Source: Mycobacterium sp. UM_WGJ (GTDB lineage: Bacteria; Actinomycetota; Actinomycetes; Mycobacteriales; Mycobacteriaceae). From it: 64,000 nt of DNA. Shown one piece after another: positions 1 through 64,000 of the stretch. A program made the position numbers and the translations under genes. The stretch spans positions 1-64,000 of the forward strand of contig NZ_AUWR01000071.1 of assembly GCF_000455125.1 (NCBI RefSeq), in the 5' to 3' direction. Within the stretch, counting starts at the first letter, position 1. The number at the start of each line of letters is the position of its first letter. The notes under the pieces were generated by a model. The model worked only from the letters and a program-made list of their open reading frames with translations, searched no databases and was not told where the DNA came from.

Positions 1-330
1 ACCCCAGGGGACTTAGCCCGTCTCGGTGTCCATGTACTGGACAATTGCACGCTCCGCCGGTTGTCGTCGCGAAGTCTTCGAGGCCTGGGATGTTCAGAAA
101 AGCGCGGGAATCCACGGAATTGACAATCCGCTCGTCCGGTCATAAGCGATACCCGCGATGTAAAGCGATTTTACATCGCTACCCCATGAATATAACAGAA
201 CTATAACGTAATAATAACGATAAAATCATGAAGCCGAATGCGAGGTTAACCTAAGAATCGCCTGTGCCATACGCTGCCGACAATCGTGTCGCCCGGTCAT
301 CCGGGGCCGACCCAACGTCAGGAGCGGATC
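1..330. other. AT-richer non-coding stretch at the window edge
   Basis: I see no convincing gene here. The stretch is visibly richer in A and T than the rest of the window, especially 180-260, which resembles a promoter region. It contains a 10-bp inverted repeat, GCGATGTAAA at 155-164 and its complement at 170-179, with a 5-nt loop. A GGGACTTAGCCC-like string near 8-19 recalls half of a DosR box but lacks the second half at the correct spacing. Confidence 0.5.
155..179. promoter_or_regulatory. 10-bp inverted repeat, operator or hairpin
   Basis: GCGATGTAAA at 155-164 is perfectly complementary to 170-179 with a 5-nt centre. It lies about 150 bp before the gene remnant starting at 331. No T-run follows, so an operator is as likely as a terminator. 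The binding factor is unknown. Confidence 0.35.
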
Positions 331-405
331 ATGCAAAGACTTCTTCGTCCGTACTTCACCAGCGGTGTCGTCCTCGTCGGTGCCAGCCTCATCGCCGTCG
401 CGCCT
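331..405 (+). pseudogene. N-terminal remnant of a mycobacterial exported/PE-PPE-hydrolase-like protein
   Basis: An ATG with an AGGAG ribosome site at 319-323 opens a frame beginning MQRLLRPYFTSG and continuing with a hydrophobic VVLVGASLIAVAP segment, a familiar N-terminus of mycobacterial membrane or exported proteins. After about 25 codons the likeness stops, exactly where the reversed tgs1 fragment begins near 402-405. The frame stays open to 918, but that part is antisense to the tgs1 scrap and then out of frame with the nitroreductase gene. It reads as the 5' stub of a gene whose remainder was lost in a rearrangement. Confidence 0.5.
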
Positions 406-500
406 TCCAGTACGACCAGGGCGCCGATGGCCAGGCTGGCGTGGCGGTCGGAGTCCTCGGCTTGCAGAAATCCCGCGTCCAGGGTGGTCAGTTGCTCCAC
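402..500 (-). pseudogene. Truncated tgs1-like WS/DGAT gene (first 33 codons only)
   Basis: Reading leftward from 500, the frame starts MEQLTTLDAGFLQAEDSDRH and continues through LAIGALVVLEG. This matches the start of mycobacterial triacylglycerol synthase Tgs1 (Rv3130c family), normally about 460 residues. Similarity ends at residue 33, near position 402; 27 unrelated residues and a stop follow. The HHxxxDG catalytic motif and the whole acyltransferase body are absent. In M. tuberculosis tgs1 is divergent from Rv3131 and close to devRS, and this scrap sits in the same place and orientation, so it is a deletion remnant of the DosR-regulon tgs1. Confidence 0.7.
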
Positions 501-707
501 GATCCGTCCTCCTGCCCGCGCCCCGCTCTCATCGTCCGCCCGCGTCGCTGATGGATGCAGGGCCAGAAGTCCCGAGTCCGCGGCGCAGGTGCGGGTCTTC
601 GTGCCCTGGTCGGACCGGTGGGGCGGGGAGGATCGTGAAGAGTGCAGGTCTGCTGGGGCTCAGCGGGAATCGGGCTCGAGACCGCGAAGGAAGAAAGGGG
701 CCGGCCC

Positions 708-1784
708 ATGGATGAAAAACCTGCGGGTCGCCCGGACGCCGCGGCGGTCCGGGACACCATCCGAACCGCGTTACTGCTGGCCGCCCGAGCGCCCTCGGTG
801 CATAACTCGCAACCATGGCGCTGGCGGGTGGACCCGGCGCCTTCGGCGCCCCGGCTGGACTTATACGTCGAGCCCGATCTGCAGCTGCGCAACGTCGACC
901 CCGAGGGCCGGGGCATGATCTTGAGCTGCGGCGCGGCATTGCACCACTGTGTGGTGGCGTTCGCCGCGCTAGGTCAACAGGTCAAGGTCCATCGGTTTCC
1001 CGACCCGGCATGCCCCGACCTGCTGGCCTCGATCGAGCTGTGTCCGCCTGGGCCGCAACCGGATCTCTCCCAGGTCGATGTCGCGCTGGCGGCGGCGATC
1101 CCGCGGCGGCGCACCGATCGTCGCTACTTCAGCGGCTGGCCGGTGGCCGGCGCCGACATCGCATTGATGGGCGCGCGCGCCGCCCGGTCCGGTGTGATGC
1201 TGCGCCGCGTCGACGCCCTAGATCGGCTGAACGCGGTGGTGGCCCGGGCGGTGTTCGAGCACCGCACAGACTACGAGTACCTCGCCGAGCTGGCGACCTG
1301 GAGCGGCCGCTACGGGTCGGTGGCCGGCGTTCCGGCGCACAGTGTTCCGGCGCCGGATGCTGCTGCCCCGATTCCGGGCCGGTTCTTCGCCGGGCCCGCA
1401 CTGGCCCAGCCGCCGGGTGCCTTCCCGGACGAGGACCGCGCGGTGATGCTGGCCCTGGGCACCGAGACCGATGATCGGCTGGCCCAGCTGCGTTCCGGCG
1501 AGGCCACCAGTGTGGTGCTGCTGACCGCGACGGCATTGGGGCTGGCCAGCTGCCCGGTCACCGAGCCGCTGGAGATCGCCGAAACCCGTGCCGCGGTGCG
1601 CCGCGACGTCTTCGGAACCAGCGGCTATCCGCAGATGCTGCTGCGGGTGGGCTGGGCCCCGATCAATGCCGACCCGCTGCCGGCGACGCCGCGGCGCTTC
1701 CTCAACGACACCGTCCAATGGCTGGCTGCCGACACTCGCGAGGCCGAGCCTCGAGAGGTTGAAGGGTTGGCGCTCTACGCCTGA
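708..1784 (+). CDS. Acg/Rv3131-type nitroreductase-fold flavoprotein
   Basis: A 358-residue protein of the Acg family (Rv2032, Rv3131, Rv3127), DosR-regulon proteins with two degenerate nitroreductase half-domains. The ATG at 708 is chosen because GAAGGAAGAAAGGGG lies directly upstream; an in-frame start 66 bp earlier lacks this. The N-terminal APSVHNSQPWRW segment is the family signature. The C-terminal half holds the conserved stretch around residues 260-300 (ALGTETDD to TALGLASCPVTEPLE). In Acg the flavin is bound with a lid covering the active site, so an enzymatic role is uncertain. Its neighbours, a tgs1 remnant on one side and devS-devR on the other, reproduce the Rv3130c-Rv3133c arrangement. 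Confidence 0.85.
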   Translation: MDEKPAGRPDAAAVRDTIRTALLLAARAPSVHNSQPWRWRVDPAPSAPRLDLYVEPDLQLRNVDPEGRGMILSCGAALHHCVVAFAALGQQVKVHRFPDPACPDLLASIELCPPGPQPDLSQVDVALAAAIPRRRTDRRYFSGWPVAGADIALMGARAARSGVMLRRVDALDRLNAVVARAVFEHRTDYEYLAELATWSGRYGSVAGVPAHSVPAPDAAAPIPGRFFAGPALAQPPGAFPDEDRAVMLALGTETDDRLAQLRSGEATSVVLLTATALGLASCPVTEPLEIAETRAAVRRDVFGTSGYPQMLLRVGWAPINADPLPATPRRFLNDTVQWLAADTREAEPREVEGLALYA

Positions 1785-1799
1785 GCAGCACCGCCCGGG

Positions 1800-4143
<2,344 letters not shown>

Positions 4144-4308
4144 ATCGCGTCCTCTCCGAAGCCGTCGTCGCGGCGCGCACCCAGGCACTGCCCACGGTAG
4201 CGGCGACACCGGCGGATTCACAGAGCACAAAGCCCCGATCCGCAGAAGGGTCAGGCTTCGGGGGTGATCTACGCTTCTTGCGTCTTGGCCCTGACGTAGG
4301 AGATCCCA

Positions 4309-5079
4309 GTGGACAGGTCTGCCCTCACTGCATTGTTCGACCTGACCGGACGCACCGCCATCGTGACAGGCGGAACGCGCGGCATCGGGCTGTCGGTTGC
4401 GCACGGGTTGGCCGCTGCCGGCGCCAACGTGGTGGTGGCCAGCCGCAAGAGCGAGGCCTGCGATCAGGCCGCGGAGCAACTGCGCCAGGCCGGCGCGCAA
4501 GCGATCGGGGTGCCGACCCACCTCGGGGACGGCGAGGCGATCGAGGCGCTGGTGGGCGCCACAGTCGACCGGTTCGGCGGGGTGGACATCGTCATCAACA
4601 ACGCTGCCAATGCGCTGGCGCTGCCGTTGGGCGAGATCACCTCGGAGGCACTGAACAAGTCGTTCGCGGTTAATCTGCAGGGGCCGGTCTTCCTGGTTCA
4701 GGCGGCGCTGCCGCATCTTCGCAAGAGCGAGCACGCCGCCATCGTCAACGTGGTGTCGGCCGGCGCCTTCGTCTATTCGCCGGCGACGTCGATGTACTCG
4801 GCGGCCAAGGCCGCACTCGTGTCCTTCACCCGGTCCATGGCGGCCGAGCTGGCGTCCTCGCGCATCCGGGTCAACGCGATCGCACCCGGACCGGTCAACA
4901 CCGACATGGTGCGTAACAATCCGCCGGAGTTCATCGCAGCATTGCGGGCTGCCACGCTGCAGCAGCGCATTGCCGAGCCCGACGAAATGGTCGGGCCGGT
5001 ACTGCTTCTCGTCTCCGACGCAAGCAGCTACATCACCGGCCAAACCATCCATGCCGACGGCGGGATGGTCGCGCGGTAG
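4309..5079 (+). CDS. Short-chain dehydrogenase/reductase
   Basis: A 256-residue classical SDR. The Rossmann motif TGGTRGIG is at 20-27, NNAAN-type NAG sequence near 99, catalytic Ser in VVSAG, and the Y163-x3-K167 pair in [14 protein letters not shown] and the C-terminal [11 protein letters not shown] are typical of FabG-like oxidoreductases. The GTG start at 4309 has TAGGAG just upstream. It is divergent from devR with a 165-bp spacer and converges with the SPFH gene. The substrate cannot be read from sequence; an oxidoreductase of lipid or secondary metabolism is likely. Confidence 0.85.
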
Positions 5080-5084
5080 CGCCG

Positions 5085-5870
5085 CTAGTCCCGCTTGACG
5101 GCACGCAGTGCCTCGGCCGCACCGCCCAGGAACGGGGTGATGATGTCCACCGGCAGCGGGAACACCACAGTGGAGTTCTGGTCGGCCCCGAGTTCCAAAA
5201 GGGTTTGCAGGTACCGCAGTTGCAGCGAGGCCGGGTTCTGCGAAAGCCGTTCGGCGGCCTGGCTGAGTTCCTCGGAGGCCTGTAGCTCGCCGCGGGCGTT
5301 GATCACCTTCGCCCGCCGCTCGCGCTCGGCCTCGGCTTCGCGGGCCATCGCCCGTTGCATCGACTCGGGGATCTCCACGTCCTTGATCTCGACCACCCGC
5401 ACCTGCACGCCCCACGGCTCGGTCTGCTTGTCGATGATCGTGCGCAGGTCGGCGTTGAGATCGTCGCGGTGCGCCAGCAGCGTGTCCAGATCGGCCCGGC
5501 CCAACAGGGAACGCAGCGTAGTCTGGGCGATCTGCGAGGTGGCCACGGCGTAGTTCTCGACCTCCATGATCGCCTTGAGCGGATCGGTGACCTGGAACAT
5601 CACCACCGCGTTGACCCGGGCCGGAACGTTGTCGCGAGTGATCACCTCCTGCGGCGGAATGGTCAGGGTGACCACCCGCTGATCAACCCGAATCATTTTG
5701 TCCACCAAGGGGAACAGGAACTTCAGGCCTGGTTGGTAGAGCGGGCGGGCATGGCCCATCCGGAACACCACGCCGCGTTCGTACTCGCGCACCACATTCA
5801 GCGCGAAATATGCCAGCACTGCGAGCGCCACGACGGCCAGCGCCAGCACGGTGATCAGTCCCTCACTCAT
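5085..5870 (-). CDS. SPFH/stomatin-like (slipin) membrane protein
   Basis: A 261-residue slipin. One N-terminal membrane segment (about residues 4-25) precedes the SPFH/band-7 domain, with typical [28 protein letters not shown] and [13 protein letters not shown] stretches, then a charged Ala/Glu-rich helix ([15 protein letters not shown]) for oligomerisation. Such proteins form membrane scaffolds and influence protease or channel activity. The chosen ATG overlaps the stop of the upstream gene (ATGA), giving a coupled norB, Cys-rich protein, slipin order. No NfeD partner gene is adjacent. Its link to NO reductase is inferred only from operon position. Confidence 0.85.
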
Positions 5871-6514
5871 TTGAGTTGCTGCCTTCTGCTCGACGCGTTG
5901 TCGGAAAAGCCGCCCCACCGGGTGGAGTACCGGTCGATCGCGGCCTCGACGTTCAATGCCTGATCTTCGGCGACGGATCGGTGCGGCCGATCATCGGGGG
6001 CGTTACTCGGGGTGCTCCACAGGTGACGCAGCAGGGGATAGCCGCCGGCCGCCACCACGGCGATCGCCGCGGTCAGCACCAACACGTCGGCGGCCGAGTG
6101 ATTCACGAACAACGTCGCAGCCGGCAGGATGATCCCGAAACCCGCTACCGAACAAGCGATGCCCCGGTGAAAGCGGCCGGTTTCCGAGTGCGGCCACGGA
6201 TCGACCGCCCGGCTGATCTCCCGGCCGTGGTGCGACGTGGTGCAGGTGTCCTTGACCGGACAGGAGTTGCAGACCGACGGCGTCGCCCGGTACCGCATCA
6301 CCCGGTTGTCCGGATCGAACGAGGTGGGCCAGAGCCACTGGTCCTGCGGGCACTTCCACGCGTCATGATCGTCGTGGTAGACGAACTTGCCCGTGCGCCA
6401 CTGCGCCGCGCGTTCGGAGGTCCGCTGGGCCATCCGGTCGAAACCCCAGGCGAAAGTCAGCAACAGCAGCGCGTAGCCGGCAACCAACCACACCCATGTC
6501 GCCGGCCCGGACAT
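5867..6514 (-). CDS. Membrane protein with a four-cysteine cytosolic domain, function unknown
   Basis: A 215-residue protein. A membrane helix covers about residues 5-25; two more hydrophobic stretches lie at about 120-138 and 143-160. Between them (46-103) is a compact Cys region: C55 in WKCPQ, then C82-x2-C85-x5-C91 in SVCNSCPVKDTC, followed by GREISR. Four Cys at this spacing could hold zinc or an Fe-S cluster. The pattern (CP, YRA, CxxCP, then C and R-x-I-x-R) resembles the Cys insertion of IS1182-type transposases, but no DDE core is present. It starts 2 bp after norB and overlaps the slipin gene, so it probably belongs to the NO reductase operon. No function is known to me. Confidence 0.8.
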   Translation of the reverse strand: MSGPATWVWLVAGYALLLLTFAWGFDRMAQRTSERAAQWRTGKFVYHDDHDAWKCPQDQWLWPTSFDPDNRVMRYRATPSVCNSCPVKDTCTTSHHGREISRAVDPWPHSETGRFHRGIACSVAGFGIILPAATLFVNHSAADVLVLTAAIAVVAAGGYPLLRHLWSTPSNAPDDRPHRSVAEDQALNVEAAIDRYSTRWGGFSDNASSRRQQLK

Positions 6515-6516
6515 GA

Positions 6517-8850
6517 TCAGTCCTTGCCCGCGGCGGCGGACTCTGCCGGAACCTCGACGTAGAGCGGGTTCTCCGGCAACTCGTCGACCGTCTCGCCGGA
6601 GCGGAAGTTACGCAGCGCGATCCAGGCGATCCAGACGAACGGCACCACACCGGCGCCGATCAGGATCGCGTCGCCGGGCAGGCGCAGCCATTCCAGCAGC
6701 GCGTTGCCGGGCTGGGTGATGTAACCCAGCGAGCGTGCCTCGAAGTAACCCGCGTTGACCGAGTGGAACAACTGCAGCACGCCCAGCGGCAACAGGGTGA
6801 CGAACACCATCCATGCCAGGCCGATGTTCATGCCCCAGAACGAGATCCGGGCCAGCTTGTTCGGCCACTGGTCCGCCGGGATCACGTAACGGAAGGCGAA
6901 CATCGCCAGGCCGACCGCCAGCATGCCGTAGACGCCGAACATCGCGGCATGCGCGTGGTTGGCGGTCAGTGCCGTCCCGATCTCGTAGTAGGACACCACC
7001 GGCAGGTTGATCAGGAACCCGAAGATGCCTGCGCCCAGGAAGTTCCAGAACCCGACGGCGACCAGGAACATCACCGCCCAGCGGGCCGGGAAGTTGTTCT
7101 GCTCACCGGCTTCCTGGCGGGCACCCAGCTGCAGGAAGGCCCAGGCCTCCACGGTCAGGAAAGTCAGGGGGATGACCTCGGCGGCCGAGAAGAACGCGCC
7201 CAGTGCCATGTGCTCCACCGGTGTGCCGGAGAAGTACAGGTGGTGCATGGTGCCGATCACGCCGCCGGCCGAATACAGGATGATGTCGAGGAAGATGACC
7301 AGCAGCGCAACGCGCTCGCGCACCACCCCGAGCTGAACGAAGATGTAGGCCACCATCGCGGTGGTGAACAGCTCCAGGAAGTCCTCCACCCACAGGTGCA
7401 CCATCCAGAACCGCCAGAAGTCGGCGACCGAGAAGTGCGTCTCACTGCCGGCCAGCAGGCTGGCCGCGTAGAACGTCGGGATGGCCAGGCCGGTGAAGAA
7501 GAACATCCAGGGCAGGTTCATCTTCGAGGTGGTGGCCAGCTTCGCGCGCATGCCGCGCCAGATGATGACGATCCACAAGAACAGGCCGACGATCAGCAGC
7601 AGCTGGAACAGTCGGGGCAGGTCCAGGAACTCCCACTGCTGGGAGAACAGGGTGCCGGGCTTGATAACCCCGAAGATCGACAGCGCCTCAAAGGCCAGCG
7701 AACCGAAGACCACCACTGCCAGCGCGCCGAGCAATCCGTATACCAGGACCGACTGCTTGCTGGGCTCGCGGCGGGTGATGAAGGGCACCAAGAAGATTCC
7801 ACCGGCCAGGAACGCCGCCGCGGTCCAGAACAGTGACAGCTGCAGGTGCCAGGTTCGGGCCAGGTTGTAGGGCAGGACCTTGGCGAGGTCGATCCCGTAG
7901 AACTCCGACAGATCCGCCCGATAGTGCTCGACGGCGCCGCCGAGCAGGACTTGGGCCAAGAACAGCACCGCGACCACGGCGAAGATCCAGATCGCGGCGC
8001 GCTGCGAGCGGGTCAGCGGCACCTCGCCGGGCTGGCGGAAGTGCAGTTTGGTCATCTCCGTGCCGTGCCAGCCGATGTTCTGGCTCCAGCGACCGTAGAC
8101 GGTGAACATGACGCCGATGCCGCCCAACAGCATGATCAGCGACAGCACCGACCACACCACCACCGATCCGGTGGGCCCGTTGTCGACGCGCGGCTCCGAG
8201 GGCCAGTTGTTGGTGTAGCTGTAGTTGTGGCCGGGCCGATCCGCGGCCGCCGCCCACGCGGTCCAGGCGAAGAACGCGGTCAGATCGCGGATCTCGCCGG
8301 GCTCGGTGATCATGTGCGGCAGCAGGCCGTACTTGGTGGAGGCTTCGCCGAAGTAGTCGGCGTAGTGCTGCTCGATGGTGTTGAAGGCCTGGACCTGTTT
8401 GTCGGTGAATACCAGCGTTTTGGTGTCCGCGTTATAGCGGTTGGTTCGGAACTCGGCGACCACGGCGTCGTGCGGGTTCGCCACGCCCTGCGCCTTGAAC
8501 TGATCGGCGACGTCTTCGGTGGCCAGCCGCAGATATTCGGCGGTGTAGTCGGGGCCCAGGTAGGCGCCGTGGCCCAACACCGAGCCGTACTGCATGAGGC
8601 CGCGGGCCTGATAGAGCTGTTGGCCACGGGTGATGTCGGCGCCGGTGAACAGCTGCTGACCGGATTCGGCAACGACCTTGTCCGGCATCGGCATTGACGC
8701 CGTGTACGTGCGATAGGCCAGGATGCCCATCACCAGGAATCCGAAGATCATGACCAGGGCCACGCCCTGCGCCCAACCCTTGCCGACCAGCGCTTCGGCA
8801 CGGCCGGATCCGGTGGTGGGCGCGCCCACCTGTGTCGCATCGGTGCTCAT
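6517..8850 (-). CDS. norB: Quinol-dependent nitric oxide reductase (qNOR)
   Basis: A 777-residue single-subunit qNOR of the haem-copper oxidase superfamily, reducing NO to N2O with electrons from the quinone pool. The N-terminal membrane helix (about 29-50) and extracytoplasmic cytochrome-c-like domain without a CxxCH motif are typical of qNOR. The catalytic part keeps HLWVEDFLELF, GTMHHLYFSG (two FeB histidines) and NHAHAAMFG (haem ligands). The ATG at 8850 (MSTDATQV) gives the usual length; an upstream in-frame start would add 55 implausible residues. It leads an operon with the Cys-rich protein and slipin. A cluster of TTAG/CTAA repeats lies just upstream. It is absent from the M. tuberculosis DosR locus. 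Confidence 0.95.
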   Translation of the reverse strand: MSTDATQVGAPTTGSGRAEALVGKGWAQGVALVMIFGFLVMGILAYRTYTASMPMPDKVVAESGQQLFTGADITRGQQLYQARGLMQYGSVLGHGAYLGPDYTAEYLRLATEDVADQFKAQGVANPHDAVVAEFRTNRYNADTKTLVFTDKQVQAFNTIEQHYADYFGEASTKYGLLPHMITEPGEIRDLTAFFAWTAWAAAADRPGHNYSYTNNWPSEPRVDNGPTGSVVVWSVLSLIMLLGGIGVMFTVYGRWSQNIGWHGTEMTKLHFRQPGEVPLTRSQRAAIWIFAVVAVLFLAQVLLGGAVEHYRADLSEFYGIDLAKVLPYNLARTWHLQLSLFWTAAAFLAGGIFLVPFITRREPSKQSVLVYGLLGALAVVVFGSLAFEALSIFGVIKPGTLFSQQWEFLDLPRLFQLLLIVGLFLWIVIIWRGMRAKLATTSKMNLPWMFFFTGLAIPTFYAASLLAGSETHFSVADFWRFWMVHLWVEDFLELFTTAMVAYIFVQLGVVRERVALLVIFLDIILYSAGGVIGTMHHLYFSGTPVEHMALGAFFSAAEVIPLTFLTVEAWAFLQLGARQEAGEQNNFPARWAVMFLVAVGFWNFLGAGIFGFLINLPVVSYYEIGTALTANHAHAAMFGVYGMLAVGLAMFAFRYVIPADQWPNKLARISFWGMNIGLAWMVFVTLLPLGVLQLFHSVNAGYFEARSLGYITQPGNALLEWLRLPGDAILIGAGVVPFVWIAWIALRNFRSGETVDELPENPLYVEVPAESAAAGKD

Positions 8851-8860
8851 GGACGGCACG

Positions 8861-8910
8861 CTAACAGTATCGAGGATGAAAATTCGCGAAACTGTTAGTG
8901 CCCTCACTAA
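8861..8910. promoter_or_regulatory. Inverted-repeat cluster in the norB divergent promoter
   Basis: CTAACAGT at 8861-8868 is mirrored exactly by ACTGTTAG at 8891-8898. A second perfect palindrome, TTAGTG-CCCT-CACTAA, covers 8895-8910, and another GTTAGT follows at 8924-8929. These sit 11-80 bp upstream of the norB start, in the 163-bp gap shared with the divergent gene at 9014. They probably bind a dimeric regulator of NO reductase. They do not match the FNR/DNR core TTGATNNNNATCAA or a DosR box. Confidence 0.5.
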
Positions 8911-9013
8911 TTTGGGGTCTGGCGTTAGTTTCTCTGTTGACCAAATGCCCCTTGACGCCAAGGTACGACATACCGTAGTAGCGGTCCGATGTGCGGGCCG
9001 GAAAGGACACACC

Positions 9014-9679
9014 ATGCCCCGCCTCCGCGAGATCCCGCGCGCCGAAGTGACCGACGAGCAGATCTTGTTCTTCTACGATCGGTTGTTCGGCGCGGGCATA
9101 GAACCCGTAGGCCCTGACGCTTCGGCGACAGCTTCCGGCGGCCACCGCACCATCCACGGGACACCGGGGGACTGGTGGACGGTCTTCGCCCAGGCGCCCA
9201 AGGTGTTCTCCCACGCCGTACGTGGATTCGCTCTCTATCGCAACGCCTCGCTGGACCCGCTGCTGCGCGAGCTCGGTCAGGCCCGCGCCGGCTACGCCCG
9301 CGGCAGTCAGTTCGTCTTCTCCCAGCACTGCAAACAGATGCGTTCGCTGGGCATGTCCGAGGAGAAGATCGCCGCGTTACCGTCCTGGCAGGTCAGCGAC
9401 GCCTTCTCCGGGCTCGAGCGCGCGGTGCTGGCTTACACCGATGCCCTGGTCTACGACGGCGGGCGGGTGGCCGACGAGATCTTCGCGGTGCTGCAGGCGA
9501 ACCTGTCGGACCGCGAGATCATGGAGCTGACCTACATCACCTGTATGTATGACATGCACGCCACCATCTGCCGTGCGCTGCGGCTGGAGTTCGACGACCG
9601 CGCGGAGCCGATCACCGAGGTCCAGGTGCCCGAGGGGCTCGCGGTGGCCGACCTGTCGGCGGACCTGGCCGGGGACTGA
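9014..9679 (+). CDS. Carboxymuconolactone decarboxylase/AhpD-fold protein
   Basis: A 221-residue protein of the CMD/AhpD-like fold. The core segment (about 80-180) has LRELGQARAGYARGSQFVFSQHCKQMR-like sequence where AhpD has ExxCxxCxxxH; only the later Cys is present, so the AhpD dithiol is incomplete. LSDREIMELTYITCMYDMHATICRAL is a typical CMD C-terminal helix pair. The ATG at 9014 has GAAAGGA upstream at 9001. Divergent from norB with the palindrome cluster between them. The substrate is unknown; decarboxylase, peroxidase-like and hydrolase roles are all possible in this family. Confidence 0.75.
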   Translation: MPRLREIPRAEVTDEQILFFYDRLFGAGIEPVGPDASATASGGHRTIHGTPGDWWTVFAQAPKVFSHAVRGFALYRNASLDPLLRELGQARAGYARGSQFVFSQHCKQMRSLGMSEEKIAALPSWQVSDAFSGLERAVLAYTDALVYDGGRVADEIFAVLQANLSDREIMELTYITCMYDMHATICRALRLEFDDRAEPITEVQVPEGLAVADLSADLAGD

Positions 9680-9724
9680 CCGCGGCTTGGTCGACTTGTC
9701 GCACCCCGGGGGCACCATCGGTCT

Positions 9725-10372
9725 GTGCTTGACGCGGTGCTTCCTCTGCAGTGCGGCGGCTGCGGTACACCCGGGACCCGATGGTGCGCCGCCTGCGCCG
9801 CGCAGCTGGCGGTCGGGCCCGAAGAACCCCGGGTGATCGCCCCGCGGCTGGATCCGCAGGTTCCGGTTTTCGCCCTGGGCCGATACGCCGGCGCCCGCCG
9901 GCAGGCGATCGTCGCGGTCAAAGAACGCGGCCGCAGCGACCTCGTCGCTCCGCTGGCTTGGGCGTTGGGGGCGGCGCTGCAGCGGCTGCTGTGCTGGCAG
10001 ATGGTGGACCTACCGCTGACGATCATCCCGGCACCCACCCGCCGCAGCGCTGCCAGACGGCGCGGGGGCGACCCGATCACGCGCATCGCCGCTACGGTTG
10101 CCGCGCGCCATGCGGGTGTGACGGTGGTGCCGGCATTGCGGATGCGGGCGCTGACCCGCGACTCGGTCGGTCTGGGCAGCGCCGCCCGGGAACGCAACGT
10201 CGCCGGGCGGGTACTGCTGCGCCGGGGTGGGCTGGCGAGTTCCTCCGCCGCGGGCGATGTCCTGATTGTCGACGACGTGGTGACCACCGGAGCGACCCTG
10301 GCCGAGTCGGTTCGGGTGCTACATCAGGCCCGGGTGCGGGTTTCTGGCGCGCTCGTGATCGCTTCGGTATGA
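9725..10372 (+). CDS. ComF-family phosphoribosyltransferase-like protein
   Basis: A 215-residue ComF/GntX-family protein, homologous to Rv3242c. An N-terminal zinc site is formed by C10-x2-C13 and C21-x2-C24. The C-terminal half is a type I phosphoribosyltransferase domain with PRPP-binding signature VLIVDDVVTTGAT near 180-192 and the TRDSVGLGSAARERNV segment typical of ComF. In naturally competent bacteria ComF acts in DNA uptake; the role in mycobacteria is unclear. The start is GTG at 9725. It is followed by hpf and secA1 as in M. tuberculosis, marking the beginning of the conserved syntenic block. Confidence 0.85.
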   Translation: MLDAVLPLQCGGCGTPGTRWCAACAAQLAVGPEEPRVIAPRLDPQVPVFALGRYAGARRQAIVAVKERGRSDLVAPLAWALGAALQRLLCWQMVDLPLTIIPAPTRRSAARRRGGDPITRIAATVAARHAGVTVVPALRMRALTRDSVGLGSAARERNVAGRVLLRRGGLASSSAAGDVLIVDDVVTTGATLAESVRVLHQARVRVSGALVIASV

Positions 10373-10492
10373 GACGGGTGTCAAACGGGTGCGCCAAACC
10401 GGTGGCATCTCTCCGGCGGCATGGCTACGGTCGTCATCAAGGGACGGGGGACCTTGAAGGAACGTGGTCGAGACGACAGGAGAGTGTCGAGC

Positions 10493-11194
10493 ATGGCAAA
10501 TCAATTTGTGGAAACCAGCCCGGCGTCAGTCGACGTGGAGGAGCGGCCGGATCAGTCGGGCGCCGAGATCGTGGTCAAGGGTCGTAATGTTGAGATTCCA
10601 GACCATTTCCGGGTTTACGTCGCGCAGAAGCTGGCCCGCGTGGAGCGGTTGGACCGCTCGATTCGCCTGTTCGATGTCGAGCTCAAGCACGCCAATAATC
10701 GACGCCAGCGAAAATCCTGCCAGCAGATCGACATCACCGCGCACGGACGCGGCCCGGTGGTCCGCGGGGAGGCCCGCGCCGACAGTTTCTATGCCGCATT
10801 CGAGGCCGCGATCGATCGACTGGAGAGCCGGTTGCGCCGCGACAAGGGCCGTCGCAATGTCTCGTACGGCGACAAGACCCCGCTGTCGGTAGCGGAGGCC
10901 ACCGGTGCCACCAATTTGGACCCGGAGTTCCTCGCCAGCGCATTCAACCGGGACGGCACCGCCGAACCCGACCACCGTGAGGAGGTCGGGCACAGTAGCG
11001 GCCACGAGCATGAGCCCGGCCAGATCGTGCGCACCAAAGAACACGCCGCGACGCCCATGTCGGTCGACGACGCGCTCTACGAGATGGAGCTCGTCGGCCA
11101 CGATTTCTTCCTGTTCCAGGACAAGGAGACCGACCAGGCGTCGGTGGTCTACCGACGGCACGCCTACGACTACGGCTTGATTCGTTTGGTCTGA
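10493..11194 (+). CDS. hpf: Long-form ribosome hibernation promoting factor (HPF)
   Basis: A 233-residue long HPF, homologous to Rv3241c. The N-terminal S30AE domain (about 25-125) binds the small subunit near the decoding centre (GRNVEIPDHFRVYVAQKLARV; RRQRKSCQQIDITAHG). An acidic/His-rich linker follows, then the C-terminal dimerisation domain (about 180-233) ending HDFFLFQDKETDQASVVYRR-like sequence, which drives 100S formation in other bacteria. The ATG at 10493 is preferred: AGGAG at 10478-10482 is well spaced for it and too close for an in-frame GTG at 10484. It lies 107 bp before secA1. Confidence 0.93.
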   Translation: MANQFVETSPASVDVEERPDQSGAEIVVKGRNVEIPDHFRVYVAQKLARVERLDRSIRLFDVELKHANNRRQRKSCQQIDITAHGRGPVVRGEARADSFYAAFEAAIDRLESRLRRDKGRRNVSYGDKTPLSVAEATGATNLDPEFLASAFNRDGTAEPDHREEVGHSSGHEHEPGQIVRTKEHAATPMSVDDALYEMELVGHDFFLFQDKETDQASVVYRRHAYDYGLIRLV

Positions 11195-11301
11195 GCACTG
11201 CCGTTCCGAGCTGCGTGGGCGGCGCATTGCCGCCTTCGGTAACGGTGTCACCTACCATGGGTGACGCTCGTAATGCCGAAGACTGAGTAGGGGACATAGC
11301 C

Positions 11302-14076
<2,775 letters not shown>

Positions 14077-14130
14077 GGCGCTGAGCCACAGCCGATGGCG
14101 CCGACCCGTCCCCCGCGGTGCGGATCGGCG

Positions 14131-14664
14131 CTAGCCGATGTGCAGGGCGACGATCCGCCAAACTGTGCCGTTTCCGGTCCGCGGAATGGGCTCGACGCGG
14201 CAGGCCAGTGCATGCGTGCGTCGTCCGCGCCGGTAGGTACCGAAAACCTCTACCGCGCTGGCCGGTTCGCCTGCACCTGCCGGTTGCACACGCACCCGCT
14301 GCAGGGTTGCCGGCTCGAGCCGGCCCGCCGGTGGCGCCGGGCGGGCCGACGCCACCGAGTCGGCCAGTCCGGTGGCGAGCAGCGGATGCAGATGCGTCGA
14401 CGGCCGGCGTCCGTCCACCACTTCCAGGACCCGGCGCAGCGCGGCGTCGGCGAACACCGCGGCCGAGCGCAACGTCGCCGGTAACGCCTTGTGCGCGGGT
14501 CGACCGGGTCGCGTCCTCGGGGGATGCCCCGGGCGCGGCCGGGCCGAGGGCGCCGGCGCGGGCGGATGTGCGGACCGGTTCGGCATGGCCGGACGGGCGG
14601 GCGGTTCGTAGTCGAGCAACGGCGCGACGGCCGAGCGCGGGGACGCAGTGGGATCGGTGGGCAC
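14131..14664 (-). CDS. Rv3235-family Arg/Pro/Ala-rich protein
   Basis: A 177-residue protein resembling Rv3235. The N-terminal 60 residues are low complexity (Pro, Arg, Ala: APAPSARPRPGHPP). The C-terminal part (about 70-177) is a folded domain with FADAALRRVLEVVDGRRPSTHL and, at the end, VFGTYRRGRRTHALACRVEP and WRIVALHIG. This domain occurs in actinobacteria beside secA; no biochemical role is established. A GTG at 14664 with GGAGAG seven bases upstream is chosen over longer upstream frames. It converges with secA1 and is divergent from the acyltransferase gene. Confidence 0.75.
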   Translation of the reverse strand: MPTDPTASPRSAVAPLLDYEPPARPAMPNRSAHPPAPAPSARPRPGHPPRTRPGRPAHKALPATLRSAAVFADAALRRVLEVVDGRRPSTHLHPLLATGLADSVASARPAPPAGRLEPATLQRVRVQPAGAGEPASAVEVFGTYRRGRRTHALACRVEPIPRTGNGTVWRIVALHIG

Positions 14665-14867
14665 GGCAGCTCTCCAAGGTAGGTCCGGTCGGCGGGCCTG
14701 CTGGAGAGTGGCAGGGTGTGTGCGGCGATCATCGCACAATTGCGGCTGCGGCGTATCCGCGTGCAGCGCGGCCCGGCGGCGGGCTACCGTGAGCGGCAGT
14801 GTTTTTCTCCGATCCGGGGCTGGTGCAGTACCCGGCCGGATCGAGCCAGCAGGGAGGACGGGCAACG

Positions 14868-16262
14868 ATGGTGAACCGGCTATCGGCGTCGGAAGCCAAT
14901 TTCTACCGCCTGGAGAACACCACGACGCCGATGTATGTGCAGTCGCTGTTCATTCTGCGTAATCCGCGAGGTGGCCTGGGCTACGACAAGCTGATGGAGA
15001 CCATCGAGCAGCGGCTGCCGCAGATCCCGCGGTACCGGCAGAAGATCCGCGAAGTCACTATGAGCCTGGCCCGTCCGGTCTGGGTGGACGACCACGAGTT
15101 CGACATCACCTACCACGTAAGGCATCTCGCGGTGCCGTCTCCGGGAAGCGAGCGCCAGCTGCACGAGCTGGTCGCTCGGCTGAGTCAACAACCGCTGGAT
15201 CGCTCCCGACCACTGTGGGCGACTTACCTGATCGAGGGGCTGGCCGACAACCGGATCGCGATTTACATCAAGTCGCACCAAGCGCTGGTCCACGGTATGG
15301 CGGCGCCGGCGTTGGGGCATGTCCTGGTCGACCGGACTCAGCGTCCGCCGCCTTTCGACGAAGACATCTGGGTGCCGCGCGACGAGCCCGGCGCCGTCGA
15401 ATTGGTGCTCGGTGCGGTCGGGGACTGGGTGGCGGCTCCGCGGGCCCAACTACAGGCGGTGGGATCGACGGTCGGCAGCCCGTTGTCGTGGGCAGGCCGC
15501 AAGGCGTTCGATACCGTCCGGGCCATCGCGCGCGGCGCGGCCCCGCAAAGCCCGCTCAACACCCAGGTCTCGCAGAACCGTCTGTTCACGGTGGCGAGGG
15601 GTTCGCTCGAGGATTACCGGACGGTGCGGGCCCGCTATGACTGCGCCATCAACGATGTGGTGCTCGCGGTGATCACCGGGGCGCTGCGGAACTGGCTGTT
15701 GGCCCGCGGCGAACCGGTCGGATCGACGCGCACTGTACGGGCGTTGGCACCGTTGTCGGTGTATCCCGACCACGAGTTCGACTCCGCGGGTCAGCCGATC
15801 GGTGCCGTGACACCGTTCCTGGTGGATCTTCCGGTCGGCGAACCGAATCCGGTCGTCCGGCTTTCGCAGATCGCTTATGCCACCGAATCGCATCCCACCG
15901 CGACCGGGCTGGTTGATGCCCGCACCATCTTGACCGTGGCGGGGTTCGCCCCACCAACTCTGCACGCGATGGGTCTCCGGGTCGCGGCCGCGTTCGCCGG
16001 ATTCTCCGGGCGGGTGTTCAACCTGCTGATCACCAACGCGCCGGGTGCTCAGCGGCAGCTCTACGTCTGCGGCGCGAAGCTGCTCGAGACTTACAGTGTG
16101 CCGCCGCTGTTGCCGAACAAGGCGTTGACCATCGGAGTGACGTCTTACAACGGGACCCTGTATTTCGGCGTCAATGCCGACCGCAAGGCGATGAGTGACG
16201 TAGGAATGGTCTCAGCACTGCTGGACGAAGCGCTGGCCGAACTGCTGGAGGCAGCACAGTGA
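14868..16262 (+). CDS. WS/DGAT-family acyltransferase with degenerate active site
   Basis: A 464-residue member of the wax ester synthase/diacylglycerol acyltransferase family, at the position of Rv3234c/Rv3233c (tgs3), which are two genes in M. tuberculosis but one intact frame here. The N-terminus VNRLSASEANFYRLENTTTPM and later LAPLSVYP, ITNAPGAQ and YNGTLYFGVNAD follow the family pattern. The catalytic HHxxxDG is HQALVHG at residues 137-143: the second His is Gln and the Asp is His. Normal triacylglycerol or wax synthesis is therefore doubtful. The ATG at 14868 follows AGGGAGGA. Its stop overlaps ppk2 by 4 bp. Confidence 0.85.
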   Translation: MVNRLSASEANFYRLENTTTPMYVQSLFILRNPRGGLGYDKLMETIEQRLPQIPRYRQKIREVTMSLARPVWVDDHEFDITYHVRHLAVPSPGSERQLHELVARLSQQPLDRSRPLWATYLIEGLADNRIAIYIKSHQALVHGMAAPALGHVLVDRTQRPPPFDEDIWVPRDEPGAVELVLGAVGDWVAAPRAQLQAVGSTVGSPLSWAGRKAFDTVRAIARGAAPQSPLNTQVSQNRLFTVARGSLEDYRTVRARYDCAINDVVLAVITGALRNWLLARGEPVGSTRTVRALAPLSVYPDHEFDSAGQPIGAVTPFLVDLPVGEPNPVVRLSQIAYATESHPTATGLVDARTILTVAGFAPPTLHAMGLRVAAAFAGFSGRVFNLLITNAPGAQRQLYVCGAKLLETYSVPPLLPNKALTIGVTSYNGTLYFGVNADRKAMSDVGMVSALLDEALAELLEAAQ

Positions 16263-17089
16263 GCGAGGACGAGTTCGAAGCCGCTACGCGACGGCTCGCC
16301 AACGACGTGTACGAGAAGGAATTACTGCGTCTGCAAAGCGAATTCGTCAAACTCCAGGAATGGGTCCGCGATACCGGCACCCGCGTGGTGGTTCTCTTCG
16401 AGGGCCGTGACGCCGCAGGCAAGGGCGGTGTCATCAAGCGCATCACGGAGTATCTGAGTCCGCGCACCGTGCGGATCGCGGCGCTACCGGCCCCCACCGA
16501 GCGGGAGCGGGGGGAGTGGTACTTCCAGCGCTACGTCGCGCACCTGCCGGCGCGTGGTGAGATCACGCTCTTCGACCGATCCTGGTACAACCGGGCCGGG
16601 GTGGAGAAGGTGATGGGATTCTGTACGCCCGAAGAGCATGCGCAGTTCCTCAAGCAGGCCCCGGTCTTCGAGCAACTGTTGATCGATGACGGAATCCTGT
16701 TGCGCAAGTATTGGTTCTCCGTCTCGCAGACCGAGCAGCTGCGCCGGTTCCGTAAGCGGCGCAACGACCCGCTGCGGCAGTGGAAGCTGTCGCCGATGGA
16801 TCTTGAGGCACTGCGCCGCTGGGAGGACTACTCCCGGGCCCGCGACGAGATGATGGCCCACACCGACACGGCGGCCAGCCCCTGGTACCTGGTCGAGTCG
16901 GAGCTGAAGACCCACGCGCGGCTGAACATGATGGCGCACCTGCTGCAGACCATTCCCTATCGCGAGGTGGAGCGCCAGCGGGTCAGCCTGCCGAAGAAGC
17001 CCATCGTCACCGGTTCTTACGAGCGGCCCGACCGTAGTCTCTACCGCTACGTGGACGATTACGCCGCCACGCTGCTGGGCGACGCGTGA
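16259..17089 (+). CDS. ppk2: Polyphosphate kinase 2
   Basis: A 276-residue class-I PPK2, homologous to Rv3232c, using polyphosphate to phosphorylate nucleoside diphosphates (GDP preferred in the mycobacterial enzyme). Walker A is FEGRDAAGKGGVIK at 47-60, Walker B/lid FDRSWYNRAGVEKVMGF near 101-117, followed by a basic lid QLRRFRKRRNDPLRQWKLSPMD. Length and motifs are complete. The GTG start lies within the preceding stop (GTGA overlap), so it is coupled to the WS/DGAT-like gene. It links polyphosphate to nucleotide pools, often under stress. Confidence 0.93.
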   Translation: MSEDEFEAATRRLANDVYEKELLRLQSEFVKLQEWVRDTGTRVVVLFEGRDAAGKGGVIKRITEYLSPRTVRIAALPAPTERERGEWYFQRYVAHLPARGEITLFDRSWYNRAGVEKVMGFCTPEEHAQFLKQAPVFEQLLIDDGILLRKYWFSVSQTEQLRRFRKRRNDPLRQWKLSPMDLEALRRWEDYSRARDEMMAHTDTAASPWYLVESELKTHARLNMMAHLLQTIPYREVERQRVSLPKKPIVTGSYERPDRSLYRYVDDYAATLLGDA

Positions 17090-17146
17090 CCCGTCCACCG
17101 CGAGCGGGTGGGCGCACACCGCAGGTAGGGGAGTGCCCCCAGCGCC

Positions 17147-17171
17147 GGCTTCGCCGCGCTCGCGATCGCGG
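17147..17171. repeat. Single copy of dispersed GC-rich intergenic repeat
   Basis: The 25-nt string starting GGCTTCGCCGCGCTCGCGAT matches, with a few mismatches, the repeat units at 53.3 kb (opposite orientation) and 60.7 kb (same orientation). It sits between ppk2 and the next gene, outside any frame. Confidence 0.5.
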
Positions 17172-17197
17172 CGGTGCCTGAGGCTAAGGTCTGGCTC

Positions 17198-17707
17198 ATG
17201 CGGGTATACATCCCAGCGACGCTGGCCATGCTGGCCCAACTGGTCGCCGACGGCTCATTGCGTCCGGTCAGCGGGACGGCGTTCGCGGTGACCCCGGCAC
17301 TGCGGGAGTCCTACGCCCACGGCGACGACGACGAGCTGGCCGAGGTGGCGATCGGAGAGGCGGCTCTGGCCTCGCTGCGGCTACTGGCCGGTGCGGACGC
17401 CGATCCGGACGGTGCGAAGTTACCCACCCGCCGGGCGGTGCTGGTTGCCGAGGTCGAGGGTGCCGCCGTTCGCCCCGATCTGGACGCCGCCGTGGTCCGG
17501 TTGGCGGGGCCGGTCGCGATGAGTGACGTGCTTGCGGCTTATGTGGACACCGCCGCGGCTGAACCTGCCGTACTCGCGGCATTGGCGGTGATCGACGACG
17601 CCGACCTCGGCGACGAGGACGCCGAGCTGACCGTCGGCGATGCCCAGGACCACGACCTGGCCTGGTACGCCACCCAGGAACTGCCGTTCCTGCTCGACCT
17701 GCTCTGA
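17198..17707 (+). CDS. Conserved actinobacterial protein (Rv3231c-like)
   Basis: A 169-residue acidic, Ala/Asp-rich protein without membrane segments, corresponding in place and sequence to Rv3231c. MRVYIPATLAMLAQL opens the protein, with ALRESYAHGDDDELAEVA near 30-50 and YATQELPFLLDLL at the end. No catalytic motif is visible. The ATG at 17198 is chosen because MRVYIPAT is the expected family start; a GTG 24 bases earlier has no ribosome site. It precedes the desaturase electron-transfer gene by 66 bp. Function unknown. Confidence 0.75.
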   Translation: MRVYIPATLAMLAQLVADGSLRPVSGTAFAVTPALRESYAHGDDDELAEVAIGEAALASLRLLAGADADPDGAKLPTRRAVLVAEVEGAAVRPDLDAAVVRLAGPVAMSDVLAAYVDTAAAEPAVLAALAVIDDADLGDEDAELTVGDAQDHDLAWYATQELPFLLDLL

Positions 17708-17724
17708 TGCCGACCGGACGAGGT

Positions 17725-17736
17725 TACGGTACCGTA
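17725..17736. promoter_or_regulatory. TACG-N4-CGTA palindrome upstream of the ferredoxin reductase gene
   Basis: TACGGTACCGTA is a perfect 12-bp palindrome flanked by GTTACG and CGTAGGTT, 37 bp before the GTG at 17774. The same TACG-N4-CGTAGGT arrangement occurs twice before desA3, which works with this reductase. A TetR-family operator is the natural reading. The repressor is not identified. Confidence 0.6.
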
Positions 17737-17773
17737 GGTTCATCAAACCGCGGCATACGAGCAGGGAAGTTTC

Positions 17774-18919
17774 GTGAGCAAGAAGCATTCGACGATCGTC
17801 GCGCAGATCGGCGACACCAAGCGGCCGACCGCCGCCGGTGCCGACCGTCACCCGGTCTGGAATGCTGTGCGCCGCATCGCAACACAGATCACTACTCCGC
17901 TGCTGCCGGACGACTACCTGCGCTTGGCCAACCCGTTGTGGTCGGCCCGTGAACTGCGCGGGCGGGTGGTGGAGGTCCGACGGGAGACAGCGGATTCGGC
18001 GACACTGACCATCAAGCCCGGCTGGGGTTTTCAGTTCGACTATCGGGCCGGCCAGTACATCGGCATCGGCCTGCTGGTCGACGGACGCTGGCGCTGGCGT
18101 TCGTACTCGCTGACCTCCCCGCCGGTGACCGGAGCGCGGACCATATCCATCACGGTCAAGGCGATGCCGGAGGGGTTTCTGTCCAGCCACCTGGTGGACG
18201 GTGTGGCCCCGGGAACCGTGGTGCGGCTGGCTGCGCCGCAGGGGGAGTTCGTGTTGCCCGACCCCGCGCCGGCCGCGCTGCTATTCGTCACCGCCGGGTC
18301 CGGGATCACGCCGGTCATGGCGATGTTGCGGTCGCTGGCCCGCCGCGGACCCATCGCCGATGTCGTCCACCTGCATTCGGCGCCCACCGCGGCCGACGCG
18401 CTGTTCGCCGATGAGCTGGCCGCTTTGGCGCAGGATCACCCGGGTTACCGGCTGCTGTTGCGCACTACCCGAGACCAGGGGCGGCTGGAGCTGCGCGGAC
18501 CGGAAACCCTCGACGCTGAGGTGCCCGACTGGCGCGAACGTCAGACCTGGGCATGCGGGCCGACAGGGATGCTCGGCGACGCCGAACGTGTCTGGGCTGC
18601 GGCCGGGGTCGCCGACCGACTGCATGTCGAGCGGTTCGCGGTGGCGCGCAACGCGCCGGCCGGGGGCGGCGGCACCGTCACCTTCGCGGCCAGTGGCAAG
18701 AGTGTGACGGCGGACGCGGCGACGACGCTGCTCGAGGCCGGGGAGAGCGCCGGGGTATCGATGCCGTTCGGATGCCGGATGGGCATCTGCCAGTCGTGTG
18801 TGGTCTCGCTGGTGGGCGGACACGTTCGCGATCTGCGCACTGGTGCAGATCATGAGCCGGGCACCCGGGTGCAGACCTGCGTCAGCACAGCGGCCGGCGA
18901 TTGCGAACTAGACGTCTGA
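17774..18919 (+). CDS. Ferredoxin reductase for the DesA3 desaturase (Rv3230c-like)
   Basis: A 381-residue flavodoxin-reductase/ferredoxin fusion that passes electrons from NAD(P)H to the desaturase encoded next. An FAD domain has RSYSLTSPP (about 109-117), a pyridine-nucleotide domain has [13 protein letters not shown] and [12 protein letters not shown], and a C-terminal plant-type 2Fe-2S domain has C334-x4-C339-x2-C342-x26-C369. In M. tuberculosis Rv3230c and DesA3 together form stearoyl-CoA delta-9 desaturase. The start is GTG at 17774 behind AGGGAAG. It shares its upstream palindrome with desA3, which lies 82 bp downstream. Confidence 0.92.
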
Positions 18920-18932
18920 CGATTACCCGCTG

Positions 18933-18965
18933 GTAACCTACGGCAGCGTAGGTTACGATAGCGTA
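18933..18965. promoter_or_regulatory. Two overlapping-phase operators upstream of desA3
   Basis: GTAACCTACG at 18933-18942 is mirrored perfectly at 18947-18956 around GCAG. A second TACG-ATAG-CGTA unit follows at 18954-18965, 15 bp on. Both carry the TACG-N4-CGTAGGT core also found before the reductase gene. They lie 36-70 bp before the desA3 ATG, where a repressor would block transcription. Confidence 0.65.
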
Positions 18966-19001
18966 GGTATAGACGATGATGCGTTTCTGAGAGGCGGTCT
19001 G

Positions 19002-20261
19002 ATGGCGGTAACCGACGTCGAGGTGTTCGCGCACCTCAGCGGCGCCGACGTGGCGAACCTCGCCGCAGAACTGGACGCCATCCGCCGCGACGTCGAGGCC
19101 AGCCGCGGTGCGCGCGACGCCCGGTACATCCGCCGCACCATCGCCGCCCAGCGCGCGCTCGAGGTGAGCGGCCGGCTGCTGCTGGCCGCCGGTAACCGGC
19201 GCTGGGCGCGCTGGGCCGGAACCGCCACCCTGGGCGTGGCCAAGATCGTCGAGAACATGGAGATCGGCCACAACGTCATGCATGGGCAGTGGGACTGGAT
19301 GAACGATCCGGAGATCCACTCCACCGGCTGGGAGTGGGATATGGCCGGTGTCTCCAAGCACTGGCGCTTCACCCACAATTTCGCCCACCACAAGTACACC
19401 AACATCCTCGGCATGGACGACGATGTGGGTTACGGCGTAATTCGGGTTACTCGCGACACTCGCTGGCAGCGCTTCAACCTGCTCAACCTGTTCTACAACG
19501 CCATGTTGGCGATCGGGTTCGAGTGGGGAGTCGCGTTGCAGCACTTGGAGATCGGCAAGATCTTCAAAGGCCGCGACAGCCGCCAGGCGACCCTGGTCCG
19601 GCTGCGCGAGTTCGGCGACAAAGCCGGCCGGCAGGTGTTCAAGGACTACGTGGCGTTTCCGGCCCTGACCTCGCTGTCGCCCGGCGCAACGTTTCTCTCG
19701 ACGGTGAAGGCCAATGCGATCGCCAATGTGATCCGCAACCTGTGGGCCAATGCGATCATCTTCTGCGGCCACTTCCCTGACGGCGCAGAGAAATTCACCA
19801 AGACCGACATGGTCGGCGAGTCACAGGGGCAGTGGTATCTGCGGCAGCTACTGGGCAGCGCCAACATCGACGCCGGGCAGCCGATGCGGTTTATGAGCGG
19901 CAGCCTGTCGCATCAGATCGAGCACCACCTGTTCCCCGATCTGCCGAGCAACCGCTACCCCGAGATCGCGGTGCGGGTGCGTGCGGTGTGTGAGAAGTAC
20001 GACCTGCCCTATACCTCCGGGCCGTTTCTGGTGCAGTACGCCAAGACTTGGCGCACCATCGCCAAACTGTCGTTGCCGGACCGCTTCCTGCGCGACACCG
20101 CCGATGACGCACCGGAGACCCGCAGCGAGAGGATGTTCGCCGAGCTGGGTTCGGAATTCACTCCCGTCGACCCGGTGACCGGTCGTCGTCGCGGGCTCAA
20201 GACTGCCATCTCGGCGGTGCGGGGCTGGCGTCGTGACAAGAAGGTCGATCTGGCTGCCTGA
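19002..20261 (+). CDS. desA3: Membrane stearoyl-CoA desaturase DesA3-type
   Basis: A 419-residue integral-membrane di-iron fatty acyl desaturase, homologous to Rv3229c. Three His boxes are present: H90-x3-H94 (HNVMH), H125-x3-H129-H130 (HNFAHH) and H304-x3-H308-H309 (HQIEHH); an extra HFPDG-type segment lies near 250. It introduces the delta-9 double bond to make oleoyl-CoA, receiving electrons from the product of the preceding gene. The C-terminal 60 residues are hydrophilic, as in the family. The ATG follows GAGAGG. Expression is probably controlled by the double operator upstream. It ends before a strong convergent terminator. Confidence 0.92.
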   Translation: MAVTDVEVFAHLSGADVANLAAELDAIRRDVEASRGARDARYIRRTIAAQRALEVSGRLLLAAGNRRWARWAGTATLGVAKIVENMEIGHNVMHGQWDWMNDPEIHSTGWEWDMAGVSKHWRFTHNFAHHKYTNILGMDDDVGYGVIRVTRDTRWQRFNLLNLFYNAMLAIGFEWGVALQHLEIGKIFKGRDSRQATLVRLREFGDKAGRQVFKDYVAFPALTSLSPGATFLSTVKANAIANVIRNLWANAIIFCGHFPDGAEKFTKTDMVGESQGQWYLRQLLGSANIDAGQPMRFMSGSLSHQIEHHLFPDLPSNRYPEIAVRVRAVCEKYDLPYTSGPFLVQYAKTWRTIAKLSLPDRFLRDTADDAPETRSERMFAELGSEFTPVDPVTGRRRGLKTAISAVRGWRRDKKVDLAA

Positions 20262-20373
20262 GCCGCTGTCGCGTTGCTGCATCGTCGCGTTGCTGCGTCG
20301 GGGTAGGCGGCGCCTCACCCAAAGCAGCTAGCGGGACCGTCGCCTGCTCATCCCGGGTTTGGCTCGATCCGGC

Positions 20374-20419
20374 TTCGCGTATGCCGCGCCCGAGCAAATC
20401 AGGGCGCGGCATACGCGAA
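20374..20419. terminator. 18-bp perfect stem-loop between desA3 and the PPE gene
   Basis: The arm at 20374-20391 (TTCGCGTATGCCGCGCCC) is exactly complementary to 20402-20419 with a 10-nt loop. It lies between convergent desA3 and the PPE gene, so it can serve both strands. No U-tract follows, as is common in mycobacteria. Confidence 0.75.
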
Positions 20420-20439
20420 CGGAGCGGGATCTTGCCCGG

Positions 20440-21675
20440 TCAGCCGCCAGACGGCGGCCGCCCGACCATCATCGGCCGGAACCCGTAGCGGGGGGTGCCA
20501 AAGGCGCCGAACCCGCCGCGGCCGCCGGCGCCACCGGCACCCGCCATCGGCACCCCGCCTAGGGCACTGTGGCCGGCCTCGCCGGCCGCGACCCCGGCGG
20601 AGCCGGCGTAGCTGGCCAGTTGGACCGGGGCAGAGTGGACGGCGGCCGCGGGGAGCGCGGCGGCCCAGGTCGGCGGCACCGACAGCGGGCCCACCAGCGA
20701 GGCATGCCCGATGGTTCCGGCGACTCCGGCACCGACGCTCTTGGCGGCACCTTCAGCTGCCTTGGCGGCGCCTTCGGCGACCTTTTCGACAGCTTTGGTC
20801 GCGGGGACCAGCGAATGCGACAGGCCGTCCATGTCCTTGAACGCGGTGGTGAAAAGTCGCATGGGCGACACCATCCGGATGAACATGTCGAATGGGCTGG
20901 ACGCACTCAGCGTGGGCGATCCGGTCAGGCCTCGCATCAGATCGCCGAGCATGCCGTTGAACGTGATGGTCGATCCGTCCCACGTGATTGGATTGAGCAG
21001 ATCTTCGATCAAGTTGGATGCGGCTGGGCCGGCGAGGCTACCGAGCTGACCGGGCAACGTCGAGATCATGGACGCCAGCGTCTCGGCGTCGGTCGCGGTT
21101 GCAGTCCCGACGGCAAGGGCAACGGCGGCCTCCTGGGCTGCCACCCCAGCCGGGTTGACGGTGGGGGCCGGCGCCGTGAACGGCGTCAACTGCGATGCGG
21201 CTGCCGATTGTCCGGCATAGCCATACATGGTGGTGGCGTCCTGCACCCACATCTCGCCGTAGGCGGCTTCGGTAGCCGCGATCGCCGGCGTGTTCTGCCC
21301 CAGGACATTCGTCGCCATCAATGACATCAGTGTCTCGCGGTTGGCCTCGACCACCGCCGGCGGAACCGTCGAGGCAAAAGCCGCATCGTGAGCGGCGGCC
21401 GCAGCACCCGTTTGGGCTGCCACCTGCTCAGCCTGCGCGGCGGCCCGGTTGAGCCACTCCAGGTGCGGTTCGAACGCCTTCGCCATCGCGGCCGCAGCCG
21501 GCCCGTGCCAGTCCGCGCTCAGGTCGGCCAGCACAGTCGTGTAACTGGCGGCCGTGGTGTAGATCTCGGCGCCGAGGGTCTCCCAAGCGCGGGCAGCGGC
21601 CCACAGTGGCGCCGAGCCGGCGCCGGAGTACATCAGTGCGGAGTTGATCTCAGGCGGCAGTGTGCCGAAGTCCAT
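20440..21675 (-). CDS. PPE family protein, SVP subgroup
   Basis: A 411-residue PPE protein. The N-terminal helical domain (1-180) begins MDFGTLPPEINSALMYSGAG and has the WxG turn (DWHGP, near 55) used for pairing with PE and type VII secretion. GQNTPAI and YGEMWVQDA are standard. The variable C-terminal part carries the GPLSVPPTWAAALP motif of the SVP class and ends with GYGFRPMMVGRPPSGG. It is preceded by a PE gene with a 15-bp gap, so the two form a co-transcribed PE-PPE pair likely exported as a heterodimer by an ESX system. The substrate role is unknown. Confidence 0.92.
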   Translation of the reverse strand: MDFGTLPPEINSALMYSGAGSAPLWAAARAWETLGAEIYTTAASYTTVLADLSADWHGPAAAAMAKAFEPHLEWLNRAAAQAEQVAAQTGAAAAAHDAAFASTVPPAVVEANRETLMSLMATNVLGQNTPAIAATEAAYGEMWVQDATTMYGYAGQSAAASQLTPFTAPAPTVNPAGVAAQEAAVALAVGTATATDAETLASMISTLPGQLGSLAGPAASNLIEDLLNPITWDGSTITFNGMLGDLMRGLTGSPTLSASSPFDMFIRMVSPMRLFTTAFKDMDGLSHSLVPATKAVEKVAEGAAKAAEGAAKSVGAGVAGTIGHASLVGPLSVPPTWAAALPAAAVHSAPVQLASYAGSAGVAAGEAGHSALGGVPMAGAGGAGGRGGFGAFGTPRYGFRPMMVGRPPSGG

Positions 21676-21690
21676 AGCGTCGACCTAGCT

Positions 21691-21990
21691 CTAGGAGACC
21701 GCAGCCGCGTTTGCGGCCTCGGTGGCGTCGTAAGAACGAGCGCTGATGTTCAACACCATTTCCAGCATCTGCCGCATGGCCGTGGCTTGGGCGCTGACCT
21801 GCTGGTAGAGCTCGGCATGCGCGGCGAAAGTGGTGGCTGTCAGAAGCGACACCGGGTCGGCGCCCGCGGGGGTGATCTGGGTGGTGGGGGCAGCCGCCGC
21901 TGCGTTTCCGGCTTGCATGTCCGCGGTGATGGCCTGCAGCTCTCGGGCGCTCGCGGCCAGTACCTCCGGCTGTGTAACAACGGTCGACAC
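21691..21990 (-). CDS. PE family protein (PE-only, 99 aa)
   Basis: A 99-residue PE-only protein, one PE domain in length. GTG at 21990 gives MSTVVTQPEVLAASARELQ, with GGAG seven bases upstream; frames extending further lack a ribosome site and the PE start. The export signal YxxxD/E is present as YDATE near the C-terminus (about 89-93). First gene of a two-gene operon with the PPE gene 15 bp downstream. Confidence 0.92.
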   Translation of the reverse strand: MSTVVTQPEVLAASARELQAITADMQAGNAAAAAPTTQITPAGADPVSLLTATTFAAHAELYQQVSAQATAMRQMLEMVLNISARSYDATEAANAAAVS

Positions 21991-22225
21991 GTCTATCTCC
22001 TTTTCGCCTGCAATCACGTACAGGGACTTGGCAGGAACCTTCCAGGACATTGCCAGGTTAGGGAGCGAGGCGCGGGCCACAAAAGCGCCTACACCCTTTG
22101 TTCACCAGTACGGAACCAATGTTCATCGGCTGGCCGAAGGCGTTTGATTCGATGACGCCTGCCGTTCACTTTGGGCCCGCGGTTCACCATGTGAGGGCGG
22201 TCAATGGGTGCGTTCCCCGCGACCG

Positions 22226-23215
22226 TCAGCCCTCGCGCAGCACCGTCAGCAGTCGGCGCGCCGCTTCGACGCGGCGCTGCGCTACGCCGGTCAGATCGTC
22301 CAGCGCGCATTCGGGATCGGCCGGTGGTCCCAGGTGGCCACAGCCGCGAGGACAGTCGTCGATGGTCTCAGCGAGGTCGGAGAACGCCAGCAGCACGTCG
22401 TCGGGTGCGATGTGGGCCAGGCCGAACGAGCGGATCCCCGGGGTATCGATCACCCAACCCGAGCCGGACAGCCGCAGCGCCACCGATTGGGTGGAGGTGT
22501 GCCGCCCCCGGCCGATGTCAGTGACCCGTCCGACAGCCCGATCAGCTTCGGGGACAAGGCGATTCACCAAGGTTGATTTGCCGACGCCGGAGTGTCCCAA
22601 GAGCACCGTCACCTGGGATTGCAGCAGGGGGGCGACCGCGTCGAGCGGGTCGTCGCGGCCCGCGGTGACCACCGTGAGGTCCAGGTCGGCGAACTGGCCG
22701 GCGAAGGGCGCCGGATCCGCCAGGTCAGTTTTGGTCAGGCACAGAATCGGCGTCAGTCCTCCGGCATAGGCGGCGATCAGCGCCCGATCGACCAGTCCCG
22801 TCCGTGGCGGGGGATCGGCCAGCGCGACCACGATCAGCAGCTGGTCGGCGTTGGCGACCACCACTCGCTCGGTGGGGTCGGTGTCATCGGCGGTGCGCCG
22901 CAACACGGTTCGTCGTGGTCTGCGCCGCACGATGCGGGCCAGGGTGTCGGGCCGGCCGGACAGGTCGCCGACCACGTCGACGCGGTCGCCGACCACGATC
23001 GGGGTGCGACCCAATTCGCGGGCGCGCATCGCGGTGACCTGAAGATCGGCCGGGCCGTCGGGGCCGTCTAGGACACAACCCCAGCGTCCGCGATCGACGC
23101 TGACCACCATGGCCGACTGGGCGTCGGCGTGCCCGGGACGGATTTTGGTGCGAGGCCGCGAGCCGCGGCCGGAGCGGACTTTGACGTCGGATTCGTCGTA
23201 GTCCTCCGGTTTCAA
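22226..23215 (-). CDS. rsgA: Small ribosomal subunit maturation GTPase RsgA
   Basis: A 329-residue circularly permuted GTPase acting in 30S maturation (Rv3228 homologue, 330 aa). An OB-fold covers about 40-110; the G motifs occur in permuted order: NADQ region, LTKTDL (G4), [12 protein letters not shown] (G1) and DTPGIRSFG (G3). The C-terminal zinc domain has CPRGCGH and ECAL. TTG at 23215 is the best start: it overlaps the aroA stop as TTGA and yields [13 protein letters not shown], matching the family start and length. A longer frame from 23251 would lie inside aroA. The pair is translationally coupled. Confidence 0.92.
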
Positions 23216-24504
23216 GCGCCGGCCCCCGCGTCGGCGAGCATGTCCGCCCACATCCGGGGGAATGCGGGCAGGGTTTTGGCGGTGGTCTCGATGTCCTCGA
23301 CCTCGACACCGGGGACCCGAAGCCCGATGATCGCACCGGCGGTGGCCATCCGATGGTCGGCGTAGGAATGCCAGATTCCGCCGTGTAACGGGGTCGCGGT
23401 GATCAGCAGGCCGTCGGGCGTCTCGACACTGTCGCCGCCCAGCCGGTTGATTTCGGTCGTCAGCGCGGCCAGCCGGTCGGTCTCGTGCCCGCGCAGGTGC
23501 GCGATGCCGCTCAGTCGTGACACCGAGCCCGGGGCGGCCAGGGCGGCCAGTGCCGCCACCGTCGGGGTGAGCTCGCCGACGGCGCGCAGATCCACGTCGA
23601 AGCCGCCGTAGCTGCTCGGGCCCTCCACCTGCAGGTGCGCATCGGCGTGGCTCACCCGGGCTCCGGTCGCACCGAAGATCTCGATGATGGCGCCGCTGGG
23701 CTGCACGCCGACGGCCGGCCAGTCGGCGATACGGACGCGGCCACCGGTGACCACCGCGGCCGCCAGAAACGGGGTGGCGTTGGACAGGTCGGGTTCGATC
23801 TCCCAGTTTCGGGGCGTCGCCGTCGCCGGGGTGACCCGCCAGCGGTTCGGGACGGCGTCGTCAACGTCGATACCTGCCTGGCGCAGCATCGCGACCGTCA
23901 TCGCGATATGCGGGGCGGACGGCAGGGTGGCCCCGGTGTGCACCACGGTCAGCCCGTCGTCGAACGCGGCGGACGCCAGCAGCAGGCCGGAGACGAACTG
24001 CGATGACGCGGAGGCGTCGATCCCCACGGTGCCGCCCGCGACGGAGCCAGTGCCGTGGATCCCGAACGGTAGGCCGTCGCCCTCGACCGCGATACCCAGG
24101 CTGCGCATCGCATCCAGCAGCGGCGCGATCGGCCGGGCCCGGGCCTGTTCGTCCCCGTCGAACGTGACGGTGACGGTGCCCAGCGCGGCCAGCGGCGGCA
24201 CGAACCGCAGCACGGTGCCGGCGAGGCCACAGTTCAGTCGGATATTCGGTTCAGGGTCGATCTTGCCGCTGACTGTCACATGGTGAGCTACCGCCTCAAC
24301 CCGCAGGCCCAGGCCGCGCAGAGCATCGAGCATCAGGTCGGTGTCGCGGCTGCGCAGGGCGCCGGAGAGGGTGGAGACACCGCCACCGCTTGCTGCGGCC
24401 AGGGCGGCCAGTACCAGCGCACGATTGGTCTGCGACTTCGAGCCGGGCACGGTCACCGTCGCGTCGATAGGGGCGGTGGGCGTCGGTGCCGGCCAAGTCG
24501 TCAC
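23212..24504 (-). CDS. aroA: 3-phosphoshikimate 1-carboxyvinyltransferase (EPSP synthase)
   Basis: A 430-residue EPSP synthase, sixth step of the shikimate pathway (Rv3227 homologue). The N-terminal signature [17 protein letters not shown] binds the phosphate of shikimate-3-phosphate. [16 protein letters not shown] and, near the C-terminus, [21 protein letters not shown] and [13 protein letters not shown] are canonical. Upstream, 128 bp separate it from the divergent kinase gene. In M. tuberculosis this gene adjoins Rv3226c directly; here about 8 kb of other genes intervene. Confidence 0.96.
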
Positions 24505-24632
24505 GGTTTCATCCTGCCAGCGTCCGCCTCCAGAGCTGGTACCGGCGGTTCAGCGAGCCTCGATCGGGTTCTTTGCCGGCTCGCTGCCTGGTATCACCCA
24601 ACTGTTTACCCAGCATCATTAGTGTCTGCGGC

Positions 24633-26216
24633 ATGGCTCTGGCGGCGGGCTCGATTTTTGCTGAGTACACCATCTTGAAACTGTTGGGTGCCGGCGGGAT
24701 GGGCAAGGTTTACCTTGCGCAGCACCCCCGGCTGCCCCGACGCGAAGCCGTGAAGATTCTGCGCCGGTCCTTGAGTGCCGACGATGAGTACGAGGAGCGG
24801 TTCCGGCGTGAGGCCGAAGCCGCCGCGGTGCTGGTGCACCCGAACATCGTGCGCGTGCATGACCGCGGCGAATACCGCGGCCGGTTGTGGCTCTCGATGG
24901 AATACATCGAGGGCGAGACGCTCGGCGAGCTCATCACCCGCAAGTTCCCGGCCGGGATGCCTGCCCAGATCGTCATCCCGATCGTCGCGAGCATCGCCGA
25001 TGCCCTGGACTACGCCCACGGACAGGGTGTGGTGCACCGCGACGTCAAACCCAGCAACATCTTGGTGACCGAGGACGGCGACGAAGTTCTGACCGCCGTT
25101 CTGGCCGACTTCGGCGTCGCTCGGCAACTGAGCGGACCCACCGGACTGACCGCCAGCAATCTTGCCATCGGCACCGTCGCCTACGCCGCACCCGAACAAC
25201 TGATGGGTGCCGAAGGTCTGGAATGTGCCGACCAGTACGCGTTGGCTGCTACCACCTTTCAGATGCTGACCGGGGTGCCGCCGTATCAGCACGAGAACCC
25301 GGTGACGGTGATCAGTCATCACCTGAACACCCCGCCGCCGCTGCTCAGCGACCGGCGTCCCGAGCTGCAACAGTTCGACGATGTGCTGGCCGCTGCGCTG
25401 GCCAAAGACCCCGCCGAGCGATTCCGGGACTGCTCGGACTTCGTCGCAGCCCTGGCCGAACAGCTCGCCGACCCGGACTCCGATGACAAGTCCGACTCCG
25501 CCAGTACCGTCGTGCGGGGCGTTCCGCGCGCCCTGCCGGCACCGCCGCCGAGCCGGCTGTCGAAACTGGCCCGACCCGCTGTCCTGGTGCCCTTGGGTCT
25601 GGCAGTAGTGGGATCGGTTGCGGCGATCGTCCCGCGCCTGCTGGCTGAGGAGCCGACTGACACGGCGTCGGTCACCGCCAGCACAGCACCCGCGGAGGTC
25701 GTGGCGCCACCGCCCAAGGCGCCCGCTTTCGAGGGGACTTACCGCGTCGACGCCAACCGGGCTGGCGAGAAGTACAACGGCGTCCCGAACCCCCAGCCGC
25801 CCAACGTCAGCACCTGGTGGGCCGTCAAATCCTCCTGTGACACCTCCGAATGCACGGCATCGGCGATCATGCTGGACTCGAAAGATCACCGGAAAGCGGC
25901 GACGACGCCGTCGGGTGGCAACGAATTGGCCCTGGAATACACCGGTGACTCCTGGCGGTCGCAGCCACAGACATTGCAGGCGCCGTGTATAGCTGTAGAC
26001 GGCCGCCAAGGCAGTCAGATCACCACCCAGGTGCTCACCCTGGAGCCGACCATTCCGGGTGTCCTGCACGGCGCGATGGTCGCCACCGTGGAAAGCAACG
26101 AGTGCGGCCAGCGCGGAGCCCAGATCTGGGTTCCGGTGGTAGCCAGCCGATTCGGTGATCTTCCGGCGGGCATCAACCCGTCGGTCGAAATGGTCAAACC
26201 GGCCAAGCCGGCCTGA
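24633..26216 (+). CDS. Receptor-type Ser/Thr protein kinase (Pkn family)
   Basis: A 527-residue transmembrane kinase. The catalytic domain (about 10-280) has the Gly loop GAGGMGKVY, the VAIK-equivalent Lys in EAVKILR, E in the C-helix, HRDVKPSN (H135, D137), ADFGVAR and APEQ. A Pro/Ser linker, one membrane helix (about 312-334) and a 190-residue extracytoplasmic domain with cysteines in SSCDTSECTAS, APCIAV and ESNECGQ (probably two disulfides) follow. Eukaryote-like PknD/PknE architecture, but no PASTA or NHL repeat; the sensor resembles the lipoprotein-like domain of some mycobacterial kinases. Target unknown. The ATG at 24633 is the first Met in front of the kinase fold. Confidence 0.9.
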   Translation: MALAAGSIFAEYTILKLLGAGGMGKVYLAQHPRLPRREAVKILRRSLSADDEYEERFRREAEAAAVLVHPNIVRVHDRGEYRGRLWLSMEYIEGETLGELITRKFPAGMPAQIVIPIVASIADALDYAHGQGVVHRDVKPSNILVTEDGDEVLTAVLADFGVARQLSGPTGLTASNLAIGTVAYAAPEQLMGAEGLECADQYALAATTFQMLTGVPPYQHENPVTVISHHLNTPPPLLSDRRPELQQFDDVLAAALAKDPAERFRDCSDFVAALAEQLADPDSDDKSDSASTVVRGVPRALPAPPPSRLSKLARPAVLVPLGLAVVGSVAAIVPRLLAEEPTDTASVTASTAPAEVVAPPPKAPAFEGTYRVDANRAGEKYNGVPNPQPPNVSTWWAVKSSCDTSECTASAIMLDSKDHRKAATTPSGGNELALEYTGDSWRSQPQTLQAPCIAVDGRQGSQITTQVLTLEPTIPGVLHGAMVATVESNECGQRGAQIWVPVVASRFGDLPAGINPSVEMVKPAKPA

Positions 26217-26454
26217 TCATCTCGGGACCGCCCTGCTCGACTTTGCATCACTGGAAAATTTAGAGCGCACTATTGTGCGTTTGCTATCTATGTTACTTTT
26301 CGAGTAATTCAAGGCTGCTCGACAGCTTTCGCATGGGCGCAGAGTCCGCCTCGTCGCACGGCAAAGGAGCGCAGGCCATGCAGCGGACCCTTCCCGCGCC
26401 GGTTTATCGTCTACCACTGCACACGCCTGGTCGGGCTGCCCGAAGGAGAATCCA

Positions 26455-27873
26455 GTGAGTCACGTACGCGGCCCCTTGTGCGCTGTTGCCACCGCCGTGG
26501 TGGGTGCGGGTTTGATCGCACCCACGGCGGCGGCCGCGCCGTCAGCCGCCCTGCAGATTCCGGGATTGCGCCTGTCCGCCAATGAAATCGCGACTCAGCC
26601 ACTGGGCGGCGGCACGGCGTTCATCATCGGCGGCAGTGGGTTGGCCACGCCCGGGCCGTCGTACGTGGCCGCCGCTACGTCGATGTATCTGGAGCCGCTC
26701 GGCTTCACCGGCACCACGCAGGTGCTCACCATGCCCCAACAGCTCTACCCGTTCTTGGGCCCGTTCGGCGGAACGCTGGATGAATCGGTAGCGCAGGGCC
26801 AGCAGATCCTCTACGAGGCGATCATGGCTCAGTACCAGAACGGAGACCTCAGCGCGGAGAACCCCGCTGTCGTCTTCGGCTGGTCGCAGGGCGCCATCAT
26901 CGAGTCGATGGCGCAGTACCAGCTTGCGGAAGCAGGCGTGCCCAGTGACTACGTGCGTTTCGTGATGATCGGCGACGTCAGTGCGCCGAACGGTGGCATG
27001 CTCTCCCGCTTCAATCTGCCCGAACTCGGGCCGGTGAGCCTGCCGAGTCTGGGGCTGACGTTCAGCGGGGCAGGACCGTCTGATCTGTACCCCACCGAGG
27101 TCTACAACCGGGAATACGACGGCTTTGCCGACTTCCCGCAATACCCGCTCAACTTCTTGTCGGTTCTCAATGCGATCCTGGGAATTGCGTTCCAGCACAC
27201 CACCTATCTGGGCCTGACGTCCGATCAGATCGATGACGCGATCCTGCTTCCCAATGCATCGCCGGATTCGTTGACCAACTACTACATGATTCCGGCCGAG
27301 GGACTGCCGTTGCTGTATCCGCTGCTGTTCTTCGGCAGTGGGGGGCAGGCGCTTTACGATCTGTTCGAGCCGGTCACGCGCATCCTGGTGAACCTGGGCT
27401 ACGGCAATATCGAGCACGGCTGGAGTCAAGGACCCGCCGATGTGGCGACGCCATTGGGATTCCTGCCGGATCCGGCGACGCTGGCGGCGCTTGCGCAGGA
27501 GCTGCCGCAGGCGCTGAGCAACGCCTGGCAGCAAGGCGTCGCCGACTTCTTCGACGAGATCGTGAACCCGACCACCGCGCCGCCAGCCTTCATGGCGGAG
27601 ATGGAGGGCTTCATCAACGCGATCTCGGACACCCAGACGGCGGACTTCTTCTCGTACTTCCCCACGCTGGACGACATTTTCGGCACCTTCCCACCCCATA
27701 CCGGCATTCCGCTGCTGGATGTGGGCACCGCGCTGTTGTTCAACCTGCCCCAGGTCAGCTTCGACATCTTCGCCACGGAGTTGGCCGACGGTGATCTCCT
27801 CGACGCCATCGGCCTCCCGCTGGCCGTCGGCATGGGAATCCTGCCTCTCGCGTTGCTGGGCGCGTTGATCTGA
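26455..27873 (+). CDS. Secreted PE-PPE-domain serine hydrolase
   Basis: A 472-residue protein. A signal peptide (about 1-28, ending TAAAAP) leads into a PE-PPE domain (PF08237-type alpha/beta hydrolase, about 55-290) without any PE or PPE module. The nucleophile elbow is GWSQG in VVFGWSQGAI (Ser near residue 144). Members of this domain family act as esterases or acyltransferases on cell-envelope lipids. The C-terminal third is Leu/Pro/Phe-rich. The GTG at 26455 is supported by AAGGAGAA five bases upstream. It converges with a PPE gene at a perfect terminator and may act in the same cell-surface context. Confidence 0.88.
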   Translation: MSHVRGPLCAVATAVVGAGLIAPTAAAAPSAALQIPGLRLSANEIATQPLGGGTAFIIGGSGLATPGPSYVAAATSMYLEPLGFTGTTQVLTMPQQLYPFLGPFGGTLDESVAQGQQILYEAIMAQYQNGDLSAENPAVVFGWSQGAIIESMAQYQLAEAGVPSDYVRFVMIGDVSAPNGGMLSRFNLPELGPVSLPSLGLTFSGAGPSDLYPTEVYNREYDGFADFPQYPLNFLSVLNAILGIAFQHTTYLGLTSDQIDDAILLPNASPDSLTNYYMIPAEGLPLLYPLLFFGSGGQALYDLFEPVTRILVNLGYGNIEHGWSQGPADVATPLGFLPDPATLAALAQELPQALSNAWQQGVADFFDEIVNPTTAPPAFMAEMEGFINAISDTQTADFFSYFPTLDDIFGTFPPHTGIPLLDVGTALLFNLPQVSFDIFATELADGDLLDAIGLPLAVGMGILPLALLGALI

Positions 27874-27876
27874 ACG

Positions 27877-27903
27877 CGCCCAGCGCCTATCCGGCGCTGG
27901 GCG
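27877..27903. terminator. Perfect 11-bp hairpin, bidirectional terminator
   Basis: CGCCCAGCGCC at 27877-27887 pairs with 27893-27903 around TATCC. It begins 4 bp after the hydrolase stop and overlaps the stop codon of the convergent PPE gene, so it can end both transcripts. Confidence 0.7.
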
Positions 27904-29122
27904 GCCGGTTCATCACCCGGTGGCGGTAGCCGTATCGGGGAACGAACCGGAAACCGGTGGGCCCACCGCCGCCGCCGGCGGCCGCCGGCAACGCTGCCAG
28001 ACCGCCCATACCTGCCATCGCGGCGCGGGGCATCTCAGCGGGCCCGGCGGCGGCTGCCATCCGGCTGGAGACCAGCGTTGCCGCAGCCTGATTGGCCGTG
28101 CTAGGGGCAATGGGCCAACTCTGCGGCACCGACAGGGCGCCGACCTGTATGCCCTTGCCCACTGCGGCGGACGGCATCGCGGGGCTGAAACCCGATTTGA
28201 TTGCGGTGGATCCGGCACTCTTGGCAGCGCTCTCGGCTGCCTTCGCCGCGTCGGCGAGAACGTCCCGCACACCTGCTGGCCCGGAGCCGGCGTGCTGCCA
28301 GCCTTTAAAAGCTTCACCGATCGGATGCGCGTACCGCAGCGGGTGCAGCGGGTCCCTCCACATGTCGTCTAGCGGCTTCATCGTGTTGACGACCTTCTGC
28401 AGGAACGCGGTCAACGGCGGCACGGTGCCTCCAGGCGGCGTGGCCCCGGTGCCTGGAAGCACCGGGGAGCCCGGCGTGGTGGGTGTCCCGCTGGCAGTGC
28501 CGGCCTGGGCGATTGACTGGTTCAGCGCCTGCGTGGCCGCCGAGTTCCCAGCAGCGTTGCTGGTTGCGGCCGCCTGTTCGGCGGGCCCGGCCGGGTTGGT
28601 GGTCTGCGGCGGTGAGGTGAATTCGGACATCTGTGTTGCCGCTGCGGAGCCGGCCGCATAGGTGTACATCGCGGTCGCATCCTGAGCCCACATCTCCGCA
28701 TAGTGCGCTTCGGTCACTGCGATTGCCGGGGTGTTCTGACCGAAGAAATTGGTGGCAACCAGCGTCATCAGCTGGATTCGGTTGGCCAGTACGACGGGAG
28801 GAGGAACCGTCATTGCGAACGCTGCTTCGAAAGCGGCCGCGGCGGCCCTGGCTTGGGAGGCCGCGAGCTCAGCCTGCCCGGCGGTGGCCCTGAACCACGT
28901 GGTGAAGGGCAGCACTGCAGCCGCCATGGCGGCTGCAGACGGCCCACGCCACGGACCACTGGTCAGATCTGCGATGGTCATATCCACCGCGGCAGCGGTA
29001 ACGCTCACCTCTTGGGCCAGGACATCCCAGGCCCCCGCGGCTGCCAACAGTGGACCGGAGCCGGCTCCCGCGTACATCCGTGCGGAATTGACCTCCGGTG
29101 GCAGCGCCCCGTAGTCGATCAC
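27887..29122 (-). CDS. PPE family protein, SVP subgroup
   Basis: A 411-residue PPE protein. It starts [22 protein letters not shown]; the WxG turn is GPWRGPSA near 56. GQNTPAI and YAEMWAQDA follow. The middle is Pro/Thr/Gly-rich ([15 protein letters not shown]). [10 protein letters not shown] marks the SVP class and the end is [17 protein letters not shown] at 29122 is preferred to the TTG one codon earlier because AGGAG lies at better spacing. It follows another PPE gene by 15 bp on the same strand, making a PE-PPE-PPE cluster. Confidence 0.9.
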
Positions 29123-29137
29123 CAAGTCTCCTGGGCG

Positions 29138-30328
29138 CTATCCGCCGAACGGACGGCGCGGCATGACGGTTAGCTGGCTCCCGTAGCGGGGCCCGCCGAA
29201 GCCCTTGAAGCCGGCGCCTGCGGCGCCCGCAGCTCCTGCCGGCATCCCCGCCATCCCCATCGGGGGAGCCATCGGGGAGCCGCCGAGGATTCCGCCGGCG
29301 GCGGCGCCGCCGATCGGCTGCCACGTTCCTCCCGATACCGGGCCCAGGGCGGTCAATGGCGCCGATGGAACAGTCCAGCTTGGCGGCACCGAGAGCCCAC
29401 CGAGCGAGCCGGCGGCACCCGCCGCGGCGCGAGCAGCGCCCGAAGCTGCACCCGAAGCGGCGCCCGCAGCGCCCGCGGCGCCCGAAGCGGCGCCCTTGGC
29501 GGCGTCGGCGGCACCTGAGGCGGCCTTGGCTGCATCTTTCGCCCCATCGGCGAACATCTTCTGAAGACCGGTGAGACCGCTCATTCCGCGCCAGACCGCA
29601 CAGAGGTTGTTCGAGTACATGCTGATCTGGCCCGTGGCCATGTCCACGGCTTGGCCGCCCAGTTGGTAGTTCGGGTCGTCGAGGATGTCCCCGGCGGGAC
29701 TGCCCGTGCTCTCGGCCGACATCGGGCGGAACAGGTTCTGCAAGGCGGACGACGCCGGCGCCGCTTGGTTCGCACCGGTGGCAGGACCGGCCTCCGAGCC
29801 CGGGTTGGTCGGATTCGGCGGCGAGGTGAACTCGCTCAGCTCGGTGGCGGCGCTGGACTGGGCTTGATAGCCGTACATCGCCATGGTGTCTTGGGCCCAC
29901 ATCTCGCCGTGCTCGGCTTCGGTGGCCGCGATCGACGGGGTGTTCTGCCCGAGGATGTTGGTGGTCACCAACTCCTGCAGCAACTGGCGGTTGGCTGTGA
30001 CGGCTACCGGCGGAACCGTCTGGGCGTGTGCCGCCTCGTAGGCGGCTGCCGCGGAACGGCCCTGAGCGGCGGTCTGCTCGGCCTGCGCGGCAGTGAGTTC
30101 CATCCAGTTCACGTAGGGCGCGGCCGCTGTAGCCATCGCCGCTGATGCCGGTCCCAGCCATTCTTCGGAGGTCAACAGATTGATGACCGACCGGTACTCG
30201 GCCGCAATGGTTTTCAGTTCAGCGGCAAGCGCGCTCCAGGCCGAGGAGGCCACCACCATCGGCTCCGAACCGGGGCCGGAGTAGATCATGGTGGAGGTCA
30301 CCTCTGGCGGCAACGACAAGTAGTTCAT
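29138..30328 (-). CDS. PPE family protein with Ala-rich AAS/AAG repeat tract
   Basis: A 396-residue PPE protein beginning MNYLSLPPEVTSTMIYSGPG, with WxG equivalent EEWLGPAS, GQNTPSI and HGEMWAQDT. Residues about 260-310 form a low-complexity tract of KGAASGAAGAAGAASGAAS type, encoded by GC-rich repeats at 29400-29550. GGLSVPPSWTVP gives SVP subgroup membership; the end is FGGPRYGSQLTVMPRRPFGG-like. It lies 9 bp after the PE gene and 15 bp before the next PPE gene. Probably the direct partner of that PE protein. Confidence 0.9.
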   Translation of the reverse strand: MNYLSLPPEVTSTMIYSGPGSEPMVVASSAWSALAAELKTIAAEYRSVINLLTSEEWLGPASAAMATAAAPYVNWMELTAAQAEQTAAQGRSAAAAYEAAHAQTVPPVAVTANRQLLQELVTTNILGQNTPSIAATEAEHGEMWAQDTMAMYGYQAQSSAATELSEFTSPPNPTNPGSEAGPATGANQAAPASSALQNLFRPMSAESTGSPAGDILDDPNYQLGGQAVDMATGQISMYSNNLCAVWRGMSGLTGLQKMFADGAKDAAKAASGAADAAKGAASGAAGAAGAASGAASGAARAAAGAAGSLGGLSVPPSWTVPSAPLTALGPVSGGTWQPIGGAAAGGILGGSPMAPPMGMAGMPAGAAGAAGAGFKGFGGPRYGSQLTVMPRRPFGG

Positions 30329-30337
30329 CGCCGTCGC

Positions 30338-30637
30338 CTAACCGGCCGCGGCTGCGTTGGCAGCCTCAGTAGCGGCGTATGCGTTGGCTCCGTTGGTCAG
30401 GGCGTTGACGAACATTTCGTGGACGGCCACAGCCTGTGCGCTCACGGCCTGGTAGGTCTGGCCGTGAGCGGCGAACTGGGCAGCGGTCAGCGCGGAAACC
30501 TCGTCAGCGGCTGCCGGGACCACACCGGTGGTGGGTGTTGCCGCAGCGGCGCTGTGAGCGGCCAGCGACGAACCGATGGTTCGCAGATTGGCGACGGCGG
30601 CCAGCAACGCTTCGGGCTGCGTTGTGACGAACGACAT
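30338..30637 (-). CDS. PE family protein (PE-only, 99 aa)
   Basis: A single PE domain of 99 residues starting MSFVTTQPEALLAAVANLR. The ATG at 30637 has AGGAG spaced correctly; a longer frame to 30736 lacks both. The type VII secretion motif is YAATE near the C-terminus. First gene of the PE-PPE-PPE cluster. Confidence 0.92.
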   Translation of the reverse strand: MSFVTTQPEALLAAVANLRTIGSSLAAHSAAAATPTTGVVPAAADEVSALTAAQFAAHGQTYQAVSAQAVAVHEMFVNALTNGANAYAATEAANAAAAG

Positions 30638-30852
30638 GAAGGCTCCTCGTAGAAGACTTTCCAGTTCCGCGATTGCTACGCAGATCGCGTACGCCCTTGG
30701 CGCAGAGCCGACGTTATGCGATCTGACACCCGACACGCAGCCTGGAAGCGGACTTTTCGGAGACTGTCAGCAGTTGTTCATTGACAGTTGGAAAAGGCAC
30801 CCGAAACATTCACCGAGCAGCCCTCTGGCGTTGGTTTGTCTTCATCTCTTGT

Positions 30853-31899
30853 TCACTTTGCCGACGCGGCGCCGGCCAATAGCCGCAACGTGACTTCACG
30901 CCCCGGCGCACTGGCGGCAGCGGTGCCTCGCCGGCTTGAGGCGACCGGGTTGAGCATCAACTCGTCCACGCCGAATCGGTCGGCCAATTTCCGCAGCTTT
31001 CCGAGCGCTTCGGCCGGCGTGCCGACCACCGCGCGTGAGAGTTCGCCCTGCGCGACGCGCTGTTGCTGCGGCGTCAGAGTCGACTGCTCGGCGTCTTCGA
31101 CCAGTTCCAGGCGGGCGGGTGGCTGTCCGGTCGCCGTGTGAGCCTGCAATCGCAGGTACGGAAGGATCAAAGCCATTGCCTCGTCGTGTGTTTCGGCAAC
31201 CACGGTGTTGACCGTCAGAAAGGCGGTCGGCTGGTCGGCAAACTCGCTCGGGACGAACTGCGATCGGTAGTACGCCAGTGCCTCGTCGGTGTGTTCGCCG
31301 AACAGGTGATGCCCGAATACGTAGGGCAGTCCCTTAGCCGCGGCAACTTGAGCCGACTGCATCGAGGATCCCAGCACGTACACGCGTGGCCTCGACACCG
31401 CGCACGGCGTCGACCGCAGGACGTAGTCGCGGTCCGGCAGTTGCACCGATACGCCCGCGTTGCCCAGCAGGGCGACCACATCGGAGAGGTTGTCGGGGAA
31501 ATCATTGAGGCCCTGGTTGTCGTGGTCGCCGCGCCCGCCCCGCAACACCGTCGATGCCACCAGGTCGGCGCCGGAAGCGCGTCCGATACCCAGGTCGATA
31601 CGGCCGGGATGGGCGGCCTCCAGCAGCGCGAACTGCTCGGCCACAGCCAGGGGAGCGTGATTGGGCAGCATCACCCCGCCCGAGCCCACCCGGATACGTG
31701 AGGTGGCGGCGGCGATCATCGCGGTCAGCACCGCCGGGCTGGTGGCGGCTACCGCGGGAATATTGTGGTGCTCGGCGACCCAATAGCGGGTGTAGCCGAG
31801 TTCGTCGGCGATCTTCGCCAGTCGCATCGTTGCCGCCAGCGCATTCGAGGTGGACTGGTCGGTGCGGACCGGTGTGAGATCGAGGACGGAGAGGCGCAC
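30853..31899 (-). CDS. Luciferase-like (LLM class) flavin-dependent oxidoreductase
   Basis: A 348-residue TIM-barrel protein of the bacterial luciferase superfamily, MsnO8-like subgroup. RYWVAEHHNIPAVAATSP and RIRVGSGGVMLPNHAPLAVAEQFA are hallmark strands, followed by HPGRIDLGIGRASG. Members use FMNH2 or reduced F420; which one cannot be told here, though mycobacteria are rich in F420. The GTG at 31899 is the start. It is divergent from the methyltransferase gene with 92 bp between them. Its substrate is unknown. Not part of the conserved M. tuberculosis block. Confidence 0.88.
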   Translation of the reverse strand: MRLSVLDLTPVRTDQSTSNALAATMRLAKIADELGYTRYWVAEHHNIPAVAATSPAVLTAMIAAATSRIRVGSGGVMLPNHAPLAVAEQFALLEAAHPGRIDLGIGRASGADLVASTVLRGGRGDHDNQGLNDFPDNLSDVVALLGNAGVSVQLPDRDYVLRSTPCAVSRPRVYVLGSSMQSAQVAAAKGLPYVFGHHLFGEHTDEALAYYRSQFVPSEFADQPTAFLTVNTVVAETHDEAMALILPYLRLQAHTATGQPPARLELVEDAEQSTLTPQQQRVAQGELSRAVVGTPAEALGKLRKLADRFGVDELMLNPVASSRRGTAAASAPGREVTLRLLAGAASAK

Positions 31900-31991
31900 A
31901 GCGGCGATCTTGCCATCACCTGGGCGACTGTCGCCGTTCGTACACCGTGCGTTCTGATTTCGTTAACCGGACTCGCGCACAGTTGTGGGCG

Positions 31992-32717
31992 ATGAACAGC
32001 GATACCGAGCTCGGCGGCGCACCACCGGCAAGTCCTCCCGAGCCGTGGGAGATCGGTCGTCCGCAGCCGGTGGTGCAGCAACTGGTGGCGTGCGGAGCGC
32101 TGCGCGGGGAAGTCCTCGACCCCGGAACCGGCTCGGGTCATCACGCGATTCACTATGCAGCCCATGGCTATTCGACCACGGGGCTCGACCATTCTCCGGC
32201 TGCTATCGCGGTCGCGCAGCGTAACGCGGCCCAAGCCGGTGTGACGGTGAACTTCCAGGTGGCCGACGCGGTCGACCTCGACGGGTTCGACGACCGGTTC
32301 GACACCGTGGTCGACAGCGCGTTCTACCACCTGTTCCAGGACGACGAAGAAGCTCAGTTGCGCTACGCGCGCAACCTGCACCGAGCGACCAGGCCTCAAG
32401 CCCGGTTGTTCATGTTCGAAGCCGGCCGCCACAACGTCAACGGCTGGCAGTTGGACGGGCTGTCGCCCGAGCGCTTCGGCCCGCTGCTCGAATCCGCCGG
32501 GTGGCGTATCGAGCACGTCGGCACCACGACCTATCAAGGGACTTTCGAACCCACTGCCTTCACCGACATGATCGCGGTGATGGAGGCGATGGGTCGCGAG
32601 GACCTGGTGGCAGGTGTCCGCGCGCTGGCCGAGCGGTTCGCCTACCTGCAACCGCTGCTGGTGGACAACCTGGTGCATATGCCGTTCTGGGCGGTCACCG
32701 CCACCCGGATCGATTAG
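31992..32717 (+). CDS. SAM-dependent class I methyltransferase
   Basis: A 241-residue methyltransferase. The SAM-binding motif I is VLDPGTGSGHHAIHYA (near 42-57; DPGTGSG in place of the usual DxGxGxG), then GLDHSPAAI, VADAVDLDGF and DTVVDSAFYHLF. It resembles thiopurine/ubiquinone-type small-molecule methyltransferases. ATG at 31992 is chosen over an in-frame GTG 45 bp earlier, since motif I then lies at the usual distance. The stop is 16 bp before the SRAP gene. Substrate not known. Confidence 0.8.
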   Translation: MNSDTELGGAPPASPPEPWEIGRPQPVVQQLVACGALRGEVLDPGTGSGHHAIHYAAHGYSTTGLDHSPAAIAVAQRNAAQAGVTVNFQVADAVDLDGFDDRFDTVVDSAFYHLFQDDEEAQLRYARNLHRATRPQARLFMFEAGRHNVNGWQLDGLSPERFGPLLESAGWRIEHVGTTTYQGTFEPTAFTDMIAVMEAMGREDLVAGVRALAERFAYLQPLLVDNLVHMPFWAVTATRID

Positions 32718-32733
32718 CTGTCACCATGGAGCT

Positions 32734-33540
32734 ATGTGCGGGCGTTTCGCGGTAACCATCGATCCGGCGTTGCTGGCTACGCGTATCGATGCGATCAACG
32801 AGATGCCGGTCGGCGTCGACGCCGGTCCGAACTACAACGTGGCCCCCACCGACGGCATCGCGACCCTGGTCAGCCGGCACACCCAGGCGCCGCATGAACC
32901 CGGTGGTTCAGCGAGGTTCGACGTAGGAGAGGCGAAGCTGGGACCGCCGCATGAACCCGGTGACCAACCGACTCGACGGCTCCGGCGGATGCGCTGGGGA
33001 CTGGTGCCGCCGTGGACCAAGGCCGGCCCGAACGGGGCGCCGGCCCCGGGCGGCCCATTGTTGATCAATGCCCGTGCCGACAAGCTCACCACCTCACCGG
33101 CGTTCTCCGCGTCCGCGCAGCGGCGGCGCTGCCTGGTGCCGATGGACGGCTATTACGAATGGCGCGCAGAGCCCCAAGGTCGCAAGAAACCGTTCTATAT
33201 CCACGGTGACGGCGCGATGCTGTACGCGGCCGGTCTGTGGTCGGTCTGGCGCCCCGATCGGCTGTCCGACGCGTTGCTCAGCGTCGTAATCATCACCACC
33301 GCGGCCGTCGGGGAACTGGCCGGCATTCACGACCGGATGCCGTTACTGCTGGCCGAAAACCATTGGGAAGCTTGGCTGGATCCCGACGCTGCGATCGACA
33401 CCGCGTTGCTGGCCCGCCCGCCGGACGTGGCCGGGATCGCGGTGCGTGAGGTCTCGACCTTGGTCAACAGCGTGCGCAACAACTCGCCCGAGCTGATCGC
33501 ACCGGTCGAGCCGCAACCCGAGCAGGCCTACCTGCTTTAA
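32734..33540 (+). CDS. SRAP/HMCES-family abasic-site protein
   Basis: A 268-residue SRAP protein (YedK/HMCES family; Rv3226c homologue), which crosslinks to abasic sites in single-stranded DNA. The start MCGRF leaves Cys2 as the N-terminal catalytic residue after Met removal, fixing the ATG at 32734. Other conserved parts are [25 protein letters not shown] (Glu) and GIHDRMP (His). Between NVAPT and MRWGL an insert carries PHEPG twice, 57 bp apart in DNA, lengthening the protein. Its stop overlaps the stop of the convergent PPE gene by 2 bases. Confidence 0.93.
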
Positions 33541-34811
33541 CGCCCGACCAGACTCCGTTTCTCCAGCGCGTACTCCTCGGCCGTGAGAATCCCGGCGTTG
33601 CGCAGTTCGGCCAGCTCGCGCAGCTCGATGTCGGCGCCCATCAACAGAGCGAACGCCGAGGACGCGGGCAACTCCGGCAGCTGGTTGGGCCGCGATACCG
33701 GCGGCGGGGTGACGGTACCGGCGGTCGGGATGCGGTGCCCCTGGGTGGCGCCGGCCCCGGCTCGCCCGGCCACGCCGGCTGCGGCCATCCCTGCCGCTGG
33801 GATCACCGTCTCACCGGCGGCCACGGCCGGGACAGCGGAGGTGGCGGCGGCCGTACCGGCGGACGCCAGCGACATACCTATCTGCGGCGCCACCGCCGCC
33901 GGTGCGGCCGCCGCCCAGGCCAGCGGCACCGACAGCCCGCTGATCGAGGTCGCCGAGGCCAGATTGGCCGAGACCGGCAGCGCACCGGCCATCGCAGCAC
34001 GCAGCAATTCCTGGCCCACCTCGGCGGCGCCCATCGCATCGATCAAGAACGTCCCAAGCGCGTCGACGCCGAACGTGCCCATCGAGTCGACAACCAGCTC
34101 GACACCGGCGATGCCGACCTCGATTGCGGGCTCGCTGATCAAGATTGCGTCTGCACCAATGGCCTCAGCCAGGGCGGACGAGGACTCCAGCGCATGGGTC
34201 AAAGTGGTGATGACGCCCTCGCCGTGGCCCTCCGAGCTGGTAGCGGCCGCCTGCATGACGGCCGCTGACTGAGCCGATGTAGCGGCGGAGTTGGTGGTGC
34301 GCGGCGGCTGCCTGAACGGGCTCAGCCGGCCGGCGGCGGCGGCACCGGCGGCATAGCCGTACATGGCGGTGGCATCCTGGGCCCACATCTCGTAGTAGTG
34401 GGCCTCGGTGGTCGCGATAGCGGGTGTGTTCTGGCCCAGGAAGTTGGTCGCGACCAAAGTCATCAGCAGGCTGCGGTTGGCCGCGACGACCGGCGGCGGC
34501 ACCGTCATGGCGAAAGCTGACTCGTAGGCGGCGGTGGCGGCGCGGGCCGCGATGGCGGTCTCCTCGGCCTGGATCGCGGCGGTGTGCAGCCATTGGGCGT
34601 ACGGTGCTGCGGCGGCGGCCATGGCCCGCGCGCTGGGGCCGGCCCAACCGGAGCCCAGTTCGGTGAGCACCGAGGCGTAGGCGAGTCCGGCGCTGTGTAG
34701 CTCAGCGCCCAGCGCATCCCAGGATGACGCCGCGGCGAGCATGGGGCCGGCGCCCGCGCCGGAATACATCCGGAGGGAGTTGACCTCCGGTGGCAGCAAT
34801 GCGAAATCCAT
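33537..34811 (-). CDS. PPE protein with C-terminal SHOCT domain
   Basis: A 424-residue PPE protein. The PPE domain starts [20 protein letters not shown], has SGWAGPSA (WxG) and GQNTPAI. The middle contains [21 protein letters not shown], a short repeat of GTFxxDxxG units also present in its neighbour. GLSVPLAWA marks an SVP-type segment. The last 30 residues, [15 protein letters not shown] followed by [14 protein letters not shown], match a SHOCT domain, a short helical oligomerisation module found at C-termini of many bacterial proteins. The standard SVP tail is replaced. It lies 5 bp after its paralogue. No PE gene adjoins. Confidence 0.9.
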
Positions 34812-34816
34812 GGGGG

Positions 34817-36157
34817 CTACCGGCCGAGAAGGCGCTGCTTTTCCCGGGTGAACTCTTCTTCGGTGAGGATCCCGGCATCGCGCAGATCGGCCAGTTCCCG
34901 CAGCTCACCGGAGATCCGGGTGATGGGGCCGTGCAATGGACGTACCGGCGGTTTCTTCGGCTTCTCGGTTTGGTCGCGCTGTTTGACCATGGCGCGCGGT
35001 GCCCGTTTGGGGGCGGCTTTCGGGTTCGGGGTGGCGGTGCGACCCCGCCCGAGGCCCGCGGTGGCCCGGCCGGCCAACCCGGCGGCGCCGATGGCGGCCA
35101 GCGGCAGCGCGGAGGCCCCGGCCGCGGCGGCGGGCACTGCAGCTTGCCCGGCGTTGGGCAATGCGGCGCTGAACTGCTGGATCACGGTGGTCGTCGGCGC
35201 CGCGGTGGCCCAGGCCTGCGGCACCGACAGACCGCTGAGCGTGGCCGCTTCACCCATCTCGGCGCTCACCGGAGTGAGCGCGCCGGTCAGAGCCATCTCC
35301 GGCAGCAGTTCACTCTCGATCTCGCCGACGCCGATCAGGTCGATCCCGAAGGTGCCGGCCGCGTCCACGCCGAAGGTACCGGCCGAGTCGATGACGAAAG
35401 TGCCGAACAGGCTGGAGGCCAATGCCAGGTAGGACGCCGCCAGCCCGGGCTCCATTGCCGCCGCTGAACCGATGGAACTCGTCAGCGTCGCATTGGATCC
35501 CGCTGCCGCCGATCCTGGCGCGCCGAGACCCTGCAGTGCCTGGGTGATCGCCGCAGCCGCGGAATCGGCGTGGCCGCCTGCCGCGGTGGCTGTGGCCTGG
35601 CCTACCGCTCCGGCCTGATTCGCCGTGCCGGTGGGATTGGTGGTGCGCGGGGGCTCGGTGAACGGAACCAGCCTGGTGGCGGCAGCGGAGCTGGTGGCAT
35701 AGCCGTACATGGCGGTGGCGTCCTGGGCCCACATCTCGTAGTACTGGGCGTCGGTGGCCGCGATGGCGGCCGTGTTCTGACCCAGATAGTTGGTGGCGAG
35801 CAGCGACATCATCTGAGTGCGGTTGGCGGTGACCGCCGGGGGAGGCACGGTCATCGCGAACGCCGCATCGTAGGCGGCGGCCGCCGTGCGGGCCGACGAA
35901 GCGGTGTGTTCGGCCTGGGCGGCGGTGGCATGCATCCACTGGGCGTACGGTGCCGCGGCGGCGGCCATCGCGGCGGCGCTGGGGCCGGCCCAGCCGGCGG
36001 ACAGCTCATCGATCATCGAGTCGCAGGCCAGTCCCGCGCTGTTCAGTTCGGCGGCCAGGGCGCTCCAGGCGGCGGCAGCGGCCAGCAATGGCTGTGCTCC
36101 TGCCCCCGAATACATCCGGCTCGAGTTGACCTCTGGTGGCAGAATCGCGAAATCCAT
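34817..36157 (-). CDS. PPE protein with C-terminal SHOCT domain
   Basis: A 446-residue paralogue of the next PPE gene. It starts [20 protein letters not shown] with SAGWAGPSA as WxG and GQNTAAI. Residues about 235-270 repeat [33 protein letters not shown] is the SVP motif. After a basic segment (about 370-405: [17 protein letters not shown]) comes a SHOCT domain ending [20 protein letters not shown] and REKQRLLGR. First gene of the two-PPE operon. The basic stretch before SHOCT suggests nucleic-acid or acidic-surface contact but that is inference. Confidence 0.9.
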
Positions 36158-36269
36158 TGTCAGATAGGCCTGTTATTAGTAGGCGTCATGGTGCCTCCTG
36201 AATTTCCCGGTTCGCGCCGGTGCGGCAGGCCACCGGGCGCACTCGGTCTCCGTGACCGTAAACAGTCAA

Positions 36270-36291
36270 CTTGAAGTGAACCTGAAGAACG
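36270..36291. promoter_or_regulatory. 11-bp direct repeat, candidate OmpR-family binding site
   Basis: CTTGAAGTGAA at 36270-36280 is followed directly by CCTGAAGAACG at 36281-36291. Head-to-tail repeats with an 11-bp period are the usual target shape of OmpR/PhoB-class regulators. It lies about 70 bp upstream of the response regulator start, so autoregulation is plausible. Confidence 0.35.
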
Positions 36292-36358
36292 CGGCGGTGA
36301 GCGCAAGCCGCGCCGGTCGGGCCTCCCCATGACGGCGCGACGGTGTTATCAATGGACC

Positions 36359-37081
36359 ATGGCCGATTCCCGGTCCGCCGACCGTCGCGGCGGTACCCCC
36401 TTCAGCGTGGGAACGCCGCGGGTTCTGGTGGTCGAGGACTCCGAGGCCATCCGCGAGATGGTCAGCGAGGCGCTGGCCGACGCCGGCTACCTCACCGACA
36501 CCCAGCCCGACGGTCACGGTCTGGAGGAGGTGCTGGACGGATTCCGGCCGGACCTGGTGGTTCTCGACGTCATGCTGCCGGGACGCGATGGCTTCGCGCT
36601 GATGGATGTGATCCTGCGCTGGGGCGAGGTGGGGGTGGTGTTGCTCACCGCGCGTGACGGCTTACCCGACCGGCTGCGCGGTCTTGACGGCGGCGCCGAC
36701 GACTACGTGGTCAAGCCGTTCGAGTTGGCCGAGCTGGTGTCGCGGGTCGGTGCGGTGCTCCGTCGGCGGGGCCGGCTACCGGCTGCCGTGCAGTTCGGGG
36801 ATCTGATGGTCGATGTCGACGCCGGGGTGGCCGCCCGCTCCGGCACCCCTCTGGGTCTGACCGCCACCGAGCTGCGGGTGCTGGTCTACCTTGTCGAACA
36901 GCGCGGTCGTATCGTCAGCAGCGCGCAGATCCTTAACGCGGTATGGGGTTATGAGGCATACGACCCCAACCTGGTGCAGGTCCACATCAGTGGGTTGAGG
37001 CAGAAGCTCGAGGCGCACGGACCACGAATCCTGCATACCGTGCGTGGGATCGGCTACCGGCTGGAACTTTCGGGTTCATGA
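36359..37081 (+). CDS. OmpR-family response regulator (TrcR-like)
   Basis: A 240-residue response regulator. Receiver domain: VVEDSE acidic pair near 26-28, phosphoacceptor Asp in LVVLDVMLPG, LTARD and Lys in DDYVVKPFE. The winged-helix DNA-binding domain has GLTATELRVLVYLVEQRGRIVS and the C-terminal VQVHISGLRQKLEAHGP plus RGIGYRL. ATG at 36359 is chosen; the out-of-frame ATG at 36352 is ignored. The stop overlaps the kinase start (ATGA). TrcR/TcrX-like resemblance is by eye; the signal is unknown. Confidence 0.88.
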   Translation: MADSRSADRRGGTPFSVGTPRVLVVEDSEAIREMVSEALADAGYLTDTQPDGHGLEEVLDGFRPDLVVLDVMLPGRDGFALMDVILRWGEVGVVLLTARDGLPDRLRGLDGGADDYVVKPFELAELVSRVGAVLRRRGRLPAAVQFGDLMVDVDAGVAARSGTPLGLTATELRVLVYLVEQRGRIVSSAQILNAVWGYEAYDPNLVQVHISGLRQKLEAHGPRILHTVRGIGYRLELSGS

Positions 37082-38520
37082 CCGCCACTCCCTCGCTGCG
37101 GCGTCGCCTGACGCTGATGGTGCTGGCGTTGCTTGTCATGCTCATGCTGGCGATGGGGCTGGTGATCAATGCCAGTTTGACCGCGCTGGCGACCCGCAGC
37201 GTGCACGAACGACTGGCAGCGGCGACGGCTCGGGCGGATTCCCTCGTAGCACTGGGCATCTCGGCTGAACAGATGTCCGAACAACTCAACGGCGGCATCA
37301 TCGCCGCACTCGTAGTCACCGCCGACGGCACCAGCTACGGTGACCCCGCGATCGAGCCCGACGCGACCACCGGATCGAAGTTTCCGGCCCCGCCGCTTGA
37401 GCCCGACGACACCGCGACAGTCCTGGTGCATCCCCTGGCCAACGGCGACCGGGTGATCCTGGTCGCCGACACCACGGAGTCCGACGAGACGCTGCGCCGA
37501 TTGCGGCGCTTGATGATCGAGGCCGGGCTGGGGACCTTGCTACTGGCATCGACCTTGTTGGCCGGAGCGAGTCGCGCGCTGCTGGCGCCGCTGGATCGTC
37601 TCACCGATCTCGCCCGCGACATCACCACGGGGGATCGGGGTCGGCGGCTGCGCCCAGACCGTCCCAGGACCGAACTGGGTCGGGCGGCAGAAGCTTTCGA
37701 CGACATGCTCGACGAGCTGGAGAACTCCGAGAAGCGGGCTCAGAGCGCCGCGCAGGGGGCGCAGCGAGCCGAAGCGGCAGTGCGGCGTTTCCTCGCCGAC
37801 GCTGCCCATGAGCTGCGCACCCCGATAGCGGGAATGCAGGCCGCTGCCGAGCAGATCGCCGGAAACGTCGGCGTGCATGTCGGCCAGTCCATCGGTGAGG
37901 ACGCCATCGAGCCCGAGGTACTTCGCCAGCATCGTCGTGCCAGCCTGTTGTTGACCGAAGCGCGGCGGGCGACCCGGCTGGTCACCGACATGCTGGACCT
38001 GAGCTATATCGATGCCGGATTGCCGTTGGAGCTCAAAGACATCGATCTGGTCGGCATCATCGACACCCAGCTGGACCGGGCCGCGCTGCTTGCTCCGCAA
38101 CTCCGGATCGGGCGGACCGGCCTGGACTCAGTGACCGCCGGGGTCGACCCCACGCGCGTCGCGCAGATTCTGTCCAACCTGCTCGACAACGCGCGCCGTT
38201 ACACACCGCCCGGTGGACAGATCAACGTCGACGTCGGCAAAGACAGCGGGGGTGTCGCGGTGGTCGTCACCGACACCGGCATAGGTGTGAGTGCCGAGGA
38301 CGCCGAGCGGATCTTCGATCGGCTGGTGCGCCTGGACAGCGCCCGCGGGCGCGACCACGGCGGTGCGGGACTGGGCCTGCCGATCGCCCGGGCGCTGGCC
38401 GAGGCGCACGGGGGGACCCTGACGTGCGTTCCCCGAAACGGGGGCGCCTGCTTCAGACTGGTCATCCCGACGGGTTCCGGCGGGGCCGTGGTCAGCTCTG
38501 CACGTAGCCCGGCGGGTTGA
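37078..38520 (+). CDS. Membrane sensor histidine kinase (TrcS-like)
   Basis: A 480-residue kinase partner of the preceding regulator. Two membrane helices (about 12-35 and 147-165) enclose an extracytoplasmic sensor of about 110 residues without recognisable motif. HAMP follows (LLAPLDRLTDLARDITTGD). The H box is DAAHELRTPIAGMQ, the N box LSNLLDNARRYTPPGG, then DTGIGVSAEDAERIFDRLVRLD and GGAGLGLPIARA. About 20 extra residues between H-box helices (NVGVHVGQSIGEDAIEPEV) lengthen the dimerisation domain. It overlaps the regulator by 4 bp and its 3' end overlaps the convergent SDR gene by 29 bp. Confidence 0.88.
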   Translation: MTATPSLRRRLTLMVLALLVMLMLAMGLVINASLTALATRSVHERLAAATARADSLVALGISAEQMSEQLNGGIIAALVVTADGTSYGDPAIEPDATTGSKFPAPPLEPDDTATVLVHPLANGDRVILVADTTESDETLRRLRRLMIEAGLGTLLLASTLLAGASRALLAPLDRLTDLARDITTGDRGRRLRPDRPRTELGRAAEAFDDMLDELENSEKRAQSAAQGAQRAEAAVRRFLADAAHELRTPIAGMQAAAEQIAGNVGVHVGQSIGEDAIEPEVLRQHRRASLLLTEARRATRLVTDMLDLSYIDAGLPLELKDIDLVGIIDTQLDRAALLAPQLRIGRTGLDSVTAGVDPTRVAQILSNLLDNARRYTPPGGQINVDVGKDSGGVAVVVTDTGIGVSAEDAERIFDRLVRLDSARGRDHGGAGLGLPIARALAEAHGGTLTCVPRNGGACFRLVIPTGSGGAVVSSARSPAG

Positions 38521-39361
38521 CGGTGTCGACCCACAGGTCTACGCCCAGGTCGCTGCCGGGCACACAGTCATAGACCGACAGGTCGGTGACGCCGGAGTCC
38601 ACCAGCACGTCCTCGCACAGCAAAGAGTTGCCGGTGTATTCGCGGGCCGGCTTGGTCACGATGGCGTATGCGGCGTCGGCGTAGATCTCCGGGGTGCGAG
38701 AGCGTGCCATCGCCTCGTCTCCGCCGAGCAGGTTCTGTACCGCGGCGGTCGCGATCATGGTGCGCGGCCACAGCGTGTTGGAGGCGATCCCGTGCTGGCG
38801 CAGTTCCTCGGCCATCCCGAGGGCGCACAGCGTCATCCCGAACTTGGCCATCATGTAGGCGGTGGGCTTGAGCCATTGAGGCTCCAGCCGGATCGGCGGG
38901 GACAGCGTCAGGATGTGCGGGTTGTCGCGGCCGATCATGTGCGGGATGCAGGCCTGCGACACCGCGTAGGTGCCGCGCACCTCGATGCCGTTCATCAGGT
39001 CGAAGCGTTTCAGCGGCACTTCGAGGATCGAACCCAGGTTGATCGCCGAGGCATTGTTCACGCAGATGTCGATGCCGCCGAACCGCTCGACGGTGGCGGC
39101 CACGGCCCCTGCCACGGAGTCCCCGTCACGGATGTCACCGACGATCGGCAGTGCCTGCCCGCCGGCCTCTTCGATTTCGGCGGCCGCGGTATAGATCGTG
39201 CCGTCGAGCTTCGGGTGCGGTTCGGCGGTCTTGGCGATCAGCGCGACGTTGGCGCCGTCGCGGGCGGCGCGCTTGGCGATCGCCAGGCCGATACCGCGGC
39301 TGGCGCCCGAGATGAACATGGTCTTGCCGGAGAGGGGTCCTGTGTTGGCCATGTTGGTCAC
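38492..39361 (-). CDS. Short-chain dehydrogenase (HSDL2/Rv3224-like)
   Basis: A 289-residue SDR resembling Rv3224. Cofactor motif SGASRGIGLAIAK near 18-30; NNASA near 106; the catalytic residues appear as the SPP of TLSPP and Y-x3-K in AYMMAKFG. The ATALIAKTAEPHPKLDGTIYTAA-like insertion after the second strand is typical of the HSDL2 subgroup, peroxisomal-type enzymes of lipid metabolism in eukaryotes. GTG at 39361 is used; ATG at 39352 is an alternative. Its 3' end overlaps the convergent kinase gene by 29 bp. In M. tuberculosis this gene neighbours sigH; here about 6 kb separates them. Confidence 0.85.
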   Translation of the reverse strand: MTNMANTGPLSGKTMFISGASRGIGLAIAKRAARDGANVALIAKTAEPHPKLDGTIYTAAAEIEEAGGQALPIVGDIRDGDSVAGAVAATVERFGGIDICVNNASAINLGSILEVPLKRFDLMNGIEVRGTYAVSQACIPHMIGRDNPHILTLSPPIRLEPQWLKPTAYMMAKFGMTLCALGMAEELRQHGIASNTLWPRTMIATAAVQNLLGGDEAMARSRTPEIYADAAYAIVTKPAREYTGNSLLCEDVLVDSGVTDLSVYDCVPGSDLGVDLWVDTVNPPGYVQS

Positions 39362-39503
39362 CCTATGCCGCCGATGACCTCGCTCATCGCCGGATGGCCG
39401 GGGTCGCCAGGGCGGGGGATCGTCGGGGCGGTCCGACGCTTCGCGCCGAAATCGGGCGGGTCGACTCCCGGGAAGGATTGATAAAAGCAGTATATTAATG
39501 AGC

Positions 39504-39519
39504 GAAATACAAGTATTTC
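39504..39519. promoter_or_regulatory. GAAATAC-AA-GTATTTC palindrome before the pca cluster
   Basis: A perfect 7-bp inverted repeat with a 2-bp centre lies in a distinctly AT-rich 70-bp segment (39480-39550), about 95 bp upstream of pcaD. It is a likely operator/promoter for the aromatic-acid genes. The cognate regulator is not evident. Confidence 0.5.
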
Positions 39520-39552
39520 AGAATATCAATACTGGTCATTACTGTTGAAAAC

Positions 39553-39618
39553 GTGACCATTTCCGTCGATATCGGGCCCGAGCGCGACCCGGCCGCCGTC
39601 TTCGAGGCCGGGCGATGA
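39553..39618 (+). CDS. Possible 21-codon leader peptide or gene remnant before pcaD
   Basis: From GTG at 39553 the frame reads MTISVDIGPERDPAAVF and four more residues, then stops with TGA overlapping the pcaD ATG (ATGA), as real coupled genes do. No AGGAG-type ribosome site is present. It could be a translational-coupling leader or the fused ends of an upstream gene after an internal deletion. I recognise no family. Confidence 0.25.
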   Translation: MTISVDIGPERDPAAVFEAGR

Positions 39619-40385
39619 GCGCCGTCGCGGTGCACACGGTGATCACCGGTCGCGAAGGCGGTCCGGTCCTGCTGCTGTCCAACTCGCTGGGATCGACCCA
39701 CCGGATGTGGGACGCCCAGATCGGCGCGCTGCAGGACCGGTTCCAGGTGGTGCGCTACGACACTCGTGGGCACGGCCAATCCCCGGTCCCGGACGGGCCG
39801 TACACCATCGACGACCTGGCCGACGACGTGATCGCACTGCTTGACCGGCTCGGTGTGGAGCGGGCACACCTGGTCGGACTGTCGCTGGGCGGGATGACCG
39901 CGATGCGGGTCGCGGCCCGCAACCCCGAGCGGGTCGACCGGCTGGCCGTGCTGTGCACGGCCGCGCACCTGCCACCGGCCACCGCCTGGCAGGAACGGGC
40001 CGCGACGGTCCGCGCCCGCGGTGCCGGCGCGGTCGCCGCCGCGGTGGTACAGCGGTGGTTCACCCCGCAATACCTTGCGGCGCACCCCGACGTCCGTGCC
40101 GAGGGCGAAGCCATGGTCGCCGCGACACCCGCGCAGGGCTACGCCGGCTGCTGCGAGGCGATCGCCGGCCTGGACGTCCGCGGCGACCTGGCCGTCATCA
40201 CCGCCCCGACCCTGGCCGTCGCCGGCGCTGACGACCCCGCCACCCCGCCGGCCAAGCTTGAAGAGATCGCGGCCGGCGTCAAAAACGGTCGGCTGCTGGT
40301 CGTTTCGCACGCCGCTCACCTGGCCAACGCCGAACAACCCGAGATCATCACGCCAGCCCTCATTGAACACCTGGAGCGCCCATGA
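39615..40385 (+). CDS. pcaD: 3-oxoadipate enol-lactonase
   Basis: A 256-residue alpha/beta hydrolase hydrolysing beta-ketoadipate enol-lactone to beta-ketoadipate. LLLSNSLGSTHRMWDAQI and YDTRGHGQSPVPDGPYTIDDLADD are strongly PcaD-like. The nucleophile elbow is GLSLGG (Ser near 88-89), acid Asp in GADDPATPP and His in SHAAHLANAEQP. PcaD is sometimes fused to PcaC in actinobacteria, but not here. The stop overlaps the next gene (ATGA), which encodes the following step of the same pathway. The upstream sequence holds an AT-rich promoter-like segment. Confidence 0.9.
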   Translation: MSAVAVHTVITGREGGPVLLLSNSLGSTHRMWDAQIGALQDRFQVVRYDTRGHGQSPVPDGPYTIDDLADDVIALLDRLGVERAHLVGLSLGGMTAMRVAARNPERVDRLAVLCTAAHLPPATAWQERAATVRARGAGAVAAAVVQRWFTPQYLAAHPDVRAEGEAMVAATPAQGYAGCCEAIAGLDVRGDLAVITAPTLAVAGADDPATPPAKLEEIAAGVKNGRLLVVSHAAHLANAEQPEIITPALIEHLERP

Positions 40386-41209
40386 GCCTGAACAAAGTGG
40401 TCGAATCTGCGGCCGCGGCGGTCGCCGACATACCCGACAGTGCGAGTCTGGCCGTCGGCGGCTTCGGGCTGGCCGGCATCCCGTGGTTTCTCATCGAGGC
40501 CCTCCTTGAACAGGGCGCCACCGACCTGACCATCGTGTCCAACAACTGCGGGGTCGACGGTGCCGGGCTGGGCCTGTTGCTCGACGCGCGCCGGATCAGC
40601 CGGGTCATCGCCTCCTACGTCGGGGAGAACAAGGAATTCGCCCGCCAGTACCTGTCCGGTGAACTGACCGTCGAGCTCACCCCGCAGGGCACCCTGGCCG
40701 AAAGGATGCGCGCCGGGGGCAGCGGCATCGGCGCCTTCTTCACCCCCACCGGGGTCGGCACCGCCGTCGCCGACGGGGGACTGCCCTGGCGGTATCACCC
40801 CGACGGCAGCATCGCCATCGCCTCACCGCCCAAAGAGGTACGCAACTTCCGCGGCACCGACATGGTGCTCGAGGAGGGCATCACCACCGACTATGCGCTG
40901 GTGCGCGCCGCGGTCGCCGATAAGGCTGGCAACTGTCAATTCCACGCCGCGGCACGCAATTTCAACCCCCCGGCAGCCATGTCTGGACGGACCACCATCG
41001 TCGAAGCCGAGCGGGTCGTCGAGGTCGGGGAACTGCACCCCGACGCGGTTCACCTGCCCGGGATCTTCGTCAAGCGAATCCTGGCACTGACTCCGGAGCA
41101 GGCCGCGCGCAAGGACATCGAGAAGCGCACCACCCGGCCGATGACGGCGCGGGCGAGCCACGAGGCCGCCCGGGAGGCGGGCAATCAAGAGCAGGAGGCG
41201 ACACGATGA
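40382..41209 (+). CDS. pcaI: 3-oxoadipate (3-oxoacid) CoA-transferase subunit A
   Basis: A 275-residue family I CoA-transferase alpha subunit. The CoA/acyl-binding loop [28 protein letters not shown], and [26 protein letters not shown] are canonical. Between a lactonase gene and the beta-subunit gene, the substrate is most likely beta-ketoadipate with succinyl-CoA as donor; the sequence alone would also allow acetoacetate (ScoA-like). It is coupled to both neighbours by 4-bp overlaps. Confidence 0.88.
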
Positions 41210-41871
41210 GCTGGACCCGCGACGAGATGGCCGCGCGAGCGGCCCGGGAACTGCACGACGGCGACTACGTCAACCTGGGCATCGGCCTGCCCACCCTGAT
41301 TCCCGGTCACCTGCCCGACGACTCCAGCATCACGCTGCACGCCGAGAACGGCATCCTCGGCGTCGGGCCTTTCCCCTACGACCATGAAGTCGACCCGGAC
41401 CTGATCAACGCCGGAAAGCAGACCGTCACGGTGTTGCCCGGGGCAGCGTATTTCGACTCCGCGACCAGCTTCGCGATGATCCGCGGTGGCCATGTCGATG
41501 TGGCCGTGCTGGGCGGCATGCAGGTGGCGGCCAACGGTGACCTGGCCAACTGGATGGTGCCGGGGGCCATGGTCAAGGGCATGGGCGGTGCCATGGATCT
41601 GGTCAGCGGCGTGCGCCGGGTGATCGTCCTGATGGATCACACCACCAAGGCCGGTGCCGCCAAACTGGTCGCCGCCTGCGATCTGCCGCTGACCGGACGC
41701 GGTGTGGTCAGCCGGGTGATCACCGACCTCGGGGTGCTCGATGTCGCCGGCGACCGGTTCGCCTTGGTGGAGCTGGCGCCCGGGGTCGGTTATGACGAGG
41801 TGGTCGCGAAAACCGCGGCACCGGTGCTTGATCGACGGGCAGTTGGGCAACCGGCCGGCGTAGTAGGTTGA
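41206..41871 (+). CDS. pcaJ: 3-oxoadipate (3-oxoacid) CoA-transferase subunit B
   Basis: A 221-residue beta subunit. [16 protein letters not shown] and [13 protein letters not shown] contain the catalytic glutamate (Glu of AENG, near residue 46) that forms the enzyme-CoA thioester. [27 protein letters not shown] and [12 protein letters not shown] are typical. ATG at 41206 overlaps the alpha-subunit stop. The product, beta-ketoadipyl-CoA, would be cleaved by thiolase PcaF, whose gene is not in this window. Confidence 0.9.
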
Positions 41872-41942
41872 GCGCACGGCGCCAGGCGTCGATCTGGACG
41901 CGTCGGGGTTGCTCGAAGCTGGATTCAGCGGCGCAATGCCAC

Positions 41943-41993
41943 GGCAGCTTCGCGGTGACCTACAACTTCGTCCTCGACCCGGTGCAGGACTGA
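41943..41993 (+). pseudogene. Possible 3' scrap of a catechol 1,2-dioxygenase gene (catA)
   Basis: Immediately before catC a frame ends GSFAVTYNFVLDPVQD and stop at 41991-41993. The YNFVLDP ending resembles the last beta strand of intradiol dioxygenases such as CatA, which often precedes catC. Upstream in this frame nothing resembles CatA, so only a fragment of about 12-16 codons would remain. The 129-bp gap between pcaJ and catC holds nothing else I recognise. Confidence 0.35.
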
Positions 41994-42000
41994 GGCCGCC

Positions 42001-42291
42001 ATGCTGTTTCACGTACGGATGGATGTGCGCATCCCGCACGACCTCGACCCGCAGGTCCGTGCCGAGATTGTGGCCAGCGAAAAGGCGTACTCCCAGGATC
42101 TGCAGCGGTCCGGCAAGTGGCCGCACATCTGGCGGATCGTCGGCGAGTACTCGAACATCTCGATCTTCGATGTCGCGTCGAATGACGAACTGCACCAGAT
42201 ACTTTCCGGGCTCCCATTGTTCGCCTACATGGATATCCGGGTGACCCCGCTGGCCGGCCATCCCAGTGACGTCAAGGCGCTCACCCGCTAG
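42001..42291 (+). CDS. catC: Muconolactone delta-isomerase
   Basis: A 96-residue CatC, converting muconolactone to beta-ketoadipate enol-lactone, the substrate of PcaD. MLFHVRMDVRIPHDLDP, EKAYSQDLQRSGKWPHIWRIVGEY and LPLFAYMDIRVTPLAGHPS match the family along its whole length, including the central Glu-Lys pair. Catechol-branch specific, so the cluster served catechol rather than protocatechuate breakdown. The catA and catB genes expected upstream are missing. Confidence 0.93.
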   Translation: MLFHVRMDVRIPHDLDPQVRAEIVASEKAYSQDLQRSGKWPHIWRIVGEYSNISIFDVASNDELHQILSGLPLFAYMDIRVTPLAGHPSDVKALTR

Positions 42292-42332
42292 CCGGTGGAC
42301 GCGACTATGGCCGCTTTGGCCTATCGTGGCGA

Positions 42333-42347
42333 GCTTACGACGTAAAC
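42333..42347. promoter_or_regulatory. Operator copy 1: GCTTACGACGTAAAC upstream of the TetR gene
   Basis: A near-perfect form of the palindrome GTTTACGNCGTAAAC (one mismatch) 59 bp before the TetR start. Three more copies follow within 1.3 kb. Autoregulation by the adjacent TetR protein is the simplest explanation. Confidence 0.7.
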
Positions 42348-42405
42348 TCGTGGTCGGTGCGCGAAGCGGATCGCAGGTGGCCGCTGGAGTCGGGCCGTCG
42401 ATGCG

Positions 42406-43167
42406 GTGAAAAGGGTGATCTGGGTGGATGCCGGCGATCGCGGTGCGCAGCGGCCGGTGCACGCCGAGGGGGCCGACATCGGCGACGGTCTGCGGCCGTC
42501 GCACCTGAGCCGTGACGCGATCCTGGAAATGGCCATCGACTTCATCGACCGGCACGGACTGTCGAAGTTGACCATGCGTGGGTTGGGGGCAGCCTGCGGA
42601 GTCGAGGCGATGGCGCTGTACCGCTATGTGCACGGCCGTGGGGACCTGCTCACCGGAGTTGTCGACCATATCGTCGACCGGCTCTACGCGGATCAGCTCG
42701 CGGCGCGACGCCAGGAAGACGGCTGGCAGGACTACCTCATGCGGCTGGCGCACGGGGTACGCCAGATCGCACTCGACCATCCGGAGGTCTTTCCGCTGGT
42801 CGCCACCCAGGCCCCGGAGGCCCCGTGGGTTCGGCCACCGCTGCGCAGCCTGCGCTGGATGGAGAGCTTCCTCGACACGCTGATCACCTATGGATTCGAC
42901 GACGGCGCCGCGGTGTCCGCCTACCGTTCCTACACCACGTTCCTGATCGGTCATCTGCTGTTGGAAGTGTCGGCACGCGGCGCTGAACTGCACCCCGACG
43001 AGGTGCTTCTCGATGACAGGGGCGCGCGGTCCGGGCGCGACCTTACCGACTACCCGCACCTGCTACGCCTGCAGCCGATGTTGTCGCAGGACCGCAGCAC
43101 CGCGGAGTTCGAGGAGGCGCTGGAGGCCATCCTGGACCGGCTCGAGCTGCTGATCGCCCGGCGCTGA
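42406..43167 (+). CDS. TetR-family transcriptional regulator
   Basis: A 253-residue TetR regulator with a tetracycline-repressor-type C-terminal ligand domain. The HTH is LSRDAILEMAIDFIDRHG, then MRGLGAACGVEAMALYRYV at about residues 62-80, where TetR has [23 protein letters not shown]-like sequence. An N-terminal extension of about 30 residues precedes the domain; GTG at 42406 is used but a later start is possible. Palindromes GTTTACGNCGTAAAC lie upstream of this gene, the CsbD gene and the STAS gene, so all three are likely under its control. The ligand is unknown. Confidence 0.88.
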   Translation: MKRVIWVDAGDRGAQRPVHAEGADIGDGLRPSHLSRDAILEMAIDFIDRHGLSKLTMRGLGAACGVEAMALYRYVHGRGDLLTGVVDHIVDRLYADQLAARRQEDGWQDYLMRLAHGVRQIALDHPEVFPLVATQAPEAPWVRPPLRSLRWMESFLDTLITYGFDDGAAVSAYRSYTTFLIGHLLLEVSARGAELHPDEVLLDDRGARSGRDLTDYPHLLRLQPMLSQDRSTAEFEEALEAILDRLELLIARR

Positions 43168-43190
43168 AGCGATCGGGCCACCCGATGAGG

Positions 43191-43205
43191 GTTTACGTCG
43201 TAAAC
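43191..43205. promoter_or_regulatory. Operator copy 2: perfect GTTTACGTCGTAAAC upstream of csbD-like gene
   Basis: A perfect palindrome with 7-bp arms, 49 bp before the CsbD-like ATG. It shares all arm bases with copy 4 and differs by one from copies 1 and 3. Confidence 0.75.
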
Positions 43206-43254
43206 ATGGTGGGTATCCCTTCTGTCGCAACGCCACATGAGGGAGGAGTTCACG

Positions 43255-43428
43255 ATGGGATTGGCAGACAAAGCCAAACATGCCGCGGAGGACGTCGCGG
43301 GCAAGGCCAAAGAGGCCGCCGGCAAGGTCACCGGCAATGACGACCTCAGGAACGAGGGCAAGGCTGACCAGGGCAAGTCCAGCCTGAAGAAGGCCGGTGA
43401 GAACATCAAGGACGCCTTCAAGGACTAA
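43255..43428 (+). CDS. CsbD-like (UPF0337) stress protein
   Basis: A 57-residue highly charged, Ala/Lys-rich protein: MGLADKAKHAAEDVAGKAKE, then KVTGNDDLRNEGKADQGKSS, the CsbD motif. Homologues are general-stress proteins of unknown mechanism, in Bacillus under sigma-B. GGGAGGAG precedes the ATG at 43255. The perfect operator upstream places it in the adjacent TetR regulon. A GC-rich hairpin follows 10 bp after the stop. Confidence 0.9.
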   Translation: MGLADKAKHAAEDVAGKAKEAAGKVTGNDDLRNEGKADQGKSSLKKAGENIKDAFKD

Positions 43429-43438
43429 CAAGCGAGAA

Positions 43439-43476
43439 CACCGCCCCGTGCGCCGATTACGGCGTGCGGGGCGGTG
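43439..43476 (+). terminator. GC-rich hairpin after the CsbD-like gene
   Basis: CACCGCCCCG at 43439-43448 pairs with CGGGGCGGTG at 43467-43476; the stem continues inward with a 2-bp mismatch. It starts 10 bp past the stop. There is no U-run. Confidence 0.6.
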
Positions 43477-43547
43477 GCGTGTCCGGGGGGTGGAGCGGGT
43501 TGCAGCGGGGGGACGGCAACGCGGTCTAGGGAGCCCCCCGCAGACAG

Positions 43548-43609
43548 GTTTACAACGTAAACAATCCGGCGTAGCTTCAATTCCATGCTGTTCGGTTTAC
43601 GCCGTAAAC
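43548..43609. promoter_or_regulatory. Operator copies 3 and 4 upstream of the STAS gene
   Basis: GTTTACAACGTAAAC at 43548-43562 (one mismatch) and a perfect GTTTACGCCGTAAAC at 43595-43609, centres 47 bp apart. The second lies inside a longer alternative frame of the STAS gene, which argues for the downstream start at 43657. Confidence 0.7.
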
Positions 43610-43656
43610 TCAGCCGCTGCGCTGGTTGGCGCCGCAACGGTGCCGGGCCGGAGCGG

Positions 43657-44130
43657 ATGGAAGCGGTTCCGGTCGCCGCGATGGCCGTCGGTGGCGTCGT
43701 CGGCGAGACGTGCGTCGGCGAGGCGTTCGTCGCGCCGGAGGTTCCTGCGGAAGAAGAGCTGCATGTCCTGGTGGAGCGGCGCGGCTCAGCGCTGCTGGTT
43801 CACGCGGGTGGCAGTGTCGACGCGTCCAACATCGCCGTCTGGCGTCGCCTGGTCGGCGAGGCCGCGGAGGTGGCAACAGCTCCCGGGCCGCTGATCATCG
43901 ATACCAGCGCCCTCGAATTCATGGGAATCTGCGCGTTCGCGGTGCTGGTTGAAGAGTCGGCCAGCTGCCGTCGGCGCGGCATCCGGCTCTGCCTTGTCAG
44001 CGACCAGCACATCACCGCCCGGGTGGTGGACGCCGCGGGTATCGACGCCGAATTGTCGTTCGCCGCGACCGTCGACGATGCGCTCGGGAACGCACCGCGC
44101 GACGATCCCGGTTCGGTTCTGGACCGTTGA
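43657..44130 (+). CDS. STAS-domain (anti-sigma antagonist-like) protein
   Basis: A 157-residue protein whose C-terminal 110 residues form a STAS domain: VLVERRGSALLVHAGGSVDASN, then LIIDTSALEFMGICAFAVLVEE and GIRLCLVSDQHITARVVDAAGI. Where SpoIIAA-type antagonists have DSSG with the phosphorylated Ser, this protein has MGIC, so regulation by an anti-sigma kinase may be altered. ATG at 43657 with GGAG close upstream is preferred, because the longer frame from 43585 would place the operator within coding sequence. No cognate anti-sigma gene is adjacent. Confidence 0.8.
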   Translation: MEAVPVAAMAVGGVVGETCVGEAFVAPEVPAEEELHVLVERRGSALLVHAGGSVDASNIAVWRRLVGEAAEVATAPGPLIIDTSALEFMGICAFAVLVEESASCRRRGIRLCLVSDQHITARVVDAAGIDAELSFAATVDDALGNAPRDDPGSVLDR

Positions 44131-44148
44131 ACGCCGGCAACCGCGGGG

Positions 44149-44646
44149 TCAGCGGGCCTGGATGTCCGCGGTGATCGCCCCCGTCAACCGGACAAGATCC
44201 GCAGGTGCCACCGCCACGTCCAAGCCGCGTTGCCCCGCGCTGCACAGCACCCGGTCAAAGCCCAGTGCAGAGGCATCCACCACGGTCGGCAAAGCTTTGC
44301 GCTGCCCGAGCGGCGAGATCCCGCCCAGCACGTAACCGGTCGCTCGTTGTGCCGCCGCCGGGTCGGCCATTGCGGCCTTGGGCGCCCCGAGTGCGGCGGC
44401 GACCGCCTTCAACGACAGCTTGGCCGGCACCGGCAGGACCGCGATCGCCAGTGCGGGCGGGATCGCCACCACCAGCGTCTTGAAGATCTGCTCGGGGCGC
44501 ACCCCGCCCGGTCCCTCGGCCGCGAGCTGCTCGACGGCTTCGGCTCCGAAAGCACGCTGGTCTGGCTCATGCCGGTAACGCAACACCTCGTAGGGCACCT
44601 GCGCGGCGATCAGGGCCGCTACAGCTCGGGTTGCCGCACGACTCAC
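44149..44646 (-). CDS. ybaK: Cys-tRNA(Pro) deacylase YbaK-type
   Basis: A 165-residue YbaK/ProX-domain protein that removes Cys mischarged on tRNA-Pro. EQIFKTLVV has the conserved Lys (near 56), LSLKAVAAALG and ATGYVLGGISPLGQRKALPTVVD (Gly-rich GGISP and LG motif) are diagnostic. In M. tuberculosis the equivalent sequence (Rv3224A/B) appears as two short genes; here the frame is intact. It is divergent from sigH. Start GTG at 44646. Confidence 0.92.
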   Translation of the reverse strand: MSRAATRAVAALIAAQVPYEVLRYRHEPDQRAFGAEAVEQLAAEGPGGVRPEQIFKTLVVAIPPALAIAVLPVPAKLSLKAVAAALGAPKAAMADPAAAQRATGYVLGGISPLGQRKALPTVVDASALGFDRVLCSAGQRGLDVAVAPADLVRLTGAITADIQAR

Positions 44647-44663
44647 CGCGCCAGGATACGGCC

Positions 44664-44691
44664 GGGAAATAGTGCCATGGCCAACGCTGTT
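44664..44691 (+). promoter_or_regulatory. Candidate SigH-dependent autoregulatory promoter
   Basis: GGGAAAT at 44664-44670 and GTT at 44689-44691 resemble the SigH -35 (GGAA) and -10 (GTT) elements, 20 bases between GGAA and GTT. It lies about 70 bp before the sigH start. SigH autoregulation is established in M. tuberculosis; the match here is by eye. Confidence 0.45.
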
Positions 44692-44762
44692 GACTAAGCC
44701 AGTTGGTGTGGTCGCTGCGCCAAGTCGTCGATCACGGCCCTAGGATCGGAAAGGAGTCGCCG

Positions 44763-45518
44763 ATGTCAACGGCGATCGGTCTGCTGGAACGCGAGCTATC
44801 GGCTGGGCTGGTTGTGGGCACCGCGACAGAAGGGGCAGCGACGATACAGATGGCTGACGGCGAGAGTGCGTCCGGTACCGGGACCGAGGCTTCGACCGAA
44901 GCCAAGGCGCCGGTACGTTCCGATGAGACCGACGCGCAGCTGACCGCTCGGTTCGAACGCGATGCGATCCCCATGCTCGATCAGCTCTACGGCGGCGCGC
45001 TGCGCATGACGCGCAATCCTGCCGATGCCGAGGACCTGCTGCAGGAGACCATGGTCAAGGCCTATGCCGGGTTCCGCTCCTTTCGAGAGGGCACCAACCT
45101 CAAGGCGTGGCTCTACCGCATCCTGACCAACACCTACATCAACAGCTACCGCAAGAAGCAACGCTCACCGGCGGAGTACCCGACCGACGAGATCACCGAC
45201 TGGCAGCTGGCGGCCACCGCCGAACACTCTTCGACGGGGCTGCGCTCAGCGGAGGTAGAGGCTCTGGAGTCGCTGCCTGACACCGAGATCAAAGAGGCGC
45301 TGCAGCAGCTTCCCGAAGAATTCCGGATGGCGGTGTACTACGCCGACGTCGAAGGATTCCCGTACAAGGAGATCGCTGAGATCATGGATACGCCGATCGG
45401 CACGGTGATGTCGCGTTTGCACCGCGGCAGGCGACAGTTGCGCAGTCTGCTGGCCGACGTAGCCCGCGATCGTGGATTCATTCGCGACGGCCAGACTTCC
45501 GAGGAGGTGTCGTCGTGA
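44763..45518 (+). CDS. sigH: ECF sigma factor SigH
   Basis: A 251-residue ECF sigma factor for heat and thiol-oxidative stress (Rv3223c homologue, 216 aa). Region 2 has [22 protein letters not shown]-like sequence, [20 protein letters not shown]; region 4 has [23 protein letters not shown]-like and [15 protein letters not shown]. The ATG at 44763 has AAAGGAG six bases upstream and adds about 35-45 N-terminal residues compared with M. tuberculosis. An internal ATG at 44850 (MADGESASG) corresponds more closely to that shorter start, so two isoforms are possible. It overlaps rshA as GTGA. A SigH-like promoter is upstream. Confidence 0.93.
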
Positions 45519-45814
45519 CCGAACACTCGCGGGACTGCAACACGCCGCCGGCTGACGGCGGGTCCCATGCCAACTGTTCGGAGGTGATCGCCGAAGTATG
45601 GACCCTGCTCGACGGCGAATGCACGGCGGAGACCAGGGCCAAACTGCGCCAGCACCTTGAGGAATGCCCCGGCTGCCTGCGGCACTACGGGGTCGAGGAA
45701 CGGATCAAGACGCTGATCGCCCGCAAATGCAGTGGCGACAAGGCCCCGCGGCGTCTCTACGAACGGGTGCGGCTGGAGATCAGCCGGACCACGATCATCC
45801 ACCGCGAGGGCTGA
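45515..45814 (+). CDS. rshA: Redox-sensing zinc anti-sigma factor RshA
   Basis: A 99-residue ZAS-family anti-sigma factor holding SigH inactive until disulfide stress. The HxxxCxxC zinc/thiol switch is H47-x3-C51-x2-C54 ([10 protein letters not shown]); additional Cys at 8, 21, 36 and near 70. GTG at 45515 overlaps the sigH stop, so the two are made together. Length matches RshA of M. tuberculosis (Rv3221A). Confidence 0.93.
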
Positions 45815-45912
45815 TCCGGGCGGCTGCCATGGCGCCGGAGGCGATCGCACGCGCGCGGCGGCGCCGGGCGAAGCGGGTCGCCGCTATGGCTTCGAGATGG
45901 CCGATAACTGCA

Positions 45913-45939
45913 GCAAGCCCGGCCTGAGGCCGGGCTTGC
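45913..45939. terminator. Perfect 12-bp stem-loop between rshA and bL37 genes
   Basis: GCAAGCCCGGCC at 45913-45924 pairs perfectly with 45928-45939 around a TGA loop. It lies between the convergent rshA and bL37 genes and can serve both. Confidence 0.8.
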
Positions 45940-45972
45940 GGTCAGCTGTGCTGGCGAGCTTGAACCAACGCG

Positions 45973-46047
45973 CTAGGCGTTGGGTCGCTTGCCGTGGTTG
46001 GCTTTGCTGTGCTTGCGATCGCGCTTCTTGCGGCCACGTTTTGCCAT
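45973..46047 (-). CDS. Ribosomal protein bL37 (24 aa)
   Basis: A 24-codon gene. Reading leftward from ATG at 46047 it encodes MAKRGRKKRDRKHSKANHGK and four more residues (RPNA), then TAG. This is the very basic small protein found as bL37 in the large subunit of mycobacterial ribosomes. A full AGGAGGGC ribosome site stands 5 bp upstream. Followed by a strong stem-loop 33 bp after the stop. It is too short for most gene finders and is often missed. Confidence 0.93.
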   Translation of the reverse strand: MAKRGRKKRDRKHSKANHGKRPNA

Positions 46048-46214
46048 GATTGGCCCTCCTAGCAGGTATTCCGGCTGACAAGTGTCTCACACGACCAGGT
46101 CTGGCGATAATCGCGCGGATGACCGGTCTGTCGTGGCAGCGCAACGCTGACGACATAGCCGTCGGCCGCGGCCGGCCGTCGGGCGAATCCGACGACCGGC
46201 TCACCGTCTCAGGA

Positions 46215-46712
46215 TCAGTGCACCGAGAAGTTCCGAGCGCCCGCCAGTGTCTGCGGCACCAGGGCCGGAGGTGTCGCCGGAGCGGGCGGGGTCTCCAGTG
46301 CAGGCCCCGCGGACATGGGCGCCCCAGGCGGCGTCAGAGTGCTCACGTCGGTGGGCATGATCGACCCCACGCCGGGGACCACGCGGTTGAGCATGCCGTT
46401 CAACGCCTGCAGGAAGGAGTTCGCGGCGTTCACGCCGGCTGAGGAGCCTCCGACGGCAGAGCCGGGCATGCCCAGTGGGCTGGGGGCGCCCAGTGCACCT
46501 GGTACGCCCAGTGCGCCGGGCACGCCGAGCGGGCTGGGGGTGCCGAGGGGAGTCGGGGTGCCGAGGGGGGTCGGAATCGGCATGGGGTCATCAACCAGGG
46601 CCGGGGCGGCTTTGGCGGACGCGACACCGAATCCCAATGTGGCCAGCGTCATGGCGCCGGCGCAGATCAGTGTCAGCCGCACTCGCGGCTGGGCAAGACG
46701 GTTTACAGACAA
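46215..46712 (-). CDS. Secreted Pro/Leu/Gly-repeat protein
   Basis: A 165-residue exported protein. TTG at 46712 is chosen because AGGAG lies 7 bp upstream and gives MSVNRLAQPRVRLTLICAGA, a clean signal peptide cleaved near ASAKA-AP (about 36). GTG at 46754 has no ribosome site. The mature N-terminus is a repeat of PLGTPTPLGTPSPLGVPGAL type (about 45-75) encoded by near-identical 12-18-bp DNA units; a helical SAGVNAANSFLQALNGMLN segment and a Pro-rich tail follow. It recalls repeat surface proteins such as Erp but is not recognisably homologous. Function unknown. Confidence 0.75.
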   Translation of the reverse strand: MSVNRLAQPRVRLTLICAGAMTLATLGFGVASAKAAPALVDDPMPIPTPLGTPTPLGTPSPLGVPGALGVPGALGAPSPLGMPGSAVGGSSAGVNAANSFLQALNGMLNRVVPGVGSIMPTDVSTLTPPGAPMSAGPALETPPAPATPPALVPQTLAGARNFSVH

Positions 46713-46975
46713 CGCGCTACTCCTCAAGTTCGGTGTCGACTTGTGCCGCGTCACGGCGATTTCGTCACGCGTTCAAAACACTCGAGTAACGGTGCTATGC
46801 AATTGTCACAGGAGAAACACGACACGATCACGGATCGAACTCTCTATGTCCTCTTAATTATCTTGGAGTTCGCTTACCCGAGCCGCCCTGCCCGATGCCG
46901 TGAGGGGGTTGTGGTTCGATAGGGCCTAGCTTTTTGATGTACGCAATCGTTGACTGGGTGATGAACGAGGTGAAG

Positions 46976-47191
46976 ATGGCCGAGGACGTTCGCGCGGAGA
47001 TCGTGGCCAGCGTGCTCGAGGTCGTGGTCCACGAGGGCGACCAGATCAACGAGGGCGACACCGTGGTGCTGCTGGAGTCGATGAAGATGGAGATCCCGGT
47101 GCTGGCCGAGACCGCGGGCACCATCAGCAAGGTGGCCGTGCAGGTCGGTGACGTGATTCAGGCCGGCGATCTGATCGCCGTGATCAGCTGA
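46976..47191 (+). CDS. Biotinyl/lipoyl-attachment protein TB7.3-type
   Basis: A 71-residue biotinyl domain, closely like Rv3221c (TB7.3, 71 aa). The biotin-accepting Lys is K37 in LLESMKMEIP. VLEVVVHEGDQINEGDTVVL and VQVGDVIQAGDLIAVIS complete the hammerhead fold. As a free biotin carrier it could work with acyl-CoA carboxylase; the partner is not established. The first 14 codons of a longer frame (from 46934) are excluded on the basis of homologue length. It lies 32 bp before pdtaS. Confidence 0.92.
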   Translation: MAEDVRAEIVASVLEVVVHEGDQINEGDTVVLLESMKMEIPVLAETAGTISKVAVQVGDVIQAGDLIAVIS

Positions 47192-47223
47192 TCGCTGCCG
47201 CTGTGACCGGCGCGAGCTAGCCG

Positions 47224-48711
47224 ATGTCGACCCTCGGTGATCTGCTCGCCGAACACACCGTTCTGCCCGGCAGTGCGGTGGACCACCTGCATGCGGTGGT
47301 CGGGGAGTGGCAGCTGCTGGCGGACCTGTCGTTCGCCGACTACCTGATGTGGGTGCGCCGCGACCCCGACGCCGACGGTGCCCTGGTGTGCGTGGCGCAA
47401 TGCCGGCCCAACACCGCGCCCACCGTACTGCTGAGTGACGCCGTCGGCACCATCGTCGTGCCGGAGTGGATGCCGCTGGCGGTCGCCGCCTTCGAATCGG
47501 GCGTCATCGGTCGAGAAGGTATTGCCGGACAACGCAATATGGAAGCGGTACCGGTGCGCCACGGCGACCGGATCGTGGCCGTGCTGACCCACCAGACCGC
47601 GTTGACGGGCCGACGGGAGTCCAGCCGGCTGGAAGCGGCCTACTTGGATTGCGCGGCCGACTTGGTGCACATGATCTCCGAGGGCACCTTCCCAGACGTC
47701 GGCGACATCGCGGTGTCGCGCTCGAGTCCGCGCGTGGGAGACGGGTTCATCCGGCTGGCCGTCGACGGCACGGTCCGTTACGCCAGCCCGAATGCGGTGT
47801 CGGCCTACCACCGCATGGGCCTGGCCGCCGAACTGGCCGGCCACGACCTGGTCGCCATCACCCGGCCGCTGATCTCCGACCCATTCGAGGCTCACGAACT
47901 GGCCGAACATGTGCGTGAGTCGCTGTCCGGTGGCTCGAGCATGCGGTTCGAGGTCGACGCGGCCGGAGCGGTCGTTCTGTTGCGCACCCTGCCGCTGATC
48001 GTGCACGGCCGGCCGGCGGGGGCGGCGGTGCTGGTTCGCGACGTCACCGAGGTGAAGCGCCGCGACCGCGCGCTGCTCTCCAAGGACGCGACCATTCGAG
48101 AGATCCATCATCGAGTGAAGAACAATCTGCAGACCGTGGCGGCGCTGCTGCGCCTGCAGGCCCGCCGCACAACCAGTACCGAAGGCCGCGAGGCGCTGCT
48201 GGAGTCGGTGCGGCGGGTGTCGTCGATCGCACTGGTCCACGAAGCGCTGTCGATGTCGGTCGACGAGGTGGTGAACCTCGACAAGGTGATCGACCGCATC
48301 CTGCCGATGATGAACGACGTTGCCAGCGTGGATATCCCGATTCATGTCGCCCGGATCGGGTCGATCGGGTCGCTGGACGCCGACCGGGCTACCGCCTTGA
48401 TCATGGTGATCACCGAACTGGTGCAGAACGCGATCGAGCACGCCTTTGAGGCAGAGGCCGACCGGCGAGCGGTGACCATCCGGGCCGAACGTTCGGCGCG
48501 TTGGCTCGACGTCGTGGTCCACGACGACGGCCACGGGCTTCCCGACGGGTTCCGACTGGAGACTTCCGACCGGCTCGGCCTGCAGATCGTCAACACGCTG
48601 GTCTCGGCGGAGCTCAACGGCTCGCTGACCGCGCAAGACGCGCCGGGCGGCGGAACCGAGATGGTGCTGCGCATCCCGGTCGGCGGTCGCCGGCTCCGTC
48701 AGGCGTTGTGA
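47224..48711 (+). CDS. pdtaS: Cytosolic sensor histidine kinase PdtaS
   Basis: A 495-residue soluble kinase (Rv3220c homologue). GAF (about 5-150) and PAS (about 175-285) domains precede a HisKA_2-type kinase: REIHHRVKNNLQTVAALLRL with H295/H296, then ELVQNAIEHAF (N box), DDGHGLPDGF and GLQIVNTLV. The cognate regulator PdtaR (antitermination, ANTAR) is encoded elsewhere. In M. tuberculosis PdtaS responds to copper and NO. It ends 20 bp before a strong bidirectional terminator shared with whiB1. Confidence 0.93.
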   Translation: MSTLGDLLAEHTVLPGSAVDHLHAVVGEWQLLADLSFADYLMWVRRDPDADGALVCVAQCRPNTAPTVLLSDAVGTIVVPEWMPLAVAAFESGVIGREGIAGQRNMEAVPVRHGDRIVAVLTHQTALTGRRESSRLEAAYLDCAADLVHMISEGTFPDVGDIAVSRSSPRVGDGFIRLAVDGTVRYASPNAVSAYHRMGLAAELAGHDLVAITRPLISDPFEAHELAEHVRESLSGGSSMRFEVDAAGAVVLLRTLPLIVHGRPAGAAVLVRDVTEVKRRDRALLSKDATIREIHHRVKNNLQTVAALLRLQARRTTSTEGREALLESVRRVSSIALVHEALSMSVDEVVNLDKVIDRILPMMNDVASVDIPIHVARIGSIGSLDADRATALIMVITELVQNAIEHAFEAEADRRAVTIRAERSARWLDVVVHDDGHGLPDGFRLETSDRLGLQIVNTLVSAELNGSLTAQDAPGGGTEMVLRIPVGGRRLRQAL

Positions 48712-48730
48712 GGCAGGTCTCGACACAAAA

Positions 48731-48763
48731 CGACGCGGCCCCGACTGAGTCGGGGCCGCGTCG
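48731..48763. terminator. 16-bp perfect hairpin between pdtaS and whiB1
   Basis: CGACGCGGCCCCGACT at 48731-48746 is complementary to 48748-48763, centre one base. It lies between the convergent pdtaS and whiB1 genes; TTTG follows on the + strand. One of the strongest stem-loops in the window. Confidence 0.85.
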
Positions 48764-48775
48764 CTTTGTCTGGGG

Positions 48776-49030
48776 TCAGACCCCGCTGCGCGCCCGCGTC
48801 CGAGCGTTGCGGCGCTTGAGCGCACGTCGCTCGTCTTCGCTCATGCCGCCCCACACGCCGGCGTCCTGGCCGGTCTCCAGCGCCCAGGTCAGGCACTCGG
48901 TGACCACCGAGCAACGGGTGCAGACCTGCTTAGCGGAAGCAATCTGGGCGAGAGCCGGGCCGCTGTTTCCCACCGGGAAGAACAGCTCCGGGTCCTCGTC
49001 GCGACAGACCGCCTTGTGGCGCCAATCCAT
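48776..49030 (-). CDS. whiB1: Iron-sulfur transcription factor WhiB1
   Basis: An 84-residue WhiB1 (Rv3219). The 4Fe-4S cluster ligands are C9, C37, C40 and C46 (C-x27-C-x2-C-x5-C). The G[VI]WGG turn is GVWGG near 58-62, followed by a basic DNA-binding tail (RALKRRNARTRARSGV). WhiB1 is essential in M. tuberculosis, binds SigA and reacts with NO through its cluster. The start has AGGAG about 8 bp upstream. Two CRP-like sites lie 130-160 bp upstream, matching known cAMP control of whiB1. Confidence 0.95.
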   Translation of the reverse strand: MDWRHKAVCRDEDPELFFPVGNSGPALAQIASAKQVCTRCSVVTECLTWALETGQDAGVWGGMSEDERRALKRRNARTRARSGV

Positions 49031-49285
49031 AGGTCTCCAACTCCTTACTTTGGGCGCAGCGGGGTGCGCTAGTGCTTTTCGACTGTGTATAAGCGGCGCA
49101 AGAAATGATTACGGCTTGCATCCGATCGCTCGATCGTTTCACAGCTTGGACAGATGTCAAGGGTGCGCTTTATCACGTGGTCAAGGTCACGTTTTCGCGG
49201 GGCTGCTGACGGCGTTCCTGTGCAGGTGTACTACAGTGGGATGAACTGTGCGCTCAGTGAGCGATTGGAGCGCTATCTTCGCAGA
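49031..49285. other. whiB1 upstream region without genes
   Basis: This 255-bp gap between whiB1 and the lipid-kinase gene holds no coding frame. On the minus strand it contains a TATACA-like -10 near 49088-49093 and the CRP-like sites. Confidence 0.5.
49162..49191 (-). promoter_or_regulatory. Two adjacent CRP-like sites upstream of whiB1
   Basis: On the minus strand, CGTGACCTTGACCACG (49191-49176) and CGTGATAAAGCGCACC (49177-49162) both fit the GTGA-N6-(C/G)CAC pattern of the CRP sites known upstream of M. tuberculosis whiB1. They lie upstream of a TATACA-like -10 near 49090. Binding is inferred. Confidence 0.5.
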
Positions 49286-50272
49286 TCAGCGAGCTTTCTC
49301 TAGCGGAGGGGCGACGACGTCCAGCGCGTCGGGAACCGCCCGGAACGTCATCGCGGTACGCAGCCCGAGATATTCGCCATCGATCTGAGTCGCTATCGGT
49401 GTGTCGCCGGCATCCACCCGCAGCGCGGCCACATCGTCGTCGCGGATGAGCTGTTTGGCGCGCAATTTGGGCCGTTTCGACAGCATCTGCCGAACCAGCC
49501 TCAGCGTGGGCAGAACTTTCATGCTGGTGGTCGCGAACACGCCCATTCCCGACTCGAAGGTGGTGTCGGGGTTGGTCCACACGCACCGCTCGTCGGCATA
49601 GGTCCACGGAGCGCAGTTCGAGACGAACACGAAGTGCACCCCTTCGACCGGTTGGTCGTCGCCCAGCTGCAAGGTCAATGTCGGCGCCCGGCGGGTGGTG
49701 GCCAGTACCGCGGGGACCGCCGCGCGGATGTAGCGCAGTGGGGTGACGGCGTGGCCCTTCTCGCGTTCGGCCTCCACCGCGGCCACCACTTCGCCGTCGA
49801 CTCCCATGCCGGCGTTGAGAACCGACCACCGCTCGCCGCAGTCGATAAGCCCGATCCGGCGCCACGCGGGCCGGCCGGTTGGGGGGTTGATCAATTCGAT
49901 GAGCTGATTGGTGGCGGCGATCGGGTCGGCCGCGATGCCCAGCGAACGCGCGAACACGTTCGCCGACCCGCCGGGCACCACCGCCACCGCCGGCAGGTGC
50001 GCCGGTGGCGGTGAACCAGGTGCCCCGAGCAGGCCGTTGACCACGCCGTGCACGGTCCCGTCGCCGCCGTGCGCGATAACCAGGTCGATGCCGTCTCGGC
50101 TCGCGGCCTGACTGATCTCGATGGCATGGCCGCGATAGTCGGTGTGCACCACGGTCAGGTCGAGGCGGCTCTTGAGCGCGTGGGCGAGCAGATCGCGCCC
50201 CGCCGGCGTAGTGGATGTGGCATTGGGGTTCACGATCAGCACGGCGCGCACGAAATACGAGTCTATGGGCAT
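49286..50272 (-). CDS. Diacylglycerol/lipid kinase family protein (Rv3218-like)
   Basis: A 328-residue DAGK-catalytic-domain protein. VLIVNPNATSTTPAG, the nucleotide-binding HGGDGTVHGVVNGLLG and PGGSANVFARSLGI are the family signatures; the C-terminal sandwich domain includes VSNCAPWTYADE and TPIATQIDGEYLG. Likely phosphorylates a lipid such as diacylglycerol. The start is uncertain: ATG at 50272 is used, but GTG at 50251 (RAVLIVNPN) better matches the expected homologue start. The neighbouring divergent gene begins 35 bp away. Confidence 0.85.
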   Translation of the reverse strand: MPIDSYFVRAVLIVNPNATSTTPAGRDLLAHALKSRLDLTVVHTDYRGHAIEISQAASRDGIDLVIAHGGDGTVHGVVNGLLGAPGSPPPAHLPAVAVVPGGSANVFARSLGIAADPIAATNQLIELINPPTGRPAWRRIGLIDCGERWSVLNAGMGVDGEVVAAVEAEREKGHAVTPLRYIRAAVPAVLATTRRAPTLTLQLGDDQPVEGVHFVFVSNCAPWTYADERCVWTNPDTTFESGMGVFATTSMKVLPTLRLVRQMLSKRPKLRAKQLIRDDDVAALRVDAGDTPIATQIDGEYLGLRTAMTFRAVPDALDVVAPPLEKAR

Positions 50273-50307
50273 CGGAGGCGATGGGTTCGGGTGGTTACGC
50301 TGGCGGC

Positions 50308-50700
50308 GTGAAAGCCGTCGCTGACTCACCGCGCGCTGTGCTCGGCGCCGGCCTGATTGTCGCTGTGCAGGGCGCGGCCGCCCTTGTTGTCGCGGTGGTG
50401 CTGGTACTGCGGGCATTGGCCGGCGCGGATCAGCATGACGCCAATGGCTACGGCACTGCGGCATGGTTCGCCTTCGTCGGTGTTGCGGTGTCGGCGGCCG
50501 GGTGGGCGCTGCTGCGAGGCCGGCGCTTCGGGCGCGGCATAGCAGTGTTCGCCAATCTGCTGCTGTTGCCGGTCGCCTGGTATCTGGGGGTGGGCTCGCA
50601 CCGCTGGGGCTACGGCGTGGCGGTCGGCGTGGCGGCGGTGGCGGTGCTGGCGGCGTTGTTCAGTCCAGCGGCGCTGCGCTGGGCGGAACGACGCCCATAG
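50308..50700 (+). CDS. Small integral membrane protein (Rv3217c-like)
   Basis: A 130-residue membrane protein with four predicted helices (about 10-33, 48-67, 73-90, 95-118) and short loops, homologous in place to Rv3217c. GTG at 50308 is used (KAVADSPRAVLGAGL). Its last 41 bp overlap the 3' end of the convergent entC, a firm overlap because both C-termini look genuine. Function unknown. Confidence 0.78.
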   Translation: MKAVADSPRAVLGAGLIVAVQGAAALVVAVVLVLRALAGADQHDANGYGTAAWFAFVGVAVSAAGWALLRGRRFGRGIAVFANLLLLPVAWYLGVGSHRWGYGVAVGVAAVAVLAALFSPAALRWAERRP

Positions 50701-51781
50701 CCGACAAGATCGTGCCGAACTTCGTCACCGTCTCGGCCAGTTCCTCGTCCGGGTCGGATTCGGCGACGATCCCGCCGCCGGCATGGGCCAGCGCGGATCG
50801 GCGGTCGGCGGACAGTTGCGCGCAGCGGATCGAGACCACCCAGCGGCCGTCACCGGCGGCGTCGCACCAGCCGACCGCGCCGGCGTAAAAGCCCCGGTCG
50901 CCCTCCAGTTCGGTGATGAGATCCACCGCGGCGGCGGTCGGAAGCCCGCCGACCGCGGCCGTCGGATGCAGTGCCAGCGCCAAATCCAGTGCAGTGGTGG
51001 AGCAGTCGCGCAGTCGACCGGTGATCGGGGTGTTCAGGTGCCACACCGCAGAGGTCCTGCTGAGCTGTGGTTCCGGCGCTATGTCGAGTTCCACGCACAG
51101 TGGCTCGAGGGCCGCACGCAACTGATCGACGACCAGTTGATGCTCGTGGCGGTTCTTGCCGGACTCGGCCAGCGCGGCTCCGTTGGCGGCATCGACTACC
51201 GCATCGGGGGAGCGCGGCGCCGAACCGGCGAAGGGCCGGCAGGTGATTCGGTCGCCTTCGCGGGCGACCAACAGTTCAGGACTGGCGCCGACCAGGACCG
51301 TGCCGGCGTAGGCCTGCCCGGCCGCGCTCAGCTCGACCAGGTAGCCGTAGCCGCTCGGGTCCGCGGCGACCAGCCGGTGCAGGAGGGTATCGGCGTCCAG
51401 CGGGGCATCGGCGGCCAGGCGCAGCCCGCGGGCCAGCACCACCTTGCGCAGGGCGCTTCGTGGTGCGGTCAGTTCGTCCAGGGCCCGGCGGATCCGGGCT
51501 CGATGCTCGTCGGGCTGCGGAATCTGCGCGACCACGTGGACCGCGGGAAGCGCCGCATCGCGTGCGGGCGGCAGCGCCTCTTCGCGTCGCACCTCGCGCG
51601 GGACGAACAGGGCCGCGGCGGAATCGGGCCGGAAAGGCAGCGCCCCCAACACTATTGGTGCATCACCGCGCGACAATGCGGCCTGCGCGGCGGTGACATC
51701 GGTGAACCCGGCGGTCATCGCGTCGGCCGACAGCGTCCCGGAGGGTCCGGAAAGGACGAACTTCGGTGGCAGTGTTGTCAC
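50660..51781 (-). CDS. entC: Isochorismate synthase
   Basis: A 373-residue chorismate-utilising enzyme (Rv3215, 372 aa). LRKVVLARGLRL, GYLVELSAAGQAYAGTVLVGASPELL, FAGSAPRSPD and KNRHEHQLVVDQLRAAL are MST-family motifs, and the C-terminal WVVSIRCAQ and HAGGGIVAESDPDEELAET bind Mg and chorismate. It feeds isochorismate to menaquinone or siderophore (salicylate) synthesis. The GTG at 51781 overlaps the gpm2 stop (GTGA) and yields the expected length. Its 3' end overlaps the convergent membrane-protein gene. Confidence 0.92.
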   Translation of the reverse strand: MTTLPPKFVLSGPSGTLSADAMTAGFTDVTAAQAALSRGDAPIVLGALPFRPDSAAALFVPREVRREEALPPARDAALPAVHVVAQIPQPDEHRARIRRALDELTAPRSALRKVVLARGLRLAADAPLDADTLLHRLVAADPSGYGYLVELSAAGQAYAGTVLVGASPELLVAREGDRITCRPFAGSAPRSPDAVVDAANGAALAESGKNRHEHQLVVDQLRAALEPLCVELDIAPEPQLSRTSAVWHLNTPITGRLRDCSTTALDLALALHPTAAVGGLPTAAAVDLITELEGDRGFYAGAVGWCDAAGDGRWVVSIRCAQLSADRRSALAHAGGGIVAESDPDEELAETVTKFGTILSAMGVVPPSAAPLD

Positions 51782-52383
51782 AGCCCTGCGGCCTGAGGTC
51801 CGGTCAGGCCGAGCGCGATGAGCTGGCGCACTCCGTGCTCGAAGCCACACACGGCCATCGAGGCCGCCGCCATCGCGACTCGTGCGCCATCGGCTAACGG
51901 CAGCTCCAGCCACCGCGTGATCACAGCCCGGGAGAAGTGGCCGTGTCCGACGAACACCACATCACGCGAGGGGAGCTGTCGCAGCGCCAACGCAACCATG
52001 CGGTCGGCGCGGTCGCTGACCTGCGCCACCGTCTCACCGCCGGCACTGCCGTGTGTCCAGATCAGCCAGTCGGGTTCGGATTCGCGGATCTGCGCGGTGG
52101 TCAGCCCTTCGTAGCGGCCGTAGTCCCACTCGGCGAGGTCGTCGAAGTTCTCATCGACGTGCAGCCCTGCCAGCTCGGCGGTCACCCGGGCGCGGCGGCG
52201 CGGGCTGCAGATCACCAGCGGGTTGTCCAGCGTCAGCTTTGTCAGCGTTGCCCGGGCGGCGACGGCTTGACGCCGGCCCACCTCAGTCAACTCCAGATCG
52301 GTGCGCCCGGTGTGCCGGCCGCTTTGGGACCACTCGGTTTCCCCGTGGCGCAGCAGCAGAAGTCGGTGCTCCTCGATCCCCAC
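51778..52383 (-). CDS. gpm2: Histidine phosphatase (Gpm2/Rv3214-like)
   Basis: A 203-residue histidine-phosphatase superfamily member. The phospho-accepting His lies in LLLLRHGETEWS, with LAEWDYGRYEGLTT and VGHGHFSRAVI providing the second catalytic His. Although called Gpm2, the M. tuberculosis protein is an acid phosphatase rather than a mutase. GTG at 52383 is the start. Coupled to entC by 4-bp overlap, suggesting a shared transcript. Confidence 0.9.
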   Translation of the reverse strand: MGIEEHRLLLLRHGETEWSQSGRHTGRTDLELTEVGRRQAVAARATLTKLTLDNPLVICSPRRRARVTAELAGLHVDENFDDLAEWDYGRYEGLTTAQIRESEPDWLIWTHGSAGGETVAQVSDRADRMVALALRQLPSRDVVFVGHGHFSRAVITRWLELPLADGARVAMAAASMAVCGFEHGVRQLIALGLTGPQAAGL

Positions 52384-52460
52384 GTCAGTCGATTCTGCCC
52401 GACGGCGGACACCGACCCGCGTTTGGTGCTCCGAGGGCTAAGCCGTGCCAGTATGTCGGT

Positions 52461-53261
52461 GTGACGGGGATGCGGATCTTGGCGGTTGCCAATCAGAAGG
52501 GCGGCGTGGCCAAGACCACGACGGTGGCTTCGCTGGGTGCGGCGATGGCCGAGCTGGGTCGGCGGGTGTTATTGGTCGACCTCGACCCGCAGGGCTGCCT
52601 AACCTTCTCCCTGGGCCACGATCCCGACAAGCTGCCGGTGTCGGTGCACGAAGTGCTGCTCGGCGAGGTGGAACCCAATACGGCATTGGTGCCGACCGAC
52701 GAGGGGATGACCCTGCTGCCGGCCAACATCGACCTGGCCGGCGCTGAGGCGATGCTGCTGATGCGGGCCGGCCGCGAGTACGTTCTGCAGCGGGCGCTGG
52801 CCAAGCTCGAAGACGAGTTCGATGTGGTGGTCATCGACTGCCCGCCGTCCTTGGGTGTGCTGACCCTCAACGGCCTTACCGCGGCCGGCGAGGTGATCGT
52901 GCCCCTGCAATGCGAGACCCTCGCGCATCGAGGCGTCGGCCAATTTCTGCGCACGGTCTCCGACGTCCAGCAGATCACCAACCCCGAGCTGCGTCTGCTG
53001 GGTGCCCTGCCGACGCTCTACGACTCGCGCACCACCCACAGTCGCGATGTGTTACTCGACATCGCCGACCGCTACGACCTGCCGGTGCTGGCTCCGCCGA
53101 TCCCGCGGACCGTGCGTTTCGCCGAGGCCAGTGCATCGGGTGCCTCGGTGATCGCCGGGCGCAAGAACAAGGGCGCGCAGGCCTACCGTCAGCTGGCCGA
53201 GGCCTTGCTCAAGTACTGGAAGAACGGCAAGTCGCTGCCCACGTTTACTCCCGAGGTCTAG
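52461..53261 (+). CDS. ParA/Soj-like ATPase (Rv3213c-like)
   Basis: A 266-residue ParA-family ATPase. The deviant Walker A is NQKGGVAKTTTV (about 11-22), Walker A' VDLDPQGCLTFSLG and Walker B VVIDCPPSLG. No ParB gene adjoins, so this is the orphan ParA of mycobacteria, distinct from chromosomal ParA near oriC. GTG at 52461 gives 266 residues, the same as Rv3213c; ATG at 52470 is an alternative. It may position some cellular cargo, unknown to me. Confidence 0.92.
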   Translation: MTGMRILAVANQKGGVAKTTTVASLGAAMAELGRRVLLVDLDPQGCLTFSLGHDPDKLPVSVHEVLLGEVEPNTALVPTDEGMTLLPANIDLAGAEAMLLMRAGREYVLQRALAKLEDEFDVVVIDCPPSLGVLTLNGLTAAGEVIVPLQCETLAHRGVGQFLRTVSDVQQITNPELRLLGALPTLYDSRTTHSRDVLLDIADRYDLPVLAPPIPRTVRFAEASASGASVIAGRKNKGAQAYRQLAEALLKYWKNGKSLPTFTPEV

Positions 53262-53265
53262 CGGG

Positions 53266-53376
53266 GCCATCAGCCCAGCGGTGATCGCAAGCGCGGCGGA
53301 GCCGGGCGCCGCGGGCCGCCGCCATTAACCCAGCGGTGATCGCAAGCGCGGCGGAGCCGCCGCCATCAGCCCAGCG
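53266..53376. repeat. Tandem 55-bp intergenic repeat unit
   Basis: CCCAGCGGTGATCGCAAGCG followed by CGGCGGAGCC occurs at 53274-53303 and 53329-53358, period 55. The 15-nt end sequence of the neighbouring Rv3212-like gene, GCCATCAGCCCAGCG, is present three times (53266, 53321 with two changes, 53362). The central 25 nt are the reverse complement, with one mismatch, of the unit at 60.7 kb. Confidence 0.8.
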
Positions 53377-54601
53377 CGACGACGGCGTCGCCGCGCTGCT
53401 CCAATACCGTCGGGCCCGACACCGCCGGGAACACGGTCGAGACCCCGGGCGGGCGGCTCACCGGGATGATGCGTTCCGGCGCGCCGGTGTTCTGGTCGAA
53501 GACGCCGACCCCGTCGGTCACCGGTATCAGGAGGCGATCGGCCATCCGTACTGCCGGCCCCAACGGAACCGCGGCACCCGACGCCGGAATGGTGTAGCGG
53601 TAGGTCAGCGTTCCGGAGTCGAACACCATCACCGCATCGCCGGTCCACCAGCAGATCAACCCGGTGGGCCGCGATACCGGCAGTGCGGCGCTGGCGGGGC
53701 TGGGTTTGGCCGGCAGCATGGTCTTGGCGATCGTGGTGCCGGTCTGGTCGACGACCTCGATACGAGGCTGCGGAGTGGGCAGATAGAGCGCGGTGTTGGT
53801 GCCGGCGTCGGAGTCGGTCACCGCGAGCACCCGGGCGCCGGAGTCCGCGGTCACTCCGCGTTCGGCGACGTGCTGGGTCTCCGGCTCGTCTTCTTCCTTG
53901 CCCGCGCGCAGCAGCGTCAGTTGCAGATCGGACTGGCCCGCGCAGGACTCCAGCACCGATACCGCCGAGGAGGCCGCCGCTGCCGAGACCAGGGCGCAGC
54001 CCTGCCCTCGGCCGCGCGCCGAAGGTTTCACCCGAGCGTCGATCTCCCCGTAAGACATCACTCGCACCAGATCTGAACGCCACAGTTCCAGGCGGGTGGC
54101 GCCGGCTGAGAGCACCGCGCTGCCCTCAGAGGAGACCCGTACGGCCCGGTCGGCGTAGCTGGTGCGGGCCGGTCCCCGCAGGCCGTCGGCAGCGACGACC
54201 GCGCTGACCTGGCCACACCCGCGGGAATCGGGGTAGACCGCGACGGCGTAGCGGTAGATCCACGACACCGCGCACAGGTCGACGTCGCGGGAGTAGCTCC
54301 AGCGCTCCTCGCCGGTGGCCGGGTCACGACCACTCATCCGCGGACCGTCACCGGTGATCACCGTGCCGGAGACCACCACGGGCGCCCAGGTTGCCGGGCT
54401 GGCCGCTGTCCACAGCTGCGACAGCGCCGCGGGCACCATCGCCGCCGACGGGGGATTGGTCGCCGAGTCCGACGCCGACCGGCTGATCGTGGCGCGGGCA
54501 TCGCTGGTCCACCAGATGACCACTCCGACGACAACGATCACGACCGCGATCAAGGCCGCCGCGACCAGATCACCGGAGGTGCGGCGCTCGGGTCGTACCA
54601 T
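53366..54601 (-). CDS. Membrane-anchored Ala/Val-rich protein (Rv3212-like)
   Basis: A 411-residue protein with one N-terminal membrane helix (about 11-31) after a short basic cytoplasmic end, and a large extracytoplasmic part. That part has repeated beta-strand blocks (SGRDPATGEERWSY, TAVVLED-like, PTPQPRIEVVDQTG, CWWTGDAVMVFDSGTLTYRY) resembling PQQ/beta-propeller repeats. One Cys pair may form a disulfide. Homologous to Rv3212, of unknown function. The ATG at 54601 is 14 bp after rhlE. Its 3' end adjoins the tandem repeat. Confidence 0.82.
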   Translation of the reverse strand: MVRPERRTSGDLVAAALIAVVIVVVGVVIWWTSDARATISRSASDSATNPPSAAMVPAALSQLWTAASPATWAPVVVSGTVITGDGPRMSGRDPATGEERWSYSRDVDLCAVSWIYRYAVAVYPDSRGCGQVSAVVAADGLRGPARTSYADRAVRVSSEGSAVLSAGATRLELWRSDLVRVMSYGEIDARVKPSARGRGQGCALVSAAAASSAVSVLESCAGQSDLQLTLLRAGKEEDEPETQHVAERGVTADSGARVLAVTDSDAGTNTALYLPTPQPRIEVVDQTGTTIAKTMLPAKPSPASAALPVSRPTGLICWWTGDAVMVFDSGTLTYRYTIPASGAAVPLGPAVRMADRLLIPVTDGVGVFDQNTGAPERIIPVSRPPGVSTVFPAVSGPTVLEQRGDAVVALG

Positions 54602-54615
54602 CTCAGCGGTCTAGC

Positions 54616-56130
54616 TCAGCCGCCGTTAGCGGCAGCGGCCGCGGTCTTGTTCGGGCGACGGCGGCGACGGCGCCGCGGCGCACTGGGCCCGGTGGCCTCG
54701 GAGTTCGCGGCGGTGCCGGGCTCACCCGCCTCGGCGTTCTGCGGGGCGCCGTCGGTGGCGCTCGCCTGGCTACCACCGCGGGTGCGCCGACGAGACCGGG
54801 TCGGGTTGCGGGGCGCCCGCTGGCGGTCCGCTGCGGTCTCGCGGGTTTCGTCCTCGGACCGCTTGGCCGGTGACCGGCGCGTCTGGCCGATGGAGCCGCT
54901 GACGTCGGTGGGAATGTTGAGCTCGGTGAACAGGTGCGGCGAGCTGGAGTAGGTCTCCGCCGGGTCCGGGCAGCACAGGTTGAGGGCCTTGTCGATCAGC
55001 GTCCAGCGGGCCAGCTCGTCCCAGTCGACCAGGGTGACGGCGACGCCGGTCTTTCCGGCGCGTCCGGTGCGGCCGATGCGGTGAACGTAGGTCTTCTCAT
55101 CGTCGGGGCACTGGTAGTTGATGACGTGCGTGACGTCGTCGATGTCGATGCCCCGGGCGGCCACATCGGTGGCCACCAGCACATCGATGTCGCCGGTGCG
55201 GAACGCCTTGAGTGCTTTCTCGCGAGCTACCTGGTTGAGGTCGCCATGCACCGCGCCCACTTTGAACCCGCGCTCATTGAGGTCGTCGGCGACCTTCTGG
55301 GCGGTGCGCTTGGTGCGGGTGAAGATCATCGTGGCTCCGCGGCCACGGGCCTGCAGCACCCGCGCCACCAATTCGGCCTTGTCCAGGGCGTGGGCCCGGT
55401 AGACGAACTGCTCGGTGGCGTCGTGCACCGCCGAAGAGTGCGGCGCCTCGGCCCGGATGTGGGTGGGCTGGTTCATGAAGCTGCGGGCCAGCGTGATGAT
55501 CGGGCCGGGCATGGTGGCCGAGAACAGCATCGACTGCCGGTCGTCGGGGATACGAGACAAGATGCGCTCGATGTCGGGCAGGAAGCCCAGGTCCAGCATC
55601 TCGTCGGCCTCGTCGAGCACCAGCACCGACAGGCCGCCCAGCTGCAGGTGCCCCTGCTGGGCCAGGTCGAGTAGCCGGCCCGGGGTGCCCACCACCACGT
55701 CGGCACCGGCCTGCAGCGCCTCGATCTGCGGTTCGTAGGGCCGGCCGCCGTAGATGGCCTGCACCGACAGCGGGCGGTCCCCGGCGGTCAGGTATTTGGC
55801 CGCGTCGGCCAGGTCGCCGGAGACCTGGATGCACAGCTCACGGGTCGGCACCACGACCAACGCTCGCGGTGCGCCGGTCAGCGGCCGGTCCGGGCTGGTG
55901 CTGACCCGCTGTAGCAGCGGGATGCCGAAGCCGTAGGTCTTGCCCATGCCGGTGCGGGCCTGGCCGATCAGGTCGTCGCCGGCCAAGGCCAGCGGCAACG
56001 TCAGCTCCTGGATCGCGAAGGCGTGCTCGATGCCGTCCTCGGCGAGTGCGCGGACGATCTCGTCGCGGACGCCCAGCTCGGCGAAGCTCGGAGGGGTAGT
56101 GGGAACGGTGGTTGAGATCAATGGGGTCAT
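54616..56130 (-). CDS. rhlE: DEAD-box RNA helicase RhlE
   Basis: A 504-residue DEAD-box helicase (Rv3211 homologue). Q motif FAELGV..IQELTLP, motif [11 protein letters not shown], Ia [36 protein letters not shown] and [12 protein letters not shown] are all present. The C-terminal 100 residues are Arg/Ala-rich and basic ([21 protein letters not shown]), typical of RNA-binding tails. It acts in RNA remodelling or degradation. The 255-bp upstream gap to the divergent gene probably contains a long 5' leader. A 14-bp gap separates it from the Rv3212-like gene. Confidence 0.94.
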
Positions 56131-56385
56131 GCGCGGGCAGATGCCTTTCGAAGTCGGCGCGGTATGTCAGTCGATCGCGGTGCGGGTCGGGGCGCACACA
56201 CTGGAGACGGTCGATACTTTGCCCATATTCGGAGGCACCGCCGGGGGCCCTGCACTCGCCGAGGAGGCGGGCCAACCACGTGTACGCACATTGCGCGGCA
56301 GCACCGAATAGGCACTGCCTGAGCATGATCCTACCTGGTCGGGCCGGGCATCGGTCCATTGCCGCGGAACGCATACAGTGTGGTG
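56131..56385. other. rhlE / Rv3210c-like divergent gap
   Basis: A 255-bp gap between divergent genes. I see no frame with family resemblance and no clear structured RNA. It must contain both promoters, and a leader for rhlE is likely. Confidence 0.4.
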
Positions 56386-57081
56386 ATGAATTCGGTTCCC
56401 TCCGCCGACGCGGAAGCGCAGTCTTCCCCGCCGCGGCTGTCCGCCGATCATCCTGGGGTCAACGAGCTTTTCGCGGTACTGGCCTATGGCGAGGTGGCCG
56501 CGTTCTACCGGCTCACCGACGAAGCCCGGATGGCGCCCGATCTGCGTGGCCGGATCTCGATGGCGGCGATGGCCGCCGCGGAGATGGGCCACTTCGAACT
56601 GCTCCGTGAAGCTCTCGAGCGCCGCAGTGTCGACGTGGTCGCGGCAATGTCGAAATACGCTACTGCCCTTGATAATTACCATCGTCTGACGATGCCCAGC
56701 ACGTGGCTGGAGGCATTGGTCAAGACCTACATCGGCGACGCGATGGCCGCCGACTTCTACCTGCAGATCGCCGACGGACTCCCCGACGAGGTGGGCGACG
56801 TGGTGCGTGCGGTGCTCGCCGAGACCAAGCATTCGCAGTTCGTCGTCGAGGAGGTACGCGGCGCGGTCACGGCCAGCAACAAGCAGCGCAGCCGGCTGGC
56901 GTTGTGGTCGCGTCGGCTGCTCGGTGAGGCGATCACCCAGGCCCAGTACGTGTTGGCCGACCGCGACGAACTCGCCGACCTGGTGGTGTCGGGGGCGGCC
57001 GGACTGGCCCAGCTGGCCGGGTTCTTCAATCGCCTGCAACACACCCACGACGAGCGCATGCGCGAGCTGGGTCTGGCTTAG
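56386..57081 (+). CDS. Ferritin-like protein (Rv3210c-like)
   Basis: A 231-residue all-helical protein, length identical to Rv3210c. It has ferritin-like features: E in ELFAVLAYGEVAAFYR, AAAEMGHFELL (ExxH), YIGDAMAADFY and AETKHSQFVVEE (E-x-x-H-like). The ExxH pairs at about 66-69 and 138-147 could bind a di-iron site as in MiaE-like hydroxylases. Substrate unknown. ATG at 56386; no clear ribosome site. Convergent to nothing; the next gene follows at 112 bp on the same strand. Confidence 0.75.
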   Translation: MNSVPSADAEAQSSPPRLSADHPGVNELFAVLAYGEVAAFYRLTDEARMAPDLRGRISMAAMAAAEMGHFELLREALERRSVDVVAAMSKYATALDNYHRLTMPSTWLEALVKTYIGDAMAADFYLQIADGLPDEVGDVVRAVLAETKHSQFVVEEVRGAVTASNKQRSRLALWSRRLLGEAITQAQYVLADRDELADLVVSGAAGLAQLAGFFNRLQHTHDERMRELGLA

Positions 57082-57192
57082 CCCGCCGCCACGCAGCGCG
57101 TTATCGCCGAGGGCGAACGGCCGGTGCGCACCAACCGGGCCGCCGTCCACTAGCCTGCTTAGCAACGCCCAACGCAAACGAAAGGGGCAGGC

Positions 57193-58211
<1,019 letters not shown>

Positions 58212-58344
58212 CTACGCGCTACACCCGTCACTTCCACCAGCGACATCCGCCAGTCCGGCATCGATCAGCATTTCGAAGTCCTCGCAGTGCCCTCCTGGCG
58301 TGCCGCAGAGTCCCAGCTCGCAGACCTTGTGCCATTCTGGGACC

Positions 58345-59379
58345 GTGACCTACGACCCGGGGCGGAGCGGCGGCGGTCGAGCCCCGGTGCTGCGGGATCG
58401 CTTCCGCGAGCCATTGCGCGCCCAGCGTGACCCGCTCGCCGCCGGTGCCGGGCGACTGCGGTCCGACCGTGATGTGCACCGCCAGTGGCGCAAGCAGACC
58501 TGGCTGGGCAGGTTCGTCTCCACCTACGGGTGGCGCGCGTACGCGCTGCCGGTGCTCATGGCTCTCACCGTCGTGGTGGTGTATCAGACGGTGACCGGTA
58601 CTGGAGTGCGCACCCAGTCCGCCGATGACACGGTTCAGGGGCCGCCGACGATCGGATCGGCGGGCACCTCGATCATCGGCGCACCACCGCGCGGCCTCAC
58701 CGAGTTCGACGTCAACCTGCCCACCGGTGTGCTGCCCAACGGCGGCCCGTTCACCGAAGCCGGCGACATGTCCTGGCACGTCATCCCGGGCATCGAGCCG
58801 GAATTCGGGCAGGGCACCGAGAAGGTGTTCGCCTACACCATCGAAGTGGAGAACGGCATCGACACCACCGCGTTCGGCGGCGACGAGGCATTCGCCCGGA
58901 TGGTCGACCAAACCCTGCGTAACCCCAAGGGATGGACGCATACCCCGCAGATCGGGTTCGTACGGGTCGACGCCAGCAGCCCGATCACCCCCGATTTCCG
59001 GATCTCGTTGACGTCGCCGATCACGGTCCGGGAGGGCTGCGGCTACGAGATTCCGCTGGAGGCGTCCTGCTATAACCCGGCATACGGGGCCAAGTCGGAG
59101 CCGCGGGTATTCATCAACGAAGCCCGCTGGGTTCGCGGTGCCGTGCCCTTCCAGGGCGACATCGGGTCCTACCGGCAGTACCTGATCAACCATGAGGTCG
59201 GCCACGCCATCGGCTACCAGCACCACGAACCGTGCGACAAGCAGGACGGGCTGGCGCCGGTGATGATGCAGCAGACGTTCGGCACCTCCAACGACGACGC
59301 GGCGAAGTTCGACCCGGACTGGGTCAAGCCCGACGGAAAGACCTGCCGCTTCAACCCCTGGCCGGCTCCGATTGCCTGA
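58345..59379 (+). CDS. Membrane-anchored zinc metalloprotease-like protein (DUF3152)
   Basis: A 344-residue protein (Rv3207c homologue). A basic cytoplasmic N-terminus (about 60 residues) precedes one membrane helix (about 65-85). The extracytoplasmic domain contains HEVGHAIGYQHH: H283-E284-x2-H287-x5-H293, an extended metzincin-type zinc motif, and a conserved Cys pair (REGCGYEIPLEASC). Peptidase activity is plausible yet unproven. GTG at 58345 is used, giving a sequence with TYDPGRSGGG; a longer frame to 58300 lacks a ribosome site. Confidence 0.85.
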   Translation: MTYDPGRSGGGRAPVLRDRFREPLRAQRDPLAAGAGRLRSDRDVHRQWRKQTWLGRFVSTYGWRAYALPVLMALTVVVVYQTVTGTGVRTQSADDTVQGPPTIGSAGTSIIGAPPRGLTEFDVNLPTGVLPNGGPFTEAGDMSWHVIPGIEPEFGQGTEKVFAYTIEVENGIDTTAFGGDEAFARMVDQTLRNPKGWTHTPQIGFVRVDASSPITPDFRISLTSPITVREGCGYEIPLEASCYNPAYGAKSEPRVFINEARWVRGAVPFQGDIGSYRQYLINHEVGHAIGYQHHEPCDKQDGLAPVMMQQTFGTSNDDAAKFDPDWVKPDGKTCRFNPWPAPIA

Positions 59380-59479
59380 GCCGGTCGGGCTGCCTTCGGG
59401 AAGCTTCGCGCGCGGTTTGTCGTTGCCCCCACCAGCTGCTGTGATGGGTGGGCGGACCCGACGTTGAGGAGATTGCCAG

Positions 59480-60673
59480 GTGCCGAGATCACTGCCGCCG
59501 CTGGTGGAGCCGGCCGGCGAGCTGACCAGGGAGGAAGTAGCGCGCTACAGCCGCCACTTGATCATTCCCGATGTCGGCGTGCAGGGGCAGAAGCGACTCA
59601 AGAACGCTCGGGTGCTGGTGATCGGTGCCGGTGGATTGGGTGCGCCGACACTGCTGTATCTGGCCGCCGCCGGCGTCGGAACCCTCGGGATTGTCGACTT
59701 CGACATCGTCGAGGAGTCGAACCTGCAGCGCCAGGTCATCCACGGTGTCTCTGACATCGGCCGCACCAAGGCCGAAAGCGCCCGGGACTCGATTGCCGAG
59801 GTCAACCCGCTCTTACGCGTGCAGCTGCACCAGGTACGGCTGGACCGCTCCAACGCCGTCGACCTGTTCAGCCAGTACGACCTGATCCTGGACGGCACCG
59901 ACAACTTCGCCACCCGCTACCTGGTCAACGACGCCGCGGTGTTGGCGCACAGGCCCTACATCTGGGGCTCGATCTATCGCTTCGAGGGCCAGGTGTCGGT
60001 GTTCTGGGAGGACGCCCCGGCCGATGAGGCCGGCAATGAGCGCGGTCTCAACTACCGCGACCTGTATCCCGAGCCCCCGCCGCCAGGCATGGTGCCGTCG
60101 TGCGCCGAGGGCGGAGTGCTCGGCGTGTTGTGCGCCTCGATCGGGTCGGTGATGGGCACCGAGGCGATCAAGTTGATCACCGGTATCGGAGAATCGCTGC
60201 TGGGACGGCTGATGATCTACGACGCCTTGGAGATGAGCTACCGCACCATTGCGATCCGCAAGGATCCCGCCACACCGGCGATCACCGAATTGGTCGACTA
60301 CGACGCGTTCTGCGGCGTAGTTCCCGAGGATGACGCCGCTGCGGCCGCCGGGTCCACGATCACTCCCGCCGAGCTGCGCGAGCTGCTGGACTCCGGGCAA
60401 CTGCTGGCCCTGATCGATGTGCGCGAGCCGGGAGAATGGGCGATCAACCGCATCGAGGGCGCCCAGTTGGTCCCGCAGTCGACGATCAACACCGGTGAGG
60501 GGCTGGCAAAACTCCCGCAGGACCGAATGTCGGTGCTGTACTGCAAGACCGGGATCCGTTCGGCGCAAGCCCTAGCCACCCTGAAGAAGGCCGGCTTTGC
60601 CAACGCGGTCCACCTGCAGGGCGGAATTGTGGCGTGGGCCAAGCAGATGCAGCCCGATATGGTCATGTATTAG
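59480..60673 (+). CDS. moeZ: Adenylyltransferase/sulfurtransferase MoeZ
   Basis: A 397-residue ThiF-rhodanese fusion (Rv3206c, MoeB1/MoeZ). The N-terminal ThiF domain has ARYSRHLIIPDVGVQGQ, ATP-binding GAGGLGAPTLLYLAAAGVG and the CAEGGVLGVL stretch. The C-terminal rhodanese domain (about 285-397) has active-site C355 in YCKTGIRSAQA. In mycobacteria it activates and sulfurates ThiS/MoaD-like carriers such as CysO, supplying sulfur for cysteine and molybdopterin. GTG at 59480 with AGGAG nine bases upstream. The two tandem repeats follow its stop. Confidence 0.93.
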   Translation: MPRSLPPLVEPAGELTREEVARYSRHLIIPDVGVQGQKRLKNARVLVIGAGGLGAPTLLYLAAAGVGTLGIVDFDIVEESNLQRQVIHGVSDIGRTKAESARDSIAEVNPLLRVQLHQVRLDRSNAVDLFSQYDLILDGTDNFATRYLVNDAAVLAHRPYIWGSIYRFEGQVSVFWEDAPADEAGNERGLNYRDLYPEPPPPGMVPSCAEGGVLGVLCASIGSVMGTEAIKLITGIGESLLGRLMIYDALEMSYRTIAIRKDPATPAITELVDYDAFCGVVPEDDAAAAAGSTITPAELRELLDSGQLLALIDVREPGEWAINRIEGAQLVPQSTINTGEGLAKLPQDRMSVLYCKTGIRSAQALATLKKAGFANAVHLQGGIVAWAKQMQPDMVMY

Positions 60674-60691
60674 CGCTATAGACCCGGTGCA

Positions 60692-60797
60692 CGGTGCTTT
60701 TGGCGGTGACCCGCCGCGCCCGGCTCCGCCGCGCTCGCGATCACCGGTGCTTTTGGCGGTGACCCGCCGCGCCCGGCTCCGCCGCGCTCGCGATCAC
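60692..60797. repeat. Perfect tandem duplication of a 53-bp GC-rich unit
   Basis: Copies at 60692-60744 and 60745-60797 are identical. The unit begins CGGTGCTTTTGGCGGTGACC and ends GGCTCCGCCGCGCTCGCGAT plus CAC. Its last 25 nt are the reverse complement, one mismatch, of the repeat at 53.3 kb, and resemble 17147-17171. It lies 19 bp after moeZ and just before the next GTG. Confidence 0.9.
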
Positions 60798-60815
60798 CGC
60801 GGTTAGTCTTATCGC

Positions 60816-61670
60816 GTGACCATCGAGCCGCCGCCCGAACATGTGCTGGCGACGTTCGGTATTCGCAACGTTTCGCCCACACCGCTTGGTGCCGGCTGGG
60901 AAGACGGCTGGAAGTGCGGGGAAGTGGTCCTGTCGATGGTCGCCGACCATGCCAGGGCCGCGTGGTCGGCTAAAGTCCGCGAGACCCTGTTCGCCGACGG
61001 CATCCGCCTGGCCCGCCCCGTGCGGTCCACCGACGGACGTTATGTGGTGTCGGGCTGGCGCGCGGACACCTTCGTCGGTGGCAGCCCCGAGCCGCGCCAC
61101 GACGAGGTGGTGTCGGCGGCGGTTCGGCTGCACGAGGCCACCTCCAAGTTGGAGCGGCCCCGATTCTTGACCCAGGCACCGGTGGCGCCGTGGGCCGACG
61201 TCGACGTGTTCATCGCCGCGGACCGGGCGGCCTGGGAGGAACGGCCGTTCGCCTCGCTGCAGGCCGGTGCACGATTGGCTCCGGGCTCGGTGGACGGTCA
61301 GCGGTCGATCGACCTGATCAACCAGCTGGCCACTTTGCGCAAGCCCACCAGGAGTCCCAGCCAGTTGGTGCACGGCGACCTATACGGCACGGTGCTGTTC
61401 TCCGGCGCCGCGGCGCCCGGCATCACCGACATCACGCCCTACTGGCGGCCCGCCTCGTGGGCTGCCGGGGTAGTGGTGGTCGACGCCCTGTCGTGGGGTG
61501 ACGCCGACGACGGGCTGATCGAACGGTGGGAGACGCTGCCCGAGTGGCCGCAGATGTTGCTGCGCGCGTTGATGTTCCGTCTTGCCGTACATGCGCTGCA
61601 TCCGCGCTCCACCGAGGAGGCGTTCCCCGGTCTGGCCCGCACTGCGGCGCTGGTCCGCCTGGCGCTCTAG
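60816..61670 (+). CDS. Aminoglycoside phosphotransferase-fold protein (Rv3205c-like)
   Basis: A 284-residue protein of the actinobacterial TIGR02569-type family, homologous to Rv3205c. LVHGDLYGTVLFSG (about 185-198) resembles the HGD-x4-N/V catalytic loop of the kinase/APH fold, with the expected Asn absent; ITDITPYWRPASWAAGVVVVDAL follows in the DxD position. Catalysis is therefore uncertain. GTG at 60816 starts immediately after the tandem repeat. Neighbours moeZ and, converging, the ATL gene suggest no common function. Confidence 0.78.
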   Translation: MTIEPPPEHVLATFGIRNVSPTPLGAGWEDGWKCGEVVLSMVADHARAAWSAKVRETLFADGIRLARPVRSTDGRYVVSGWRADTFVGGSPEPRHDEVVSAAVRLHEATSKLERPRFLTQAPVAPWADVDVFIAADRAAWEERPFASLQAGARLAPGSVDGQRSIDLINQLATLRKPTRSPSQLVHGDLYGTVLFSGAAAPGITDITPYWRPASWAAGVVVVDALSWGDADDGLIERWETLPEWPQMLLRALMFRLAVHALHPRSTEEAFPGLARTAALVRLAL

Positions 61671-61702
61671 CTTTCTCGGCTTTGGCGCCGAATGCGGATC
61701 CG

Positions 61703-61999
61703 TCAGAACCGGTGTCGCAGCGTGCGCAGATCCACCTTCCCGCCGACGGCCAGGACTCCTTCGGCGCGAAGACGTTCCAGTTGCTCGGTGCGCAAGTGAT
61801 CCGCCGGCCGTCCCGACGCTGGGAGCACCCGGTGCCAGGGCAGATCCGCCCCGTCGATCCGCAGAATCCAGCCCACGATGCGGGGACTGGAAAGCCCTGC
61901 CGCGGAAGCGACATCGCCATATGTGGTGACCCGGCCGGCGGGCACACTGATGATCAGCGCACGCACCACCTCGACCTGTTCGTCGGTGACGGCCGCCAC
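61703..61999 (-). CDS. Alkyltransferase-like DNA repair protein (ATL)
   Basis: A 98-residue ATL protein (Rv3204 homologue). The MGMT-type HTH is TTYGDVASAAGLSSPRIVGWIL; the active-site motif is PWHRV where methyltransferases have PCHRV. Trp in place of Cys means it binds but does not repair O6-alkylguanine, and it is thought to flag lesions for nucleotide excision repair. GTG at 61999 behind AGGGG is chosen; it begins 11 bp after the lipV stop, forming an operon. Complete at its 3' end (RTLRHRF). Confidence 0.9.
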   Translation of the reverse strand: MAAVTDEQVEVVRALIISVPAGRVTTYGDVASAAGLSSPRIVGWILRIDGADLPWHRVLPASGRPADHLRTEQLERLRAEGVLAVGGKVDLRTLRHRF

Positions 62000-62010
62000 G
62001 GACTGCGCCC

Positions 62011-62793
62011 CTAGCGCCGGGCCAGCTGCGCCCGGATCACCGCGGCAGCCTCGGCGGGACGGGCCTGGTCGACCATGTGATTGCAGTCGAAGTCGACCAG
62101 CTGGAAGTTCGCGCCCAGCCGATCCCGCAAACCGTCGGTGAGCGTCGCTGTCACATACGGCGGCGAGGTGCGGGTGGCCCGCACGACGGTGGTCGGCGTG
62201 GACTGCGGCAGCACGACCGCGCGGGCCAACTCGCTCCAGTACGACATCACCGCGGGCACGCTGATACGCCAACCGAAGCGGCCCGTGGGCAGCGCGACCA
62301 GATGCTCCTCGAGTTCGTTGTCGAGCAGGTCGGGATCCACGTCGGACCAGGCACCGTTCTCTTTCTCGGCGCGCGCCTCCGCGGGATCGGGGTAGTCGGG
62401 GGAGGCCAGCATCGCGGCGGCGATCGTGGCCATCCACTCGCCGTCCAGGCCGATCGCCGGGTCGAGCAGGATCAGCGCGTCGACGAGGTCGGGGCGTGCT
62501 GCGGCCAGATGCAGCGCAATCGCACCGCCGAAGGAATGCGCGACCACCGGAACCGGGCCGTCCGCGGTGTCCTCCAGCAGCGCCGCCAGCGCTGCGACGT
62601 TGGCGTCGATGCTCCACGGGGCCGCCCACGACGAGTGGCCGTGGCCGATCAGGTCTGGTGCGGCGACGGCGATGTCGGGCAGCTGGTCGGCCACGTAGCG
62701 CCAGCGGGCCCCGTGACCGGTCAGCCCGTGGACCGCCAGCATCTGGACCGGCCCGGACGGTCCGTAGCGGTGCACATGCAGGAGATCGCTCAC
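62011..62793 (-). CDS. lipV: Alpha/beta hydrolase LipV-like
   Basis: A 260-residue hydrolase, homologue of LipV (Rv3203). LAVHGLTGHGARWRYVADQL holds the oxyanion region; APDLIGHGHSSWAAP; the nucleophile Ser in VVAHSFGGAIALHLAAARPD; and an acid-His pair including DFDCNHMVDQA. A lipase/esterase on short acyl esters is likely. GTG at 62793 (SDLLHVHRYGPSG) is selected by homologue start; ATG at 62892 would add 33 residues. Followed 11 bp later by the ATL gene. Confidence 0.85.
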   Translation of the reverse strand: MSDLLHVHRYGPSGPVQMLAVHGLTGHGARWRYVADQLPDIAVAAPDLIGHGHSSWAAPWSIDANVAALAALLEDTADGPVPVVAHSFGGAIALHLAAARPDLVDALILLDPAIGLDGEWMATIAAAMLASPDYPDPAEARAEKENGAWSDVDPDLLDNELEEHLVALPTGRFGWRISVPAVMSYWSELARAVVLPQSTPTTVVRATRTSPPYVTATLTDGLRDRLGANFQLVDFDCNHMVDQARPAEAAAVIRAQLARR

Positions 62794-63078
62794 GTCGCTG
62801 ATGCTGCCAGCCGGGGCATTCGGTCGGCGGGTCGGCCTGGGTAACCCGGTGCTGAATGTCCCCAAGTCCAGGGAAGACCCTGTGTCGCTCACCTATGTCG
62901 CCGTTGGCGGCGGAGCCGCAATGTCGCTGCTAGAGGCCGAGTTTGAACAGGGTGAGTACTAGGGGGGTGATCGCTGGAGTCGTCGCTGCCGGTGCTGCTG
63001 TGGCGTTGGCCGGTCGCGCCGCGCCGACACAGCCCGCATCTGGCCGGAGTTGTCAGACCCCGGTGATGTGATGGCGGG

Positions 63079-64000
63079 GTGAATGAGCGCTGGACACCCG
63101 AAGCGGGCGCCGTGCTGGACCCGGCGGCGCGCGGCGTCCTGCGGGTGCTCGGCGGACCCGGGACCGGCAAGACCAGTCTGCTGCTCGACACGGCGGTCGC
63201 CCACGTCGCCGCCGGCGTGGACGCGAACTCGGTGCTGCTGCTCACGGGTTCGGGCCGGCTTCCCGCTGCGGACCGCGGAGCCCTGACTGCGACGTTGCTG
63301 GCTGCCGCCGGACCCGACGCCGGCCAGGCGATCCGGGAATCTGTCGTGCGCACCGTGCACGGCTACGCCTTCGCGGTGCTGCAGCGCGCCGCGCGGCGGG
63401 CCGAGGCCGCGCCGCCGCGGCTGGTCACCGGGGCTGAGCAGGACAGCGTGATCCGCGAACTGCTCGCCGGTGACGGAGCCGCAGCCTGGCCGCCGTCGTT
63501 GCATGCGGCGCTGGCCACCGACGGTTTCGCCACCGAACTGCGGGACCTGATGGCGCGCTGCGCCGAACGCGGCGTCGACCCGGCCGAGCTGGTCCGGCTC
63601 GGCAAGCGGTGCCGCCGCCCGGAGTGGGCCGCCGCCGGCCGCTTCGCCCGGCAGTACGAGCAGGTGATGCTGCTGCGCGCCGCGGTCGGTACCGCGGCAC
63701 CCCAGGCGACCACGCCGGCGTTGGGCGCGGCCGAGTTGGTCGGGGCCGCGCTGGAGGCGTTCGCGACTGACCCGGACCTGCTCAACGACGAACGCAGCCG
63801 AATCCGGCTGCTGCTGGTCGACGACGCCCAGCAACTCGACCCGCAGGCGGCCCGGTTGGTGCGGGTTCTCGCCGCCGGCGTGCACCGCACGGTGATCGCG
63901 GGCGACCCTGATCAGGCGGTGTTCGGCTTCCGCGGAGCCGAACCCACCGTCCTGCTGACCGACGACGCCCAACCCGGCGGAGCCGGGGTGCCGGTGGTGA
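63079..64000 (+). CDS. adnA: Helicase-nuclease subunit AdnA, N-terminal part
   Basis: The first 307 residues of a UvrD-like motor protein, truncated by the window edge. GTG at 63079 gives NERWTPEAGAVLDP. Walker A is GGPGTGKTSLLL, motif Ia-like VVRTVHGYAFAVLQ, Walker B RLLLVDDAQQLDPQAARLVR and motif III VIAGDPDQAVFGFRGAEP. Position and sequence match Rv3202c, AdnA, which with AdnB (Rv3201c, expected next) forms the mycobacterial end-resection motor. The C-terminal nuclease domain is outside the window. Confidence 0.88.
   Translation, partial: MNERWTPEAGAVLDPAARGVLRVLGGPGTGKTSLLLDTAVAHVAAGVDANSVLLLTGSGRLPAADRGALTATLLAAAGPDAGQAIRESVVRTVHGYAFAVLQRAARRAEAAPPRLVTGAEQDSVIRELLAGDGAAAWPPSLHAALATDGFATELRDLMARCAERGVDPAELVRLGKRCRRPEWAAAGRFARQYEQVMLLRAAVGTAAPQATTPALGAAELVGAALEAFATDPDLLNDERSRIRLLLVDDAQQLDPQAARLVRVLAAGVHRTVIAGDPDQAVFGFRGAEPTVLLTDDAQPGGAGVPVV

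Follow-up and report, generated by a model that had tools for sequence, protein, structure and literature searches.

Among the closest described systems for the two proteins considered here is the PPE-SVP subfamily of PPE proteins (PF12484), to which both PPE15 and PPE51 belong. PPE-SVP proteins have been reported as substrates of the ESX-5 system (PMC7028111), and PPE51, when co-expressed with PE19, is reported to be exported by ESX-5 and exposed at the surface (PMC12607722). PE19 and PPE51 are a published pair whose genes are not adjacent, and they provide a precedent for distant partners (PMC12209268). For the SHOCT domain, the founding paper proposed that it either binds to something else or acts in localisation (PMC3581485), and in 2024 SHOCT-like domains were predicted to anchor proteins at the inner leaflet (PMC11237479). 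Searching by title and abstract, we found no description of PPE proteins that carry a SHOCT domain; most subscription papers lay outside this search, and the supplementary architecture table of PMC3581485 may list the combination. Two papers were found to contain both words: one mentions SHOCT and PPE once each, for different proteins (PMC11925935), and the other, judging by its title, concerns mouse cells. We describe here a pair of genes that combine the two, found in a 64,000-nucleotide stretch of mycobacterial DNA (the window), and present PPE-SVP-SHOCT as a new variant within the PPE-SVP subfamily, for which we found no published description.

Domain architecture of the tandem pair

The two genes lie in tandem on the minus strand, with B behind A after a gap of 5 nt. 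A (34820..36157, stop codon to 34817) encodes 446 aa and B (33540..34811, stop codon to 33537) encodes 424 aa, the two proteins sharing 51% identity. Each begins with a PPE domain of about 165-180 aa that carries the PPE motif (PF00823; E 1.4e-60 in A, 2.4e-63 in B); together with a fold match to PPE15 and PPE41, this places both in the PPE family. An earlier note on this DNA, made from the sequence alone, had read 33537..36157 as two tandem PPE genes, and it was right in coordinates, strand and order. Neither promoters nor terminators were found at the pair, and a viral fold search with B gave no match at E <= 0.001. On the same strand the window also holds two PE-PPE pairs and one more SHOCT-less PPE-SVP gene (20443-21981 and 27890-30628, minus strand).

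The earlier note had further proposed that SHOCT modules replace the usual C-terminus of these proteins, and this is wrong. A retains a PPE-SVP C-terminal domain at aa 298-378 (35024..35266, minus strand; PF12484, 34.8 bits against a cut-off of 23) and B at aa 281-367 (33711..33971, minus strand; 23.3 bits, barely over the same cut-off). Because this domain scores above the cut-off in both proteins, the SHOCT module is appended rather than substituted, and both belong to the PPE-SVP subfamily, B only just. They share with that subfamily the PPE bundle and the SVPxxW core, and their lengths lie inside its reported range of 350-468 aa (PMC7028111). They differ from it in the linker and SHOCT hairpin that they add beyond the SVP region, and in the first Gly, three residues ahead of SVP, which is Ser in A and in B (S-G-L-S-V-P). 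The middle and SVP parts of B (33771-34316, minus strand) have evolved faster than those of A, with dN/dS values of 0.50 and 0.38 as against 0.24 and 0.19.

Both proteins also contain GTF.(V/I)D repeats, three in A (aa 252-275; 35333..35404, minus strand) and two in B (aa 245-260; 34032..34079, minus strand), which are retained in orthologues, and the suggestion that the pair shares GTFGVDA-type repeats is thus confirmed. Repeats of this type are found in just 27 of 117 SHOCT-bearing PPEs (0 of 121 SHOCT-less ones), all 27 being members of the Mycolicibacter pair described below or one of three relatives (L066, L068 and L089), and so they are no marker of a PPE-SHOCT subclass.

The SHOCT tail itself (PF09851) spans aa 418-444 of A (34826..34906, minus strand) and aa 396-419 of B (33555..33626, minus strand). 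In the protein scan A scored 31.6 bits (E 1.3e-7) against a cut-off of 27, so that all three Pfam domains of A exceed their cut-offs, and B scored 21.3 bits (E 2.2e-4); the genome scan gave 36.1 and 25.5 bits respectively. The claim of a SHOCT domain in both proteins, which the earlier note wished to see checked by HMM, therefore stands for A. In B, where only the PPE and PPE-SVP domains are above the Pfam cut-off, the SHOCT match is sub-threshold and is backed by 12 orthologues besides B itself and by a predicted hairpin. Structural prediction of the C-terminus, a further check suggested at that time, places two short helices at the tail of each protein. For A, AlphaFold2 predicts a confident PPE bundle, a stretch with pLDDT below 50 over residues 191-410 and then helices at 411-427 and at 433-445, the block means over 411-446 being 70-82. 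For B, a confident bundle is followed by pLDDT below 50 across nearly all of 204-381 and then by helices at 383-405 and 411-423, with a block mean pLDDT of 58 over 381-390 and block means of 85, 93, 94 and 82 over 391-424. Both models are of monomers only.

In having about 28 C-terminal residues, an invariant Gly, a near-invariant Glu (80 of 82) and two helices, the tails agree with what is reported of SHOCT proteins in the founding study (PMC3581485). They differ in their carrier, a PPE protein of the type VII secretion kind, and in one residue: Arg420 of A is invariant, along with Gly429 and Leu443, across 82 aligned proteins (alignment A3, comprising 80 of the 94 proteins collected and the two window proteins; alignment A4 holds 52 of them and the same two), whereas by our own count it is present in 1 of 9 distinct readable tails from other SHOCT loci, of which 15 of 28 yielded a tail and two of the nine are near-identical. 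Compared with solved structures, the tail profile is closest to YnzC (E 0.007), and the top matches are all of the YnzC/UPF0291 type (PDB 2jvd, 3bhp and 2hep; 24 residues, E 0.007 to 0.015). YnzC differs in being a separate small protein, and the match is weak and offers a lead only.

The SHOCT tail is the best-conserved part of the second half in both A and B. In A (14 orthologues, the window protein included) its mean identity is 0.909 with a dN/dS of 0.107, placing it above the PPE domain (0.827 and 0.179); in B (13 orthologues, counted likewise) the values are 0.821 and 0.199, which rank it second to the PPE domain (0.853 and 0.165). It is gap-free in both sets of orthologues and sits beside a fast-evolving linker. 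The linker of A, between the SVP and SHOCT parts (aa 365-414; 34916..35065, minus strand), has a mean identity of 0.600, a dN/dS of 0.503 and a pLDDT below 50 up to residue 410, and that of B a mean identity of 0.603 and a dN/dS of 0.515.

Recurrence and origin of the architecture

The genome from which the window comes has 37 PPE matches, and the SHOCT tail is present on 4 of the 37 PPEs recovered: A, B and one each on C40 and C66. The nearest named loci are from Mycolicibacter species, for example M. heraklionensis and M. icosiumassiliensis, which makes this group the probable origin of the window. These loci come from a scan of named genomes in which 222 pattern matches gave 165 relatives; since the best 80 of the 165 were kept, the absence of a species from the list means nothing. 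Both tail-bearing paralogues are present in 14 of 15 Mycolicibacter-type loci (the window, two further genomes and twelve named loci). At the exception (L052, 6439-7719), gene B continues into other sequence, which we take to be a transposase, and the tail is missing. Tail-bearing PPEs were also found at loci of M. persicum, M. celatum, M. gordonae, M. asiaticum, M. colombiense and M. scrofulaceum, among others.

Tails were called by profile, the regular expressions used earlier having proved too strict (14, then 16, of 36 PPEs). This profile is wider than the Pfam SHOCT model, given that the latter, tried on seven relatives that had been chosen for their tails, found the domain in 5 and exceeded its cut-off in 2. 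With its 45 positions the profile has matches in 182 of 248 genomes of the genus at E <= 1e-5, with up to 12 per genome, and the weaker of these are probably for the most part ordinary SHOCT proteins. Strong matches (best E <= 5.5e-15) are present in 90 of the 248 by our own count, the line having been chosen after viewing the match list and leaving out six genomes at 1.3e-12 to 1.8e-10. We sampled 20 of the strong places listed, one per genome and all at E <= 2.1e-19, and in every case a PPE match and the tail lay in one frame, the PPE domain being partial in one that fell at a contig end. PPE-SVP-SHOCT is, then, an architecture that recurs across many species of the genus and is not a local one.

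Whether the architecture arose once is a matter on which our trees differ. In a first tree, built from the PPE domain only (157 rows), the distribution of the tail needs 10 changes, 5 of them forced by supported branches, compared with about 47 in shuffles, and this argues against one origin. Four SHOCT-less rows within SHOCT clades of that tree are damaged or interrupted copies. These were omitted from a second tree, as were 5 long or cut rows and then rows without an SVP-like motif or with ends that were too short (148 to 117), before thinning from 117 to 80. This second tree was built from the PPE domain and SVP part, with the tail left out, and 30 of its 80 rows have SHOCT; here the tail needs 3 changes, 1 forced, against 24.2 in shuffles. 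A tree uniting all 30 SHOCT rows has a log-likelihood 26.55 above that of the free tree and a p-AU of 0.861, so a single origin of PPE-SHOCT is not rejected, nor is it proven. The earlier note had spoken of a distinct PPE subclass, and this holds in part: the architecture recurs and one origin is not rejected, but the group lies inside the PPE-SVP subfamily rather than beside it, and the first tree asks for at least five changes.

PE partners, a probable ESX-5 link and a putative leader ORF

Genes for PE and PPE partners may form an operon in which the PE gene lies directly upstream, and this is not the arrangement of the A/B pair. The window has two PE matches (30356-30628 and 21709-21981), each directly ahead of another PPE gene, which bears out the observation that the pair lacks a neighbouring PE. 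Among the distinct PPEs collected, a PE was found within 600 bp upstream of 5 of 116 testable SHOCT-bearing PPEs and of 42 of 118 testable SHOCT-less ones, 1 and 3 further PPEs respectively lying at locus edges; put the other way, 111 of 116 and 76 of 118 have no adjacent PE. Since so many SHOCT-less PPEs share it, the lack of a PE is not distinctive. We also considered PE adjacency as a trait of the subclass: the raw Fisher p was 7e-10, yet the 5 phylogenetically independent pairs, too few for a test, gave no signal. The idea that the SHOCT tail is an internal stand-in for the PE protein was rejected, as 81 of 82 proteins have no YxxxD/E among their last 60 residues and the hairpin is far shorter than a PE.

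Several features of the PPE domain point towards ESX-5. The closest counterpart of the N-terminal bundle is PPE15 as seen in complex with PE8 and EspG5 (E 7.2e-54), and the bundle of A matches PPE15 with a TM of 0.94 over the target and 56% identity. The putative chaperone-binding hh tip residue (aa 125), placed by alignment with PPE41 for the hh motif reported in PMC12209268, is L in 43 and F in 39 of the 82 aligned proteins and so hydrophobic in all of them. A PE tree named no partner, with 2 of 41 inner branches starred. In two complete genomes, G016 (10 PE and 31 PPE matches) and G022 (13 and 41), two PEs each lie at least 1.4 kb from the next same-strand PPE, both in one region (coordinates read by eye). 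In G016 (L177) these PEs, at 7591-7863 and 16509-16781, lie in a region encoding EccB, EccC, EccD, mycosin, EccE, EccA and WXG100-type proteins. From its gene order we read this region as ESX-5; no family model identified it as such, and a putative EspG had no match.

Directly ahead of A is a putative leader ORF of 9 codons (36160..36189, minus strand), which ends with its stop codon 2 nt short of A and has an AGGAGG ribosome-binding motif in front of it (36194..36199, minus strand). An ORF of 8-10 codons with an AGGAG-type site, its stop always 2 nt short of the PPE start, is present at 14 of 15 A-orthologue loci, L055 being the sole exception, and the stop codons differ; the ORF had been spotted by eye in the loci on which it was then tested, and two of these (L031 and L051) have identical mini-ORFs and may be one lineage. 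A scan for ORFs of 4-30 codons with their stop no more than 15 nt away, with 20 rows skipped, found any such ORF in 0.9% of shuffled upstream sequences. The control is more severe with real upstream sequences than with shuffles: among SHOCT-less PPEs, 7 of 69 without a PE and 1 of 33 led by one were positive, mostly with longer ORFs and two with a stop at 2 nt, and among the other SHOCT-bearing PPEs the counts were 0 of 97 and 0 of 5. A ribosome-binding motif of their own was seen in 2 of 38 PPEs behind a PE versus 78 of 180 PE-less PPEs. Judged from sequence, this pattern fits translation that is coupled from the preceding gene, which for A would be the mini-ORF.

Possible roles of the SHOCT tail

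Our preferred reading, to which we give a probability of roughly 0.45, is that A and B are ESX-5 substrates that borrow a distant PE and carry a conserved docking tail. According to this reading, PPE-SVP proteins gained a C-terminal SHOCT hairpin on what would be a flexible tether. Each PPE domain would pair with a PE encoded elsewhere, the candidates being those PEs that stand alone in the ESX-5-type locus, would be chaperoned by EspG5 and would be exported via ESX-5. The middle and SVP part may then be located at the outer envelope, where the hairpin could serve for docking or retention, like a clip that holds on to a different partner rather than to its own kind. Such a role would be unusual, given that SHOCT-like domains elsewhere are predicted to be intracellular at the membrane and that two non-PPE SHOCT proteins of the same genome look membrane-bound. 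The surprise expressed in the earlier note, at a mostly intracellular module on a protein of exported type, stands in view of the inner-leaflet prediction. We think it rather unlikely that a more far-reaching account holds in its entirety, namely a subclass of single origin in which an inside-cell module was moved onto ESX-5 substrates as a docking clip beyond the inner membrane, and in which, in the Mycolicibacter branch, the conserved leader ORF of 8-10 codons stands in for the PE gene in delivering ribosomes to the PPE start.

If the tail behaves as SHOCT-like domains are predicted to (PMC11237479), it may act before or instead of export, keeping the PPE protein back at the inner leaflet or the entrance to ESX-5. 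The two other SHOCT proteins of the genome, membrane-like by eye and with the tail at their C-terminus, agree with this, but the PPE domain still looks like that of an exported ESX-5 substrate and evolves under strong constraint (dN/dS 0.17-0.18), and we consider this reading unlikely. The presence of the tail on both tandem paralogues could also suggest self-association, by which A would assemble with B, or either with copies of itself, into larger complexes, and the formation of surface complexes has been investigated for PPE51 (PMC12607722). Oligomerisation does not define the SHOCT domain, and the SHOCT fusion examined in the founding study is reported as monomeric (PMC3581485); with that test negative we have set aside oligomerisation as the default reading, and for A and B it is only a weak hypothesis that we regard as quite unlikely. 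Our literature searches found no function for the tail in PPE proteins, as might be expected of a passive leftover without a role, but few parts of either protein are as constrained as the tail, strong matches to it occur in over a third of the genus genomes sampled (the 90 counted above), and this explanation is very improbable.

What is specific to the function of a PPE protein is believed to reside in its C-terminal part, which in PPE51 is reported as undefined by AlphaFold (PMC12607722). A conserved and foldable module at the very end of the protein can be removed or used as bait, which would give a handle on both partner and location. As the predicted position of SHOCT-like domains at the inner leaflet (PMC11237479) conflicts with a secreted carrier, the pair is a useful test case, and PPE-SHOCT proteins in turn give SHOCT a system in which export can be followed.
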